From contig NZ_JAMOHM010000009.1 in the NCBI RefSeq assembly GCF_024448335.1, forward strand, positions 1-64,000: a stretch of 64,000 nucleotides of DNA, in the 5' to 3' direction. Made by a program: the position numbers and the translations under genes. The notes under the pieces were generated by a model, which worked only from the letters and a program-made list of their open reading frames with translations, was not told the DNA's origin and made no database searches. Shown here piece after piece: positions 1 to 64,000 of this stretch. Origin of the DNA: Stutzerimonas frequens (lineage in GTDB: Bacteria > Pseudomonadota > Gammaproteobacteria > Pseudomonadales > Pseudomonadaceae). Each line of letters opens with the position of its first letter. Position 1 is the first letter of the stretch.

Positions 1-87
1 CCGTTTTTTGCGCGATGCGGCGTTACTTGTCGCTTATTTGGAATGACCAAACTTCGCTCCTCGTGCCTTGCCTCGCGCAAAAAACGG
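1..87. repeat. Long-armed inverted repeat upstream of the chemoreceptor
   Basis: Bases 1-14 and 74-87 are perfect inverted copies of each other (CCGTTTTTTGCGCG and CGCGCAAAAAACGG), separated by 59 bases. The left arm starts at the window edge, so the repeat may be longer. It could be a remnant of a dispersed palindromic element or a transcription terminator of a gene to the left; the window alone cannot decide. Bases 88-222 between the repeat and the next gene show no other clear feature beyond the ribosome binding site near 211-214. Confidence 0.5.
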
Positions 88-222
88 CTCCGGCGCGGCC
101 GCGTACGAAACGGGAACAGACCCTATCGCGGGCCCACCTGTCAGGCAACCGAACGTGCCGCTGCAGTTGTCGCAAATCCGGCCGATAGCCTGCCTATCCG
201 CTGCGCAATTGGAGTTCCGCAC

Positions 223-2352
223 ATGTTCCGATCCATCCAGACCGCCTTTGCCGCGCTGGCCGGCACCTGCACCCTGGCCGTGATCGCCGCACTTCTGCTA
301 TATGCCATGGTTTCCGGCATGCGCAGCCAGGCGCTGGTCGAGGAGCGGACCCGCTCGCTGATCGACGGCATGGTCGAGCAGCGCGTCACCGCCCTCGCCC
401 AGACCCAGGTCAGCCGGATCCAGGCGCAACTGCAGGCGCCTCTGCAGATCGCCACGAGCCTCGCGCGGGTGCACACGCTTACCGCGCTGACCGGCGACGA
501 CGGTATGCCGATGGCCAACCTCCGGCGCGAGGAACTGATCAACCTCGCCCGCCAGACGCTGATCGAGAATCCCGAGCTGACCAGCACCTATATCGCCTGG
601 GAGCCCAACGGCGTGGATGCCAACGACCTGATGTATCGCGGCGACGAGCCGGGCATGGTCGACGGTCGCTTCGCCAGCTGGGTATACCGCGACGGCAGCG
701 GCAAGCTGTTGGTCGACCGCCTCACCGATATCGAAGACACCCGACTGCTGGATACAGGCGTACGTGCCGGCGAGTACTACCTGTGCCCGCGCGAGCAACT
801 CAAACCGTGCGTCGGCGATCCCGCCCCCTATGAGATGAATGGCAAAACGTCGCTACTGTCTTCGTTCAACGCGCCGATCATCGTCGACGGCAAATTCCAT
901 GGCATCGTCGGCGCGGACATCAGTGTCGACTTCATCCAGCAACTGCTGAGCAATGCCAATGCGCAGCTCTATGGCGGTGTCGGGCAGATCGCGCTGATCT
1001 CGAACAACGGCCGCCTGGCCGCCTACAGCAGCGACAAGAACCTGATCGGCAAGCCGGCAGCACAGATCCTCGACGCCGAGGAGCAGGCGCTCGTCCAGCG
1101 CCTGCCGGCCGGCCAAACCCATTATCAGATCGACCAGGCGAATGGCCACGTCGCATTGTTCCTGCCTTTCTCCTTTGACGGCACCGACGCCCGCTGGGTA
1201 CTGATGCTGCAGCTACCGATTGCCGAAGTCATGAAGGACCTGGAACAGCTCATGGCGGCGCTCGGCGAGGAAAGCCGCAGCAGCCTGGCCACCATGCTGA
1301 TCATCGGCATGCTGATCGGCCTTGCCGGCCTGCTGGCAATCTGGCTGGTCAGCCGGCGCATCACCCGTCCGCTGCGCGAGATGGTGGTGATGCTGGACAA
1401 CATCGGCCAGGGCGAAGGCGACCTGACCCAGCGCCTGAACATCAACAGTCGCAACGAGCTAGGCCAGATTGCCGCCGGCTTCAACGCCTTCCTGGCACGC
1501 CTGCAGGGCATGATCGGCGAGGTGGTCGGCTCGGTGCAGAAGGTCAGCGACGCTTCCGAGCACACCGCCGACATCGCTATCCGTACCGACAAGGGGGTGC
1601 AGACGCAACTGGCGGAAATCGAGCTGGTGGCCACCGCTGTGCACGAAATGACCGCAACGGCTCAGGACGTGGCGCGCAACGCGACCCAGGCGGCCGAAGC
1701 GGCGGGCAATGCTGACCGCGCCGCGAATCAGGGCCGGCATATCGTCCAGGACACCGGCTCGACCATCGCCGAACTGGCCGACGAGATCGGCCGTGCAGTG
1801 GAGGTGGTGCAGACGCTGGCTCGCGACAGCGAAAATATCGACGCCATTCTGGTCACCATTCGCAGCATCGCCGAGCAGACCAATCTGCTGGCCTTGAACG
1901 CCGCGATCGAGGCGGCGCGTGCTGGCGAGCAGGGCCGCGGCTTCGCCGTCGTGGCCGACGAAGTCCGCAACCTCGCGCAGAAGACGCAGCAGGCGACCGG
2001 CGAGATTCAGCAGATGATCCAGCAGCTGCAGAACGGCACCCGGGACGTGGTGCAGGTGATGGAGCAGAGTCAGAACCGCACCCAGCGCAGCGTCGAGCAG
2101 GCCGATGCGGCTGCCGAAGCGCTGCAGGCAATCACCCAGGCGGTCTCGCTGATCAACGACATGAACAACCAGATCGCCAGCGCCGCCGAGGAACAGAGCG
2201 CCGTGGCCGAGGACATCAACCGCAACGTCACCAACATCGGTCAGGTCGCACAGGAGGTCGCCGGTGGCGCCGAGGAAGCCAGCCAGGCCAGCGCCGGCCT
2301 GACGCGTCTGGCCGAGCAGCAGCGCCGCCTGATCAATCAGTTCAGGGTCTGA
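223..2352 (+). CDS. Methyl-accepting chemotaxis protein with Cache sensor
   Basis: A 709-residue inner-membrane chemoreceptor that would sense a ligand in the periplasm and control CheA. The first membrane segment is near residues 8-28 and is followed by a large periplasmic region of dCache type. The second membrane segment is near residues 355-377, followed by HAMP and the long cytoplasmic coiled coil. The hallmark hairpin tip ([20 protein letters not shown]) lies near residues 550-570. The open frame extends upstream to 43, but 223 is chosen because it follows GGAG at 211-214 and gives a proper N-terminal membrane anchor. The C-terminus ends in NQFRV, without the CheR/CheB-docking pentapeptide of some receptors. 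The ligand is unknown. Confidence 0.93.
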
Positions 2353-2391
2353 CCGGAGCTGTCGGCAGGACCGGGCAGCCAGGCGGATGTC

Positions 2392-3009
2392 TCAAGCGGG
2401 GGTGAGGCATTCCGGAGAATCGAGGCGCGGGTCGTTGACCAGCGTCGCCAGCGGCCGCTCGCGCAGCGTCGGGGCTGGTTGCAGCAACAATTGCTGAAGC
2501 GTTTCGGGAGGGGTGGCGGGATCGAGCCACGCCGCCTGCCCCGCCTCGTCGAGGATCAGCGGCCGGCGCAGCGTGGCTGCCGGCTGGGTCACGACAGCAG
2601 CACTGAGATAGGTGTGCCCCTGCACCGGATAGGCTTCCCAGAGCGCGGCGAAATAGGCGAGCGAGCCTTCGCAGGTCATCCAGTAGGGGCGCTTGCGCGC
2701 CGAGCCGCGCCATTCGTAGAAGCCGTTGGCTGGCAGCAACCCGCGGCGCAGGCGAAACGCCTCGCGGAACATCGGCTGCTCGCTGATGGTTTCCGCCCGC
2801 GCCTGGGCCGGCGTGCGCGTCAGATCGGTAAGCCAGGCCGGCGTCAGCCCCCAGCGCACGCGGCTGAGCTGCAACTGCGTATCGACCTGGCGCAACAGCA
2901 GCACCGAAGCGCCAGGCGCGAGGCTCCAGTGCGGTTGCTGATCGGAGGGGAAGCCAGGCAAGGCAGCGAAGTCCTGGCTCCAGCGGAAAAGGGCATAGCG
3001 ACCGCACAT
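2392..3009 (-). CDS. SRAP-domain protein (YedK/HMCES family)
   Basis: A 205-residue SOS-response-associated peptidase family protein. Family members shield abasic sites in single-stranded DNA by forming a covalent thiazolidine link through Cys2. The protein begins MCGRYALF, so Cys2 would be exposed after methionine removal. The conserved NGFYEW segment supplying the catalytic Glu, and the HTYLSAAVVTQPA region supplying the His, are both present. Its length is usual for the family. It converges with the chemoreceptor gene, with about 40 bases between them. No LexA box was identified upstream. Confidence 0.93.
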   Translation of the reverse strand: MCGRYALFRWSQDFAALPGFPSDQQPHWSLAPGASVLLLRQVDTQLQLSRVRWGLTPAWLTDLTRTPAQARAETISEQPMFREAFRLRRGLLPANGFYEWRGSARKRPYWMTCEGSLAYFAALWEAYPVQGHTYLSAAVVTQPAATLRRPLILDEAGQAAWLDPATPPETLQQLLLQPAPTLRERPLATLVNDPRLDSPECLTPA

Positions 3010-3020
3010 AAAAAGACTCG

Positions 3021-3284
3021 TCAGCAGATCAGTTCGCCGGGGTAACTCTCCGGTTCATCGCCCGGCAACGGCTCGGCGCCATTGTACGCAGCGATCAGCT
3101 GACGTGCCCGCTCGGCATCCTCATCCGCAACCATGAGCCCGAGCAGCCCGGCCGCCGGCAGTTCGCCCATGGCGCCGATCAGATGACTGCCCGCCAGGAA
3201 TGCCTCGATGCCCTCGGCAACCAACATGCCGCTGAGCATTTCCGCCTCCAGCAGATCGCGCGGCTCGTAGATACGCCGCATCAT
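3021..3284 (-). CDS. DUF2007-type small protein
   Basis: An 87-residue cytoplasmic protein matching the DUF2007 pattern. It has an N-terminal segment resembling YEPRDLLEAEMLSGML, as in the PII-like 'putative signal transducing protein' family, followed by VAEGIEAFLAGSH and a short alpha/beta end. Its function is not established. It overlaps the upstream small zinc-ribbon gene by 4 bases (ATGA), so the two are translationally coupled, and it precedes the SRAP gene by 11 bases. The three probably form one operon. Confidence 0.85.
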   Translation of the reverse strand: MMRRIYEPRDLLEAEMLSGMLVAEGIEAFLAGSHLIGAMGELPAAGLLGLMVADEDAERARQLIAAYNGAEPLPGDEPESYPGELIC

Positions 3285-3463
3285 TCATCCTCCCCACGGG
3301 TTTCCAGCTGCCACTGTTCGCCGTCCGTATGCAGATCGAAGACGATCGGCCGGCAGCACACGGCGCAGTCCTCGATGTACTGCTGATCGCCCGCGCTGAG
3401 ATCGAGAACGGCCTCGACCGGCTCGCCGCAATAGGGGCAATGAAAGAGCTGTGTTTCCAGCAT
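3281..3463 (-). CDS. CPXCG-motif cysteine-rich protein
   Basis: A 60-residue zinc-ribbon-like protein. The N-terminal CPYCGE and the later CAVCCRP pair would bind one metal ion, and the C-terminus is acidic. It matches the conserved small 'CPXCG motif-containing' family common in Pseudomonas, whose role is unknown. Translation would start after GGAGG just upstream on the minus strand. It is the first gene of the three-gene minus-strand unit ending with the SRAP protein. Confidence 0.85.
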   Translation of the reverse strand: MLETQLFHCPYCGEPVEAVLDLSAGDQQYIEDCAVCCRPIVFDLHTDGEQWQLETRGEDE

Positions 3464-3702
3464 CGGTCCTCCGCGTGACTTGTCGCTATAATCGCCGTCT
3501 TTAAAGGTCGCTGATTCGAACCTTTAAGAAGACCGACTCGGGGTGTCCCGCAATTGGGCACCCTGGGCCGCAAGCAGGGTTTCACAGGCATGCGGCGAAA
3601 CGGCCGTTTACTCGATGAGTATGAGCCAGCCGGCTCCGGTCCGTTCCGCGAATTGCCTGCGCACCCGTTGCAGGCCCGTTCCTCGTTTCCTTTACAGAGA
3701 GC
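3464..3702 (+). promoter_or_regulatory. Divergent intergenic region with -10-like box and hairpins
   Basis: This stretch separates the zinc-ribbon gene (minus) from the acyltransferase gene (plus). TATAAT lies at 3487-3492. Just after it is an 8-bp inverted repeat, TTAAAGGT at 3501-3508 and ACCTTTAA at 3520-3527, with an 11-base loop. A second hairpin-forming element, GGGTGTCCC/GGGCACCC, follows around 3541-3563. If 3487-3492 is a real -10 box, the acyltransferase mRNA would have a structured leader of about 200 bases. No convincing -35 was found, so promoter activity is uncertain. Confidence 0.35.
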
Positions 3703-4869
3703 ATGATGGACGAATTCGAAGCCATCCGACCCTACGCCGACGCCGAAGTACCGCTGGTCATGGCGCGCCTGTTCGCCGATCGCGAGTTTCTCGACATTCT
3801 GGCGCACTTCCGTTTCCCGCGGCTGGCCGACAGCCTGGGCTGGCTGATCAAGCCGGTCATCTCGCAGCGGTTACGCAAACAGTTCGCCAGCATCCATACG
3901 GTGGATGCCCTGCAGCACAAGATCGAGGCCTATATCGACCGCACCATCGAGCGTGCCACGGACGGCGTCACCTTCTCCGGGCTCGAGCAGCTGCAGAAAG
4001 GCCGAGCCTATCTGTTCCTGGCCAATCACCGCGACATCGTCATGGACCCGGCCTTCGTCAACTATGCGGTCTACCAGGCCGGCATCCGCACTCCGCGTAT
4101 CGCCATCGGCGACAACCTGCTGCAGCGCCCCTTCGTCAGCGACCTGATGCGCCTGAACAAGAGCTTCATCGTGCGCCGCTCGATCACCGGCCGCCGCGAG
4201 AAGCTGGCCGCCTACCAGGTGCTTTCGGCATACATCAACCACTCGATCCGCAACGACGGCGAGTCGGTCTGGATCGCTCAGGCCGAAGGCCGCGCCAAGG
4301 ACGGTGACGACCGCACCGACTCGGCCATTCTCAAGATGCTGCACATGAGTCGCAAGGACGAAGCCTTCGCCGAAGCACTGGCGGCGCTGCGCCCGGTGCC
4401 GGTGTCGATCAGCTACGAATACGACCCCTGCGACCAGGCCAAGGCCCGCGAGCTGTACATCCGCGCCACCACCGGGACCTACAGCAAGGCGCCAGGCGAG
4501 GATGACGCGAGCATCGCCCTGGGTATTACCGGCTATAAAGGCCGGGTGCACATCGCCTTCGGCACGCCGATGGAAAGCGTGCCCGAGGACGCCAAGCAGA
4601 TGGCCCTGGTGGTGGATCGGCAGATTCTCGGCAGCTACCGGCTATTCCCGGTGCACTACCTGGCCTACCGCCTGTGGGACGAGCAGGACCCGGAAATCCA
4701 GGTGCCCAGCGCCGCCGAGCTATTCAGCCCCGAGGAAGTCGAGCGCGCCGAGGCCGAATGGAGCAAACGCCTGGCCGCCTGCCCGAGCGTGCAGCAGCCG
4801 TACCTGATCCAGCAGTACGCGACACCGGTGCGCAACCAGTATCGCCTGCTGGCGGGCATGGAACCCTGA
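3703..4869 (+). CDS. PlsC-like phospholipid/glycerol acyltransferase
   Basis: A 388-residue acyltransferase of the lysophosphatidate/glycerol-phosphate type, expected to move an acyl chain from a carrier to a glycerol-based or related acceptor at the membrane. The block NHRDIVMDP at residues 108-116 corresponds to the catalytic His-Asp motif, but the spacing is H-X5-D (His109, Asp115) instead of the usual H-X4-D. A second family block, FIVRRS, follows, then WIAQAEGRAKDG, matching the glycine/arginine-rich acceptor motif. No signal peptide is seen. The substrate cannot be told from the sequence. The start uses the first of two adjacent ATG codons. Confidence 0.82.
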   Translation: MMDEFEAIRPYADAEVPLVMARLFADREFLDILAHFRFPRLADSLGWLIKPVISQRLRKQFASIHTVDALQHKIEAYIDRTIERATDGVTFSGLEQLQKGRAYLFLANHRDIVMDPAFVNYAVYQAGIRTPRIAIGDNLLQRPFVSDLMRLNKSFIVRRSITGRREKLAAYQVLSAYINHSIRNDGESVWIAQAEGRAKDGDDRTDSAILKMLHMSRKDEAFAEALAALRPVPVSISYEYDPCDQAKARELYIRATTGTYSKAPGEDDASIALGITGYKGRVHIAFGTPMESVPEDAKQMALVVDRQILGSYRLFPVHYLAYRLWDEQDPEIQVPSAAELFSPEEVERAEAEWSKRLAACPSVQQPYLIQQYATPVRNQYRLLAGMEP

Positions 4870-4923
4870 GCGGTTGACGCGGCCCGCCGTGCATCGCCAG
4901 CAGGCCCGCTCTGAGCGCGACGC

Positions 4924-5199
4924 TCAGAGCATCCGCGAGGCCATGGAGAGGCCGAGGGCGAGCGCCAGAGCGCCCGCACCGAAGCGGTAGAAGGCCTGAT
5001 TGATCCGAGCGGTCGAAGCCGCGCGGGCCGGCAGCGTAGAGGAGCCGACCGCGGCCTGAGTCGCCCGAGAACTGGCCCGCGCGATCCGCCACTGGGTCGC
5101 GACCAGCAGCCAACCGCCACAAAGGGCGCACACCAGAGCTAGCGCATTGAGAAGCAACGCCGGAGCCAGGATCAGCTCGGACTGCGCGTAAAACATCAT
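4924..5199 (-). CDS. Small membrane protein of unknown function
   Basis: A 91-residue protein with two predicted membrane helices: LILAPALLLNALALVCALCGGWLL near residues 9-32 and a C-terminal one ending in GAGALALALGLSMASRML. The open frame reaches 5277, but 5199 is preferred because GAGG at 5207-5210 (minus strand) sits 7 bases before it. I do not recognise the family. It converges with the acyltransferase gene. Confidence 0.6.
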   Translation of the reverse strand: MMFYAQSELILAPALLLNALALVCALCGGWLLVATQWRIARASSRATQAAVGSSTLPARAASTARINQAFYRFGAGALALALGLSMASRML

Positions 5200-5542
5200 T
5201 GGAATTCCTCGGGTTGCACTTCTTCTGGCCGATGCCAGGCAGCCGCCCAGTGTACTTGTGCCGAGCCGCTTCGCCACATAAGTCCGACGGGATGGCTAAT
5301 CTTCGAAGCATTATCACTCCAGATTATGGCGTCATGTTCACCGGTCGGCCTTGACTTATGACCGGCCCCACCTTCACCCTCGGCATACCTCGAAACGGCG
5401 AAATAGAGCGTGTGCGGGGGTGGACGGCGACAGCCATTGGCATCACCCGGAGTAGCTGCCGGCACACATCGCTACGCCGATCACTTGGTGCCGGCTTTGG
5501 CTGCGCCACGGGGAATCAGTATTCAGAAAACAGGACGAAATA
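5200..5542. other. Intergenic region before the DUF1329 gene
   Basis: About 340 bases between divergent genes. I see no convincing open frame, RNA gene or strong sigma70 promoter. AGGA ahead of the ATG at 5543 supports that start. Short GGCC-containing inverted stretches occur around 5345-5370 but are not distinctive. Confidence 0.4.
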
Positions 5543-6904
5543 ATGAAAACAACAATGTTCACAACCGGAGCGTTAACCCTTTCGCTGCTGGCCAGTAGCG
5601 CCATGGCTGCGGTATCCGAGTCCGAGGCGGCGCGCCTGGGCAACGAGCTGACCCCGGTCGGCGCAGAGAAGGCCGGCAATGCGGCAGGCACTATTCCGGC
5701 CTGGACCGGTGGTCTGGCACAGGACGCCGCGCCGGTCACGCCCGATGGCTTCGTCGGCGATCCCTACGCCAGCGACAAGCCGAAGTTCACCATCACCGCG
5801 CAGAACTACGAGCAGTACAAGGACAACCTGACGCCCGGGCAGATCGCGATGCTCAAGCGCTACCCGAACAGCTACCGTCTGCCGGTCTATGAGACCCGCC
5901 GCAGCGCCGCGATGCCGCAGCACGTCTATGACGCCGCCGCTCGCAACGCCACGCAGACCAAACTGGTCAGCGGCGGCAACGGCCTGGAGAACTTCGACAA
6001 GGCGATTGCCTTCCCGATTCCCCAGGACGGCCTGGAAGTGGCCTGGAACCACATCACCCGCTATCGCGGCGGCTCCGCGCGCCGGGTCGTGGCACAAGCC
6101 ACGCCGCAGGTCAACGGCAGCTTCAGCCTGGTCAAGTTCGTCGATGAGGTGGTCTACACCGACACCCTCACCGACTACAACCCAGAGAAGCATGGCAACG
6201 TGCTGTTCTACTTCAAGCAGCAGGTCACCGAGCCCTCCCGCCTCGCCGGCAACGTGCTGTTGGTGCACGAAACCCTGGACCAGGTGAAGGAGCCGCGCAT
6301 GGCCTGGATCTACAATGCCGGCCAGCGCCGTGTGCGCCGCGCCCCGCAGGTCGCCTATGACGGCCCGGGCACTGCTGCGGACGGCCTGCGCACTTCCGAC
6401 AACCTGGACATGTTCAACGGCGCGCCGGACCGCTACGACTGGAAACTGATCGGCAAGAAGGAGCTGTACATCCCCTACAACTCCTATCGCCTGGACTCGC
6501 CCGAGCTGAAGTACGAAGACATCGTCAAGGCCGGCCATATCAACCAGGATCTGACCCGCTACGAGCTGCACCGCGTATGGGAAGTGGAAGCGACCCTCAA
6601 GGCGGGCGAGCGCCATATCTATGCCAAGCGCCACTTCTTCATCGACGAGGACACCTGGCAGGCCGCGGTCGTCGATCACTACGATGGTCGCAACCAGCTC
6701 TGGCGCGTCGCCGAGGCGCACAGCCTGCATTTCTACAACGTACAGGTCCCGCTGTACTCCATGGAGACCCTCTACGATCTCATCTCGGGCCGCTATCTGG
6801 TCATGGGCATGAAGAACGAAGAGAAGAACCCCTACACCTATAACTACAAGGCCAACTCCAACCAGTACACTCCGGCCGCTCTGCGCAACTCCGGCGTACG
6901 CTGA
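5543..6904 (+). CDS. DUF1329 family secreted protein
   Basis: A 453-residue protein with a clear N-terminal signal peptide cut near ASSAMA|AVSES. The rest matches the DUF1329 family, whose fold is related to outer-membrane lipoprotein-sorting proteins (LolB-like) and which in Pseudomonas is often linked to export of lipids, sterols or hydrophobic compounds, usually beside an RND transporter. No RND gene is adjacent here, so the partner is unknown. Typical blocks are seen: GTIPAWTGG near residues 50-60 and YNAGQRRVRRAPQVAYD in the middle. It is single-gene, ending at a strong hairpin. Confidence 0.85.
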   Translation: MKTTMFTTGALTLSLLASSAMAAVSESEAARLGNELTPVGAEKAGNAAGTIPAWTGGLAQDAAPVTPDGFVGDPYASDKPKFTITAQNYEQYKDNLTPGQIAMLKRYPNSYRLPVYETRRSAAMPQHVYDAAARNATQTKLVSGGNGLENFDKAIAFPIPQDGLEVAWNHITRYRGGSARRVVAQATPQVNGSFSLVKFVDEVVYTDTLTDYNPEKHGNVLFYFKQQVTEPSRLAGNVLLVHETLDQVKEPRMAWIYNAGQRRVRRAPQVAYDGPGTAADGLRTSDNLDMFNGAPDRYDWKLIGKKELYIPYNSYRLDSPELKYEDIVKAGHINQDLTRYELHRVWEVEATLKAGERHIYAKRHFFIDEDTWQAAVVDHYDGRNQLWRVAEAHSLHFYNVQVPLYSMETLYDLISGRYLVMGMKNEEKNPYTYNYKANSNQYTPAALRNSGVR

Positions 6905-6922
6905 TACAGCCTGGTCGCCACT

Positions 6923-6947
6923 GACGCCCCGCCTCGTGCGGGGCGTC
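6923..6947 (+). terminator. Hairpin terminator after the DUF1329 gene
   Basis: A perfect 10-bp stem, GACGCCCCGC at 6923-6932 and GCGGGGCGTC at 6938-6947, with a CTCGT loop and a modest T-containing tail. It lies 18 bases after the stop codon. Confidence 0.75.
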
Positions 6948-6964
6948 GTCGTTATTACCCATGC

Positions 6965-7001
6965 AAAAGAAAACCCCGCCGCGGACAGCCGCGGCGGGGT
7001 T
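6965..7001 (-). terminator. Rho-independent terminator of the yajG-like gene
   Basis: A 13-bp stem, 6972-6984 paired with 6989-7001, with an ACAG loop. Read on the minus strand it is followed by TTTTCTTTT. It sits 30 bases beyond the stop of the lipoprotein gene and back-to-back with the DUF1329 terminator. Confidence 0.85.
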
Positions 7002-7030
7002 CGGAGAGGCTTGCGGTATTGCGCGCAGGC

Positions 7031-7615
7031 TTACTCAGCCAGCAGACGACCGATGTTGTCGTCGCGGAACACCCGGGTCAGCGCGTCGCTCAAGACGTCA
7101 CTGACCAGCTTGGTGTTGGTCTGCTCGTTGGGCGCCATGCCGAAGCGCTGATTCAACGAGGCCCCATAACGGCCGTTGTAGCGCTTGCCGGCATTCTGCA
7201 CCTCGACCTTCAGCGTCGCGCCGATGTTGGCCTCGGTGACGTACAGCCCCTCCTTCGGCGACTGATACTTAAGCTCGGCCAAGGTCAGCGTCAGCTGCGG
7301 CGCGTTATAGGCGTTCGGCGATGGCGTGAAACCGAGCAGTCGCACAGCGGCTTCGGTCTGGGCCTGCAGCTTGGGGATGACCTTGGCACTCGGCACGATC
7401 ACCGCGCTGGTTTCCGGATACAGGCCGCCACGAGTGCCGAGGGTCGGCGATGGGCGCGCATCGACCACCCGTACGACCACGGGCTGCCCCTGGCCAACGG
7501 GATTGATGGTGCCGTTGAGTTTGGGGTTCGGGTCGAGCTGCTGCGGGCTGTGGGCACAACCGACCAGACTCATTCCAAGAACGGTGACAAGACCGAACAA
7601 CAGGCGTTGCAGCAT
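7031..7615 (-). CDS. YajG-family lipoprotein
   Basis: A 194-residue predicted lipoprotein. The signal peptide ends in the lipobox LVGC, with Cys20 as the acylated residue. Residue +2 is Ala, which does not signal inner-membrane retention. The mature part matches the YajG family (DUF/COG of uncharacterised lipoproteins) with a VVRVVDARPSPTLGTRGG block. Its function in Pseudomonas is not known. It is monocistronic and ends at the terminator at 6965-7001. Confidence 0.85.
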   Translation of the reverse strand: MLQRLLFGLVTVLGMSLVGCAHSPQQLDPNPKLNGTINPVGQGQPVVVRVVDARPSPTLGTRGGLYPETSAVIVPSAKVIPKLQAQTEAAVRLLGFTPSPNAYNAPQLTLTLAELKYQSPKEGLYVTEANIGATLKVEVQNAGKRYNGRYGASLNQRFGMAPNEQTNTKLVSDVLSDALTRVFRDDNIGRLLAE

Positions 7616-7789
7616 GCTGTTTTCTCCAGGGTTAGGGGCGATGAATGCGGCGCAGTATACCCACCGGCACGACGCGCCGACAGTGATGCGATTCAGACCG
7701 GCGGCGCCACTGCCGCGTTCCTTTTCACGCTGTTGTCACACGGCTTTGCGATAACGGCGACATGCCAATCATCATGAGTGCAGACCATC

Positions 7790-7981
7790 ATGCGCCAGCT
7801 CATTTCCCTGTTGCGCCGCCGCCCGCCTCGCCATTTCGCCCTGCTGGATGAACATGGCCGCTGCCGCATGCTGCTCAGCAGCGTCTGCAAGCCTGAGGGC
7901 GTCGCCTGGGTCGAGGTCGAGGAAGCTCGCCTGAGCTGGATTGGCCAGCCGCTTCCCGCCGAGAGCCTGCGCGCGGCGTGA
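7790..7981 (+). CDS. Short hypothetical protein
   Basis: A 63-residue basic then acidic protein with no signal peptide or membrane segment. The N-terminus is arginine-rich (SLLRRRPPRH), followed by FALLDEHGRCRMLL. A GTG at 7778 in the same frame would add four residues, and neither start has a strong ribosome binding site. A strong terminator lies 30 bases after the stop, which supports it being transcribed. I do not recognise the family. Confidence 0.55.
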   Translation: MRQLISLLRRRPPRHFALLDEHGRCRMLLSSVCKPEGVAWVEVEEARLSWIGQPLPAESLRAA

Positions 7982-8004
7982 TGCGCAGGTAAACCCGGAG
8001 GCAC

Positions 8005-8039
8005 AAAAAAGCCCCGTACGTTCGGTACGGGGCTTTTTT
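8005..8039. terminator. Bidirectional rho-independent terminator
   Basis: GCCCCGTAC at 8011-8019 pairs with GTACGGGGC at 8025-8033 around a GTTCG loop. It is flanked by A6 on the left and T6 on the right, so it can end both the short plus-strand gene and mqo on the minus strand. Confidence 0.92.
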
Positions 8040-8056
8040 CGCTTCAGCGCAGCTGG

Positions 8057-9547
8057 TCAGTAGGTCAGGCCGAGGCGCTTGTCCGCCATCTGGCTGATCT
8101 CGCGATAGGCCGCGGCGTCGTTCTGCAACACGCTTTCACGCGCCGGGAACATTTCCTGCAGCTTGCTCGACCAGGCCTGCGAGCGGTACTGCTCGGGGAA
8201 GCAGCGCTCGAGCAGATCGAGCATGATGGACACAGTCACCGAAGCACCCGGCGATGCGCCGAGCAGCGCGGCGATGGTGCCGTCCTTCGCTGCGACCAGT
8301 TCGGTGCCGAACTGCAGAATGCCGCCCTTCTTCGGGTCCTTCTTGATGATCTGCACGCGCTGGCCGGCGATCTCCAGGCGCCAGTCTTCGGCCTTGGCCT
8401 CGGGATAGAAGCCGCGCAGCGTTTCCAGGCGATCCTCCATGGACTGCATCACTTCCTTGATCAGGTAGCGGGTCAGGTCCATGTTGTCGCGCGCCACGGC
8501 CATCATCGGGCCAATGTTGCTCGGACGAATCGACAGCGGCAGGTCCATGAACGAACCGCGCTTGAGGAACTTGGTGGTAAAGCCGGCATAGGGTCCGAAC
8601 AGCAGGGACTTCTTGCCGTCGACGACGCGGGTATCGAGGTGCGGCACCGACATCGGCGGCGCGCCGACCGCGGCCAGGCTGTAGACCTTGGCCTGGTGCT
8701 GCTTGACGATTTCCTGGTTGTCGCAGCGCAGCCACTGGCCGCTGACCGGGAAGCCGCCGAAGCCCTTGCCTTCCTCGATACCGGACATCTGCAGCAGCGG
8801 CAGCGCAGCGCCGCCAGCACCCAGGAAAACGAAGCCGGCCTGCACCTGGCGCGAGTCGCCGGTGCGGGTGTTCTTGATGTCGACCTTCCAGCCGCTGGCC
8901 GTGCGATCGAGGCCAGTGACCTTCTGGTTGTAGGACACCTTGACGCCACCGCTGCGCGACAGATAGCCAAGCAGTTGGCTGGTCACCGCACCGAAGTTGA
9001 CGTCGGTGCCGTTCATGGCGCGCGTCGCGGCGATCGGCTCGCTCGGATCGCGGCCCGGCATCATCAGCGGCATCCACTCGGCCAGAGTCGCGCGATCCTC
9101 GCTGTATTCCATGTCCGCGAAGGCGTGATGGGTCTTCAGCGCATCGAAGCGACGCTTGAGATAGTCGATGTTCTTGCTGCCGCGCACAAAGCTCAGGTGC
9201 GGCACGGCATTGATGAAATCACGCGGGGAGCCGAAGCCTTCACGGTCGGCGAGGTAGGCCCAGAACTGCTTGGAGACCTCGAACTGCGTGTTGATCAGCA
9301 CGGCCTTCTTGATGTCGATCGCGCCGTCTTTGCTGTCGGGGGTGTAGTTCAGCTCGCAAAGTCCGGCGTGACCGGTACCCGCGTTGTTCCACGGGTTGGA
9401 GCTTTCGATGGCTCCGGACTCCTGCAGCTCGACGATTTCCAGCTTGATATTGGGATCGAGTTCCTTGAGCAGTACCGCCAGGGTCGCGCTCATGATGCCG
9501 GCTCCCACCAGCACCATATCCACTGCTTCGCTATCGTGTTGCGTCAT
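8057..9547 (-). CDS. mqo: Malate:quinone oxidoreductase
   Basis: A 496-residue membrane-associated FAD enzyme that oxidises malate to oxaloacetate and passes electrons to quinone, replacing or supplementing NAD-malate dehydrogenase in the TCA cycle of pseudomonads. The dinucleotide-binding motif [13 protein letters not shown] is near residue 15. Typical Mqo blocks follow: [20 protein letters not shown] and the C-terminal GASPGASVT. The frame extends to a GTG at 9568, but ATG at 9547 is preferred with GGAG nine bases upstream. The gene is monocistronic between the terminator at 8005-8039 and a structured upstream region. Confidence 0.96.
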
Positions 9548-9894
9548 CAACGCGTTCTCCAGAATCACAGCATTAAACTGTCGAGACCGCAGTACGCGGC
9601 CCCGTAAAACCCACCAGCCAGACGGTCAGGAACGGAGCATGTGCCTGGACCGCTGCTCGGGAACATGTGCCCGAGAACAGGCAGCCACAGGCTGCCTGCC
9701 AGCTGTCGGAAGGGCGGCTTTTGGCCTCCTTCCTCTCGCTGCCGTCCCTCCGGAGCGGGCCTTACCCAATGCTCAACGGCGGACGCGGCGAGAAAAAACG
9801 ATTGCGAATCTGTTGCCGAGCCTGATCGTCGTCGCGCTTCGTATGGCGCGCACAGGCGATCCGATGCGTTCGATACGAAACAGCGACCGGCGGT
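9548..9894. other. Intergenic region upstream of mqo with tandem hairpins
   Basis: No gene is supported in this stretch. Two adjacent inverted repeats stand out: CTCGGG 9656-9661 with CCCGAG 9670-9675, and a perfect 9-bp pair CAGGCAGCC 9678-9686 with GGCTGCCTG 9690-9698. They lie about 110-150 bases upstream of mqo and could form a leader structure or mark a small RNA. There is no poly-T tract, so they do not look like intrinsic terminators. Confidence 0.35.
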
Positions 9895-10182
9895 TCAGTC
9901 GCGCATGGCTTCGATCAGCTCGATATAGGGCCTGGCCTGACGCTGGTCGGCAACCAGGTCGATAAAGCTCTGCCCTTTGGCATCCCGGGCGTCCAGGTCA
10001 TAGCCGGCAGCCACGAAGAAGCCGAGGAAGCGTTCGAAGTCATCGATGCGCAGGCCACGATAGGCCTTGATCAGCTTGTGCAGCGAAGGGGGCGTATCGT
10101 CAGCCGGCTCAGGCTGAAGAAACAGCTTGATCGAATCGTCCGCGATCTCGTCGCCAATCACCTGTTTCTTGTCTTTACGCAT
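9895..10182 (-). CDS. Conserved hypothetical protein (PA4642-like)
   Basis: A 95-residue soluble protein. The middle, LIKAYRGLRIDDFERFLGFF near residues 34-53, and the ending resemble ankyrin-type repeats (GYDLDARDAKGQSFIDLV). The family is conserved next to mqo in Pseudomonas and has no known role. Start 10182 is chosen over the longer frame because GGAGG precedes it and the protein begins MRKDKKQVIGDEI. Confidence 0.75.
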   Translation of the reverse strand: MRKDKKQVIGDEIADDSIKLFLQPEPADDTPPSLHKLIKAYRGLRIDDFERFLGFFVAAGYDLDARDAKGQSFIDLVADQRQARPYIELIEAMRD

Positions 10183-10338
10183 GCCGCCTCCGGTCCACGG
10201 GGTCTCACGGGGGCGGCAGTTTACTCCTCGCAGCCGGCTCACTCAACGCGCCAGACCTGCTTGCGACCAAGGTCGTACATCGCCTGGCCACCATCGCGAG
10301 CGATTGTTCGTCACAAATAACAAGTGGTATCTGGCGCC

Positions 10339-10344
10339 TATAAT
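10339..10344 (+). promoter_or_regulatory. Probable -10 box for the SulP transporter gene
   Basis: A consensus TATAAT lies 31 bases before the ATG of the transporter gene and about 16 bases before its AAGGAG ribosome binding site. No good -35 hexamer is visible at 16-18 bases upstream, so this is a partial promoter call. Confidence 0.45.
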
Positions 10345-10375
10345 GGCGCCCTCGCCTACAAGGAGCGTTCCGCAC

Positions 10376-12106
10376 ATGAAGTTCCCCCCTCTGTTTGCGG
10401 CATGGCGGCAGGCCCTGAGCCTGGGATACGGAGCCCGCGCGTTGCGCGGAGACATCAGTGCCGGCTTGACCGTCGGCATCATCGCCATCCCGCTGGCCAT
10501 GGCGCTGGCGATCGCAGTCGGCGTGGCACCCCAGCACGGCCTGTACACGGTGCTGGTGGCTGCTCCGCTGATCGCACTGACCGGGGGCTCGCGCTTCAAC
10601 GTTTCAGGGCCGACGGCGGCGTTCGTGGTGATCCTGTTGCCGATCACCCAGCAGTTCGGCCTTGGCGGGCTGCTGCTGTGCACCATGCTTGCCGGCCTGA
10701 TCCTGATCACCCTCGGCCTGCTGCGCGCCGGCCGCCTGATCGCCTTCATCCCCTACCCCGTTACCCTCGGCTTTACCGCGGGCATCGGTATCGTCATCGC
10801 TACCTTGCAGATCAAAGACCTGTTCGGCCTGATCCTCACCGAGCAGCCGCAGCATTACGTCGAGCAGGTCGGCCTGGTGCTGCGCTCACTGCCCGACGCA
10901 CATATGGGCGATGCGCTGGTGGCGGCGATCTGTCTGGCGCTGTTGATCATCTGGCCGCGCTGGGTGCCGAAGGTGCCCGGTCATCTGGTGGCGCTGACCG
11001 TCGGCGCGCTGGCAGGTTTGCTGCTAGAATCGTCCGGATTGTCAGTGGCGACCCTTGGCGAACGGTTCAGCTATACCCTGGACGGCGTCACCCACCCCGG
11101 CATTCCGCCATTCCTGCCTGATTTCGCCTGGCCCTGGCTGCTGCCCGGAGCGGACGGCCAGCCCCTGGAACTGAGCTACGAACTGTTCCGTGAACTGCTG
11201 GCGCCAGCCTTCGCCATCGCCATGCTCGGCGCCATCGAATCGCTGCTCTGCGCCGTAGTGGCCGACGGCATGACCGGCAGCAACCACGAGCCCAACGGCG
11301 AGCTGATCGGTCAAGGCCTCGGCAATCTGGTTGCGCCACTGTTCGGCGGCATCACCGCGACCGCAGCCATCGCTCGCAGCGCGACCAATGTCAGAGCCGG
11401 CGCGTTTTCGCCGCTGGCCTCGATTATCCACGCCGGCGTGGTACTGGTGGCGATCCTCTGGCTGGCGCCGCTGTTCAGCTACCTGCCGATGGCAGCGCTG
11501 GCAGCGCTGCTGGTGATGGTGGCCTGGAACATGAGCGAGGCGCCGCACGTGATGCATGTACTGCGCATCGCGCCGCGCAGCGACGTGCTGGTGTTGCTGA
11601 CCTGCCTGATTCTCACGGTACTGTTCGACATGGTGCTGGCCGTGGGTGTCGGCCTGCTGCTGGCGGCGGGGCTGTTCATCAAGCGCATGAGCGAGCTGAC
11701 CGACACCACCACGCTCTCCCGCGAGCAGCGTCGCGTGCTTCAGGACATGCCCGAACATGTCGCCACCTATGCCATTCGCGGCCCGCTGTTCTTTGGCGCT
11801 GCGGAAAAGGCGCTGGGCGCGCTGCGGCGCTTCAATCCCGAGGTCAAGGTGGTGATCGTCGACATCAGCGCCGTGCCGATGCTGGACATGACCGCGTTGG
11901 CCGCATTGGAAAACGTGCTGGTGGATTACCGCAGGCTGGGCGTCACCCTCATCCTCAGCGGCAGCAGTGCGCAGGTCCGGCTGAAGCTGCGCCGTGCCGG
12001 CATCCATCGCCTGCAGGGGCATCTGCTGTACGTGCGCAATCTCAGTCAGGCGCGGGAAAAAGCGCTGCGCCTGTTGCGACCGGAGCCAGACGCGGCCCCG
12101 GCCTGA
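10376..12106 (+). CDS. SulP family anion transporter with STAS domain
   Basis: A 576-residue inner-membrane transporter with about 12-14 hydrophobic segments and the SulP signature region LTVGIIAIPLAMALAIAVGV near residue 32. The next block, SRFNVSGPTAAFVVIL, is also typical. The last 120 or so residues form a cytoplasmic STAS domain (VVIVDISAVPMLDMTALAAL). Substrates in the family include sulfate, bicarbonate and C4-dicarboxylates (DauA), and the sequence alone does not select one. Start 10376 follows AAGGAG; the longer frame from 10127 overlaps the divergent gene and lacks coding character. Confidence 0.93.
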   Translation: MKFPPLFAAWRQALSLGYGARALRGDISAGLTVGIIAIPLAMALAIAVGVAPQHGLYTVLVAAPLIALTGGSRFNVSGPTAAFVVILLPITQQFGLGGLLLCTMLAGLILITLGLLRAGRLIAFIPYPVTLGFTAGIGIVIATLQIKDLFGLILTEQPQHYVEQVGLVLRSLPDAHMGDALVAAICLALLIIWPRWVPKVPGHLVALTVGALAGLLLESSGLSVATLGERFSYTLDGVTHPGIPPFLPDFAWPWLLPGADGQPLELSYELFRELLAPAFAIAMLGAIESLLCAVVADGMTGSNHEPNGELIGQGLGNLVAPLFGGITATAAIARSATNVRAGAFSPLASIIHAGVVLVAILWLAPLFSYLPMAALAALLVMVAWNMSEAPHVMHVLRIAPRSDVLVLLTCLILTVLFDMVLAVGVGLLLAAGLFIKRMSELTDTTTLSREQRRVLQDMPEHVATYAIRGPLFFGAAEKALGALRRFNPEVKVVIVDISAVPMLDMTALAALENVLVDYRRLGVTLILSGSSAQVRLKLRRAGIHRLQGHLLYVRNLSQAREKALRLLRPEPDAAPA

Positions 12107-12110
12107 CGAT

Positions 12111-12128
12111 CCGCCGGCAGCCCGGCGG
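12111..12128. terminator. Hairpin between convergent genes
   Basis: CCGCCGG 12111-12117 pairs with CCGGCGG 12122-12128 around a four-base loop, between the convergent transporter and SDR genes. There is no U-tract on either side, so its strength as a terminator is doubtful. Confidence 0.35.
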
Positions 12129-12147
12129 ACGCTCATACGGAGGACGG

Positions 12148-13059
12148 TCAGCCGGCATACTTCTGCAGGTTGGCCATCATCTCCTTCAGCGCTTCGATGT
12201 TGTCGGCCGGATGCGCCGCGTTCTCGAAATTGCAGATCTGCTGCCATTGCGCCGCGACGTCCTCGGCATCGAACCCGGCCTTCGGATCGAAGCCCACACC
12301 AAGGCTGCGCTCCCAACGTACCTTGCCCATCCAGCCGCCGCCCACTTCGAACAGGCCGCCGGTGTCCTGACACTGTTCGCTGCCCAGGTAGACGACCAGC
12401 GGGCTGACCAGCTCCGGCTTCAGCTGCTCGAACACCTGGGGCGGGATCAGCCCCTCGGTCATCCGGGTACCACCGGTAGGCGCAATGGCATTGACCAGCA
12501 CGTTGTTCTTGCGTCCTTCCAGCGCCAGGGTACGGGTCAGGCCGTACAGACCGAGTTTGGCCATGCCGTAGTTGGACTGACCGAAGTTACCGTAGATGCC
12601 GGAGGTCGAGGCGGTGAAGATCACCCGGCCATAACCCTGCTCACGCATGTGCGACCAGGCGGCACGGGTCACCTTGTAGGAGCCCTCGACGTGCACGCGA
12701 TAGACCAGATCCCAGTCGGCGTCATCCATCTTGTGGAAGGTCTTGTCACGCAGGATGCCCGCATTGTTGACCACCACGTCGATACGACCGTAGGTGTCCA
12801 GAGCCTGCTGAACGATGCGATCGCCGTCGGTGACCGAGTCATGATTGGCGACAGCCTGGCCACCGGCCTGGCGAATCTCCTCGACCACCCGATCGGCCGC
12901 GGAACTGTTCGCGCCCTCGCCCTGGGTACTGCCGCCCAGGTCGTTGACCACCACCCTGGCGCCATGGCGGGCGAACAGCAGCGCATGGGCACGCCCCAGC
13001 CCACCGCCGGCCCCGGTCACGATCACGACCTTGTCTTCGAAGCGGATGGCATCAGTCAT
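12148..13059 (-). CDS. SDR family 3-hydroxyacyl-CoA-type dehydrogenase
   Basis: A 303-residue short-chain dehydrogenase. The NAD(P)-binding motif TGAGGGLGRAHA is near residues 16-27 and NNAG near 97. The catalytic Ser, Tyr-X3-Lys set appears as STSGIYGNFGQSNYGMAKLG. The N-terminal half and the insert NDLGGSTQGEG resemble the (3R)-hydroxyacyl-CoA dehydrogenase domain of the multifunctional beta-oxidation enzyme (MFE-2), which would place it in fatty acid or related acyl-CoA metabolism. It is longer than a typical 250-residue FabG. It stands alone, convergent with the transporter. Confidence 0.85.
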   Translation of the reverse strand: MTDAIRFEDKVVIVTGAGGGLGRAHALLFARHGARVVVNDLGGSTQGEGANSSAADRVVEEIRQAGGQAVANHDSVTDGDRIVQQALDTYGRIDVVVNNAGILRDKTFHKMDDADWDLVYRVHVEGSYKVTRAAWSHMREQGYGRVIFTASTSGIYGNFGQSNYGMAKLGLYGLTRTLALEGRKNNVLVNAIAPTGGTRMTEGLIPPQVFEQLKPELVSPLVVYLGSEQCQDTGGLFEVGGGWMGKVRWERSLGVGFDPKAGFDAEDVAAQWQQICNFENAAHPADNIEALKEMMANLQKYAG

Positions 13060-13283
13060 ATGCGAACTCCCTCAGCGGTTTCTTGTTGGATGAGATGCGA
13101 GGACCGGAGTGTTCAACAGGCCTTGGCGCCGTAACAAGCAATCCGCCAGAAATGAATGCCGCGGCATAAGGGCTGGGGATGACCCGTGTTGATCAGTCAT
13201 GGACCTGAGCGGATTTCACTCAGCATTGTCTTGGCCACGCCGTTAGCCGCTTGCGGGCTTGTTTGCCCAAACAACTCACAGAG

Positions 13284-13306
13284 TTTTCCACAGCTTTCGT
13301 GGATAA
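13284..13306. promoter_or_regulatory. Inverted pair of DnaA-box-like 9-mers
   Basis: TTTTCCACA at 13284-13292 fits the relaxed DnaA consensus TTWTNCACA exactly. CGTGGATAA at 13298-13306 is the reverse complement of TTATCCACG, one mismatch from the perfect box. The pair is separated by five bases and preceded by ACAACTCA at 13271-13278, a flank also found at the pair near 14625. Confidence 0.55.
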
Positions 13307-13471
13307 CCGGGGGACGATCCAACCGCCGAATATTATGGCCTGCGACCTTGACAAAACTCCCGTCAAGCCTTCTGCAATGCGGCCTGCAGTCGCACAGCAC
13401 ATGGTTGGGCAAAAAACGTACTAGCCGCCCCATGCCTTACTGCGCTTCGCTTGCAGCCGGCCTTCCCAAGG

Positions 13472-13480
13472 TTATCCACA
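13472..13480 (+). promoter_or_regulatory. Perfect DnaA-box 9-mer
   Basis: TTATCCACA at 13472-13480 is the perfect high-affinity DnaA box sequence. It is single, about 165 bases from the inverted pair at 13284-13306. Confidence 0.55.
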
Positions 13481-13610
13481 GAGTCACGCACATAATTCGG
13501 GGACAACCGCAGCATAGACATGGCGCTATCGCCGTAATGGTCAAAAACTAAGAGCAACGCCGGCGCATGGGTCATAGCATGAGTCCATCAACGAAGCGAG
13601 GAGTCCCACC

Positions 13611-13676
13611 ATGTTCAGCCACAGCCTGTTCGAGCGTCTGTTCGCCAATTACGCTTCGGCTGCCGCAGGGTGCTGA
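13611..13676 (+). CDS. Possible 21-residue peptide
   Basis: A 21-codon frame with a good ribosome binding site (GAGGAG at about 13598-13603). The product begins MFSHSLFERLF and ends in AAAGC. It has no recognisable domain. It ends 112 bases before the LOG-family gene and might be a leader peptide or a small protein; conservation in related genomes would be needed to support it. Confidence 0.3.
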   Translation: MFSHSLFERLFANYASAAAGC

Positions 13677-13787
13677 GCGACCGCTAAGTGTCATTTCCTG
13701 GCGCTCGATCCAGGACGTCGGTCTCCCTTGGCCCGCGGGGCATGGCGGCGTAACCTTCGCTGCCAGCCCCAACCAGCGGAGTAGCCG

Positions 13788-14375
13788 ATGTCCCTGCGTT
13801 CCATCTGTGTTTTCTGCGGCGCCAGCCGCGGTACCAATCCCGTCTATGAACAAGCCGCCCAGGAGCTCGGCCGCACCCTGGCCGCCAACGGTATCCGCCT
13901 CGTCTACGGCGGCGGTGCCGTCGGCCTGATGGGGGTGGTCGCGGATGCCACCATGGCGGCCGGTGGCGAGGTCATCGGCATCATTCCGCAGAGCCTGAAG
14001 GATGCCGAAGTCGGCCACACTGGCCTAACCCGATTGGAGGTCGTCGACGGCATGCATGCGCGCAAGGCACGCATGGCCGAACTGGCGGACGCCTTTATCG
14101 CCCTGCCCGGCGGGCTGGGAACACTGGAAGAACTGTTCGAGGTCTGGACCTGGGGCCAGCTTGGCTACCATCCCAAGCCGCTTGGCCTGCTGGATGTACA
14201 TCACTTCTACAGCAAGCTCAGCCACTTCCTCGATCACTTGGTGGAAGAGGGCTTCGTCCGCAGTCCACACCGCGAGATGCTGCAGCGCAGCGACGATCCA
14301 CAGGCTCTCATCCAGCTGCTCGAGGCGTGGCAGCCTCCAGCGCACAGTCGCTGGGCAAAGGCTGCTCCCCGCTGA
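13788..14375 (+). CDS. LOG family nucleoside-monophosphate phosphoribohydrolase
   Basis: A 195-residue Rossmann-fold protein of the LOG (Lonely Guy, TIGR00730) family, once annotated as a lysine decarboxylase. Family enzymes split AMP or cytokinin nucleotides into base and ribose 5-phosphate. The signatures are present: CVFCGASRG at the N-terminus, [10 protein letters not shown], and the catalytic PGGLGTLEE near residues 107-115, with [15 protein letters not shown] before it. Its length is normal. ATG 13788 follows GCGGAG. DnaA-box-like pairs flank the gene on both sides. Confidence 0.92.
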
Positions 14376-14408
14376 GCGGGTACGGCTGATCAAAATCCAA
14401 CCAGCGCG

Positions 14409-14437
14409 CTGCAGGCCAGGGCACCACTGGCCTGCAG
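14409..14437 (+). terminator. Strong hairpin after the LOG-family gene
   Basis: A perfect 11-bp inverted repeat, CTGCAGGCCAG at 14409-14419 and CTGGCCTGCAG at 14427-14437, with a 7-base loop, 33 bases after the stop. There is no T-run, so it may act through Rho, as an mRNA-protecting stem, or as a DNA cruciform. A DnaA-box-like pair begins 16 bases later. Confidence 0.45.
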
Positions 14438-14452
14438 GGCAGCGCCCCCATG

Positions 14453-14487
14453 TTATCCACATGAGCATCCACAATTGCCGTGGATAA
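14453..14487. promoter_or_regulatory. Inverted pair of DnaA-box-like 9-mers
   Basis: A perfect TTATCCACA at 14453-14461 faces CGTGGATAA at 14479-14487 (reverse of TTATCCACG). Between them is a partial copy, GCATCCACA, at 14465-14473. All three are within 35 bases. Confidence 0.55.
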
Positions 14488-14624
14488 ATCCTTGGTGGAG
14501 TCTATCTTCCTAGCTCGCGGCAGCCTCAAAGCCTTCGTGCAAGCGTCTGAGCCAATACTGCTCAAATCCTGAACAGTTCGCCGAAACGCTTGTCCGGCAG
14601 GCATTACAGAAGACAACTCAGCGG

Positions 14625-14659
14625 TTATCCACAGCATCGCGCACAGCTATCGTGGATAA
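14625..14659. promoter_or_regulatory. Inverted pair of DnaA-box-like 9-mers
   Basis: A perfect TTATCCACA at 14625-14633 faces CGTGGATAA at 14651-14659. The same flank ACAACTCA as at 13271 occurs at 14613-14620, so this site and the one at 13284 look like diverged copies of one element. The rest of 14376-14756 contains no supported gene. Confidence 0.55.
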
Positions 14660-14756
14660 GCCAGACGAACCAATTCCATACTCAGCACTCAACTGGACGA
14701 CATGCGCCGTGGCTTGCCGGCGCCGATCAGAAATCCAACCTTCGCTGGAGGCACCT

Positions 14757-15227
14757 ATGAGCTGGCTCGCCCTGACGCTGGTGGCGTTCCTCTGTTTCGT
14801 GCTGGTGTTCTTCGTCAAGAATCGCCAGCTCAACCATCCGGCACTGCAGTATCCCTATCGTCTGAAGGACCCGGTGTTCTCACCAGCAGAACGTGAACTA
14901 CTCGAGATGCTGCAACGCACCGTTGGCCAGACGTACCTGATTCTGCCCAAGGTCGGCGTCGCCGAGGTCGTCGAGGTGACCGCCATAGCCCGGCGAGCTT
15001 ACTGGTATCGGGCCACCAACCGTATCGCAGCGGCACGTTTCAACTTCCTGCTGTGCGACAGCCAGACACTGCAGCCCGTCTGCGCGGTCGATCTGGACGA
15101 TACCGACGATGAATTCAGGGAGCGGTTATGCAGTACCGTCGGCCTGCCGCGAGTTCGTTTGCCAGCGGACAAGACCAGCTCCTACACCGCGGTGCACGAG
15201 GCGATCATGGCCGCCATCGAAGCCTGA
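14757..15227 (+). CDS. DUF2726 domain membrane protein
   Basis: A 156-residue protein with one N-terminal membrane helix (residues 2-20, WLALTLVAFLCFVLVFFV) and a soluble domain of the DUF2726 type. That domain has the PVFSPAERELLEMLQRTVG start and an ARFNFLLCDSQTLQPVCAVDLDD core, a nuclease-like topology. Its function is unknown. Start 14757 follows CTGGAGG; the frame upstream to 14652 runs across the DnaA-box-like pair and is unlikely to be coding. Confidence 0.75.
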   Translation: MSWLALTLVAFLCFVLVFFVKNRQLNHPALQYPYRLKDPVFSPAERELLEMLQRTVGQTYLILPKVGVAEVVEVTAIARRAYWYRATNRIAAARFNFLLCDSQTLQPVCAVDLDDTDDEFRERLCSTVGLPRVRLPADKTSSYTAVHEAIMAAIEA

Positions 15228-15348
15228 GCGACCACTGGCGGGAATGACTCGGGAACCGGACGGTCACAACCGTGCGCGGCGTCGCTCACGCCGCGCCGTA
15301 TCACAGCGGATTCATTCCGCGTTTCGACCACCGTCCATGAGTCACGCC

Positions 15349-15834
15349 ATGAAATACGCATTCCCCCTACTCCTCTCGCTTGCCGCATTCCCGGCGCTGG
15401 CGAATGACCAGGCTTGCCAGGCCACCGACGAAAAGCAGGTTGCCGCGCTGTTCGACCGCTGGAATGCAGATGTGCAATCCGGCGATCCGCAGCGGGTAGT
15501 CGAAAACTACGCTCAGAACTCGATGCTGCTGCCGACGGTATCCAACACGCCGCGGGAAACGCCGGAAGCCAAACGGGATTACTTCAAGCACTTCCTGGCA
15601 TTGAAGCCCAAGGGCGAGATCGTCTCGCGGATGATCATGATCGATTGCAACACTGCGCTGGACACAGGGTTGTACAGCTTCAGGCTAGGCGACGGCAACA
15701 CGGTCCCGGCGCGCTATACCTTTACCTACAAATGGGTCGATGAGGCTGGCGAGTGGTTGATTACCAGCCACCATTCCTCAGCCATGCCACAAAAGACTGA
15801 GGCCGCGCAGCAGGCACCCAACAGCGCCCACTGA
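15349..15834 (+). CDS. Secreted SnoaL/DUF4440-like protein
   Basis: A 161-residue protein with a signal peptide cut near FPALA|NDQAC. The mature part has the NTF2-like fold pattern of SgcJ/EcaC and calcium/calmodulin-kinase association-domain proteins: AALFDRWNADVQSGDPQRVV, then HFLALKPKGEI and a closing VDEAGEWLITSHHSS. Such domains bind small molecules or form dimers; no enzymatic role can be assigned. ATG 15337 in the same frame adds four residues and is an equal alternative, since neither has a strong ribosome binding site. Confidence 0.75.
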   Translation: MKYAFPLLLSLAAFPALANDQACQATDEKQVAALFDRWNADVQSGDPQRVVENYAQNSMLLPTVSNTPRETPEAKRDYFKHFLALKPKGEIVSRMIMIDCNTALDTGLYSFRLGDGNTVPARYTFTYKWVDEAGEWLITSHHSSAMPQKTEAAQQAPNSAH

Positions 15835-15976
15835 GTGCGCACCCTGGTCGGCCGGCGCTGTCCGGCCGAACCACTTGACGGAGGCCAGGGGTATCGAGTC
15901 AGTAGCGCGTATGCAGCACTCCCGACATGCCTGATACTTCAGGCAGGCACCCCGCTTTCAACACCCCGAGTCACTC

Positions 15977-16999
15977 ATGCGCCTCAGAGCCTTGCTGTCA
16001 AACCTGTTCGAACTGGCAAACCGGCTGATCCGGCGCTACCCAGGCACCGTCGCGCTGTTCGGGTTCATTTCCGGAGTCGCCAGTTTCGTGCTGGTCGAAC
16101 GGCATGCCGGGCTGGCCAAGGTCATCGCGTTCATCATGCTGATCAGCTGGCTCTGGCTGGTGCTGGAGTCCAGTCTGCGACGCAGCCTGCAACGCTGGTT
16201 CGGCTGGCAGGTGCCGCCCCCTCTGTTGCGCTATGCGACGCAGATGGTGCACCAGGAAAGCCTGTTCTTCATCATTCCGTTCTTCGCCATCACCACCACC
16301 TGGAACAGCGGCCAGGCGCTGTTCACCGGCTTGCTCGGGGCGGCGGCACTGGTCTCGCTGATCGATCCGCTTTATTACCGATGGCTCGCCCCAAGGCGCT
16401 GGGTGTATCTCGGCTTCCATGCGCTGACGCTCTTCGCGGTGCTGCTCACGGCCTTGCCGATCATCTTCCACCTGTCGACGCCGCAGAGCTACCAACTGGC
16501 GCTCGCGGTGGCGGTGCTCCTGGCGCTACCCAGCCTCGGCGGGCTTTTTCCTCGTTGGCGCTGGCGCAACGTGCCGGGCGTCCTGCTGCTGGCGGTAGCG
16601 GTCGGCGCAGCCGGATGGCTGGGGCGCACCTGGGTCCCGCCGGCAACGCTGTGGCTGACCGATGTCGCCGTGACCATGAGCCTCGATGATCGCCAGCGCA
16701 AGCCCGGCAAAGGCCTGCGAGAGGTCAGTACCGCCGAGCTGAGCATCAACGGTCTGTACGCCTACACCGCGATCAACGCGCCACGGGGTCTGAAGGAGCG
16801 CATCTATCACGAATGGACGCACAACGGCCGTCGCGTTGACCGGATCGCTCTGGACATCAGCGGCGGCCGCGAGGCCGGCTATCGGGCATGGACACACAAG
16901 CGCAACTTTCCCGCGCAGCCCGCGGGCCGCTGGCGCGTTCGCGTCGTCACCGAAGCCGGCCAGATGATCGGCATGCTGCGCTTCCGTGTCACCGAGTAG
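15977..16999 (+). CDS. DUF5924 family membrane protein with DUF2914 tail
   Basis: A 340-residue inner-membrane protein with about seven hydrophobic segments in residues 25-235. A C-terminal soluble domain (about residues 240-340) resembles DUF2914: YHEWTHNGRRVDRIALDISGG in parts, then YRAWTHKRN and GRWRVRVVTEAGQMIG. Its role is unknown. Its end overlaps only open frame upstream of the MgtC-like gene, whose chosen start lies 58 bases downstream, so the two may be co-transcribed. Confidence 0.8.
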   Translation: MRLRALLSNLFELANRLIRRYPGTVALFGFISGVASFVLVERHAGLAKVIAFIMLISWLWLVLESSLRRSLQRWFGWQVPPPLLRYATQMVHQESLFFIIPFFAITTTWNSGQALFTGLLGAAALVSLIDPLYYRWLAPRRWVYLGFHALTLFAVLLTALPIIFHLSTPQSYQLALAVAVLLALPSLGGLFPRWRWRNVPGVLLLAVAVGAAGWLGRTWVPPATLWLTDVAVTMSLDDRQRKPGKGLREVSTAELSINGLYAYTAINAPRGLKERIYHEWTHNGRRVDRIALDISGGREAGYRAWTHKRNFPAQPAGRWRVRVVTEAGQMIGMLRFRVTE

Positions 17000-17057
17000 C
17001 GAACCCCCGGCCACTGCCGCGACTCCATATCAGGACCAGCGTGGCATGGAGAAGGAA

Positions 17058-17576
17058 ATGGAATGGTGGGCGATCGTCTCCAGTACCGTAACCGCGGAGT
17101 TTTCCGATATCACCGACCTGGGGGATGCGACACGGGTCAGCAGCCGCCTGCTGATCGCGTCCTTGCTGGGGGGCCTGCTCGGCTATGAAAGGGAACTCAA
17201 GCGCAAGGCTGCCGGCTTGCGTACGCACATGCTGGTCGCCCTGGGTGCCGCGCTGTTCGTGCTAGTGCCAGTCCAGGTCGGCATGTCGCCGGAAGACATC
17301 TCCCGCGTCATTCAGGGGCTTGTCACCGGCATTGGTTTTCTCGGCGCAGGCACCATCCTCAAGGGCAATTCGGTCGAGGATGTGAAGGGGCTGACTACCG
17401 CTGCCGGTATCTGGCTGACTGCAGCGATCGGCGTCGCCGTCGGCCTCGGGCATGAGGCCACGGCAGTGCTGAGCACCCTGCTGGCACTCGCGATTTTCGT
17501 GCTGATGCCACGCCTGGAACGGCACTCCGCCCGACGCGCAGCACGCAAGCGGCGCGAGGCCAATCGCGCGCCCTGA
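17058..17576 (+). CDS. MgtC/SapB family membrane protein
   Basis: A 172-residue MgtC/SapB-type inner-membrane protein with about four to five hydrophobic segments. The family core is clear: LIASLLGGLLGYERELKRKAAGLRTHMLV in pieces, then GIGFLGAGTILK and GLTTAAGIWLTAAIGVAVG. Members are tied to low-Mg growth and intracellular survival, but many are uncharacterised. Start 17058 is chosen for the GGAG at 17048-17051; ATG 17046 in frame is an alternative. The long MgtC-specific cytoplasmic ACT-like tail is absent. Confidence 0.88.
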   Translation: MEWWAIVSSTVTAEFSDITDLGDATRVSSRLLIASLLGGLLGYERELKRKAAGLRTHMLVALGAALFVLVPVQVGMSPEDISRVIQGLVTGIGFLGAGTILKGNSVEDVKGLTTAAGIWLTAAIGVAVGLGHEATAVLSTLLALAIFVLMPRLERHSARRAARKRREANRAP

Positions 17577-17605
17577 CCGGCCATCGTTCAACCGAGGATC
17601 ACTCA

Positions 17606-18949
17606 ATGCTGTTTCATACACGGATCGTCACGCTGCTTCTCGGCGCGCTGCTTGCCCTCGGCGGCTGCAGCGAAACCGCCAAGCTGCCGGTGGAAAGCGG
17701 CTATGGCCCGACACCGGCTCTGCCCGAGCCGAACAAGACGCTGCTGCCCACGGTTCATATCGCCCCGGCCAAGGGCTGGCCATCCGGCGCCAAGCCGCAG
17801 GCCGCGCCCGGTCTGCGCGTCGACGCATTCGCAACGGACCTGGACCATCCACGCTGGCTGTACGTGCTTCCCAATGGGGATGTGCTGGTGGCCGAAAGCG
17901 ACGCCCCACCGAAGCAGGAGAGCCAGGGCCTGCGCGGCTGGATCGCCAAGAAGATCATGGCGCGCGCCGGCTCGGGTGGACCAAGCGCCAATCGCATCAC
18001 CCTGCTGCGAGACGGCGACGGTGACGGCGTGCCGGAAGTGCGCAGCACCTTCCTCGACAACCTCAATTCGCCCTTCGGCATGGCGCTGATCGGCGACAGC
18101 TTCTATGTGGCCAATACCGACGCCCTGCTGCGCTACCCCTACGAACAGGGTGCTCGCCGCATCACAGCGCCCGCGCACAAGGTAGTGGACCTGCCCGCGG
18201 GCCCGATCAACCATCACTGGACCAAGAACGTCATCGCCAGCCGGGACGGCTCGCGGCTGTACGTCACCAGCGGCTCCAACAGCAATGTGGCGGAGAACGG
18301 CATGGCCGCCGAGGTCAACCGCGCCGCGATACTGGAAGTCGACCCACAGGCTGGCACGCTGCGGATGTTCGCCTCCGGCCTGCGCAACCCCAACGGCCTG
18401 GCCTGGCACCCTGAAACCGGCGCTCTCTGGACCACCGTCAACGAGCGTGACGAGATCGGCAGTGATCTGGTTCCGGACTACATGACCTCGGTCCAGGACG
18501 GCGGCTTCTATGGCTGGCCCTACAGCTACTTCGGCCAGCATGTCGATGTTCGGGTCAAACCGCAGCGACCGGATCTGGTCGAACGCGCCATCGTCCCGGA
18601 CTACGCGCTCGGCGCGCATACCGCCTCCCTCGGGCTCGCCTTCTACGAGGGCAGGCTGCTGCCATCACGCTACCTGCACGGCGCATTCGTTGGACAGCAC
18701 GGCTCATGGAACCGCAGGCCCCGTAGCGGCTACAAGGTGGTGTTCATTCCCTTTCGCGATGGTAAGCCGGCCGGGCAGGCAGAAGACGTGCTGAGCGGCT
18801 TCGTCAACGCCGCGGGCGAAGCCATGGGCCGGCCCGTCGGCGTCGCGGTGGACCGGCACGGCGCGCTGCTGGTTGCCGATGACGTGGGTGACGTCATCTG
18901 GCGCGTCACTCCAGACGACCGCCGAGCCGCCGATGCGCCGCCACGTTGA
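17606..18949 (+). CDS. Sorbosone/PQQ-dependent sugar dehydrogenase-like lipoprotein
   Basis: A 447-residue predicted lipoprotein with lipobox LGGC at Cys22. It has a beta-propeller of the glucose/sorbosone dehydrogenase family: DLDHPRWLYVLPNGDVLVAES, ASGLRNPNGLAWHPETGALW, and GQHGSWNRRPRSGYKVVF. Relatives are PQQ-dependent aldose dehydrogenases (YliI/Asd type) that act in the periplasm. The substrate is not known. It lies 30 bases after the MgtC-like gene and 57 bases before osmE. Confidence 0.87.
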   Translation: MLFHTRIVTLLLGALLALGGCSETAKLPVESGYGPTPALPEPNKTLLPTVHIAPAKGWPSGAKPQAAPGLRVDAFATDLDHPRWLYVLPNGDVLVAESDAPPKQESQGLRGWIAKKIMARAGSGGPSANRITLLRDGDGDGVPEVRSTFLDNLNSPFGMALIGDSFYVANTDALLRYPYEQGARRITAPAHKVVDLPAGPINHHWTKNVIASRDGSRLYVTSGSNSNVAENGMAAEVNRAAILEVDPQAGTLRMFASGLRNPNGLAWHPETGALWTTVNERDEIGSDLVPDYMTSVQDGGFYGWPYSYFGQHVDVRVKPQRPDLVERAIVPDYALGAHTASLGLAFYEGRLLPSRYLHGAFVGQHGSWNRRPRSGYKVVFIPFRDGKPAGQAEDVLSGFVNAAGEAMGRPVGVAVDRHGALLVADDVGDVIWRVTPDDRRAADAPPR

Positions 18950-19006
18950 ACCTTGCGAGGCGCCCGATGGCCATAAAAGCATGACCGTCCGGCCTGAGGC
19001 TCTCAC

Positions 19007-19348
19007 ATGTTCAAGCGCACCCTTTTCTTCATCGCTCCGCTGGCTCTGTTGATCGGCTGCTCCGGCAACGTGCAGAACCCCGTCGACCGAATCACCTATC
19101 GCGACGAGCCGCTGGTACGGGACGTGGAAACCGGCATGACGCAGGCGCGCGTACTCGGCATCGGCGGTGAGCCGTCCCGGGCTACGGCACGCACCGTGGT
19201 ACCGGGCCTGTGTCACGACTACATCCTCAACCGGGACGGCAAGCAGCAGCCCTATTACGTCAGTTTCGACAGTGCCGGCCGGGTGGATGGCCAGGGTTTC
19301 CTGACCTGCAAGCAGCTCGAGGAAAACCAGCGCAACCTGCGTCGCTGA
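19007..19348 (+). CDS. osmE: Osmotically inducible lipoprotein OsmE
   Basis: A 113-residue lipoprotein of the SmpA/OmlA fold. The lipobox is LIGC at Cys18, followed by the family start NPVDRITYRDEPLV and GMTQARVLGIGGEPS. The C-terminal CKQLEENQ block is also typical. In enterobacteria osmE is induced by osmotic stress and stationary phase. Its neighbours here (the Rho-N-like protein and the ferritin-like protein) fit a general stress region. No RpoS promoter was confirmed. Confidence 0.85.
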   Translation: MFKRTLFFIAPLALLIGCSGNVQNPVDRITYRDEPLVRDVETGMTQARVLGIGGEPSRATARTVVPGLCHDYILNRDGKQQPYYVSFDSAGRVDGQGFLTCKQLEENQRNLRR

Positions 19349-19399
19349 GGCTCGCATTCACGTCCAAGCACAGTGGTAGATGCCAGAGGAGGTTTCACC

Positions 19400-19798
19400 A
19401 TGCCCCGTGGAGACAAATCCAAGTACACCGACAAGCAGCAGCGCAAGGCTGAGCACATCGAGGAAAGCTACGAGGAGCGTGGCGTCTCGGAGAAAGAGGC
19501 CGAAGCACGTGCCTGGGCCATGGTCAACAAGCAGTCCGGTGGCGGTGAACGCAAGGGCGGTTCCGGCAAGGGCAAGAGCGAAACGGCCAAGCGCGCCGAC
19601 CGCAAGGATTCGGCCCATCGCGCCGCAGATGCGCGCAAGGGCAAATCGCCCAACAAGGGCTCGGCACGCGGCTCAGGTTCGTCCAGCACCAGCCTTGCCG
19701 ACATGACCCGCGACCAGCTGATGGAAAAGGCTCGCGAGCGCGACATTCGTGGCCGCTCGAAGATGCGCAAGGACGAGTTGCTGAAGGCGCTAAGCTGA
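19400..19798 (+). CDS. Lysine-rich protein with Rho-N/SAP-like C-terminus
   Basis: A 132-residue very basic, low-complexity protein (MPRGDKSKYTDKQQRKAEH at the start, then Gly/Lys/Ser/Arg-rich linkers). The last 35 residues, MTRDQLMEKARERDIRGRSK and on to LLKALS, form a Rho termination factor N-terminal/SAP-like helix-extended-loop motif expected to bind nucleic acid. In Pseudomonas such proteins are labelled 'plasmid stabilisation protein', which is not shown here. Start 19400 follows GAGGAGG. It overlaps the next small frame by one base. Confidence 0.78.
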   Translation: MPRGDKSKYTDKQQRKAEHIEESYEERGVSEKEAEARAWAMVNKQSGGGERKGGSGKGKSETAKRADRKDSAHRAADARKGKSPNKGSARGSGSSSTSLADMTRDQLMEKARERDIRGRSKMRKDELLKALS

Positions 19799-19947
19799 TG
19801 ATCTCAATCGAGACCAGCCAACAGCCTCCAGTGCCGGCACCGGGCAATCCCAAGCGCGAGGACCCAGACGAGCCGGTGCCCATCGACGAGCCCGGCCCTG
19901 GCCAGTCCGAACCGGAGCGTCCGCCACCGGAACAGGTGGCGGGCTAA
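19798..19947 (+). CDS. Small proline-rich acidic protein
   Basis: A 49-residue frame whose ATG overlaps the previous stop codon (TGATG), a sign of translational coupling. The product is almost all Pro, Glu, Asp and Gly (for example NPKREDPDEPVPIDEPGPG), so it is likely disordered. It is charge-complementary to the lysine-rich protein encoded just upstream. It has no recognised domain. Support comes from the coupling and the continuous frame only. Confidence 0.45.
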   Translation: MISIETSQQPPVPAPGNPKREDPDEPVPIDEPGPGQSEPERPPPEQVAG

Positions 19948-20022
19948 ACTTTTCGCCAGCATCCCGATCTCAATTGGCGAACCGTGAAGCACTGCACAGG
20001 GTGCATAGACCAGGAGATGGCG

Positions 20023-20556
20023 ATGAGTTACGTACAACTGAGCGACAAACAGAGCCTGCGCGAACGGGCCCGTCAACACGTCGAGAATGGCGCGGTCACC
20101 GAGAGCTACTCGGCCGACCGCGAGGTGGTGATCAACCTGCTGAACGAGGCGCTGGCCACCGAGCTGGTCTGTTACCTGCGCTACAAGCGTCACTACTACA
20201 TGGCGACCGGACTGAAATCCAGCGTCGCCGCCGCCGAGTTCCTCGAGCACGCCAATGAGGAGCAGGAGCACGCCGATCGCCTGGCCGAGCGGATCGTTCA
20301 GCTGGGTGGCGAGCCCGACTTCAATCCTGACAGCCTCACCGAACGCGCCCATGCGCAGTACGCCGAGGGCAATGGCCTGCGCGACATGGTCTTCGAGAAC
20401 CTGGTGGCCGAACGCATTGCCATCGACAGCTATCGCGAGATCGTCCAGTACATCGGCGACAAGGACCCTACCACTCGGCGCATCTTCGAAGACATCCTGG
20501 CGCAGGAAGAGGAGCATGCCGACGACTTGGCCGGCCTGCTGGACGGCATGAACTGA
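20023..20556 (+). CDS. Ferritin-like (bacterioferritin/DPS-type) protein
   Basis: A 177-residue four-helix-bundle protein of the ferritin-like diiron family. The metal ligands fit E..EY/H patterns: NEALATELVCYLRYKRHYY, then EHANEEQEHADRLAERI, FENLVAERIAIDSY, and LAQEEEHADDL. It is annotated in Pseudomonas as a probable bacterioferritin and may store or sequester iron under stress. Start 20023 is chosen six bases after AGGAG; the in-frame ATG at 20017 falls immediately after it. The gene converges with lpxC across a terminator. Confidence 0.87.
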   Translation: MSYVQLSDKQSLRERARQHVENGAVTESYSADREVVINLLNEALATELVCYLRYKRHYYMATGLKSSVAAAEFLEHANEEQEHADRLAERIVQLGGEPDFNPDSLTERAHAQYAEGNGLRDMVFENLVAERIAIDSYREIVQYIGDKDPTTRRIFEDILAQEEEHADDLAGLLDGMN

Positions 20557-20593
20557 ACCGCGATCCGCCGGCTCGCATGCCAGCTGCGTTACA

Positions 20594-20624
20594 GAATAAA
20601 AAAAGGCCACCCGAGGGTGGCCTT
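20594..20624 (-). terminator. Rho-independent terminator of lpxC and the dcw operon
   Basis: AAGGCCACC 20603-20611 pairs with GGTGGCCTT 20616-20624. On the minus strand it is followed by a long T-run (plus-strand A-run 20597-20604), so it ends lpxC. It may also stop the ferritin-like gene from the other side. Confidence 0.88.
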
Positions 20625-20647
20625 GAATTTAGGAAGAGAGGTACAGC

Positions 20648-21598
<951 letters not shown>

Positions 21599-21674
21599 TC
21601 AACAATTGGCGGCGATAATAGCAGATGCCAACTTTGCTGAACACCAATCACAACAATACTCCTGATAACTTCAA

Positions 21675-22856
21675 TCAATCGGCCTGACGACGCAGGAACG
21701 CCGGAATATCCAGATAATCCAGATCCTCCTGTGGGTTCAGCTTTGCCGCGGTGGCCGCTGCATGAGCCTGGTTGCGCATGACCGTCGGGCGCTCCAGATC
21801 GCGGTAGTTCACGGCAGCCTGCTCCTGCTGGCGCGGGGCCGGCGCCGAGGCGGCAACGGTTTGCACGGTGTTGTCGATGACTTTCACCGGCTTTTCGTTG
21901 CGCGGACCCAGGCCGGTGGCGACCACGGTGACATGCAGCTCGTCGGCCATGTCCGGATCGATCACGGCACCAACCTTGACGGTGGCTTCATCGGAAGCAA
22001 AGGCCTCGATGATCTCGCCCACTGCGGCGTATTCGCCGAGCGACAGGTCCAGACCAGCGGTGATATTGACCAGAATGCCACGTGCGCCCTGCAGGTTGAC
22101 GTCTTCCAGCAGCGGGTTGCGAATGGCCGCCTCGGTCGCTTCGCGGGCGCGGTTCGGGCCGGTGGAGCAACCGGTGCCCATCATGGCCATGCCCATCTCG
22201 CCCATGACGGTCTTGACGTCGGCGAAGTCGACGTTCATCAGGCCCGGACGCTGCATGATGTCGGAAATGCCACGTACCGCGCCGGTCAGCACGTCGTCAG
22301 CCTTGGCGAAAGCAGCCAGCAGGCTCGCGTCCTTGCCGAGGATGGTCAGCAGCTTCTCGTTGGGGATGGTGATCAGCGAGTCGACGCACTCGGACAGCGC
22401 ACGGATGCCCTCGTCGGCAACCTGCATGCGACGGCGGCCTTCGAACGGGAACGGACGGGTGACCACGGCGACGGTCAGGATGCCCATTTCCTTGGCGACC
22501 GAGGCGATGATCGGCGCAGCACCGGTACCGGTACCGCCACCCATGCCGGTGGTGATGAACACCATGTCCGCACCTTCCAGTACTTCGGCGATGCGCTCAC
22601 GATCTTCCATCGCGGCCTGGCGGCCGATGTCTGGGTTGGTGCCGGCGCCCAGGCCCTTGGTGATGGCCGAGCCGAGCTGCAGCACGGTACGCGCTTCGAT
22701 TTTCTTCAGCGCCTGCGCATCGGTGTTGGCACAGATGAATTCGACGCCTTCGACGTTGTTGCGAACCATGTGGTTCACGGCATTGCCGCCACCACCACCA
22801 ACGCCGATAACCTTGATGACTGCACTTTGCGGGGTATGATCTACGAGTTCGAACAT
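21675..22856 (-). CDS. ftsZ: Cell division protein FtsZ
   Basis: A 393-residue tubulin-like GTPase that forms the Z ring. The GTP-binding tubulin signature GGGTGTGAAP is near residues 104-113, with the N-terminal KVIGVGGGGGNAVNHM. The variable linker is followed by the conserved C-terminal tail LDYLDIPAFLRRQAD that binds FtsA and ZipA. The frame is open to 22901, but ATG 22856 after GGAGAGAGG is the real start and gives the standard MFELVDHTPQ N-terminus. It follows ftsA by 48 bases. Confidence 0.98.
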   Translation of the reverse strand: MFELVDHTPQSAVIKVIGVGGGGGNAVNHMVRNNVEGVEFICANTDAQALKKIEARTVLQLGSAITKGLGAGTNPDIGRQAAMEDRERIAEVLEGADMVFITTGMGGGTGTGAAPIIASVAKEMGILTVAVVTRPFPFEGRRRMQVADEGIRALSECVDSLITIPNEKLLTILGKDASLLAAFAKADDVLTGAVRGISDIMQRPGLMNVDFADVKTVMGEMGMAMMGTGCSTGPNRAREATEAAIRNPLLEDVNLQGARGILVNITAGLDLSLGEYAAVGEIIEAFASDEATVKVGAVIDPDMADELHVTVVATGLGPRNEKPVKVIDNTVQTVAASAPAPRQQEQAAVNYRDLERPTVMRNQAHAAATAAKLNPQEDLDYLDIPAFLRRQAD

Positions 22857-22904
22857 TTCCCTCTCTCCTTCCAGCTTTCTAGTTTTGGTTTTACAGCGCA
22901 CTGC

Positions 22905-24152
22905 TTAAAAATTGCCCTGGATCCAGCCCTTGAGCCGGTCCAGAACAGACGCCTTTGATTCGTCGGCGAAATTGCCGAGCCCAGGCACGGGAACGCCGTC
23001 GGCCTGCTTTTGCAGTCCGTACAGCAGCAGGCCCACGCCCGTCGAATAAATTGGATTGCGTACTACGTCGGTCAGTCCCTTGACGCTGTGCGGCACGCCC
23101 AGGCGCACCGGCATGTGAAAGATCTCCTCGGCCAGGTCGACGGCTCCTTCCATCTTCGCTGTACCGCCAGTGAGAACGATCCCGGCCGGGACCAGATCCT
23201 CGTATCCGCTACGCCGCAGCTCGGCCTGGATCAGGGTGAAGAGCTCGTCGTAACGCGGCTCGACCACCTCTGCCAGAGCCTGCCGCGAAAGTTCGCGCGG
23301 AGGGCGATCGCCGACGCTGGGAACCTTGATGGTCTCACCTGCACCGGCCAGCTTGGCCAACGCGCAAGCATAACGAATCTTGATCTCCTCGGCATACTGG
23401 GTCGGCGTACGCAACGCCATGGCGATGTCGTTGGTGACCTGGTCGCCAGCGATCGGGATGACGGCCGTATGGCGAATCGCACCCTCAGTGAAGATGCAGA
23501 TGTCGGTGGTGCCCCCACCGATATCCACCAGGCAGACGCCCAGTTCCTTCTCGTCATCGGTCAGCACGGCATGGGCCGAGGCCAGCTGCTCAAGGATGAT
23601 GTCGTCCACTTCTAGGCCACAGCGGCGCACGCACTTCTCGACATTCTGCGCAGCGTTCACCGCGCAGGTGACCACATGGACCTTGGCCTCCAGGCGCACA
23701 CCGGACATGCCCAGCGGCTCGCGCACGCCCTCCTGGTTGTCGATCACGTAGTCCTGCGGCAGCGTGTGCAGCACGCGCTGGTCGGCGGGGATCGCCACCG
23801 CTTGCGCCGCATCGAGCACGCGCTCCAGATCGGCGCTGCTGACTTCGCGGTCGCGAATTGCCACGATCCCGTGGGAATTCAGGCTGCGGATGTGGTTGCC
23901 GGCCAGACCGACGAAGGCAGAATGGATGCGGCAGCCGGCCATCAGCTGAGCTTCTTCGATGGCGCGCTGGATCGACTGCACGGTGGATTCGATGTTGACC
24001 ACCACGCCCTTCTTCAAACCGCGCGAAGGATGGGTACCGATCCCCACGATTTCCAGTTCGCCATCGGCGGTCACCTCACCCACCAGCGCCACCACCTTGG
24101 AGGTGCCGATGTCCAGGCCGACGATCATCTTGCCGCTTTGCACGCTCGACAT
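22905..24152 (-). CDS. ftsA: Cell division protein FtsA
   Basis: A 415-residue actin-like ATPase that anchors FtsZ to the membrane. The N-terminus MSSVQSGKMIVGLDIGTSK matches other Pseudomonas FtsA proteins, so ATG 24152 is preferred over ATG 24161; GAGGA lies 7 or so bases upstream of it. The actin-type phosphate loop VCLVDIGGGTTD and GIVLTGGTAKMEG are present. The C-terminal amphipathic helix (VLDRLKGWIQGNF) is the membrane-targeting segment. Confidence 0.97.
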   Translation of the reverse strand: MSSVQSGKMIVGLDIGTSKVVALVGEVTADGELEIVGIGTHPSRGLKKGVVVNIESTVQSIQRAIEEAQLMAGCRIHSAFVGLAGNHIRSLNSHGIVAIRDREVSSADLERVLDAAQAVAIPADQRVLHTLPQDYVIDNQEGVREPLGMSGVRLEAKVHVVTCAVNAAQNVEKCVRRCGLEVDDIILEQLASAHAVLTDDEKELGVCLVDIGGGTTDICIFTEGAIRHTAVIPIAGDQVTNDIAMALRTPTQYAEEIKIRYACALAKLAGAGETIKVPSVGDRPPRELSRQALAEVVEPRYDELFTLIQAELRRSGYEDLVPAGIVLTGGTAKMEGAVDLAEEIFHMPVRLGVPHSVKGLTDVVRNPIYSTGVGLLLYGLQKQADGVPVPGLGNFADESKASVLDRLKGWIQGNF

Positions 24153-24164
24153 GTGTTTCATTCC

Positions 24165-25022
24165 TCAATTCTTCGCAGCGACGGTCGCATCCGTCGCGGT
24201 CGGGATCGGCTCATGCCAGGCAACGGCCAGGCCGTTCGCATAGCGCAGATCGATCCGTGCGATCTTCTCGCTTTCCTGCTCCAGCGCCTTTTGATAGATG
24301 GCAGTGAAGCGACGCATTTTTTCTACAACCTGGTCCCGCCCCAGCAACAACTCGATGCCCTGGTTGGTGGTCAGAAACCAGCTTCCACGTTCACGCAGCT
24401 CGAGGCGGGAAATGGAGAATCCCAGCGGGCGCAGCATTTGGCTGAGCATCTGGTATTGCTGCATGACCCGCTGCTGGGCCCGCTTCGGACCATACAAATG
24501 TGGCAAGTGTTCATATCGGCTCAGGTCATCCGGCGAGAAAGCCTGTCCTTTATTGTTAAGCAATGCTTCGCCCCCCCAACGGGCAATCGGCAATTGCTCA
24601 TCCAGACGCACCATCACCTGATCCGGCCATACACGGCGAACCTCGACATGGGCGATCCAGGGCATCTGTTCGAGTTGGTGACGCATGCCGTTCAGATCAA
24701 CCTTGAAGAAGCTCTGCTCGACGAAAGGCGCGATCCGCTGCTGGACCGCCTCACGGCTGACATAACCCAACTCGCCCTGCACGCTGACCTTGGCGATTGG
24801 CCGATCGGCATAGGGCAGCAGGCGCTCGCCCAGCTCGTACAAGCCGACCGCCAGACCGACCAGCAGCACGGGCCAGGCGAAGCGCTTCAGCCCGGCAAGG
24901 CTGGGCCTGGGCAGGCGCTGCGACAGCGGCTGTGGTGTCACCAGGCGACTCGCACCCCGTTGCACGGGCTTGCGCGAGGCACGTCCGTTGGCGGGTTGCG
25001 AATGGCGCAGCGTGGTGATCAT
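24165..25022 (-). CDS. ftsQ: Cell division protein FtsQ
   Basis: A 285-residue bitopic divisome protein linking FtsBL and FtsI/FtsW. It has a 45-50-residue basic cytoplasmic tail and one membrane helix ([20 protein letters not shown]). A periplasmic POTRA domain follows ([20 protein letters not shown]), then the beta domain with [19 protein letters not shown]. It sits between ddl and ftsA with short gaps. Confidence 0.96.
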
Positions 25023-25025
25023 GGC

Positions 25026-27416
<2,391 letters not shown>

Positions 27417-27424
<8 letters not shown>

Positions 27425-28487
27425 GGGCCACCTCCAGACAGATATCGACCACGCGGCGGGTGGCATCGGGCCGGGCCAGACGGCGCGCGGTGGCCCCCAT
27501 GGCCTTGAGTTTTTCCGGCTGCATCATTACCTCGGTCAGCTGAGCGGCGAGCGCGACCGCGTCAGTCTTGGCTTGTGGCAGCAGGACGGCAGCGCCCTCC
27601 TTCGCCAGATATTCGGCATTGCGCGTCTGGTGGTCGTCGATCGCATGCGGCAGCGGCACCAGGAAGGACGGCAGCCCGGCGGCGGCCAGCTCGCACACGG
27701 TGAGCGCACCGGCGCGGCAGATCACCAGATCGGCCCAGGCGTACGCCCGCGCCATGTCCTTGATGAAGGGCGCAACCTCGGCCTCGACACCCGCCTCGGA
27801 GTAGCGCTGCTTGGTGATTTCGGCGTGCTGCTTGCCGGCCTGATGGAACACCTCCGGCCGCAGTTCCACGGAGACCTGCGCCAGCGCGGCGGGCAACAGT
27901 TTGTTCAGCGGTTCGGCACCCAGGCTGCCGCCCAGCACCAGCAGGCGCGGCCGGCGCTGAGCCAGGCTGTCGCGCGGGGTTTCCAGGAACAGCTCCTCGC
28001 GCACCGGATTGCCGGTGGTGCGGCGCTTGGCGCTGGCCTTGAAGGTGTCCGGGAAGGCCTCGCAGACACGGCTGGAAAGCGGTACGAGGCTACGATTGGC
28101 CGTACCGGCGACGGCGTTCTGCTCGTGGATCACCAGCGGCACGCCAGCCAGCTTGGCGGCCAGCCCACCGGGACCGGTGACGTAGCCACCCAGGCCCAAC
28201 ACACACACCGGGCGCAGCTCGCGGATGATGCGGCGCGCCTGGAACAGCGAACGGACCAGCTGCAGTGGCGCCTTGATCAGCGACGCAAGGCTCTTGCCGC
28301 GCAATCCGCTGACCTGAATCAGATGCAGCGGCAACCCAGCGGCGGGTACCAGTTCATTCTCGATGCCACGCGGCGTGCCGAGCCAATGCACCGCATAGCC
28401 ACGCGCCTGGAACTCGCGCGCGCAGGCCAGCGCCGGGAACACGTGCCCACCGGTACCGCCGGCCATGATCAACACGTTAGCGGCCAT
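27417..28487 (-). CDS. murG: Lipid II synthase MurG
   Basis: A 356-residue GT28 glycosyltransferase that adds GlcNAc to lipid I on the inner face of the membrane. The N-terminal glycine-rich loop [14 protein letters not shown] is near residues 8-21 and the second is [15 protein letters not shown]. The donor-binding [19 protein letters not shown] block is present. It overlaps ftsW by about ten bases and murC by eight. Confidence 0.97.
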
Positions 28488-29700
28488 GGGCGACCTCCTT
28501 GGCCGGCGGCTCGGCGAAGTCGGACTCGTCGAACTCGGTATCCTCGCTGCCCAGCACGGTGCGGCTTTCCCACTCGATGCGCAGCAGCAGCGCCATGCTC
28601 GCGCAAGTCACCACCAACGAGCTGCCGCCATAGCTGAGGAACGGTAGCGTCAGGCCCTTGGTCGGCAACAGGCCGACATTCACCCCGACGTTGATCAGGA
28701 ACTGGCCCAGCCAGAGGAACGCCAGGCCCCAAGCCACATAGGCGGCGAAGAACTGCCGGGCCTTCTCTGCCCAGAGGCCGATGTAGAGGGCACGCACGCC
28801 GACGAAGGCAAACAGGGCGATGGTCGCCAGCGCACCGATCATGCCCAGCTCTTCGGCCAGTACCGAGAATACGAAGTCGGTGTGCGCTTCGGGCAGGTAG
28901 AACTGCTTCTGCACGCTGTTGCCCAGACCGACGCCGAACCATTCGCCACGTCCGAAGGCGATCAACGCCTGGGTCAGCTGATAGCCGGCGCCATACTGAT
29001 CCGCCCAAGGGTCGGTGAAGGTGATCAGACGCTGCAGGCGGTACTCCTGAGTCTGCACCAGCACCACCACCGCACCGACCGCAGCGATCACCAGCAGGCT
29101 GAAGCGGATCATGCCGACCCCGCCGAGGAACAGCATGGCCACCGCAGCGCCCATCATCACCACTGTCGCGCCGAAGTCGGGCTCCAGCAGCAACAGGAAC
29201 GCCATTGGCAGCAGCACCAGGAACGGCTTGGCGAAGCCCCAGAGGCTTTCGCGGACTTCCTCCTGGCGGCGCACCAGATAACCGGCCAGATAGATAACCA
29301 CGAACACCTTGGCCAGTTCGGAAGGCTGTACGTTGAACGCGCCGAAACCAATCCAGCGCATCGAGCCATTCACCTCGCGGCCGATGCCTGGCAGCAGCAC
29401 CAGAATCAGCAGCCCGAACGCTGCCAGCAACAGCATCCAGTCAAGGCGCTGCCAGGCGGACAATGGCACCAGCAGAACGGCAACCGCTGCGCCAAGGCCC
29501 AGCAGCACATAGATCAGGTGACGGATCATGTGGTACAGCGGGTTGCCGGAGTTGACCGCAGCCACCTCCGATGACGCCGAGGTGATCATCACCAGGCCAA
29601 GCCCCAGCAGCGCCAGGCAGCCGGCCAGCATCGGGAAATCCAGATCCACGCCGCGGCGGCCGAACAAGGGCGAAGGTGCATGACGCAGGAAGGCGAGCAT
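28477..29700 (-). CDS. ftsW: Peptidoglycan polymerase FtsW
   Basis: A 407-residue SEDS glycosyltransferase with ten predicted membrane segments, working with FtsI at the septum. The SEDS core includes WIGFGAFNVQPSELAKVFVV and GLTLPFLSYGGSS. The frame is open to 29934, but ATG 29700 is the start because it overlaps the murD stop (ATGA). The C-terminus is a short acidic cytoplasmic tail. It is the usual length for the family. Confidence 0.96.
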   Translation of the reverse strand: MLAFLRHAPSPLFGRRGVDLDFPMLAGCLALLGLGLVMITSASSEVAAVNSGNPLYHMIRHLIYVLLGLGAAVAVLLVPLSAWQRLDWMLLLAAFGLLILVLLPGIGREVNGSMRWIGFGAFNVQPSELAKVFVVIYLAGYLVRRQEEVRESLWGFAKPFLVLLPMAFLLLLEPDFGATVVMMGAAVAMLFLGGVGMIRFSLLVIAAVGAVVVLVQTQEYRLQRLITFTDPWADQYGAGYQLTQALIAFGRGEWFGVGLGNSVQKQFYLPEAHTDFVFSVLAEELGMIGALATIALFAFVGVRALYIGLWAEKARQFFAAYVAWGLAFLWLGQFLINVGVNVGLLPTKGLTLPFLSYGGSSLVVTCASMALLLRIEWESRTVLGSEDTEFDESDFAEPPAKEVAHGR

Positions 29701-31043
29701 CAGTCGAGCGCCTCCACCGCAGCGGCGAACAGGCGACCGCGCTCTTCGAAGTTCTTGAACATGTCCAGGCTGGCGCAGGCAGGCGAAAGCAGTACAGCAT
29801 CCCCCGCCTGTGCATGTTCGGCAGCGCGCTGCACCGCCTCCTCCAGGCTGGCTACATGCACCAGAGGTGCTGCATCGCCCAGTGCGTCGGCCAGACGCGA
29901 TGCGTCGCGACCGAGCAGAACCACGGCGCGGCAATAACGCGAGACAGGGGTACGCAGCCCGGAGAAATCGGCGCCCTTGCCGTCACCGCCGGCGATCAGC
30001 ACCAGCTTGCCGTCAATATCCGCGCCCAGTCCTTCGATGGCTGCCAGTGCCGCCCCCACGTTAGTGGCTTTGGAATCATCGTAATAACTGACGGCCTGAT
30101 GCTCGCCGACCCATTGACAACGGTGCGGCAAACCGGCGAAACGCCGCAGCGTCTCGAGCATCGGCTCGAATGGCAGACCTACGGCATGCCCGAGAGCGAG
30201 AGCCGCCAGCGCATTCGACTGGTTGTGTGCGCCACGGATCTTCAGCTCGCGAACCGGCATCAGCGCTTCGAACTGGAACGCCAGGTACTTCTCGCCGCGC
30301 TCCTCGAACAGCCCGAAGCCCTTGAAGTCAGGCTTGCCGAGACCGAAGGTCCAGGTCGGAACATCCTCGCCCACCAGCGGCCGGCTGAGCCGGTCGTCGC
30401 GATTGACCACCACCTGGCGTGCACCGCGGAAGATGCGGTGCTTGGCCTGGTGATAAGCCGGCAGCCCGCTGTAACGGTCCATGTGGTCTTCGCTGATATT
30501 CAGACAAGTGGCCACTTCGGCATTGAGCTGCTCGGTGGTCTCCAGCTGGAAGCTGGACAACTCCAGTACGTACAGCTCGACATCGTCGGCCAGCAGATCT
30601 AGCGCTGGCGTGCCGAGGTTGCCGCCAACCGCCACCTTGCGCCCGGCCGCAGCGGCCATCTCGCCGACCAGCGTGGTCACAGTGCTCTTGGCATTGGAGC
30701 CGGTGATCGCGACGATCGGCGCCTTGGCTTCACGGGCGAACAGCTCGATATCTCCAGACAGCTTGACCCCGCGGGCCGCCGCCGCCTGCAGCGCGGGAGT
30801 GCTGACCGGCAGGCCGGGGCTCACCAGCAGCTCGCTGGCGGTACAGAGGAAGTCCACATCCAGCTCGCCGCAGCGCACCTGCACGTCCGGGTACTCCGCA
30901 TGCAACGAGGCCAGCTCCGGCGGATTCGCACGGGTATCGACGACGGCAAACGGCAGCCCGCGGCGCGCCAGATGGCGAACCAGGGACATGCCGCTTTTGC
31001 CGAGGCCGACAACGATGCGGAACTGGTCGGAAGCGATGAGCAC
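29700..31043 (-). CDS. murD: UDP-N-acetylmuramoyl-L-alanine--D-glutamate ligase
   Basis: A 447-residue Mur ligase adding D-glutamate. The N-terminal IVVGLGKSGMSLVRHLARRG is the UDP-binding Rossmann motif, and the ATP loop reads ITGSNAKSTVTTLVGEM. DSKATNVGAALAA and LLSPACASLDMFKNFEERG are family-specific blocks. It lies six bases after mraY and overlaps ftsW by the ATGA arrangement. Confidence 0.97.
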   Translation of the reverse strand: MLIASDQFRIVVGLGKSGMSLVRHLARRGLPFAVVDTRANPPELASLHAEYPDVQVRCGELDVDFLCTASELLVSPGLPVSTPALQAAAARGVKLSGDIELFAREAKAPIVAITGSNAKSTVTTLVGEMAAAAGRKVAVGGNLGTPALDLLADDVELYVLELSSFQLETTEQLNAEVATCLNISEDHMDRYSGLPAYHQAKHRIFRGARQVVVNRDDRLSRPLVGEDVPTWTFGLGKPDFKGFGLFEERGEKYLAFQFEALMPVRELKIRGAHNQSNALAALALGHAVGLPFEPMLETLRRFAGLPHRCQWVGEHQAVSYYDDSKATNVGAALAAIEGLGADIDGKLVLIAGGDGKGADFSGLRTPVSRYCRAVVLLGRDASRLADALGDAAPLVHVASLEEAVQRAAEHAQAGDAVLLSPACASLDMFKNFEERGRLFAAAVEALD

Positions 31044-31049
31044 GTTCGG

Positions 31050-32132
31050 TTACCTCAGCTTCAGGGTGGCGAGGCCAACCAGCACCAGGATCACGGTGAT
31101 GATCCAGAAGCGCACGATTACCCGGGGCTCAGGCCAGCCCTTGAGTTCGAAATGGTGGTGGATCGGCGCCATGCGGAACACACGCTTGCCGGTGAGTTTG
31201 AAGCTGGCGACCTGGATCATCACCGAGAGGGTCTCCATGACGAACACGCCGCCCATAATGAAGAGCACCACTTCCTGGCGCACGATCACGGCGATGGTGC
31301 CCAGCGCCGCGCCCAGGGCCAGCGCGCCGACGTCGCCCATGAAGACCTGCGCCGGATAGGTGTTGAACCAGAGAAAGCCGAGGCCGGCTCCGATCAGCGC
31401 ACCGCAGAACACGATCAGCTCGCCTGCGCCAGGAATGTAGGGAATGAGCAGGTATTCGGCGAAATTCACGTTACCGGAGAGGTAGCAGAAGATGCCCAGA
31501 CCGCCGCCGACCATAACGGTGGGCATGATCGCCAGACCGTCCAGGCCGTCGGTGAGGTTGACCGCATTGCTCGAACCGACGATGACGAAATAGGTGAGCA
31601 CCACGAAACCGATCCCGAGCGGGATCTCGATATTCTTCAGCAGCGGCAGGATCAGCGTGGTTTCGATCGGCGTTTGCGCCGTCATATATAGGAAGATCGC
31701 GGCACCGAGGCCGAAGACCGATTGCCAGAAGTATTTCCAGCGGCTGGGCAGGCCGCGGGAGTTCTTCTCGATCACCTTGCGATAGTCATCGACCCACCCG
31801 ATCGCGCCGAAGAGCAGGGTCACCGCCAGCACCACCCAGACATAGCGGTTGGCCAGATCCGCCCAGAGCAGCGTGGAGATGCCGATGGCGCTGAGAATCA
31901 GCGCGCCGCCCATGGTAGGCGTGCCGGATTTCGACAGGTGCGACTGCGGTCCGTCGGTGCGCACCGCCTGGCCGATCTGGCGCAGCTGCAGGGTGCGGAT
32001 CAGCCAGGGGCCCATCCACAGCGAAAGTACCAGCGCGGTGAGGACGCCGAGGATTCCACGCAGCGACAGGTACTGGAAGACCGCGAAGCCCTTGTGGAAC
32101 TGTTGCAAATACTCGGCGAGCAGCAGCAGCAT
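31050..32132 (-). CDS. mraY: Phospho-MurNAc-pentapeptide translocase
   Basis: A 360-residue enzyme with about ten membrane helices that makes lipid I from undecaprenyl phosphate. Signature regions include [14 protein letters not shown], the Asp-rich [29 protein letters not shown] and the cytoplasmic [15 protein letters not shown]. Start 32132 ([12 protein letters not shown]) gives the standard length. The gene begins one base after the murF stop. Confidence 0.97.
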
Positions 32133-32133
32133 T

Positions 32134-33510
32134 TCAGTGTTTCTCCATGGATGGCCCGGCGAGCGCATCGACGACTTTGTCCATCGCCGCGCTACGTGAA
32201 CCCTTGATCAGAATGGTGGTACCGCTGCCCTGTTCGGCACGCAGGCTCTCGATGAGGCTGGTCTGGTCGGCGAAATGGCGGGCGCCCGGGCCGAAGGCGG
32301 TAACCGCATGCGCCATCAGTGGCCCGACGGCGAAAAGCGTGTCGACCTTGCCCGACGCATAGGCGCCCACGTCACGATGGCTCTGCTCGGCCCACTCGCC
32401 CAGCTCACCCATATCGCCCAACACCAGAACGGTGCGTCCGGCGAAACTGGCGAGCACGTCGATGGCGGCGCAGATCGATGCGGGGTTGGCGTTGTAGCTG
32501 TCGTCGATCAGGCGCACGCCGTTGTCCAGCATCTGCGCCACGGCGCGCCCCTTGACCGGCTGCAGGCTCTGCAGGCCGGCGACGATGGACTCGGCGGTGA
32601 TGCCCATGGCAAAGGCGGCAGCGGACGCAGCCAGGGCATTCGCCACGTTATGGCGACCCAGCAGGTTGAGCTGCAAGCGCAGATTACCCAGCGGGCCGGT
32701 CAGTACGAAGCTCGGGCAACCGCGCTGGTCGTAGGCGATCGAACCGGCAGAGAAGTCCGCGAGCGGGTTGTCCAGACCGAACGACACGATGCGCTTGCCG
32801 GCCACGCGCTCGGCCCAGATCGGGTAGGCCTTGTCGTCACGGTTCAGCACGGCGCAGCCTGTTGCGCTCAACCCATCGAGGATTTCGCCCTTGGCCTCGA
32901 CGATCTTCTCCGGCCCGCCGAACTCGCCGACATGGGCGCTGCCGGCGTTGGTGATCAGGCTGACATCCGGACGCACCAGCTTGACGGTGTAGGCGATGTC
33001 GCCCACGCGCGAGGCACCAAGTTCGATGACCGCGCTGCGGTGTACGGCGTCCAGCTCCAGCAGTGTCAGCGGCGCGCCGAGGTCGTTGTTCAGATTGCCG
33101 CGAGTGGCGAGCACAGCATCCTGGCCATGAGCGCTGCGCAGGATGCTGGCGAGCATTTCCTTGACGCTGGTCTTGCCACTGGAACCGGTGATAGCGGCGA
33201 CCGCCCCCTTGAAGGCGTCGCGGTTGAGCGCGCCCAGGCGGCCCAACGCCAAACGGGTGTCGGCGACCACCAGCTGTGGCAACGGCGCGTCTTCCACTTC
33301 GCGTGCGACCAGTGCAGCCACCGCGCCCTTGGCTGCCACTTCAGCCAGGTAGGCATGTCCATCGAAGCGCGGACCGGTCAGCGCGATGAACAACTGCCCC
33401 GGCTGGATCGCCCGGCTGTCGGTGCTGACAGCCGAGAAGCTTGCATCGCCGCCCACCAGACGGCCCGACAAGGGGCCCTGCAGCTCGCTCAGGCGCATGG
33501 CTTCAAGCAT
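32134..33510 (-). CDS. murF: UDP-MurNAc-tripeptide--D-Ala-D-Ala ligase
   Basis: A 458-residue Mur ligase that adds the Ddl-made dipeptide. The ATP loop is [17 protein letters not shown], and [17 protein letters not shown] and [16 protein letters not shown] are characteristic. ATG 33510 ([11 protein letters not shown]) is chosen and overlaps the murE end by eight bases; the in-frame ATG at 33498 is possible. Confidence 0.96.
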
Positions 33511-34965
33511 GGGGCTTCTCCCAGGTGGCCAGTGCCGCAACGGCTTCCTCGATATCGGAGAACGGCAGTCGTTCGCCGCGAATTTCCTGGTAGTCCTCGT
33601 GCCCCTTGCCCGCGAGCACTACCACGTCGTCGGCATTCGCGGCCGCGATAAGGCTGGCAATCGCCTGGGCGCGACCGTGCACGAAGGTCACCGTGTCAGG
33701 ATTGACGAAGCCACTGCGGATATCGTCGAGAATTCGCTCCGGCGCCTCGTTGCGCGGGTTGTCATCGGTAACCACGATGCCATCGGCCAGTCGCTCGGCG
33801 ACCTCGGCCATCAGCGGGCGCTTGCCGCTGTCACGGTCACCACCGCAGCCGAACAAGCAGAGCAACCGGCCACGCGCATGCGGGCGCAACGCAGTGAGCA
33901 CCTTTTCCAGCGCATCCGGAGTATGCGCATAGTCGACCACGACGAGCGGATGATCACCGCCACCCAGACGTTGCATGCGTCCGGTCGGCCCTTCCAGTTC
34001 GGGCAGCACGTTCAGGATTTCGTCCAGCGGGTAATCCATGCCCAACAAGGCGCCAACGGCGGCCAGCACGTTACTGACGTTGAAGCGCCCCAGCAGCGGG
34101 CTGCGCAGCGAGCGCTCGCCCTGCGGCGTGATCAGGCGCGCGTGGATACCGCTGTCGTCAAGCCGGGCCTCGGCGCAGAACAGATACGCCGACGGGTCTT
34201 CCAGGCTATAGGTGATCAGCCGAGACTCATGCTCCCGACCCGCCAGCTCACGACCGAAACCGTCATCAATATTGACCACCCGGCAGCGCAGGCAGGGGAA
34301 GTCGAACAGACGTGCCTTGGCGGCACCATAGGCGTCCATGGTGACGTGATAGTCCAGGTGATCGCGGGACAGATTGGTGAACACCGCGACGTCGAAGTCC
34401 AGCGCGGCAACCCGCCCCTGATCCAGGCCATGCGAAGACACCTCCATCGCCACCGCCTTGGCACCTTCCTGCTTCAGGCTGGCCAGCGTCGCCTGCACGC
34501 CGATCGCATCTGGCGTCGTATGCCGTCCCTGCTCAAGCTGGCCATGAAAACCGTTGCCCAGCGTACCGATGATGCCGCACGGCTCGCCGAGCCGGTCCAA
34601 TGCCTGCGCGATCAGCTGACTGACGCTGGTCTTGCCGTTGGTTCCAGTGACACCGACCAGGCGCAGATTGCGACTCGGCTCGCCATAGAACCGCCCGGCA
34701 ATTGCCGAGAGCTGGTTGCTCAGGTGCAGAACCGGAACCATGACGGCAGCACCGGCCAATGGTTCGGCGAGCCCCTCGCTTTCATAGGCAACCGCGGCTG
34801 CACCTCGGGCTATCGCATCCGCGACGTGGTCGCGTCCGTCTTGCTGCAAGCCCGGAACCGCCAGGAACAGATCGCCGCCGCGCACCTTGCGGCTGTCGAG
34901 CGTGAGCTCGCGGATCAATACATCGCTGCCGGCCTGCGGCAGAAAATGACTCAACGGCATTGGCA

Positions 34966-34966
<1 letters not shown>
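33503..34966 (-). CDS. murE: UDP-MurNAc-L-Ala-D-Glu--meso-DAP ligase
   Basis: A 487-residue Mur ligase adding meso-diaminopimelate to the stem peptide. The ATP loop is VTGTNGKTSVSQLIAQ. The DNPR motif (VTDDNPRNEAPE) is the mark of meso-DAP rather than lysine specificity, as expected in Gram-negatives. The start overlaps the ftsI stop by one base. Confidence 0.97.
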
Positions 34967-36979
<2,013 letters not shown>

Positions 36980-36983
<4 letters not shown>

Positions 36984-37927
36984 CGCAGCTTCTCCGCGAC
37001 ACGCATTACCGCGCTGCGCGAGCGCGGATTGGCCCGAACCTCCGGCTCGGAGGCGTACTGCGGCTTGCCTATCAATTTCAGCCGGGGCTCGAAGGCCTCG
37101 GGAATGATCGGCAGATCGCGCGGGAGCTTGTCCGCTTCGCCCTTGGCGTGGCGCCGCATGAACTGCTTGACGATGCGGTCTTCCAGCGAGTGGAAACTGA
37201 TGACAACCAGACGGCCGCCCACAGCCAATGCATCCAGCGCAGCATCAAGGCCGCGCTCCAGATCGCCCAGCTCGTTGTTGATATGAATGCGCAACCCCTG
37301 GAAGGCACGGGTTGCGGGGTTCTTGCCTTTCTCCCAGGCGGGATTGGCGTCGGTCAGCACCTTGGCGAGATCAGCAGTACGCTCGAAGGGCGCCATCGCA
37401 CGGCGCTGCACCACGGCTCGCGCCATGCGCTTGGCGAAGCGTTCCTCGCCATAATCCTTGAACACGCGAGCAATCTCGTCCTCATCAGCCCGGGCAATCC
37501 ACTCGGCCGCACTGACACCGCGCGCCGGGTCCATCCGCATGTCCAGCGGGCCATCATTGAGAAAGCTGAAGCCTCGCTCAGGGTCATCCAGCTGCGGCGA
37601 GGAAACCCCGAGATCCAGCAGAACACCGCTGACAGTCCCGTTCCAGCCGCGTTGCGCGACCTCCTCTCCTAGCTCGGCAAAACTCCTCTGCACAACGACA
37701 AAGCGGCCGTCCTCGGCCGCCAGCTCTTGCCCCGTAGCAATGGCTAATGGGTCCTTGTCGAACCCTAGCAAGAGGCCATCAGGCCCAAGCTGCTGAAGCA
37801 GTAACCGGCTGTGCCCGCCGCGACCGAAGGTTCCGTCGACATAGCGGCCATCCGGACGCACGTTCAGCGCCGCGACGGCTTCGTCGAGCAACACGGTGAT
37901 ATGTCGCAGGCTGCTGATCTGGCTCAC
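36980..37927 (-). CDS. rsmH: 16S rRNA (cytosine-1402-N4) methyltransferase
   Basis: A 315-residue SAM-dependent methyltransferase (MraW) acting on 16S rRNA position C1402, the same base whose ribose is methylated by RsmI, encoded 1.2 kb away. The sequence shows [12 protein letters not shown], the SAM motif [15 protein letters not shown], and the end block [14 protein letters not shown]. It overlaps mraZ and ftsL by four bases each. Confidence 0.97.
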
Positions 37928-38379
37928 AGGATAAGGTCACGTAGTTCTTCCGGCAGACCGCCGGGTTGTTTGATGGCCGCCAGGTCCGCGTCGGATATCG
38001 CGTTCCAGTCGTCCTCGTTCCACAGTTGAAACTTGTTGAGCTGCCCTACGAGCATTGCTCGCTTGTCCAGCCTGGCGTATTCGCGCAGACGCGGCGGTAC
38101 CAGCACACGACCGCTGCCATCCATTTCCAGATCGACAGCATTACCGATCAGCAAACGCTGCAGTCGCCGTGCCTCCTCACGTAACGAGGGCAGCTCTCGC
38201 AGCTTCGCCTCGATCAACTCCCACTCAGGCAACGGGTAGATACAAAGGCAGCGGTCCACGGCATCGATCGTGATGATCAGCTGGCCATCGCCACGGGAAT
38301 TCAGCTCGTCACGATACCGGCTGGGCATGGCTAGCCGGCCTTTGGCATCGAGACTGATGGCGTTAGCTCCGCGAAACAC
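37924..38379 (-). CDS. mraZ: Transcriptional regulator MraZ
   Basis: A 151-residue protein with two AbrB/SpoVT-like halves: [20 protein letters not shown] and the second repeat near [18 protein letters not shown]. MraZ forms a ring-shaped oligomer and represses the division cluster by binding tandem repeats ahead of its own gene. A matching four-repeat array is visible at 38408-38447. It is the first gene of the operon. Confidence 0.96.
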
Positions 38380-38407
38380 GCTTGCGCTTCCCCTGAATTA
38401 GCTATCC

Positions 38408-38447
38408 ATGCCCATATCTACCCACTTTCTGCCACTTCCTACCACTT
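38408..38447 (-). promoter_or_regulatory. MraZ operator: four 10-bp direct repeats
   Basis: Read on the minus strand, four consecutive 10-mers are AAGTGGTAGG, AAGTGGCAGA, AAGTGGGTAG and ATATGGGCAT. Each has TGG at the same place and there is exact 10-bp phasing, so all face the same side of the helix. MraZ operators in other bacteria are tandem TGGGN repeats with 5-bp spacers. The array begins 7 bases after the -10 box and ends 28 bases before mraZ, so a bound ring would block initiation. Confidence 0.85.
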
Positions 38448-38453
38448 GTGCGC

Positions 38454-38483
38454 ACTATAGAAACGCCGTAGCCCCACCGTCAA
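38454..38483 (-). promoter_or_regulatory. Sigma70 promoter of the dcw operon
   Basis: On the minus strand, -35 TTGACG (38478-38483) and -10 TATAGT (38454-38459) are separated by 18 bases. Transcription would start near 38447, at the first MraZ repeat. This is the best promoter match seen in the window. Confidence 0.82.
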
Positions 38484-38683
38484 GGCGAGCCAGACGGGAA
38501 AAACCCTTACGGAGCGGCAATTTAGCGATGCTTAGGGAAGACGCGACTGAAATCGGAGGCGAGAGTGGAAATCTAGTTCCAGCACGACGGGGAGTTACTC
38601 AACAAAGTTAAAGTGCTTTGTTAAGAGAAAGAATCTTTCGGAATTAAAAACGTGCGTCACGAAAGTGAGATAGCGAAAGGAGG

Positions 38684-39039
38684 AGAGTCGATCTGTAAGC
38701 CGGGTTCTGTCGAGGACAGCCATTCCTCTACGACAGCCATCACTGACTGCCTCTAGCAACCTACCCAGATCCAGCGCGGGCCACGCCAATGGATCCCTAT
38801 TTGGTCTTGCTCCAAGTGGGGTTTACCTAGCCACGGACTGTTACCAGCCGTGCGGTGCGCTCTTACCGCACCTTTTCACCCTTACCGGCGCCGAGGCGCT
38901 TAGGCGGTTATTTTCTGTGGCACTTTCCGTAGGCTCACGCCTCCCAGGCGTTACCTGGCACTTTGCCCTATGGAGCCCGGACTTTCCTCCCTCCCTTCTT
39001 GCCGGAACAAAAAGAGACAGCGACTGTCCGATCGACTCT
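38684..39039 (-). ncRNA. rnpB: RNase P RNA
   Basis: The catalytic RNA of RNase P, about 356 nt, which matures tRNA 5' ends. The universally conserved GAGGAAAGTCCGGGC is at 38975-38989, ACAGAAAATAACCGCC at 38903-38918, the GGTAAGGGTGAAAAGGTGCGG stretch follows, and the 3' portion GACAGAACCCGGCTTA is at 38695-38710. The ends are set by helix P1: AGAGTCGAT (39031-39039) pairs with ATCGACTCT (38684-38692). The exact ends may differ by a few bases. No strong intrinsic terminator was found just downstream. The 300 bases between mraZ and rnpB hold only the dcw promoter. Confidence 0.95.
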
Positions 39040-39112
39040 CCGGGCGTCAGGGTATCGTCGCAGCCCCCGCGCTGCAAGCGCAGCGGCGACAGCTATCTGC
39101 CCGAAGCGTCGA

Positions 39113-39958
39113 TTACTTGCGCTCCAATGCCGCCTGATAGAGGAGGTTCTTGCGCACCCCAGTGATTTCCGCAGCGATCGCCGCGGCCCGCTTCAACGGC
39201 ATTTCGGCGAGAAGAAGATCCAGAATACGCAACGCATCGGCGCTGACAGCTTCCTCGCCCTGCGGCGCCTGCCAGCCCTCGACCAACAGTACGCATTCAC
39301 CACGCTGCTGATTGCTGTCGGCCTCGACCCAGCTACGCAGCTGCCCCAGCGGCAACCCCTTCAGCGTCTCGAATGTCTTCGTCAACTCCCGCCCGAGCAC
39401 AGCAGGGCGGGCCTCGCCGAACACGGCCTCGAAATCGCAGAGCGACTCGAGAATACGATGCGGAGCCTCGTAGAAGATCAAGGTCCGAGGTTCCTCTTTA
39501 AGCGCCTCCAGCCGCGCACGACGCGCGACAGCCTTGGCCGGCAGGAACCCCTCGAAAACGAAGCGATCCGAAGGCAACCCCGCAGCCGAAAGAGCCGCAA
39601 TCAGTGCGCACGCCCCGGGAACCGGAACCACAGCAACGCCGGCCGCACGAGCCTGACGCACCAGGTGATAACCCGGGTCAGAAATCAGCGGCGTACCCGC
39701 ATCCGATATCAACGCTACGTCTTCCCCCGCCCGCAGCCGCCCGATGAAGCGCCCCCCTTCATCGCGCTCGTTATGCTCGTGGCAGGCAGCCAGCGGCGTC
39801 TGGATCCCGAAGTGCGCCAGCAAACGCGACGAATGCCGAGTATCTTCCGCAGCAATCAACGCCACTTCACGCAACACTCGCAACGCACGAGCACCGATGT
39901 CCTCCAGATTGCCGATCGGTGTGGCTACGACATAAAGCGTACCCATGCCGGAATTCAT
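39113..39958 (-). CDS. rsmI: 16S rRNA (cytidine-1402-2'-O) methyltransferase
   Basis: A 281-residue tetrapyrrole-methylase-fold enzyme methylating the 2'-OH of C1402, complementing RsmH. The core begins [20 protein letters not shown], followed by [13 protein letters not shown] and the [16 protein letters not shown] block. The frame is open to an ATG at 40006. Start 39958 is chosen by comparison with known proteins, but neither site has a good ribosome binding site; TACAAT just before 40006 looks like a -10 box, favouring the shorter form. It is divergent from lpoA. Confidence 0.92.
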
Positions 39959-40099
39959 ACCATCGCTGGCAGTCACAGGGCTTACCTCTGTCACGGAAAT
40001 GCGCATTGTAGCCCGATTCGCCGCCGCAACATCGCGACCGCTTCGGTGCTTGGGTACAATCCGCCAACACCCGCCAGCGCACCCAGGAACGACATACCA

Positions 40100-41913
40100 A
40101 TGGCCTGCTTACGCCCCTTTTTCTTCCTCTGTCTCGCCGCCGTCCTTGCGGCATGTTCGAGCACTCCCTCCTCCACGCTAGGCGAACTACCGCGCACTCC
40201 GCAGGCGACCACTCAGCAACTGCTGAGCAAAGCAGACCAGAGCGATCCCGAACTGGCTGCCCAACTGCGCCTGGCGGCGGCAGATCAGAGCCTGCGGCAG
40301 GGTAATGCCGCCCAGGCTCGCAGCATTCTTGAGCAGGTTCAGCTGGAAACCCTCAAGCCCGCGCTACAGATATTCGCCCTCACGCTTCAGGCAGAGCTTG
40401 CCTTGGCCGCCAGCGAGCCACAGAAGGCCGAGCAGGCTTTCCAACACCCCGCCTTCGAGCGCCTTGCCGAGCTTCCCGTCGAGCAGCAGGTGCGCAGCCA
40501 ACTGGCACGCGCCCAGGCTCTGGAGGCTAACGGCAAGCCAATAGCAGCTGCTCGCGAGCGAGTCTTCACCGCACCACTGCTGAGCGGCAAGCAGGCCCAG
40601 GCGAACCATGAAACCATCTGGGAGCTGGTTTCCGCCCTGCCCGAGACTCAGCTACAGAGCGCTGCGAGCACCGACACCGACACCGACCTAGCAGGCTGGC
40701 AGACTCTCGCGTTATCGCTGAAGCGTGCCGGCACGGTCGCTCAACAACAGCGAGCAATCGACGACTGGGTTGCACAGAATCCGCAGCATCCGGCTGCACG
40801 ACAGCTACCAGAGCCCTTGCAGAAACTGCGCGAACTGGCAGACCAGCCACTGACCCACGTGGCGCTACTGCTACCAATGGACGGCCAGCTGGCTAGCGTC
40901 GCCCGCGCGCTGCGCGATGGCTTCCTCGCGGCACACCTGCACGCCCAGCAGGCCGGCCAGGAACTGCGCATCGAGCTGTACGACAGCACCCGCATCAGCT
41001 CCGTCGACGACTTTTACCGTCAGGCTCAGGCAGCCGGGGTGCAACTTGTGGTCGGGCCCCTTGAGAAGGATCTGGTACGCCAACTCGCCGAACGAGACCA
41101 GCTACCGATCACCACGCTGGCACTCAACTACAGCGATGCCGGACAACAAACGCCGCCCCAGCTGTTCCAGTTCGGCCTCGCTGCGGAAGACGAAGCCCGC
41201 GAGGTGGCCCGACGCGCCTGGGCTGACGGACATCGCCGGGCTATCGCACTGGCACCGCGCGGCGAGTGGGGCAATCGCATCCTAGAGGCATTCCGCCACA
41301 GCTGGCAGGAGGCTGGAGGGACTCTGGTCGCGGCCGAACCACTGGCCGAGCCGGTCCAACTGGCCAATCAGATCGCCGACCTGCTGCAGCTGCGCAATAG
41401 CGAAGAGCGCGCACGCCGCGTAGAGGGCACACTGGATGCGTCGGCCGACAGCCGCCCCACCCGTCGCCAGGACGTAGACTTCATTTTCCTCGCGGCCACC
41501 CCGCAACAGGCGCAGCAGGTAAGGCCCACGCTGATCTTCCAGTACGCCGGCGACCTGCCGATCTATGCGACATCCCACCTGCATTCGGCCAGCCAGAACC
41601 GCACCCAGTATCTTGACCTCGAGGGCATTCGTTTTGCCGAAACACCCTGGCTGCTGGACGAGCAGCTGCCGTTACGCCAGGAGGTCGAGCAAAAGTGGCC
41701 GCAGGCAGGCGGTAGCCTGGGCAGGCTGTACGCCATGGGAGCCGATGCATATCTGCTTGCACCTCGGCTGAACCAACTATTGGCTCTACCCGATACGCAG
41801 CTCGACGGACTTTCCGGCGTGCTGCAACTGAATGGCGATCAACGCATAGAGCGGCAGTTACCGTGGGCCCAGTTTCGCGACGGCAAGGTCGAGCGCCTGG
41901 ATAGCCAGCCACT

Positions 41914-41917
<4 letters not shown>
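40100..41917 (+). CDS. lpoA: Penicillin-binding protein activator LpoA
   Basis: A 605-residue outer-membrane lipoprotein that reaches through the periplasm to stimulate PBP1a. Lipobox VLAAC has Cys19 as the acylation site. The N-terminal half is TPR-like helical ([20 protein letters not shown]), and the C-terminal half is a periplasmic-binding-protein-like domain ([37 protein letters not shown]). Start 40100 follows AGGAAC; the longer open frame upstream runs antisense through rnpB and rsmI and is not coding. The yraN gene overlaps its end. Confidence 0.93.
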
Positions 41918-43546
<1,629 letters not shown>

Positions 43547-43556
43547 TCAGCCTTAC

Positions 43557-43582
43557 GCCCGGACGGCAAATGCCGACCGGGC
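43557..43582. terminator. Hairpin between convergent genes
   Basis: GCCCGG 43557-43562 and CCGGGC 43577-43582, with an inner CGGC/GCCG pair, lie between the convergent BON gene and sspB. No U-tract is present, so it is a weak terminator candidate. Confidence 0.45.
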
Positions 43583-43593
43583 TTCCCCATCGC

Positions 43594-43998
43594 TTATTTG
43601 ACGACCTTCAAGCTAGGTCGCGGGCCAGGGCGAGGAGCGCCACCTTCGCCAGCAGCACCCTCCCCAGCGCCGCCACCATCAGGCGGGGTTGGCTCGATCT
43701 CGAAGACCATTCCCTGCCCGTTCTCCCTGGCGTAGATAGCCATCACCGCGGCAGACGGCACATTGAGCGAATGGGCCACGCCACCGAAGCGCCCTTCGAA
43801 GGTGATCACCTCGTTATCCATGTGCAGATGCCGCACGGCACTTGGCGCAACGTTCAGGACAATCTGTCCGTCGCTGGCGAATCCGGGGGGCACCCGAACC
43901 CCTGGATAATCGACGTTGACCAGAAGGTGGGGCGTACAGTCGTTGTCGACGATCCACTCATAGAGCGCTCTTACCAGATAGGGTCGGCTCGAATTCAT
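43594..43998 (-). CDS. sspB: ClpXP specificity-enhancing factor SspB
   Basis: A 134-residue adaptor that delivers ssrA-tagged and other substrates to ClpXP. The folded part (residues 1-105) includes RPYLVRALYEWIVDNDCTPH and VITFEGRFGGVAHSL. The Gly/Pro-rich flexible tail ends in PRPSLKVVK, the short peptide that docks on ClpX. It lies just downstream of sspA on the minus strand, as usual. Confidence 0.95.
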   Translation of the reverse strand: MNSSRPYLVRALYEWIVDNDCTPHLLVNVDYPGVRVPPGFASDGQIVLNVAPSAVRHLHMDNEVITFEGRFGGVAHSLNVPSAAVMAIYARENGQGMVFEIEPTPPDGGGAGEGAAGEGGAPRPGPRPSLKVVK

Positions 43999-44012
43999 GA
44001 CGGCATCCTCTC

Positions 44013-44630
44013 TCAGCGCATGTTGCGCTCGGCGGCGGAAAGACTGGCCTGAAAGGCCTCGCGAGCAAAATTGCGCTCCATGTAATCGAGCAGCGGCTTG
44101 GCCGCTCGCGGCAAATCAACCCCGAGTCTGGGCAAACGCCAGAGGATAGGCAACAGGCAGCAGTCGACTAGGCTGAGCTCGTCGCTCATGAAGTAAGGCA
44201 TTTCGGCAAAGACCGGAGAGACCCCCGTCAGGCTTTCACGCAGCTCCTTGCGAGCCTGCGCACGCTGCGACTCGGGTACACGGGCATCGAGAATGCGGTC
44301 GACCAGACTGCACCAGTCTCGCTGGATGCGATGCACCAGCAATCGGGTATTGGCTCTGGCGACGGGATAAACCGGCAGCAGCGGCGGATGCGGATAACGC
44401 TCCTCCAGATACTCCAGGATGACCCCCGGCTCATACAGAGCGAGATCCCGGTCGACGAGGGTCGGGACACTGGCGTAGGGATTCACCTCAACCAGCTTTT
44501 CAGGACACTGACCGGGCTTGACGTCAAGAATCTCAACGCCGACACCCTTTTCGGCAAGTACGAGACGAACTCGGTGGCAGTAATGGTCGGCGGGATCGGA
44601 GTAGCAGCTCAACCGGTTGGTTGCAGCCAT
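44013..44630 (-). CDS. sspA: Stringent starvation protein A
   Basis: A 205-residue glutathione-S-transferase-fold protein that binds RNA polymerase and changes transcription in stationary phase. The N-terminal [20 protein letters not shown] and the [20 protein letters not shown] block are typical. The frame extends upstream to a TTG at 44648, but ATG 44630 after GAGGAAGG is preferred. It follows the pet operon terminator. Confidence 0.94.
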
Positions 44631-44662
44631 AGGTCCTTCCTCACTCAATTATCTGGAGGCAG

Positions 44663-44691
44663 AAAAAACACGCGCGCCCATAGGGCGCGCG
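44663..44691 (-). terminator. Rho-independent terminator of the pet operon
   Basis: CGCGCGCCC 44671-44679 pairs with GGGCGCGCG 44683-44691. On the minus strand it is followed by GTTTTTT. It lies 29 bases after petC. Confidence 0.92.
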
Positions 44692-44719
44692 CAGGATACA
44701 GCGATGGCAGCAAAGCTGC

Positions 44720-45499
44720 TTAGTGAATGTCTTTCCAGTACTCGCGCTTGAGCAGGTAGGCAAACACGAAGAACACCGCCAGGAACAACAGTACGTAGGT
44801 ACCGATGCGCTGGCTCTCCAGCTTGACCGGATTGGCCGAATAGGCCAGGAAGGTCACCAGGTTCTTGATCTTCTCGTCGTACTCAGCCTCGGTAAGCGAA
44901 CCGGTACCAGGCTCTACAACCATCTGATCACAAGCTTCTTCGGTAATCGGCGTACCAGTCAGGGGGTCGAACTGCTTGCGACCATCCTCGACAACCTGCA
45001 CCTGCTTGCAGCCCACTACACGACGCCCTTGTAGCGGAGCCAGCACGTGCGGCATACCCACGTTGGGGAACACCGTGTTGTTGACGCCATAAGGCCGCGC
45101 CGGATCTTCATAGAAGCTGCGCATGTAGGAGTACAGCCAGTCGTTGCCACGCACACGAGCCACCAGGGTCAGGTCCGGCGGAGCAGCACCAAACCAGACC
45201 TTGGCATCTTCAGGCTTCATGCCGATCTTCATGTGATCGCCAAACTTGGCATCGGTGAAGACGATGTTCTCCATCATCACTTCTTCTGGGATGCCAAGAT
45301 CGGTGGCCACACGCTCATAGCGTTGATACTGGGCGCTGTGACAGCCCATGCAGTAGTTTGCGAATGTCTTCAAACCATCTTGCATGGCAGCCTTGTCGGT
45401 CAGGTCTATTTCGACCTTGTCCAGATGAACCGACGGGCCCGCCGCGAAGGTGAAGGCCGGCAGAATTGCAAGAATCAATGCAGCAAATTGCTTTTTCAT
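44720..45499 (-). CDS. petC: Ubiquinol-cytochrome c reductase, cytochrome c1
   Basis: A 259-residue membrane-anchored c-type cytochrome of the bc1 complex. The signal peptide is followed by the heme c motif CMGCHSAQ near residues 52-59, with Met ligand region later (PNVGMPHVLAPL). A C-terminal membrane helix (RIGTYVLLFLAVFFVFAYLL) anchors it. It overlaps petB by one base. Confidence 0.95.
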   Translation of the reverse strand: MKKQFAALILAILPAFTFAAGPSVHLDKVEIDLTDKAAMQDGLKTFANYCMGCHSAQYQRYERVATDLGIPEEVMMENIVFTDAKFGDHMKIGMKPEDAKVWFGAAPPDLTLVARVRGNDWLYSYMRSFYEDPARPYGVNNTVFPNVGMPHVLAPLQGRRVVGCKQVQVVEDGRKQFDPLTGTPITEEACDQMVVEPGTGSLTEAEYDEKIKNLVTFLAYSANPVKLESQRIGTYVLLFLAVFFVFAYLLKREYWKDIH

Positions 45500-46710
45500 C
45501 AGCCATCCACCCTTTGCGGAACCACTTTGGTCTTCTCGAGCTTGGTGTAGAACGGCATCAGGATGAAGTATCCAAAGTAGATAGCAGTACAGATCCGCGA
45601 CACCAGAGTACGCTCAGGCGTCGGAGCGAGAACGCCCAGCACACCGAGAATGATGAAGGAGATGCAGAACGCCAGCAGCGCGATCTTGCTCATCCAGCCC
45701 TTGTACTTCATGGACTTGACCGGACTACGGTCGAGCCAAGGCAGAACGAACAGAACAGCGATGGCCGCGCCCATGGCGATGACACCGAGCAGCTTGTCCG
45801 GTACCGCGCGCAGAATCGCGTAGAAGGGCGTGAAATACCAAACTGGCGCGATGTGTTCCGGAGTCTTGAACGCATTGGCCACTTCGAAGTTCGGCTTCTC
45901 CAGGAAGTAACCGCCCATCTCCGGGAAGAAGAACACGACAGCGCAGAAGACGAACAGGAACACCACCACACCAACGATGTCTTTCACGGTGTAGTACGGG
46001 TGGAACGGAATACCGTCCAGCGGCACTCCAGCCTCGTCCTTGGTCTTCTTGATGTCCACGCCCATCGGGTTGTTCGAACCGACTTCGTGCAACGCCAGAA
46101 TGTGCAACACCACCAGGCCCAGAATCACGATTGGCAGGGCGATCACATGCAAGGCGAAGAAGCGGTTCAGCGTGATACCGGAGATCAGGTAATCACCGCG
46201 GATCCACTGAGTCAGATCGTCGCCGATGACCGGAATGGCACCGAACAGCGAAATGATCACCTGGGCGCCCCAGTAGGACATCTGACCCCACGGCAGCAGA
46301 TAGCCCATGAAGGCCTCAGCCATCAGCGCCAGGTAGATCATCATGCCGAAGATCCATACCAGCTCGCGCGGCTTCTGGTAGGAACCATAGAGCAGACCAC
46401 GGAACATGTGCAGATAGACCACGACGAAGAACGCCGAAGCACCGGTCGAATGCAGGTAGCGGATGATCCAGCCGTACTCGACATCACGCATGATGTATTC
46501 GACGGAGGCAAAGGCGCCCTCGGCCGACGGCTCGAAGCTCATGGTCAGCCAGATACCAGTCAGGATCTGATTGACCAGCACCAGCAGCGCCAGCGAACCG
46601 AAGAAGTACAAGACGTTGAAGTTCTTGGGGGCGTAGTACTTAGAAAGATGGTCTTCCCACATCTTGGTGGCGGGGAAGCGGGCGTCAACCCATTCCATGA
46701 ACTTGCTCAT
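45499..46710 (-). CDS. petB: Ubiquinol-cytochrome c reductase, cytochrome b
   Basis: A 403-residue cytochrome b with eight or more membrane segments carrying two b hemes through paired histidines (for example in RYLHSTGASAFFVVVYLHMF and later RFFALHVIALPIVILGLVVLH). PEWY-type quinol site residues appear as APVWYFTPFYAILRA. It is the usual single-chain bc1 form. It overlaps petA by one base. Confidence 0.96.
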   Translation of the reverse strand: MSKFMEWVDARFPATKMWEDHLSKYYAPKNFNVLYFFGSLALLVLVNQILTGIWLTMSFEPSAEGAFASVEYIMRDVEYGWIIRYLHSTGASAFFVVVYLHMFRGLLYGSYQKPRELVWIFGMMIYLALMAEAFMGYLLPWGQMSYWGAQVIISLFGAIPVIGDDLTQWIRGDYLISGITLNRFFALHVIALPIVILGLVVLHILALHEVGSNNPMGVDIKKTKDEAGVPLDGIPFHPYYTVKDIVGVVVFLFVFCAVVFFFPEMGGYFLEKPNFEVANAFKTPEHIAPVWYFTPFYAILRAVPDKLLGVIAMGAAIAVLFVLPWLDRSPVKSMKYKGWMSKIALLAFCISFIILGVLGVLAPTPERTLVSRICTAIYFGYFILMPFYTKLEKTKVVPQRVDG

Positions 46711-47303
46711 CAGGCGTTCTCCTGGTCCACACCGATGATGATCACATTATCGGTCTCGTACGAGTGCGGGGGCACCGGCAGGTTCAAGGGAGCTGGCTGC
46801 GCCTTATAGACGCGCCCGGCCATATCGTACTTCGAGCCGTGACAAGGGCAGAAATAACCGCCCAACCAATCAGCACCGAGATCGGCTGCAGCCACCTCGG
46901 GGCGGAAAGACGGTGCACAACCCAGGTGGGTACAAAGCCCCACAACAACCAGAAGCTCCGGCTTGATGGCGCGGTTCTTCGGATCAACGTATGCGGGCTG
47001 ATCAGAAGCCTTGGACTCGGGATCGGCCACCTGTGGGGCAACCTTTTCCAGATTCGCAAGAATCTCCTCGGTTCGACGCACGATAAATACCGGCTGACCG
47101 CGCCACTCGGCGACCATCTGCTGCCCCGGCTCGATCTTGCTGATATTTACCCTTACCGGCGCACCGGCAGCCTTGGCCTTGGCACTAGGGAACCACGATC
47201 CCACGAACGGGACCGCAGCACCTACCGCTCCTGCAGCACCCACCACCGAAGTGGCGGCCACAAGGAAGCGACGCCGGCCTGCATTCACGCCGTCATTGCT
47301 CAT
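46710..47303 (-). CDS. petA: Rieske iron-sulfur subunit of the bc1 complex
   Basis: A 197-residue Rieske protein. The twin-arginine start (AGRRRFLVAATSVVGAAG) suggests Tat export with an uncleaved anchor. The [2Fe-2S] ligands are in CTHLGCAPS and CPCHGSKYD. It is the first gene of petABC, with a 250-base upstream gap to rpsI that probably holds its promoter. Confidence 0.96.
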   Translation of the reverse strand: MSNDGVNAGRRRFLVAATSVVGAAGAVGAAVPFVGSWFPSAKAKAAGAPVRVNISKIEPGQQMVAEWRGQPVFIVRRTEEILANLEKVAPQVADPESKASDQPAYVDPKNRAIKPELLVVVGLCTHLGCAPSFRPEVAAADLGADWLGGYFCPCHGSKYDMAGRVYKAQPAPLNLPVPPHSYETDNVIIIGVDQENA

Positions 47304-47501
47304 TCAGTCGTCTCCCATCAGCTTCTTATGGCCTGCTCAGGAGCAGGCATGTACCACGTAAAATTGGGCCGCGAAAAATTCGCCAAATGGTAAAGAAAAG
47401 GCCTCCTTATGACAAGGTAATAGCCTGTCACAATGCCTCTGCAACGCAGCCAAATCAGGGCTTTCGGCGCGCGACACGCTGTCGCACCAGTAGTAGGAAG
47501 G

Positions 47502-47537
47502 CAAAAAAAACGCCCAGCTCCTGAAGGAGACTGGGCG
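47502..47537 (-). terminator. Rho-independent terminator of rplM-rpsI
   Basis: CGCCCAG 47511-47517 pairs with CTGGGCG 47531-47537, extended by CTCC/GGAG with one bulged base and a TGAA loop. The minus-strand product ends in T8. Confidence 0.9.
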
Positions 47538-47557
47538 CTTCTTTTGAACAGCGCGAA

Positions 47558-47950
47558 TTAGCGCTTGGAGTACTGCGGACGCTTGCGCGCTTTGCGCAGA
47601 CCGACCTTCTTACGCTCCACCTCACGGGCATCGCGAGTAACGAAGCCAGCCTTGCGCAGCGGGCTGCGGAGACTTTCGTCGTAAGAGATCAGAGCACGGG
47701 TGATACCGTGACGGATGGCGCCAGCCTGACCACTTACACCACCGCCAAGCACGGTGACATAGATATCGAACTTCTCGACAGTCTCGGTCAGCTCCAGCGG
47801 CTGACGAACAACCATGCGCGCAGTTTCGCGACCAAAGAAGTTGTCCAGCTCACGGTTGTTGATGGAGATCTTGCCAGTACCCGGGCGCAGGAAAACGCGC
47901 GCGGTTGCAGTCTTGCGACGGCCAGTGCCGTAATTTTGAGTCGCCGACAT
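47558..47950 (-). CDS. rpsI: 30S ribosomal protein S9
   Basis: A 130-residue S9 protein. It begins [20 protein letters not shown] and ends in the universally conserved basic tail RKRPQYSKR, whose terminal arginine reaches the P site. It lies 14 bases after rplM in the standard two-gene operon. Confidence 0.98.
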
Positions 47951-47964
47951 AATGAACTATTCCG

Positions 47965-48393
47965 TTAAATCTTCAGTTCTTGGGGCTGCTGAGCGGTATG
48001 CGGGTGGTTAGCACCCTTGTAAACCTTCAGCTTACGATACATGTCGCGACCCAGCGGATTCTTCGGCAGCATGCCTTTTACCGCAGTCTCGATCACACGC
48101 TCAGGCGCCCTAGCGATCAGCTTCTCGAAGTTGATCGACTTGATGCCACCCGGGAAACCGGAGTGAGAGTAGTACATCTTGTCGGTGGTCTTGGCACCAG
48201 TGACACGCACTTGCTCAGCATTGATAACGACGATGTAATCGCCAGTATCGACGTGAGGGGTGTATTCCGCCTTGTGCTTGCCGCGCAGACGGCTAGCGAT
48301 TTCGGTTGCCAGACGACCCAGGGTCTGGCCGGCAGCGTCGACGACGAACCAGTCGCGCTTGACGGTTTCCGGTTTAGCAGTAAATGTCTTCAT
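47965..48393 (-). CDS. rplM: 50S ribosomal protein L13
   Basis: A 142-residue L13 protein. [20 protein letters not shown] near the start and [19 protein letters not shown] near the end are typical. Its start lies after TGAGG. In other gammaproteobacteria L13 can repress its own operon through the leader; a CAGGG/CCCTG hairpin just before the start codon here could serve that role. Confidence 0.98.
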
Positions 48394-48534
48394 TCGTTAT
48401 AGCCTCAGGGGCCGCCCTGAAAATAAGACGGCGAATCTTACTGAATGGTGCTCGCCCTGGCAAGGCCAAGGCAGCCGGAAACAGACGCTGTCGGGGGCTC
48501 GGGTCAGCGCGTCCGCCACGGCAATGGTTCGGTG

Positions 48535-48583
48535 GGCTAGGCATCCCCCACCTCGGTGTTGCGTCGACAGGCTAGGCATCCCC
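48535..48583. repeat. 14-bp direct repeat
   Basis: GGCTAGGCATCCCC occurs at 48535-48548 and again at 48570-48583, a 35-base offset. It lies in what would be the rplM leader. It may be a protein-binding site or a leftover of a small duplication. Confidence 0.6.
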
Positions 48584-48599
48584 GGCGACAGGCTGCGGA

Positions 48600-48627
48600 A
48601 TTATCCTGATAACCGGAAAAATAGCAA
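48600..48627 (-). promoter_or_regulatory. Possible rplM-rpsI promoter
   Basis: On the minus strand, TTGCTA (48622-48627) and GATAAT (48600-48605) are 16 bases apart. Transcription from here would give a leader of about 200 bases that covers the 14-bp direct repeats. Confidence 0.4.
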
Positions 48628-48832
48628 CCGACTTTTACCTTGAGCACCGCCGCCTGCTCGCAGGGGTCCACTTTTCTAGGGCCAAGGCCAGGCGCTACGC
48701 CGAGGGACCTGCCAAGCTCGCCTGGAGCAGCTCAGCCCTTGATATGACGTCACTGTCGCTGGCACAACTTACGCAACACCGCGCGATCTCCGATAAGCTT
48801 CCGAAACGAGCACGATCCTCACGAGGCAACCC

Positions 48833-49870
48833 ATGCAGCGACGCCCACTTGGCCGCACTGACTTGAAGGTGAGCTCGCTCTGCCTAGGCACCATGACCTG
48901 GGGAGAGCAGAATACCGAGGCCGATGCCCATGCACAGCTCGACCGGGCACAGGCGGCCGGAATCAACTTTCTGGACACCGCCGAAATGTATCCGGTGCCG
49001 CCACGACCCGATACCAGTGGACGCACCGAGTGCTATATCGGCAACTACTTCAGGAATCGGGGAAACCGGGCCGACTGGATCATCGCCAGCAAGATCGCCG
49101 GCCCGGGAAACGGCATCAGCCACATCCGTGACGGCCACCTGAAATTCAATCGCGATCATATCCGCACCGCGCTGGACAACAGCTTACGCCGGCTTCGGAC
49201 AGACTGGATCGACCTGTACCAACTGCATTGGCCGGAGCGCAACACCAACTTTTTCGGCCAGCTGGGTTACCAGCATCAAGAGTCAGACTTCACACCGCTC
49301 GAAGAAGTACTGGACGCGCTTGACCAGGAAGTGAAAGCAGGCAGGATTCGCCACGTAGGGCTGTCCAACGAAACCCCGTGGGGAGCGATGAAATACTTGC
49401 AAGTGGCCGAGGCGCGCGGCTTGCCTCGCGCAGTTTCGATTCAAAACCCTTACAACCTGCTGAACCGCAGCTATGAGATAGGGCTGGCAGAGATCAGCAT
49501 TCGCGAGCACTGTGGCCTGCTTGCCTACTCCCCCCTCGCTTTCGGCATGCTGAGCGGCAAGTACGAACATGGTGCTCAACCAGCAGATGCACGCATCACC
49601 CGCTTTCAGCGCTTTGCCCGCTACAGCAATCCTCAAGCCCGAACCGCCTGCTCGAAATATGTCGCATTGGCGCGCGAGTATGGACTGGATCCAGCCCAGA
49701 TGGCGCTCGCCTTCGTTACGGCGCAACCTTTCGTAACCAGCAACATCATCGGCGCGACTTCGCTCGAGCAGCTCGACTCAAACCTTCGCAGCTCGACGAT
49801 CCGGCTACCGGACGAAGTGATAGAGCACATCGAAGCCATCCATGTCGAACAACCCAATCCAGCCCCCTGA
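48833..49870 (+). CDS. tas: NADP-dependent aldo-keto reductase (Tas-like)
   Basis: A 345-residue aldo-keto reductase. The start MQRRPLGRTDLKVSSLCLG and LDTAEMYPVPPRPDTSGRTE (Asp and Tyr of the catalytic tetrad) are clear. KIAGPGN supplies the Lys and LYQLHWPERN the His. It is the Tas subgroup by length and by the PRAVSIQNPYNLLNRSYEIG block. The physiological substrate is not known. Confidence 0.88.
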   Translation: MQRRPLGRTDLKVSSLCLGTMTWGEQNTEADAHAQLDRAQAAGINFLDTAEMYPVPPRPDTSGRTECYIGNYFRNRGNRADWIIASKIAGPGNGISHIRDGHLKFNRDHIRTALDNSLRRLRTDWIDLYQLHWPERNTNFFGQLGYQHQESDFTPLEEVLDALDQEVKAGRIRHVGLSNETPWGAMKYLQVAEARGLPRAVSIQNPYNLLNRSYEIGLAEISIREHCGLLAYSPLAFGMLSGKYEHGAQPADARITRFQRFARYSNPQARTACSKYVALAREYGLDPAQMALAFVTAQPFVTSNIIGATSLEQLDSNLRSSTIRLPDEVIEHIEAIHVEQPNPAP

Positions 49871-49908
49871 ACCGCAGCGGACTCGATACGAAGCAAAGGA
49901 TCACCTGG

Positions 49909-50589
49909 ATGATTGCCGCCCACCTGCTCGCCCCATCAAGCCTGCTCACCGGCTGGCTGATCTATGCATGCGCCCTCCTCTGGGCTGCATGGCGCGCACC
50001 TTGGGTCGAATTGTTTAGCGACACACGCCGGCAGCACCTGCTGTTCGGCGCAATGCTCGCCATATTTCTACTCTGGTTGGTTCGGCGCGATTTCGATTCC
50101 GGGCTTTCATTTCATTTCATAGGCCTGACCGCCGTAACCCTGCTGCTGGATTGGCCACTGGCAATCATCGCCGCCTTGGCCGCACAGCTTGGCCTTGCGC
50201 TTACCGGACACCAACACCTTGCCGCGCTAGGAATCAACGGCGTGCTGCTGGTGCTGATCCCGGTAGCGGTAACCGTGATATGCGCACGGCTGGTCGAGCG
50301 GGCGCAGCCGCGCAATCTTTTCGTTTACATCTTCTTCGCAGGGTTCTTCCCGGCCGCGCTAGCAGCGCTGGCATGCATCCTGGCCTCGCTAGGCATACTT
50401 CTGCTCGACGGTCGCTTCCCGATGCCGCCCTGGCTGGAAGACTTTGCCGGCTACATCTGGCTGGTGATGTTCCCCGAGGCCTTTATCAATGGCACGGCCG
50501 TGACTGCACTTGTCGTCTTCTATCCCGACTGGCTGGAAAGCTTCAACCAGAGCCGCTACCTGCAGGCGCCCTGGAAGGATGAGAAGTAA
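49909..50589 (+). CDS. CbiM-like energy-coupling-factor permease
   Basis: A 226-residue inner-membrane protein with six predicted helices, starting MIAAHLLAPSSLLTGWLIY, which matches the CbiM/ECF substrate-specific family for cobalt/nickel uptake. The IAAHL start resembles the N-terminal metal-binding MHI segment of CbiM but with Ala in place of Met and no following 'His-Ile', so metal transport is unsure. No ATPase or T-component gene is next to it, so it would need partners encoded elsewhere. Confidence 0.75.
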   Translation: MIAAHLLAPSSLLTGWLIYACALLWAAWRAPWVELFSDTRRQHLLFGAMLAIFLLWLVRRDFDSGLSFHFIGLTAVTLLLDWPLAIIAALAAQLGLALTGHQHLAALGINGVLLVLIPVAVTVICARLVERAQPRNLFVYIFFAGFFPAALAALACILASLGILLLDGRFPMPPWLEDFAGYIWLVMFPEAFINGTAVTALVVFYPDWLESFNQSRYLQAPWKDEK

Positions 50590-50613
50590 CGAGGAGTACG
50601 CCCTGCAGCAAGG

Positions 50614-50811
50614 TCAATGCTGGCGCCCGGGCAGATCGCCCGAGAACAGCTCATCTTCCAGTTCATTACCCGCAATGGCATGCTCCTCCGAAGCCCAAGC
50701 CCCCAGATCGATTAGCTTGCAACGCTCGGAGCAGAAGGGCCTATAGGGACTCTGCTCACCCCACTCCACCGGCGCCTTGCAGGTAGGACACTCAACCACG
50801 GTCGCAGTCAT
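50614..50811 (-). CDS. yacG: DNA gyrase inhibitor YacG
   Basis: A 65-residue zinc-binding protein that can inhibit DNA gyrase. The four cysteines are in CPTC (residues 9-12) and CSERC (28-32), followed by [16 protein letters not shown]. The position right after coaE and the pilD group is conserved in Pseudomonas. The start overlaps the coaE stop by four bases. Confidence 0.94.
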
Positions 50812-51416
50812 TCCCGACCTCCTCTCAACTGCAGATAAAAATGATGCAGGCGCTCAACCTCGGAGCGGAGCCAGCTAAGATCACGATCATTCACCAGCAC
50901 GTCATCAGCGTGCCGCAAACGCTCTTCACGCGCAGCCTGCACTTTCAGGATGGCACGCACCTGCTCTTCGCTTGCCTGATCACGTGCGACGGTACGCGCG
51001 ATCTGCAGCACTTCCGGCACATCCACGACCAATACGCGATCAACGGTGCGGTACTGCCCTGACTCAATCAGCAGAGGCGAAACCATGATGGCATAGGGTG
51101 AATCTGCCCGAGCGAGGTGGTCGGCTATCTCGCTGCGTATCAACGGGTGCAGAAGCCGCTCAAGCCACTGCCGCTCTGCCGGATCGGCAAATATCCGCTC
51201 ACGCAACGCGGCGCGATTCAACTCACCGGTGGGTAACAGAACGACGTCGCCGAAGTGCTGGGCGATTTGCAGCAAAGCCGGCCGCCCAGGCTCAACGACC
51301 CAGCGCGCGGCCTGATCGGCATCGACCATATGCACACCGAGACTGGCAAACTGCTCGGCCACCGCGCTCTTGCCGCTGCCGATACCACCAGTCAATCCGA
51401 GAATCCAAGGCTTCAT
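50808..51416 (-). CDS. coaE: Dephospho-CoA kinase
   Basis: A 202-residue enzyme catalysing the last step of coenzyme A synthesis. The P-loop [18 protein letters not shown] lies at residues 7-24, and [17 protein letters not shown] and [10 protein letters not shown] follow. It is the usual length. It lies 132 bases downstream of pilD, and that gap shows no clear feature. Confidence 0.96.
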
Positions 51417-51548
51417 CGTCAGTTATACCCGAGCGAGAACAGGACGCGCAGTAGTAACCACTCGATGGCTGAAGTGCAAGCCTTGAACAGATGCGCATGC
51501 TGCGGCAAGCGGCGGGCGATCCCGCCACCCACAAACCGCGGCGTCAAA

Positions 51549-52415
51549 TCAGAAGCGGGCGAATTGCAGATAGCTCTCGGTGATCCTTTCACCCCAGAGA
51601 AGCGCGATCCACCCAGCGATCGCCAGATAAGGGCCAAAGGGAATGGGCGTGCCGCTTTCTGCACGCTGAACCTTCAAAAGAATGGAACCTAGCACCGCTC
51701 CGACCACTGACGACAACAGGATGGTAAGCGGCAACACCTGCCAGCCACCCCAGGCCCCAAGCATCGCCAACAGCTTGAAGTCGCCGTAGCCCATGCCCTC
51801 TTTGCCGGTGGCGAGCTTGAAAAGCCAGTACACCGACCAAAGACTCAGATAGCCCGCCACCGCCCCCCACACAGCGCTTTCCAGGGAGGTGAACAAGCCG
51901 AAGTGGTTAACGATCAACCCCAGCCACAACAAGGGTAGTACGAGCGAGTCAGGCAACAACTGATGATCGACATCAATCATGCTCATCGCCAGCAGGCCCC
52001 AGGTCAGCAGCAGCATCATGGCGGCCTGCCAGGAAAAGCCGAAATGCCACGCCACATACCCGGAGAGCACACCGCATGCCAGCTCCACCAACGGGTAACG
52101 ACAACTGATCGGCGCCTGGCAGGAGGAACACTTGCCACGCAACAACAGCCAACTGATCAGCGGAACGTTTTCCCATGCGCGGATTCGATGAGCGCAATGC
52201 GGACAGCGCGAATTCGGTAGCAACAGGTTGAATCGTTCGCCGACCGGTTCGCATGGCAGCTCAAGAAATTCTCTCGCCTGCACCCGCCATTCGCGCTGCA
52301 TCATCACCGGCAACCGGTAGATGAGGACGTTAAGGAAACTGCCAACCAGCAGGCCGAGCACAGCTGCAGACAAAACAAAGGCCAGCACATGGCTGGCCAT
52401 CAGTTCGTAGATCAT
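51549..52415 (-). CDS. pilD: Prepilin peptidase / N-methyltransferase PilD
   Basis: A 288-residue inner-membrane aspartyl protease that cleaves prepilins after glycine and methylates the new N-terminal Phe. It has CPHC and CSSC zinc cysteines in the first cytoplasmic loop, and the two active-site aspartates in DVDHQLLPDS and GMGYGDFK. Both domainless pilins in this window have the cleavage site it needs. It lies three bases after pilC. Confidence 0.96.
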   Translation of the reverse strand: MIYELMASHVLAFVLSAAVLGLLVGSFLNVLIYRLPVMMQREWRVQAREFLELPCEPVGERFNLLLPNSRCPHCAHRIRAWENVPLISWLLLRGKCSSCQAPISCRYPLVELACGVLSGYVAWHFGFSWQAAMMLLLTWGLLAMSMIDVDHQLLPDSLVLPLLWLGLIVNHFGLFTSLESAVWGAVAGYLSLWSVYWLFKLATGKEGMGYGDFKLLAMLGAWGGWQVLPLTILLSSVVGAVLGSILLKVQRAESGTPIPFGPYLAIAGWIALLWGERITESYLQFARF

Positions 52416-52418
52416 TAC

Positions 52419-53639
52419 TTATCCGACCACACTACCCAACTGGAAGATCGGCAGATACATCGCGATGATCAAGCCACCGACCAGAACCCCGAGCACGGCC
52501 ATGATCAGCGGTTCCATCAGGGTCGTCAGGTTATCCACCATGTTATCGACCTCCGCCTCATAGAAACTGGCCAGTTTGTCGAGCATCTCGTCCAACGCAC
52601 CGGACTCCTCGCCGATAGCGGTCATTTGAATAGCCATGGTGGGAAAAATGCCGGTCGTGCGCATGGAGAAATTGAGCTGCACACCAGACGATACGTCCGT
52701 ACGGATCTTCGCTACTGCATTGCGGAACACGACGTTGCCCGTGGCACCTGCCACTGAGTCCAACGCATCAACCAAGGGCACACCAGCCGCGAATGTCGTG
52801 GACAATGTGCGAGCATATCGCGCAACTACGGACTTGTAGAGAATGTCACCAACGATCGGCAGCTTGAGCAAAAGGCGATCAAGAGAGTCACGAAACTTTT
52901 CCGACCGTTTATATGCATGCTTGAACAAAAAGGCGGCAATGAACAACGCAAAGAATACGATGTACCACCACTCCTGCAGCCAACGTGACAACTGCACCAC
53001 CATCATGGTAAACGCTGGAAGTTCCGCGCCGAAGCCTTGGAATACGCTCTCGAACTGCGGAACTACCTTAATCAAGAGAATCGCCGATACGATGATTGCC
53101 ACCACGATAACCGCAATCGGATAGGTCATCGCCTTCTTGATCTTGGCCTTCAGCGCCTCGGTTTTTTCCTTGTAGGTTGCAACACGGTCCAGCAGCGTTT
53201 CGAGCGCACCGGACTGCTCTCCAGACTCGACCAAATTGCAATACAGGTCATCGAAATATTGCGGCTTCTTACGCAGCGAGCCAGCAAAGCTGTTGCCTGC
53301 CGCCACTTCTTGCTTGATCTCATCGACCAGCTTGCGCATGTTTGGGTTATCGAAGCCCTCGCCAATGATGTCGAACGATTGCAGCAGCGGCACGCCCGCC
53401 TTCATCATGGTGGCCATCTGCCGAGTGAACAGTGCGATGTCCATCGGCTTGATTTTCTTGCCCGCCCCGAACAAGGAAACGGCCTTCTTGCGAACCTTCA
53501 GCGGATTGATACCCTGCTTGCGGAGCTGCGCCTTGATCAGTGCCGGGCTCTGGCCTGCCAGCTCCCCCTTGACCTTGCCACCTTTTCTGTCGGTGCCTTC
53601 CCAGGTGAACACACTGGTTTTCAACGCTTTTTCCGCCAT
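52419..53639 (-). CDS. pilC: Type IV pilus inner-membrane platform protein PilC
   Basis: A 406-residue polytopic protein with two repeated cytoplasmic GspF domains (ALFTRQMATMMKAGVPLLQS and YARTLSTTFAAGVPLVDALD), each followed by membrane helices. It forms the platform for pilin addition driven by PilB. The last helix ends in LGVLVGGLIIAMYLPIF. It lies two bases after pilB. Confidence 0.97.
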   Translation of the reverse strand: MAEKALKTSVFTWEGTDRKGGKVKGELAGQSPALIKAQLRKQGINPLKVRKKAVSLFGAGKKIKPMDIALFTRQMATMMKAGVPLLQSFDIIGEGFDNPNMRKLVDEIKQEVAAGNSFAGSLRKKPQYFDDLYCNLVESGEQSGALETLLDRVATYKEKTEALKAKIKKAMTYPIAVIVVAIIVSAILLIKVVPQFESVFQGFGAELPAFTMMVVQLSRWLQEWWYIVFFALFIAAFLFKHAYKRSEKFRDSLDRLLLKLPIVGDILYKSVVARYARTLSTTFAAGVPLVDALDSVAGATGNVVFRNAVAKIRTDVSSGVQLNFSMRTTGIFPTMAIQMTAIGEESGALDEMLDKLASFYEAEVDNMVDNLTTLMEPLIMAVLGVLVGGLIIAMYLPIFQLGSVVG

Positions 53640-53641
53640 GG

Positions 53642-55345
53642 TTAATCCTTGGTCACGCGGTTGACTTCTTCCAGGCTGGTGACGCCGTTCATGGCCTTGA
53701 CCAGACCCGAAGTGCGCAGGTCATTGAACCCATCTTTACGCGCCTGCAAGGCGATATCGATGGAATTGCCTTCTTCCATGATAAGCCGCTGCAGGGCCGG
53801 CGTGATTTTAACCACTTCATAAATACCGACACGCCCCTTGTAGCCTCCCTTGCAGCTATCGCACCCCACCGGCCCGTAAAGCTTGAAGGAACCGATTCGC
53901 GCTTCAGGAAATCCTTCGCTGAGCAGAACATCTCGCGGCACATCGACCTCTTGTTTGCAGCTGGGGCACAGCTTACGAGCCAGCCGCTGAGCAATGATCA
54001 GGTTGACTGATGTGGCAATGTTGAATGCCGGCACCCCCATGTTGCGCAAGCGCGTAAGCGTTTCCGCAGCACTATTGGTATGCAGAGTCGACATCACCAT
54101 GTGCCCGGTCTGCGCTGCCTTGATGGCAATCTCGGCGGTTTCGAGATCTCGAATCTCACCCACCATGATGATGTCCGGATCCTGGCGCAGGAACGCTCGA
54201 AGCGCCTGCGCAAAGTCCATGCCCTGCTTCGGATTTACGTTGACCTGATTGATACCTTCCAAATTGATCTCTACCGGATCCTCCGCAGTGGAGATATTCA
54301 CATCGACCGTATTGAGAATATTCAGGCCGGTATAAAGCGAGACAGTCTTGCCCGAGCCTGTCGGGCCGGTAACCAGAATCATCCCTTGCGGCTGCTTCAG
54401 CGCGCTTAGATAGAGCTCCTTCTGGTCATCCTCATACCCCAGCGCATCAATACCCATCTTGGCACTGGAAGAATCCAAGATTCGCATAACAATCTTCTCG
54501 CCCCACAGGGTGGGTAGCGTATTCACGCGAAAATCGATCGACTTGGTGCTCGAGACCTTCATCTTGATCCGCCCGTCCTGCGGCTTGCGCCGCTCGGCGA
54601 TATCCAGACTGGCCATTACTTTCAGACGCGCTGAGATACGGCTGACCAACTGGACCGGCGGGCGGGCAACCTCGTGCAACATGCCGTCCGTACGAAAGCG
54701 CACCCGATAGCTCTTTTCATATGGCTCGAAGTGCAAATCGGACGAACCACCCTTGATCGCATCGAGCAGCATCTTGTTAACAAACCGCACCACTGGCGCA
54801 TCATCGGCTTCGTTATGCGCCGCATCGTCCTCCTTGGCGTCACCGGCCACTTCGATATCCAAGCCATCCAACTCGGAATCGTTCAATCCTTCGAGGGACG
54901 AGGTCGCCGACTCGAAGAACTTTTCGATGGCCTCACCGAGCTTGTCGTCCTCAACCAGCACAGCCTCAACGGAAAGCCCCGTATTGAACTGAATATCACT
55001 GATCGCCTGATGATTGGTTGGATCGGACACCGCCACATAAAGCTTGTTGCCTCGTCGCTGCAACGGCAGAGCTCGGTGCTGGCGCACCAGCTTCTCGCTG
55101 ACCAGTTCCTTCGGCTGGGTTTCTTTGTCCAGCGCCCCCAGATCAAAGAACGGAACACCAAACTGCTCACCGGCGATATCGACAAGCACCCGACTTTTGA
55201 CCAGCTTGTTCTGCACCAACCAAGTCACCAAAGGCACTTGGTTACGCAAGGCTTGCTGCTGGGCCTGCTGTGCGATTTTTTCGTCGAGCTGGCCGGTAAG
55301 AACCAGCTGGCGGGCCAGACCGCCGAGGGGCGCATTTTCGTTCAT
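53642..55345 (-). CDS. pilB: Type IV pilus assembly ATPase PilB
   Basis: A 567-residue hexameric secretion ATPase powering pilus extension. It has an N-terminal MSHEN-type domain (residues 10-150), Walker A GPTGSGKTVSLYTGLN near residue 332, the Asp box and Walker B RAFLRQDPDIIMVGEIRD, and the C-terminal four-cysteine zinc site CPSCKQ/CDSCKG. It is transcribed away from the pilin genes. It looks like an ordinary Pseudomonas PilB, unlike the pilin module across the intergenic gap. Confidence 0.97.
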   Translation of the reverse strand: MNENAPLGGLARQLVLTGQLDEKIAQQAQQQALRNQVPLVTWLVQNKLVKSRVLVDIAGEQFGVPFFDLGALDKETQPKELVSEKLVRQHRALPLQRRGNKLYVAVSDPTNHQAISDIQFNTGLSVEAVLVEDDKLGEAIEKFFESATSSLEGLNDSELDGLDIEVAGDAKEDDAAHNEADDAPVVRFVNKMLLDAIKGGSSDLHFEPYEKSYRVRFRTDGMLHEVARPPVQLVSRISARLKVMASLDIAERRKPQDGRIKMKVSSTKSIDFRVNTLPTLWGEKIVMRILDSSSAKMGIDALGYEDDQKELYLSALKQPQGMILVTGPTGSGKTVSLYTGLNILNTVDVNISTAEDPVEINLEGINQVNVNPKQGMDFAQALRAFLRQDPDIIMVGEIRDLETAEIAIKAAQTGHMVMSTLHTNSAAETLTRLRNMGVPAFNIATSVNLIIAQRLARKLCPSCKQEVDVPRDVLLSEGFPEARIGSFKLYGPVGCDSCKGGYKGRVGIYEVVKITPALQRLIMEEGNSIDIALQARKDGFNDLRTSGLVKAMNGVTSLEEVNRVTKD

Positions 55346-55716
55346 CGGGTGAGTTCTGTCGTAGGCGGAAGGACCGCCGCCTTATAACGCAGTTTCCGCA
55401 CCAAGCCAAACCGGGACGAACGAGGTGGCATTTTTTGTCACATGAGGACGGAAAGGGCACTAGCCCCTCGGCGCAAACCAATCCACCCGAATGACCTGGG
55501 TTATATAAAAAGGGAAAACCTTTAAAGCACAGCCCAAAATCGCTCCACGCCACACAGCGTCAGGCCTCGACTACCAATGGAGCTTTCGAAAGGACCAATA
55601 ATAAGGTGAGCCATATCACAACCCACAGCACAGCGCAGGTCTACCCTCATCAGCTGGCACAAAAGGTGCTGCTACCTCACCAGGTCCAACGACCTCACCA
55701 ACAAAGGAGCTTTTCC
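55346..55716. other. Divergent pilB-pilin intergenic region
   Basis: About 370 bases. It contains a plausible RpoN-dependent promoter (55655-55670) for the pilin and an AT-rich stretch around 55500-55530 (ATATAAAAAGG). The open frame from 55606 in the same frame as the pilin lacks a ribosome binding site and would destroy the prepilin leader. No other gene is seen. Confidence 0.5.
55655..55670 (+). promoter_or_regulatory. Sigma54 (-24/-12) promoter for the short pilin
   Basis: TGGCAC at 55655-55660 and GTGCT at 55666-55670 give the required GG-N10-GC spacing (GG 55656-55657, GC 55668-55669). One base differs from the TTGC consensus at -12. Transcription would start near 55681, 36 bases before the ATG. 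RpoN with PilR controls pilA in Pseudomonas, so control may have been preserved although the pilin itself is of another type. No PilR site was defined. Confidence 0.6.
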
Positions 55717-55902
55717 ATGAAGTCCATCAAAAAGCAAAAAGGTTTCACGCTGATCGAACTCATGATCGTGGTAGCGATCATCGGTATTCTAGCCGCTATC
55801 GCCATCCCACAATTCAACGAATATCGTGCCAAATCGAACGATACTGTCGCCACAGCTGACGCTAAAAACTCGATCAGCGTACTGGCAGCTGCCCAGCTTT
55901 AA
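55717..55902 (+). CDS. Domainless short type IV pilin
   Basis: A 61-residue prepilin with a 9-residue leader cut between Gly9 and Phe10 ([12 protein letters not shown]). Mature protein: 52 residues, with the Glu5 needed for assembly and the long helix [20 protein letters not shown]. It ends at LAAAQL with a TAA stop and has no globular domain and no disulfide loop, unlike Pseudomonas pilins of about 130-160 residues. The length and layout match Geobacter-type short pilins (PilA-N). AAAGGAG precedes the ATG. Its mature aromatic residues are Phe1, Phe24 and Tyr27 only. The next gene probably supplies the missing globular part. Confidence 0.88.
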
Positions 55903-55917
55903 TTTGGAGCCTAAGAA

Positions 55918-56358
55918 ATGAAAAAAATTCTGACCTGCTTGGCCCTAGCATCCACTCTTTTTGCCGCAAATAGTTACGCTGCAGAGATCAAATCCGGGAC
56001 CCCAATTACTGCAGACGCTGCCGGGTGCGAACTCCTAGCCCAAGACGTAACCATCAATCTTTCCAGCAATGTTTTTGGCGCTTACTCATGCCAAAAAGCC
56101 AACAATGTAATCAAGGTAGCCACCTGCCATAAAGCAGGCAGCCGAAAGATAGAAACTATAAAATGCGCCGTCGTAGACAAAGACGAAGACGGAAATTCTG
56201 TATGGAACGACTCGAGCTGTAAAGACACCGATAGCACTTTCGAGTCTCAAAACTTTGGCAAGGCGGCATTCGCAACAACCGGCGGTGGCAGTGTCGCCGC
56301 AAAAAGCCTCGCAGCCTACTGCGATAGTGCAAGCCCTCTCGAAGCTGCGGTAAAGTAA
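55918..56358 (+). CDS. Secreted cysteine-rich protein, probable pilin partner
   Basis: A 146-residue protein with a signal peptide (cut near SYA|AEIK) and six cysteines in the mature part at 37, 58, 70, 83, 101 and 135, enough for three disulfides. The rest is Ala/Ser/Thr/Lys-rich beta-type sequence, much like the separated globular half of a pilin. It starts 16 bases after the short pilin stop with its own ribosome binding site (GGAG), so it is translated separately. In Geobacter the short pilin is followed by an analogous separate partner (PilA-C/Spc). I recognise no closer family. Role inferred: decorates or stabilises the short pilin. Confidence 0.75.
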   Translation: MKKILTCLALASTLFAANSYAAEIKSGTPITADAAGCELLAQDVTINLSSNVFGAYSCQKANNVIKVATCHKAGSRKIETIKCAVVDKDEDGNSVWNDSSCKDTDSTFESQNFGKAAFATTGGGSVAAKSLAAYCDSASPLEAAVK

Positions 56359-56392
56359 CTCGTATAGCTGCAAGAGCTTAAGGAACATTCCT

Positions 56393-56656
56393 ATGGCTGC
56401 CTTTCGCTCTTCTTTAAGCGCACGACCGGAAAAGGGGGCTTACCCCTTTTCCCGTCAAATACATAAAACACATAGAACTTCTTATACACCGGGATTCACC
56501 TTAATAGAAACACTCATTGTCACAGGCATACTTTCCCTTCTCTTAAGCATCGCCATTCCAAAATACTATGACTTCAAAATCAGAGCCAATGATGCAACGG
56601 CGCTCGCGGATGCACGAAATGCGATAAACTTAATAGCATCCAGCAAAGGCAGATAG
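56393..56656 (+). CDS. Second domainless type IV pilin
   Basis: An 87-residue prepilin with an unusually long leader of 34 residues before the cut site PG|FTLIETLIV. The mature part is 53 residues, again with Glu5, one hydrophobic helix and no globular domain. Its C-terminal segment (RANDATALADARNAI) aligns with that of the first short pilin ([16 protein letters not shown]), so the two are related. AAGGAAC precedes the ATG at 56393 and no later in-frame start precedes the cut site. Local base composition is about 40% GC (97 of 240 bases in 56461-56700), far below the flanking genes. Confidence 0.8.
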   Translation: MAAFRSSLSARPEKGAYPFSRQIHKTHRTSYTPGFTLIETLIVTGILSLLLSIAIPKYYDFKIRANDATALADARNAINLIASSKGR

Positions 56657-56718
56657 TTTGTTTTCTTATCTAGCTAAATTCCCTCCGACGGCATATTTGT
56701 CTTAACCCGAAAAAGCTA

Positions 56719-57528
56719 ATGCAAATATTCTCTATCGCCCTAACGGGTCTCCGCCTCGCTTTTCGCTCCCACGTTATTTTGCTGGCAGCCTGTTGCTTGC
56801 TGATACTGGCCTTATCCGTGCTACTCTCCGCGCAATTCAGCGGCCGACAACCCTCCACAGTTGCAATGGATATTGGGCTATCGGTAATTCGCTTGCTGTT
56901 GCCATTAGCGCTCGCGCTGATCACTCAAGAGCTTCTTTCAAAAGAGTTTGAACGTCGCTATTTTCTCAACACCCTTTCTTACCCACACACACGGCACAAA
57001 ATTTTGTTAGGTCGCTTACTCGCAGCAGCCCTACTTCTCCTCGTACTTCTGCTGGTGCTTGCCGGGACGCTGGCATTGTTGACCTGGCTAATCGAAAAAA
57101 GCTACTCGCAAGGCACGCCGGTTTTGCTAGGCGCCCCCTTTATAATAACTATCGGCTTTATTGGCCTTGACCTGCTAGTACTAACGGCCGTCGCAGCGCT
57201 GCTTGCTGTAGTTGCAACCACGTCAAGTTTCGTTTTGATTGGCACCTTCGGTTTCACACTCGTAGCCCGCTCGTTCGGCACAATCTTAGAACTTCTGACC
57301 CGTAATTCCGCTGTAGTAAGCGATGCCGAAAACTATCGCTCCAGCCTCGGCCTCCTTAGCTATCTGTTGCCGGATTTGAGCGTACTTGATGTGCGCATGA
57401 TTGCGCTCTACGGTAGAATGGAATTCCTGCCAGCAGATTGGCCGTGGCTTGTGCTGGCGAACCTAACCTACACAGCTGGTTTTTTAGGTATCGCGGTTTG
57501 GGCCCTGCAACGCAAGCGTTTTTCATAA
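56719..57528 (+). CDS. ABC-2 type permease (PilI-like position)
   Basis: A 269-residue inner-membrane protein with six predicted helices and the ABC-2 family feature of a conserved charged loop before the third helix (QELLSKEFERRYFLNTLSYP, then RHKILLGRLLAA). It would be the membrane part of the exporter whose ATPase is at 58364-59260. It lies 62 bases after the second short pilin. In Myxococcus the pilA gene is followed by pilG, pilH and pilI, of which PilI is the permease and needed for pili. The substrate is unknown. The ribosome binding site is weak. Confidence 0.8.
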   Translation: MQIFSIALTGLRLAFRSHVILLAACCLLILALSVLLSAQFSGRQPSTVAMDIGLSVIRLLLPLALALITQELLSKEFERRYFLNTLSYPHTRHKILLGRLLAAALLLLVLLLVLAGTLALLTWLIEKSYSQGTPVLLGAPFIITIGFIGLDLLVLTAVAALLAVVATTSSFVLIGTFGFTLVARSFGTILELLTRNSAVVSDAENYRSSLGLLSYLLPDLSVLDVRMIALYGRMEFLPADWPWLVLANLTYTAGFLGIAVWALQRKRFS

Positions 57529-57530
57529 TT

Positions 57531-58367
57531 ATGTGCACGCGTCTCGCTCTACCGTTCGCCCTGCTGTGTTTTGTTCTTTTCGCTGCTATCGTCGCATGGC
57601 GCGCCCAGCAGCCGGTGCGGTTGATGTCACATGCCGTCGCCGATCGCGTAGTAATTCCCGCACCGCTGCTGGTCGCGCTGAGCGGCGGCGATCGCTACCT
57701 CGCCGCCGACTTGGAAACGATGCGTCTATCCGCCACAGGCATGGATGATCGTGGCGTGGACACCGATTACTTGGTTCGCGCCCAGCGCGAGGTGGCGCGT
57801 CTCAACCCCTGCCATGAAGACAATTACTATCTGGCCAACGGCCTCCTCACTTGGGGCGGCGCTGTGCAGCAGGGTAATGCGGTGCTGCGCGCGGCCGTCA
57901 AATGCCGATTCTGGGATGAATTCCCGCCGTTCTTTTATGGCATCAATCTCTCTTTTTTCCAGCACGACAATGAAGAGGCCGCGCGAGTGCTGGAGATTGG
58001 CGCCCAACGCTCGACACAGAACGCCGCCGCTATGCGGAAACTGGCGGTAATGCTGCGCGCCGAACAATTTGCCGACGAACGCTTGGCTTTGAATTACCTT
58101 GTCCAGCAGCGCGACAGCGCTACCGATCCGAAATTGCGCGACATGCTGGACAAGCGCGTCATCCGTTTGCAGGGTTTGATCTATCTACGCGAGGCGCAAC
58201 GCCGATATGAGGCCGAGCAAGGCCCTCTGACCGACCTGCAGCAGTTGATCAGCCAGGGCATTATCACCGATCTGCCCATCGACCCTTTGCGACTCGGCTA
58301 CGAGGTGCGCAATGGTCGCATCGAGTTGAAGAAACTGAAGATTGCCGGACTGGAGGAACAGCCTTGA
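57531..58367 (+). CDS. Membrane-anchored helical-repeat protein in the pilin ABC unit
   Basis: A 278-residue protein with a single N-terminal membrane helix (residues 5-24, LALPFALLCFVLFAAIVAWR), the rest being periplasmic or cytoplasmic alpha-helical with TPR-like repeats (EDNYYLANGLLTWGGAVQQG, AAAMRKLAVMLRAEQFADER). It starts two bases after the permease stop and overlaps the ATPase start, so the three are one unit. By position it corresponds to PilG of Myxococcus. The GC content returns to high values here (42 of 60 bases in 57661-57720). I do not recognise a named family. Confidence 0.7.
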   Translation: MCTRLALPFALLCFVLFAAIVAWRAQQPVRLMSHAVADRVVIPAPLLVALSGGDRYLAADLETMRLSATGMDDRGVDTDYLVRAQREVARLNPCHEDNYYLANGLLTWGGAVQQGNAVLRAAVKCRFWDEFPPFFYGINLSFFQHDNEEAARVLEIGAQRSTQNAAAMRKLAVMLRAEQFADERLALNYLVQQRDSATDPKLRDMLDKRVIRLQGLIYLREAQRRYEAEQGPLTDLQQLISQGIITDLPIDPLRLGYEVRNGRIELKKLKIAGLEEQP

Positions 58368-59260
58368 GCGCTGCCGTTGAGTTTAAGGGTGTCAGCCATA
58401 CCTTCAGGACGAAAGGCAAACAGGTACAGGCCGTTCGCGACGTGAGCTTTAGCTTGTGCGAAGGCGAAGTGTTCGGTTTTGTGGGCCCCAATGGTGCAGG
58501 CAAATCCACCACGATCAAGATCATGCTGGACATCATCAACGACTATCAGGGCCAGGTGAGGCTGTACGGGATCGACGCTCATCGTGCTGAAGCACGTCAG
58601 GGCTTGGCGTACGTACCCGAAGCACCAGCCCTGTACGATCAGTTCACCCCATTGGAAATTCTGCGCATGGGCTTGTCCATGTACGGCATCAAGCGCAGTG
58701 ACGCCGATGCCTGGTGCATCCAATGGCTCGAGCGATTCTCCATTGCAGAGTACGCGAAGCGACGGATTCGCCAGCTCTCCAAAGGCAACGTACAGCGGAC
58801 TGCCCTGGCCCACGCGATGGCTGTGGAGCCGCGACTGTTGATTCTCGACGAGCCACTGTCGGGATTGGATCCCGTGGGTCGCAAAGATGTGGTCGACATT
58901 CTCAACGAGTACAAAAAACAGGGCGGCGCGATTTTCTTTACGTCGCATGTACTGCACGACGTCGAGCGAATCGCTGATCGCTTCGGTTTCATAAATAAAG
59001 GCCAGTTACTGACGGTCCGCTCTCCTCGAGAGCTTGCTGCGGAGCGGGCTGGTCATTTCATCATCCGGTATCAAGCTGACCTCCCGCTCACTGCAGGCTG
59101 TACCGTTTTGCGCCCCGGGGAGTACGAATGCGAGATGGAGCAGTCCAGGCTGCCTGAATTTATCGCTCAGCTGAATAACACCAGCGGGCATTTGCTCGCC
59201 CTTCAGCCGGCCGTCTCCTTGGAAACGGTATTCTTCCGAATTCTCGAAGACGCTAACTAA
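58364..59260 (+). CDS. ABC transporter ATPase (PilH-like position)
   Basis: A 298-residue ABC ATPase with Walker A GPNGAGKSTTIK (about residues 44-55), Q-loop region, signature LSKGNVQRTALAHAM, Walker B RLLILDEPLSGLDP and the H-loop TSHVLHD. A C-terminal extension of about 70 residues is of the kind found in ABC-2 exporters. The start is TTG at 58364 overlapping the previous stop (TTGA), with GGAGG seven bases upstream. It pairs with the permease at 56719-57528. A bidirectional terminator ends the unit. Confidence 0.85.
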   Translation: MSAAVEFKGVSHTFRTKGKQVQAVRDVSFSLCEGEVFGFVGPNGAGKSTTIKIMLDIINDYQGQVRLYGIDAHRAEARQGLAYVPEAPALYDQFTPLEILRMGLSMYGIKRSDADAWCIQWLERFSIAEYAKRRIRQLSKGNVQRTALAHAMAVEPRLLILDEPLSGLDPVGRKDVVDILNEYKKQGGAIFFTSHVLHDVERIADRFGFINKGQLLTVRSPRELAAERAGHFIIRYQADLPLTAGCTVLRPGEYECEMEQSRLPEFIAQLNNTSGHLLALQPAVSLETVFFRILEDAN

Positions 59261-59294
59261 CCGCTCTGCAGCAAGCAGGTTTCTCTCGAACAAA

Positions 59295-59318
59295 AAGCCC
59301 CGCATCTGCGGGGCTTTC
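59295..59318. terminator. Bidirectional terminator between the ABC unit and cysNC
   Basis: AAAGCCCCGC 59295-59304 pairs with GCGGGGCTTT 59309-59318 with an ATCT loop; A-run on the left and T-rich on the right. It separates the convergent ABC ATPase and cysNC. Confidence 0.9.
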
Positions 59319-59335
59319 GCATCACCAAGCTAGCT

Positions 59336-61234
59336 TTAGATAACGCCTCGATCGCGCAACAGACCCATCACCTGCCTAACGCCCTCTTCCAGGGCCGTCA
59401 TTTCGCTATCAACCACCAAGTCAGCACACAGCGGCACATCGTACGGGAACGACTCGCCCGGAATATTATCCCCACCGGCCGCATACAATCCCTGCGGATC
59501 GCGCTGGCGGCAGGCTTGCGGGGAGGCCTGGACGTAGACGGTGATCAGACGCTCAGCGCCGATCAATGCCTTGGCCTGTTCGCGACCCTCCGCGTCTGGT
59601 GCAACGAACGCGGCCAGGGTGATCAGCCCCGCCTCGTTGAACTGACGTGCGACGTGGGCGGCGCGGCGCCAGTTTTCGGTGCGGCCGGCGCGGTCCTGCG
59701 GTAGACCCTTGTTGAGGTCGTGGCGCAGGTTCTGGCCGTCGAGGACATAGACCGCACGCCCCATATCGAACAGCTTGCGCTCCACAGCATAGGCCAGGGT
59801 GCTCTTGCCAGCGCCGGACAGGCCGGTGAACAACACGGTCGCCGGCTGCTGGCCGAAGCGTGTGGCTCGCTCGTCGGTAGAGACGTGGGCCAGCGCGCCA
59901 TGATGACCACCCGAACCATGGGTAACCGGGTCGGCGATGATCATGCCGGCGCCAACGGTGCCATTGGTGAGGCGGTCGATGACGATAAAGGCGCCAGTGG
60001 TGCGGTTCTGCTCGTAGCCATCCAGAGCGATCGGCGCGTCCAGGCTGACCTTGACCTTGCCGATCTCGTTGAGCTGCAGGCTGCTCGCCGCGCCCTTCTC
60101 CAGCGTGTTCACATCTACCGTGTGAGTGATGCTGGCAATCGAGCCCGGCACATAGCTGGTGGCGCGCTTGATGTCGTACTTCTTGCCCGGCAGCATCGGC
60201 TCTTCGCCCATCCACACCAGCATTGCCTCGAAACCATCGGCGATACGCGGGCGGCTGTCGGCATGTACCAGCATGTCACCGCGTGACACGTCGATCTCGT
60301 CTTCCAGAGTCAGAGTAATGGCTTCGCCTGGCGTGGCCTGCTCCAGCTCGCCGTCGAAGGTGACGATGGATTTCACTCGACTGGTCTTGCCGGACGGCAG
60401 CACGGCGATCTCGTCGCCCTTGCGCACGATGCCGCTGGCCAGGGTGCCGGCGAAACCACGGAAGTTCAGGTTCGGGCGGTTGACGTACTGCACAGGGAAA
60501 CGCAGATCGTCGAAGTTACGGTCGCCGGCAATCTCGACGCTCTCGAGAATCTCCATCAGCGATTGCCCCAGGTACCAGGGTGCGCGCTCGCTGCGATTGA
60601 CCACGTTGTCGCCCTTGAGCGCGGACATCGGCACGAAGTGCAGCGACGACGGCTTGAGCTCGATGCGCTCGGCAAACGCCAGGTAGTCGGCCTTGATCTT
60701 CTCGAAGACGTCCTGATCGAAGTTCATCAGGTCCATCTTGTTGATGGCAACGACGATATGCTTGATGCCCAGCAACGAGGTGATGAAGCTGTGGCGCTTG
60801 GTCTGGGTCTGCACCCCGTAGCGGGCATCGACCAGAATGATCGCCAGGTCGCAGGTGGACGCCCCGGTGGCCATGTTGCGGGTGTACTGCTCGTGGCCGG
60901 GGGTATCGGCAATGATGAACTTACGCTTCGCCGTGGAGAAATAACGGTAGGCCACATCGATGGTGATGCCCTGCTCACGCTCGGCCTGCAGGCCATCGAC
61001 CAGCAACGCCAGATCGACGTCCTCGCCAGTGGTACCGACCTTCTTCGAATCGCGAGTAATGGCCTCCAGATGATCCTCATAGATCATCTTCGAGTCATGC
61101 AGCAGGCGGCCGATCAACGTGCTCTTGCCGTCGTCGACGTTGCCGCAGGTGAGGAAACGCAGGAGCTCCTTGCGCTCGTGCTGCGCCAGGTACGCGAGGA
61201 TGTCCTGGCCGATCAAATCTGACTGATGAGACAT
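59336..61234 (-). CDS. cysNC: Bifunctional sulfate adenylyltransferase subunit 1 / APS kinase
   Basis: A 632-residue fusion. Residues 1-430 are the CysN GTPase subunit (P-loop [35 protein letters not shown]), and residues 450-632 are APS kinase ([32 protein letters not shown]). With CysD it makes APS and then PAPS from sulfate. The CysN-CysC fusion is usual in Pseudomonas. It lies 12 bases after cysD. Confidence 0.97.
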
Positions 61235-61246
61235 GGTGCGCGATCC

Positions 61247-62164
61247 TTAGAAGTAACCCTGGCGTTTCTTTTCTTCCATCGACCCGGTGGCATCGTGGTC
61301 AATGACGCGGCCCTGACGCTCGGATGTCCGGGTCAGCAGCATTTCCTGAATGATCTCCGGCAAGGTGGTGGCGGTGGATTCCACCGCGCCGGTCAGCGGA
61401 TAGCAACCGAGGGTACGGAAGCGCACCATCTTCTTGTGGATACCGGCCTTCTGCTCGGGTGTCAGGTGGTCGAGGATGCGCTCATCGTCGATCATCACCA
61501 GCGTGCCGTTAAGCTCCACCACTTCCCGCTCGGCCGCGAAATACAGCGGCACGATCGGGATCTGCTCCAAGTAGATGTACTGCCAGATATCCAGCTCGGT
61601 CCAGTTCGAGAGCGGGAACACGCGGATCGACTCGCCTTTCTTGACCTTGCCGTTATAGAGGTTCCATAGCTCGGGACGCTGGTTCTTCGGATCCCAGCGG
61701 TGCTTGCTGTCTCGGAAGGAATAGACGCGCTCCTTGGCCCGGGACTTCTCTTCGTCGCGGCGGGCGCCACCGAAGGCCGCATCGAAGCCGTACTTGTCCA
61801 GCGCCTGCTTGAGTCCTTCGGTTTTCATCACGTCGGTGTGCTTCGCACTGCCGTAGGTGAAGGGATTCATGTCCTGCGCCACACCCTCGGGGTTAATGTG
61901 GGTGATCAATTCAAGGCCCATTTCCTCGACCATCCGGGAGCGGAAGGCGTACATCTCCTGGAATTTCCAGCGTGTATCGACGTGCAGCACCGGAAATGGC
62001 AGCTTGCCCGGAAAGAAGGCTTTGCGCGCCAGATGCAGCATCACGGCCGAATCCTTGCCGATGGAATAGAGCATCACCGGGTTACCGAACTCGGCGGCGA
62101 CCTCGCGGATGATATGGATGCTTTCCGCCTCCAGCTGTTTCAGATGCGTCAGTTTGTCGACCAT
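61247..62164 (-). CDS. cysD: Sulfate adenylyltransferase subunit 2
   Basis: A 305-residue PP-loop ATP pyrophosphatase-family enzyme that adenylates sulfate in complex with CysN. The PP-loop reads [17 protein letters not shown] near residues 34-50, followed by [14 protein letters not shown] and [20 protein letters not shown]. It is first in the cysD-cysNC operon. A palindrome-rich AT stretch upstream is a likely control region. Confidence 0.97.
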
Positions 62165-62221
62165 GGCTACTCACGATTTGGCAGGTGGACGGCCGGCCGG
62201 CCGTTGATTGGGCGCAACTCT

Positions 62222-62265
62222 AACACGGCCTTAAATTCTAATCAGGCCGCGTTTTAGATCTAAAA
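62222..62265. promoter_or_regulatory. Palindromes upstream of cysD
   Basis: A 10-bp inverted repeat, AACACGGCCT 62222-62231 and AGGCCGCGTT 62244-62253 (one G-T step), with a 12-base loop, is joined to a perfect 14-bp palindrome TTTTAGATCTAAAA at 62252-62265. TATAGC and TATAAA boxes follow on the minus strand. This is a reasonable place for sulfur-responsive control (CysB acts on cys genes in this group), but no CysB site was proven. Confidence 0.45.
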
Positions 62266-62356
62266 GCTATAGATTTATATCGAGCAGGAGTACGAAGCGG
62301 CCGCATCAGGCCGCCGATTCGACGAGCGCCAACAAGACCTCGTCAGCCAGATAAGC

Positions 62357-63115
62357 TCACGCCGGATTGGGGCAGTCGATGAAGCGATGCTCGATTCCGA
62401 ACTGCCGCGCCAGGTAATCGCCGAGCGCCTGGACCCCGTACCGCTCGGTGGCATGGTGCCCCGCCGCGAAGAAGCTCAAACCGTTTTCCCGGGCGATGTG
62501 CGCGGTAGGCTCGGAGATTTCGCCCGTGATGTAGGCGTCCACGCCGGCGGCGACGGCCTTGTCGATATAACCCTGGGCACCACCGGTGCACCAGGCGACG
62601 CGACGGATCGGACCCCGGCCTTCGACCATCAATGGCTGGCGCCCGAGCGCTTGCTGTATGCCGTGCATGAACTCGGCCGGCGCCAGCGGCTGCTCCAGCG
62701 ACCCGACCAACCCGACCGAACGCGGATTCTCCGGCTCCAGTCCACCTTCGATGCATAGCCCCAGCAACCTGCCCAGCTGGACGTTATTGCCAACCTCGGG
62801 GTGCACATCGAGTGGCAGATGATAGGCGAGCAAGGAAATGTCGTGGCCCAGCAATGTCTTCAAACGACGCTGCTTCATTCCGACGATGCGTGCATCCTCG
62901 TTCTTCCAGAAGTAGCCGTGGTGCACCAGCACCACGTCGGCATCAGCCTCGACCGCAGCATCGAGCAGTGCCTGGCTGGCCGTCACACCACTGACGATAC
63001 GGGCGACCCGAGGACGCCCTTCGACCTGAAGACCGTTGGGACAGTAATCGGCAATCCTGCCGGCCTCCAGATAGCGGTCCGCCTCCTGGACCAGCGTGGT
63101 AAGCGAAACAGTCAC
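62357..63115 (-). CDS. Nif3-like dinuclear metal centre protein
   Basis: A 252-residue protein of the Nif3/YqfO/YbgI family, hexameric with two metal ions. Conserved pieces: YCPNGLQVEGRP, DVVLVHHGYFW (metal ligands), LLAYHLPLDVHPEVGNN, and the GHHATERYGVQALGDYLA end. Its biochemical function is not agreed. The start is GTG at 63115 with GGAGAGG seven bases upstream; the longer frame from 63151 adds a peptide without a proper start. Divergent from algW. Confidence 0.9.
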   Translation of the reverse strand: MTVSLTTLVQEADRYLEAGRIADYCPNGLQVEGRPRVARIVSGVTASQALLDAAVEADADVVLVHHGYFWKNEDARIVGMKQRRLKTLLGHDISLLAYHLPLDVHPEVGNNVQLGRLLGLCIEGGLEPENPRSVGLVGSLEQPLAPAEFMHGIQQALGRQPLMVEGRGPIRRVAWCTGGAQGYIDKAVAAGVDAYITGEISEPTAHIARENGLSFFAAGHHATERYGVQALGDYLARQFGIEHRFIDCPNPA

Positions 63116-63208
63116 ATCGACCTCTCCTTCGCTGCAGCGAGCCCGCGGCAATGACCAGTGCGCTGCTGCAAATCATGAATGCGAAGCTGCATTTCAGTTC
63201 GAGCTTCG

Positions 63209-63214
63209 TATAAT
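63209..63214 (+). promoter_or_regulatory. Probable -10 box for the algW-like gene
   Basis: TATAAT lies 57 bases before the start codon. No good -35 at the usual spacing was found, so the assignment is tentative. Confidence 0.4.
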
Positions 63215-63270
63215 GCCGCCACCTTAAGGCGCACTCCCCGCGCCCGCAACTCTGTCCGGATTCCCGCGCG

Positions 63271-64000
63271 ATGTTCAATGCCCTGCGTTTCCTAGGCTGG
63301 CCGCTGCTGGTCGGCATACTCGTAGCACTGCTGATCATCCAGCGCTACCCGCAGCTGGTGGGGATCACCGAACCGGATATCGGTCTTCAGCAGGCGCCCC
63401 TAATAGCCGCCGGCTCCCAGCAGGGACCCTATTCGTATGCCAATGCCGTGGCTTCGGCGGCACCAGCCGTTGCCAATCTCTATACCACCAAGGTCATCGA
63501 GAAGACGGAGCAGCAACCGCCTTTGGCCAAAGACCCGCTGTTCCAGCGCTTTTTCAACGACAACCTGCCACGGCAGCGGCGCATGGAGTCGAGCCTCGGC
63601 TCGGCAGTCATCATGAGCCCCGAGGGCTACCTGCTGACCAACAATCACGTTACAGCCAATGCCGAGCAGATCGTCGTGGCGCTCAAGGATGGCCGCGAGA
63701 CCCTGGCCAGGGTGATCGGCAGTGATCCGGAAACCGACCTCGCGGTCCTCAAGATCGACCTGGCTGAGCTTCCGGCGATAACCCTTGGCCACTCCGATCG
63801 CATCCGCGTCGGTGACGTCACGCTGGCAATCGGCAACCCATTCGGGGTCGGCCAGACCGTGACCATGGGCATCATCAGCGCCACCGGACGCAACCAGCTG
63901 GGCCTCAATACCTACGAAGACTTCATCCAGACCGACGCCGCGATCAATCGTGGCAACTCGGGCGGCGCACTGGTCGATGCCGGCGGCAACCTCATCGGTA
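63271..64000 (+). CDS. algW: AlgW/DegS-type periplasmic serine protease, 5' part
   Basis: The first 243 codons of a membrane-anchored trypsin-like protease that runs past the window end. It has one N-terminal helix (LLVGILVALLIIQ) and the catalytic triad: His in TNNHVTAN, Asp in ETDLAVLK and Ser in NRGNSGGALV. AlgW cleaves MucA to free the envelope-stress sigma factor AlgU in Pseudomonas. The gene order cysNC-cysD-Nif3-algW matches Pseudomonas. The PDZ domain would lie beyond the edge. Confidence 0.93.
   Translation, partial: MFNALRFLGWPLLVGILVALLIIQRYPQLVGITEPDIGLQQAPLIAAGSQQGPYSYANAVASAAPAVANLYTTKVIEKTEQQPPLAKDPLFQRFFNDNLPRQRRMESSLGSAVIMSPEGYLLTNNHVTANAEQIVVALKDGRETLARVIGSDPETDLAVLKIDLAELPAITLGHSDRIRVGDVTLAIGNPFGVGQTVTMGIISATGRNQLGLNTYEDFIQTDAAINRGNSGGALVDAGGNLIG

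Follow-up and report, generated by a model that had tools for sequence, protein, structure and literature searches.

The locus described here, from Stutzerimonas frequens, very probably encodes the major pilin of a type IVa pilus, with each pilin subunit assembled from two separate chains, and its pilC-pilB-pilin stretch has been exchanged as a cassette within the genus. It lies in a stretch of 64,000 nucleotides, referred to below as the window (contig NZ_JAMOHM010000009.1 of assembly GCF_024448335.1, positions 1 to 64,000). The first-pass annotation had placed ORFs of 61 and 146 amino acids, a pilin without a globular domain and a separate secreted protein, beside pilBCD, and its coordinates and counts proved correct on recheck. 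To these are now added a second short prepilin (56393-56656) and a set of genes for an ABC permease, a 278-aa protein and an ABC ATPase. On the minus strand the order is coaE, pilD, pilC, pilB; the pilin set is divergent from pilB on the plus strand, and cysNC and cysD (minus strand) lie beyond the ABC ATPase gene, the names coaE, cysNC and cysD being assigned by eye. The features between positions 51,549 and 59,260 are as follows.

51549..52415, minus strand: pilD, prepilin peptidase (Peptidase_A24); flank, independent of pilin type
52419..53639, minus strand: pilC, platform protein (T2SSF); tracks pilin type within Stutzerimonas
53642..55345, minus strand: pilB, extension ATPase (T2SSE and MshEN); tracks pilin type within Stutzerimonas
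55655..55669, plus strand: sigma-54-like -24/-12 site TGGCACAAAAGGTGC, presumed from its match to the consensus
55717..55902, plus strand: short type IV prepilin of 61 aa (52 mature), PilA-N-like; proposed to form the helical chain of the major pilin
55918..56358, plus strand: secreted partner protein of 146 aa with six cysteines in its mature part; PilA-C-like, proposed as the globular pilin chain
56393..56656, plus strand: second short prepilin, 53 mature residues after a 34-residue leader; candidate accessory pilin (N_methyl 24 bits, cut-off 21.2)
56719..57528, plus strand: ABC-2 type permease, 269 aa (PF12730 28.1 bits, cut-off 27); PilI-like by place and kind
57531..58367, plus strand: 278-aa protein, PilG-like by place
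58364..59260, plus strand: ABC transporter ATPase, 298 aa (PF00005 101.7 bits); PilH-like by place and kind

A short prepilin and its secreted partner

The 61-aa protein has the features of a class III prepilin, namely a short basic leader, a G/F cleavage site, E5 and a hydrophobic alpha1, and it matches PF07963 (N_methyl) with 44.7 bits against a cut-off of 21.2. Its gene is preceded by an RBS-like AAAGGAG (55703-55709) and, in agreement with the earlier ORF call, stops at TAA 55900-55902 after 52 mature residues. For comparison, 42 loci (the named loci) were collected as the matches of a profile search of genome contigs with a permease alignment; they come from Pseudomonas, Stutzerimonas, Thauera, Pseudothauera, Lampropedia, Saccharospirillum, Thiohalophilus, Mariprofundus and two unclassified Gammaproteobacteria, and overlap in part with the set of genus genomes used below. 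One of them, L045, is from the environmental type strain Stutzerimonas xanthomarina DSM 18231. The prepilin upstream of the permease has a mature length of exactly 52 residues in 42/42 named loci, as it has in all 19 short-pilin loci of the genus and in the window itself, and F1 and E5 are invariant in 40/40 aligned short pilins. The first-pass annotation had named a frameshift in a full-length pilin as an outcome fatal to its reading; because the exact length is conserved, frameshift or decay can be rejected. A second short prepilin was found in 8/42 named loci.

The adjacent gene was said to carry its own ribosome binding site and signal peptide and to encode six mature cysteines, and this was borne out: it starts 15 nt after the pilin gene, GGAG is present at 55906-55909, and a Sec-type signal peptide of about 21 residues (judged by eye) contains one further cysteine in addition to those at 37, 58, 70, 84, 101 and 135. 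In 42/42 named loci the next ORF after the short pilin is likewise secreted, with 135-162 aa and a start 11-35 nt past the stop, so the expected co-occurrence of the two genes is seen throughout this set; the L066 partner was counted from a later start, and the divergent L082 ORF was excluded from alignment and distance work. When the partners from the named loci were aligned, cysteine columns 37, 58, 70 and 135 were invariant in 42 and column 101 was conserved in at least 90%. Mature partners are 21-58% identical to that of the window, while the helix is nearly constant. Relatives of the 146-aa protein at E <= 0.001 were found in 12/58 relatives, own genome included and all in the genus; these are fewer than the carriers of the locus because the partner diverges fast. 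A Pfam and NCBIfam scan of the 42 partners gave no model matching more than 1/42 members, and the partner is best read as a new cysteine-rich family without a known family match.

Some loci depart from this layout. A second partner-like secreted ORF follows the first partner in L042, L061 and L071, where partners may be duplicated; a pattern count put such ORFs in at least 2/42 loci, the pattern having missed that of L042 and having found no partner at all in L046, L058, L074 and L082. Three genomes of the genus (L087, L089, L091) form a subclass in which the partner has only two mature cysteines, the pilin tail ends GGIANSN and the permease is distant (31-34% identity). Recent gene fission was considered from the in-frame spacing of pilin and partner, but 17/42 named loci are in frame where chance gives 14, and this was put down to coincidence.

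The first-pass annotation had proposed that the missing globular domain is supplied in trans, to be checked by structure prediction. AlphaFold2 modelling of the read-through pair gave a pilin-like fold over both chains, and the first seven structural rows for this model were type IV pilins or a pseudopilin. Foldseek returned no match at E <= 0.001 for either model, its best rows being unrelated folds. The outer half of the pilin and the partner share their history (r 0.64; other genes 0.06-0.26). The pilin-like model and this shared history together support a two-chain pilin at the level of prediction.

Two pilin forms at one site

The gene pilB was present in 56/56 genomes of the genus, own included, and on its 5' side lies a short pilin in 19/56 and a full-length pilin (126-170 mature residues) in 37/56, with nothing intermediate in size; the one-piece gene thus gives way to the short-pilin cassette in roughly one genome in three. 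One more short-pilin contig, the twentieth (L138), belongs to G067, a genome of 73% completeness and 4% contamination. G067 also has the full-length form on a second contig (L126), and a mixed assembly is likely. The surroundings are shared: pilD adjoins pilC in all 56, and cysNC lies on the opposite side within the stretch in 14/19 split and 34/37 full loci. In a 50-genome sample of a Pseudomonas-type genus, from which 30 loci were kept, 3 had a short pilin (52), 26 a full one (123-181) and 1 no recognised pilin.

The short pilin resembles PilA/PilAI of Pseudomonas and Stutzerimonas in its site, its divergence from pilB and its sigma-54-like element, and differs in that those pilins are made in one piece. 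The element at 55655..55669 is what we take to be a -24/-12 site. A search of the 260 bases upstream of the mature pilin start found its pattern, GGCA[CT]-N7-GC, in 16/18 split congeners, 37/37 full-length congeners and 40/42 named loci, with most sites between -80 and -115. For the P. stutzeri model, pilAI is described as upstream of and divergent from pilB and as essential for pili, and S. balearica as having a gene of low identity to pilAI at that place (PMC10234333).

PilB and PilC follow the pilin type. When the two forms are compared, mean protein identity is 79.3% for PilB and 82.4% for PilC (highest pairs 82.2 and 85.9), against 91.5% and 92.7% among split loci (lowest pairs 82.8 and 83.0) and 89.4% and 91.6% among full-length loci (lowest pairs 83.6 and 84.9). 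PilB therefore separates the forms narrowly and PilC nearly does. For CoaE, PilD, CysNC and CysD the mean is much the same whether pairs are taken across forms or within one, and individual pairs across forms reach 97.6-100%. This comparison left the divergent L136 and L137 (PilB 63 and 59% identical to the window) out of the split set and dropped rows with short or missing frames, which left 12 to 17 split rows and 31 to 37 full rows for each gene.

The same step is seen in DNA in all four split/full pairs, which were chosen for similar flanks. For L087/L112 the identities are coaE 98.3, pilD 94.1, pilC 70.8, pilB 71.9, cysNC 93.8 and cysD 99.2%; for L088/L128 they are 95.5, 95.7, 76.6, 76.5, 94.5 and 93.8% in the same order. 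Since pilB and pilC change together with the pilin while the flanking genes do not, the sequences show pilC-pilB-pilin to be an exchanged cassette within Stutzerimonas. A general split-type PilB was rejected, as the label needs three changes on the PilB tree and both forms intermix in Pseudomonas (107 rows, quick method, with L157, in which no pilin was found, left out). On this tree, the linkage of PilB with pilin type holds within the genus and is not a universal motor type.

The transporter genes and a proposed assembly route

The ABC set of permease, 278-aa protein and ATPase is present in 18/19 split-pilin congeners; in G009 the pilin pair is present and the permease was not found. Permease matches were obtained in 19/56 genomes of the genus, own included (three of the 19 distant, at 31-33% identity), in 41 cases among 298 family genomes (36 with E < 1e-30; the 41 include the 19 of the genus) and in 11 cases among 369 class genomes (7 with E < 1e-30). 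A relative of the 278-aa protein follows the permease in 42/42 named loci, and an ATPase relative is present in 40/42, with none seen in L061 and L070. The 278-aa protein, scanned as a 309-aa ORF from 57438, gave no Pfam or NCBIfam match. By eye, its C-terminus LPIDPLRLGY resembles the LPxDPxGxxY tail of GspG-type pseudopilins. At an identity of at least 60%, pilB lies within the stretch in 33/42 named loci; the exceptions, where it is distant or missing, are the loci of Thauera, Pseudothauera, Lampropedia and Mariprofundus and one short contig (L072).

An ABC permease, an ABC ATPase and a third protein beside the major pilin make up a layout of the PilGHI type. The likeness to Myxococcus xanthus is one of place and kind, ABC-type proteins being encoded in its pilus cluster too; the order of the PilGHI genes there differs from the order here, and the permease profile search of contigs had no Myxococcota among its matches. 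The cluster is described in PMC6060248, and pilin reportedly cannot cross the inner membrane without PilG, PilH and PilI (PMC3724824). In Geobacter, the ABC ATPase GSU1501 (xapD), near pilA by locus number, has been read as a sugar exporter (PMC5585712); that it is a PilH homologue is a lead only.

Assembly may be pictured as follows. As expected from its family, the 61-aa prepilin would enter the inner membrane and be cut by PilD to a 52-residue helix. Given its signal peptide and six cysteines, the 146-aa protein would be exported by Sec, lose the signal peptide and fold in the periplasm with disulfides. The model and the shared history suggest that the partner packs against the helix over its outer half, roughly residues 25-52, and it is proposed from this that the two chains jointly form one pilin subunit. 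PilB and PilC, the genes for which are present, would polymerise the subunit through PilQ, and PilT-type motors would retract it. By analogy with Myxococcus PilGHI, the permease, the 278-aa protein and the ATPase probably aid pilin handling at the inner membrane. Within the genus, the sequences show cassette exchange between this pilC-pilB-pilin stretch and its one-piece PilA counterpart.

Relation to Geobacter pilins, alternatives and significance

The first-pass annotation had likened the pair to the Geobacter pilin, and the likeness stands for the layout and the helix chain. Like Geobacter PilA-N/PilA-C (GSU1496/GSU1497; PDB 6VK9, 7TGG, 9EGP), the locus has a short prepilin gene followed by the gene of a separate secreted, beta-rich protein; PilA-N is the closest of the solved pilins to the helix chain in a PDB sequence search, in which the 3 best of 22 matches were geopilin domain 1 proteins; and the best VIA structural row of the partner is PilA-C, with a modest Z. 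The partner profile with its signal peptide had 9egp_B as best PDB match (E 0.037; hhalign E 3.5e-5), but without the signal peptide it gave no PDB match up to E 10 (hhalign E 0.081); the match rests on the signal peptide and was rejected as sequence proof. Common descent of the partner with PilA-C is plausible from predicted structure. PilA-C sequences are themselves reported to split into two very different clades (PMC6201914).

The locus also differs from that of Geobacter. The helix chain has 52 mature residues here and 61 in Geobacter, where the chains are given as 61 and 104 aa (PMC11046646). The partner cysteines are conserved here, whereas the 90 printed residues of 9egp_B outside the signal peptide contain none, and the locus here adjoins Pseudomonas-type pilBCD. 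The short pilin has 3 or 4 aromatics of 52 in 42/42 named loci (3 in the window, or 5.8%), low against the e-pili threshold of about 9%, and an aromatic-rich conductive pilin was rejected. The first-pass annotation knew of no description of this layout beside gammaproteobacterial pilBCD, a statement to be taken with some caution: a 2016 paper lists Pseudomonas among genera with truncated pilins, the relevant part giving no locus or partner (PMC5174107). Among the matches listed from the open-licence literature, there was no split pilin with a partner beside Pseudomonadaceae pilBCD, nor an exchange with PilA. The best reading is a two-chain pilin, Geobacter-like in kind, with a new partner family and as an exchangeable alternative to PilA.

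Under the name Spc, GSU1497 has been regarded as a chaperone that serves the short pilin in the periplasm. The partner here could likewise be a chaperone that leaves before assembly of a filament that is a bare helix bundle; adjacency and shared history fit a dedicated chaperone as well, knockout of GSU1497 may leave no PilA (PMC5174107), and a review reports, for P. aeruginosa, 3.2 nm pili built of Geobacter PilA alone, and also truncated PilA (PMC12806980). On the other side, cryo-EM of Geobacter type IV pili has PilA-N and PilA-C in equal parts, and the 3 nm filaments have been identified as DNA (PMC12954529; PMC11046646). The predicted pair is pilin-like over both chains, and the partner's diversity beside so constant a helix also argues against a chaperone, which is judged unlikely.

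The two other alternatives concern whether the short pilin is the major pilin, and turn on the rest of the genome. The first-pass annotation had counted a separate full-length major pilA elsewhere as evidence against its reading. At E <= 0.001 the N_methyl model matches 16 proteins of the own genome. Two are the short pilins; the other 14, named by eye, comprise four T2SS pseudopilins (gspGHIJ-like, C8), five members of an MSHA-like locus (C20) and, next to a pilY1-like gene, five minor pilins of the fimT/fimU/pilV/pilW/pilE kind (C9). No full-length T4aP PilA is among them. The MSHA-like pilins have their own motor nearby (ATPase, C20); this locus (L139) has two MshA-like pilins in tandem, named by eye. 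Its presence would suit a decayed pilin locus, with the short pilin a remnant and surface pili made from the MSHA-like locus, but the 52 residues and the sigma-54-like site are kept in 42/42 and 40/42 named loci, and two PilT-family genes (C7), pilQ and pilM (C1) and the minor pilins are retained; decay is extremely improbable. The short pilin might instead be a minor or competence pilin, with the main filament built from an unrecognised protein, as could be suggested by the two short prepilins in the window. Against this, it lies beside pilB, where 37/56 genus genomes have full-length PilA, and the inventory offers no other T4aP candidate, which makes this explanation very unlikely. The two-chain major pilin is the preferred reading.

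The wider proposal, which has about an even chance of being right, is a class of two-chain pilins in which a near-invariant helix carries a fast-diverging, disulfide-stapled coat in trans. Its range would take in beta- and gammaproteobacteria as well as Mariprofundus, accompanied by a dedicated PilGHI-like transporter; in Stutzerimonas, cassette recombination would swap it with the one-piece pilin, extension motor and platform included. If so, splitting would leave the coat free to vary while the helix, which the machine grips, stays as it is. In the literature covered, short pilins come up chiefly in connection with Geobacter and electron transfer; the few aromatics of a split pilin that replaces PilA favour structure over electrical function as the reason for splitting. 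The split layout takes the place of PilA in relatives of the P. stutzeri natural-transformation model and, since genomes of this genus have one form or the other at a single site, the split and the whole pilin, each with its motor, can be set side by side in almost the same cell background for piliation, twitching, DNA uptake and phage sensitivity. This gives a new system in which to study how pili are built and exchanged in bacteria.
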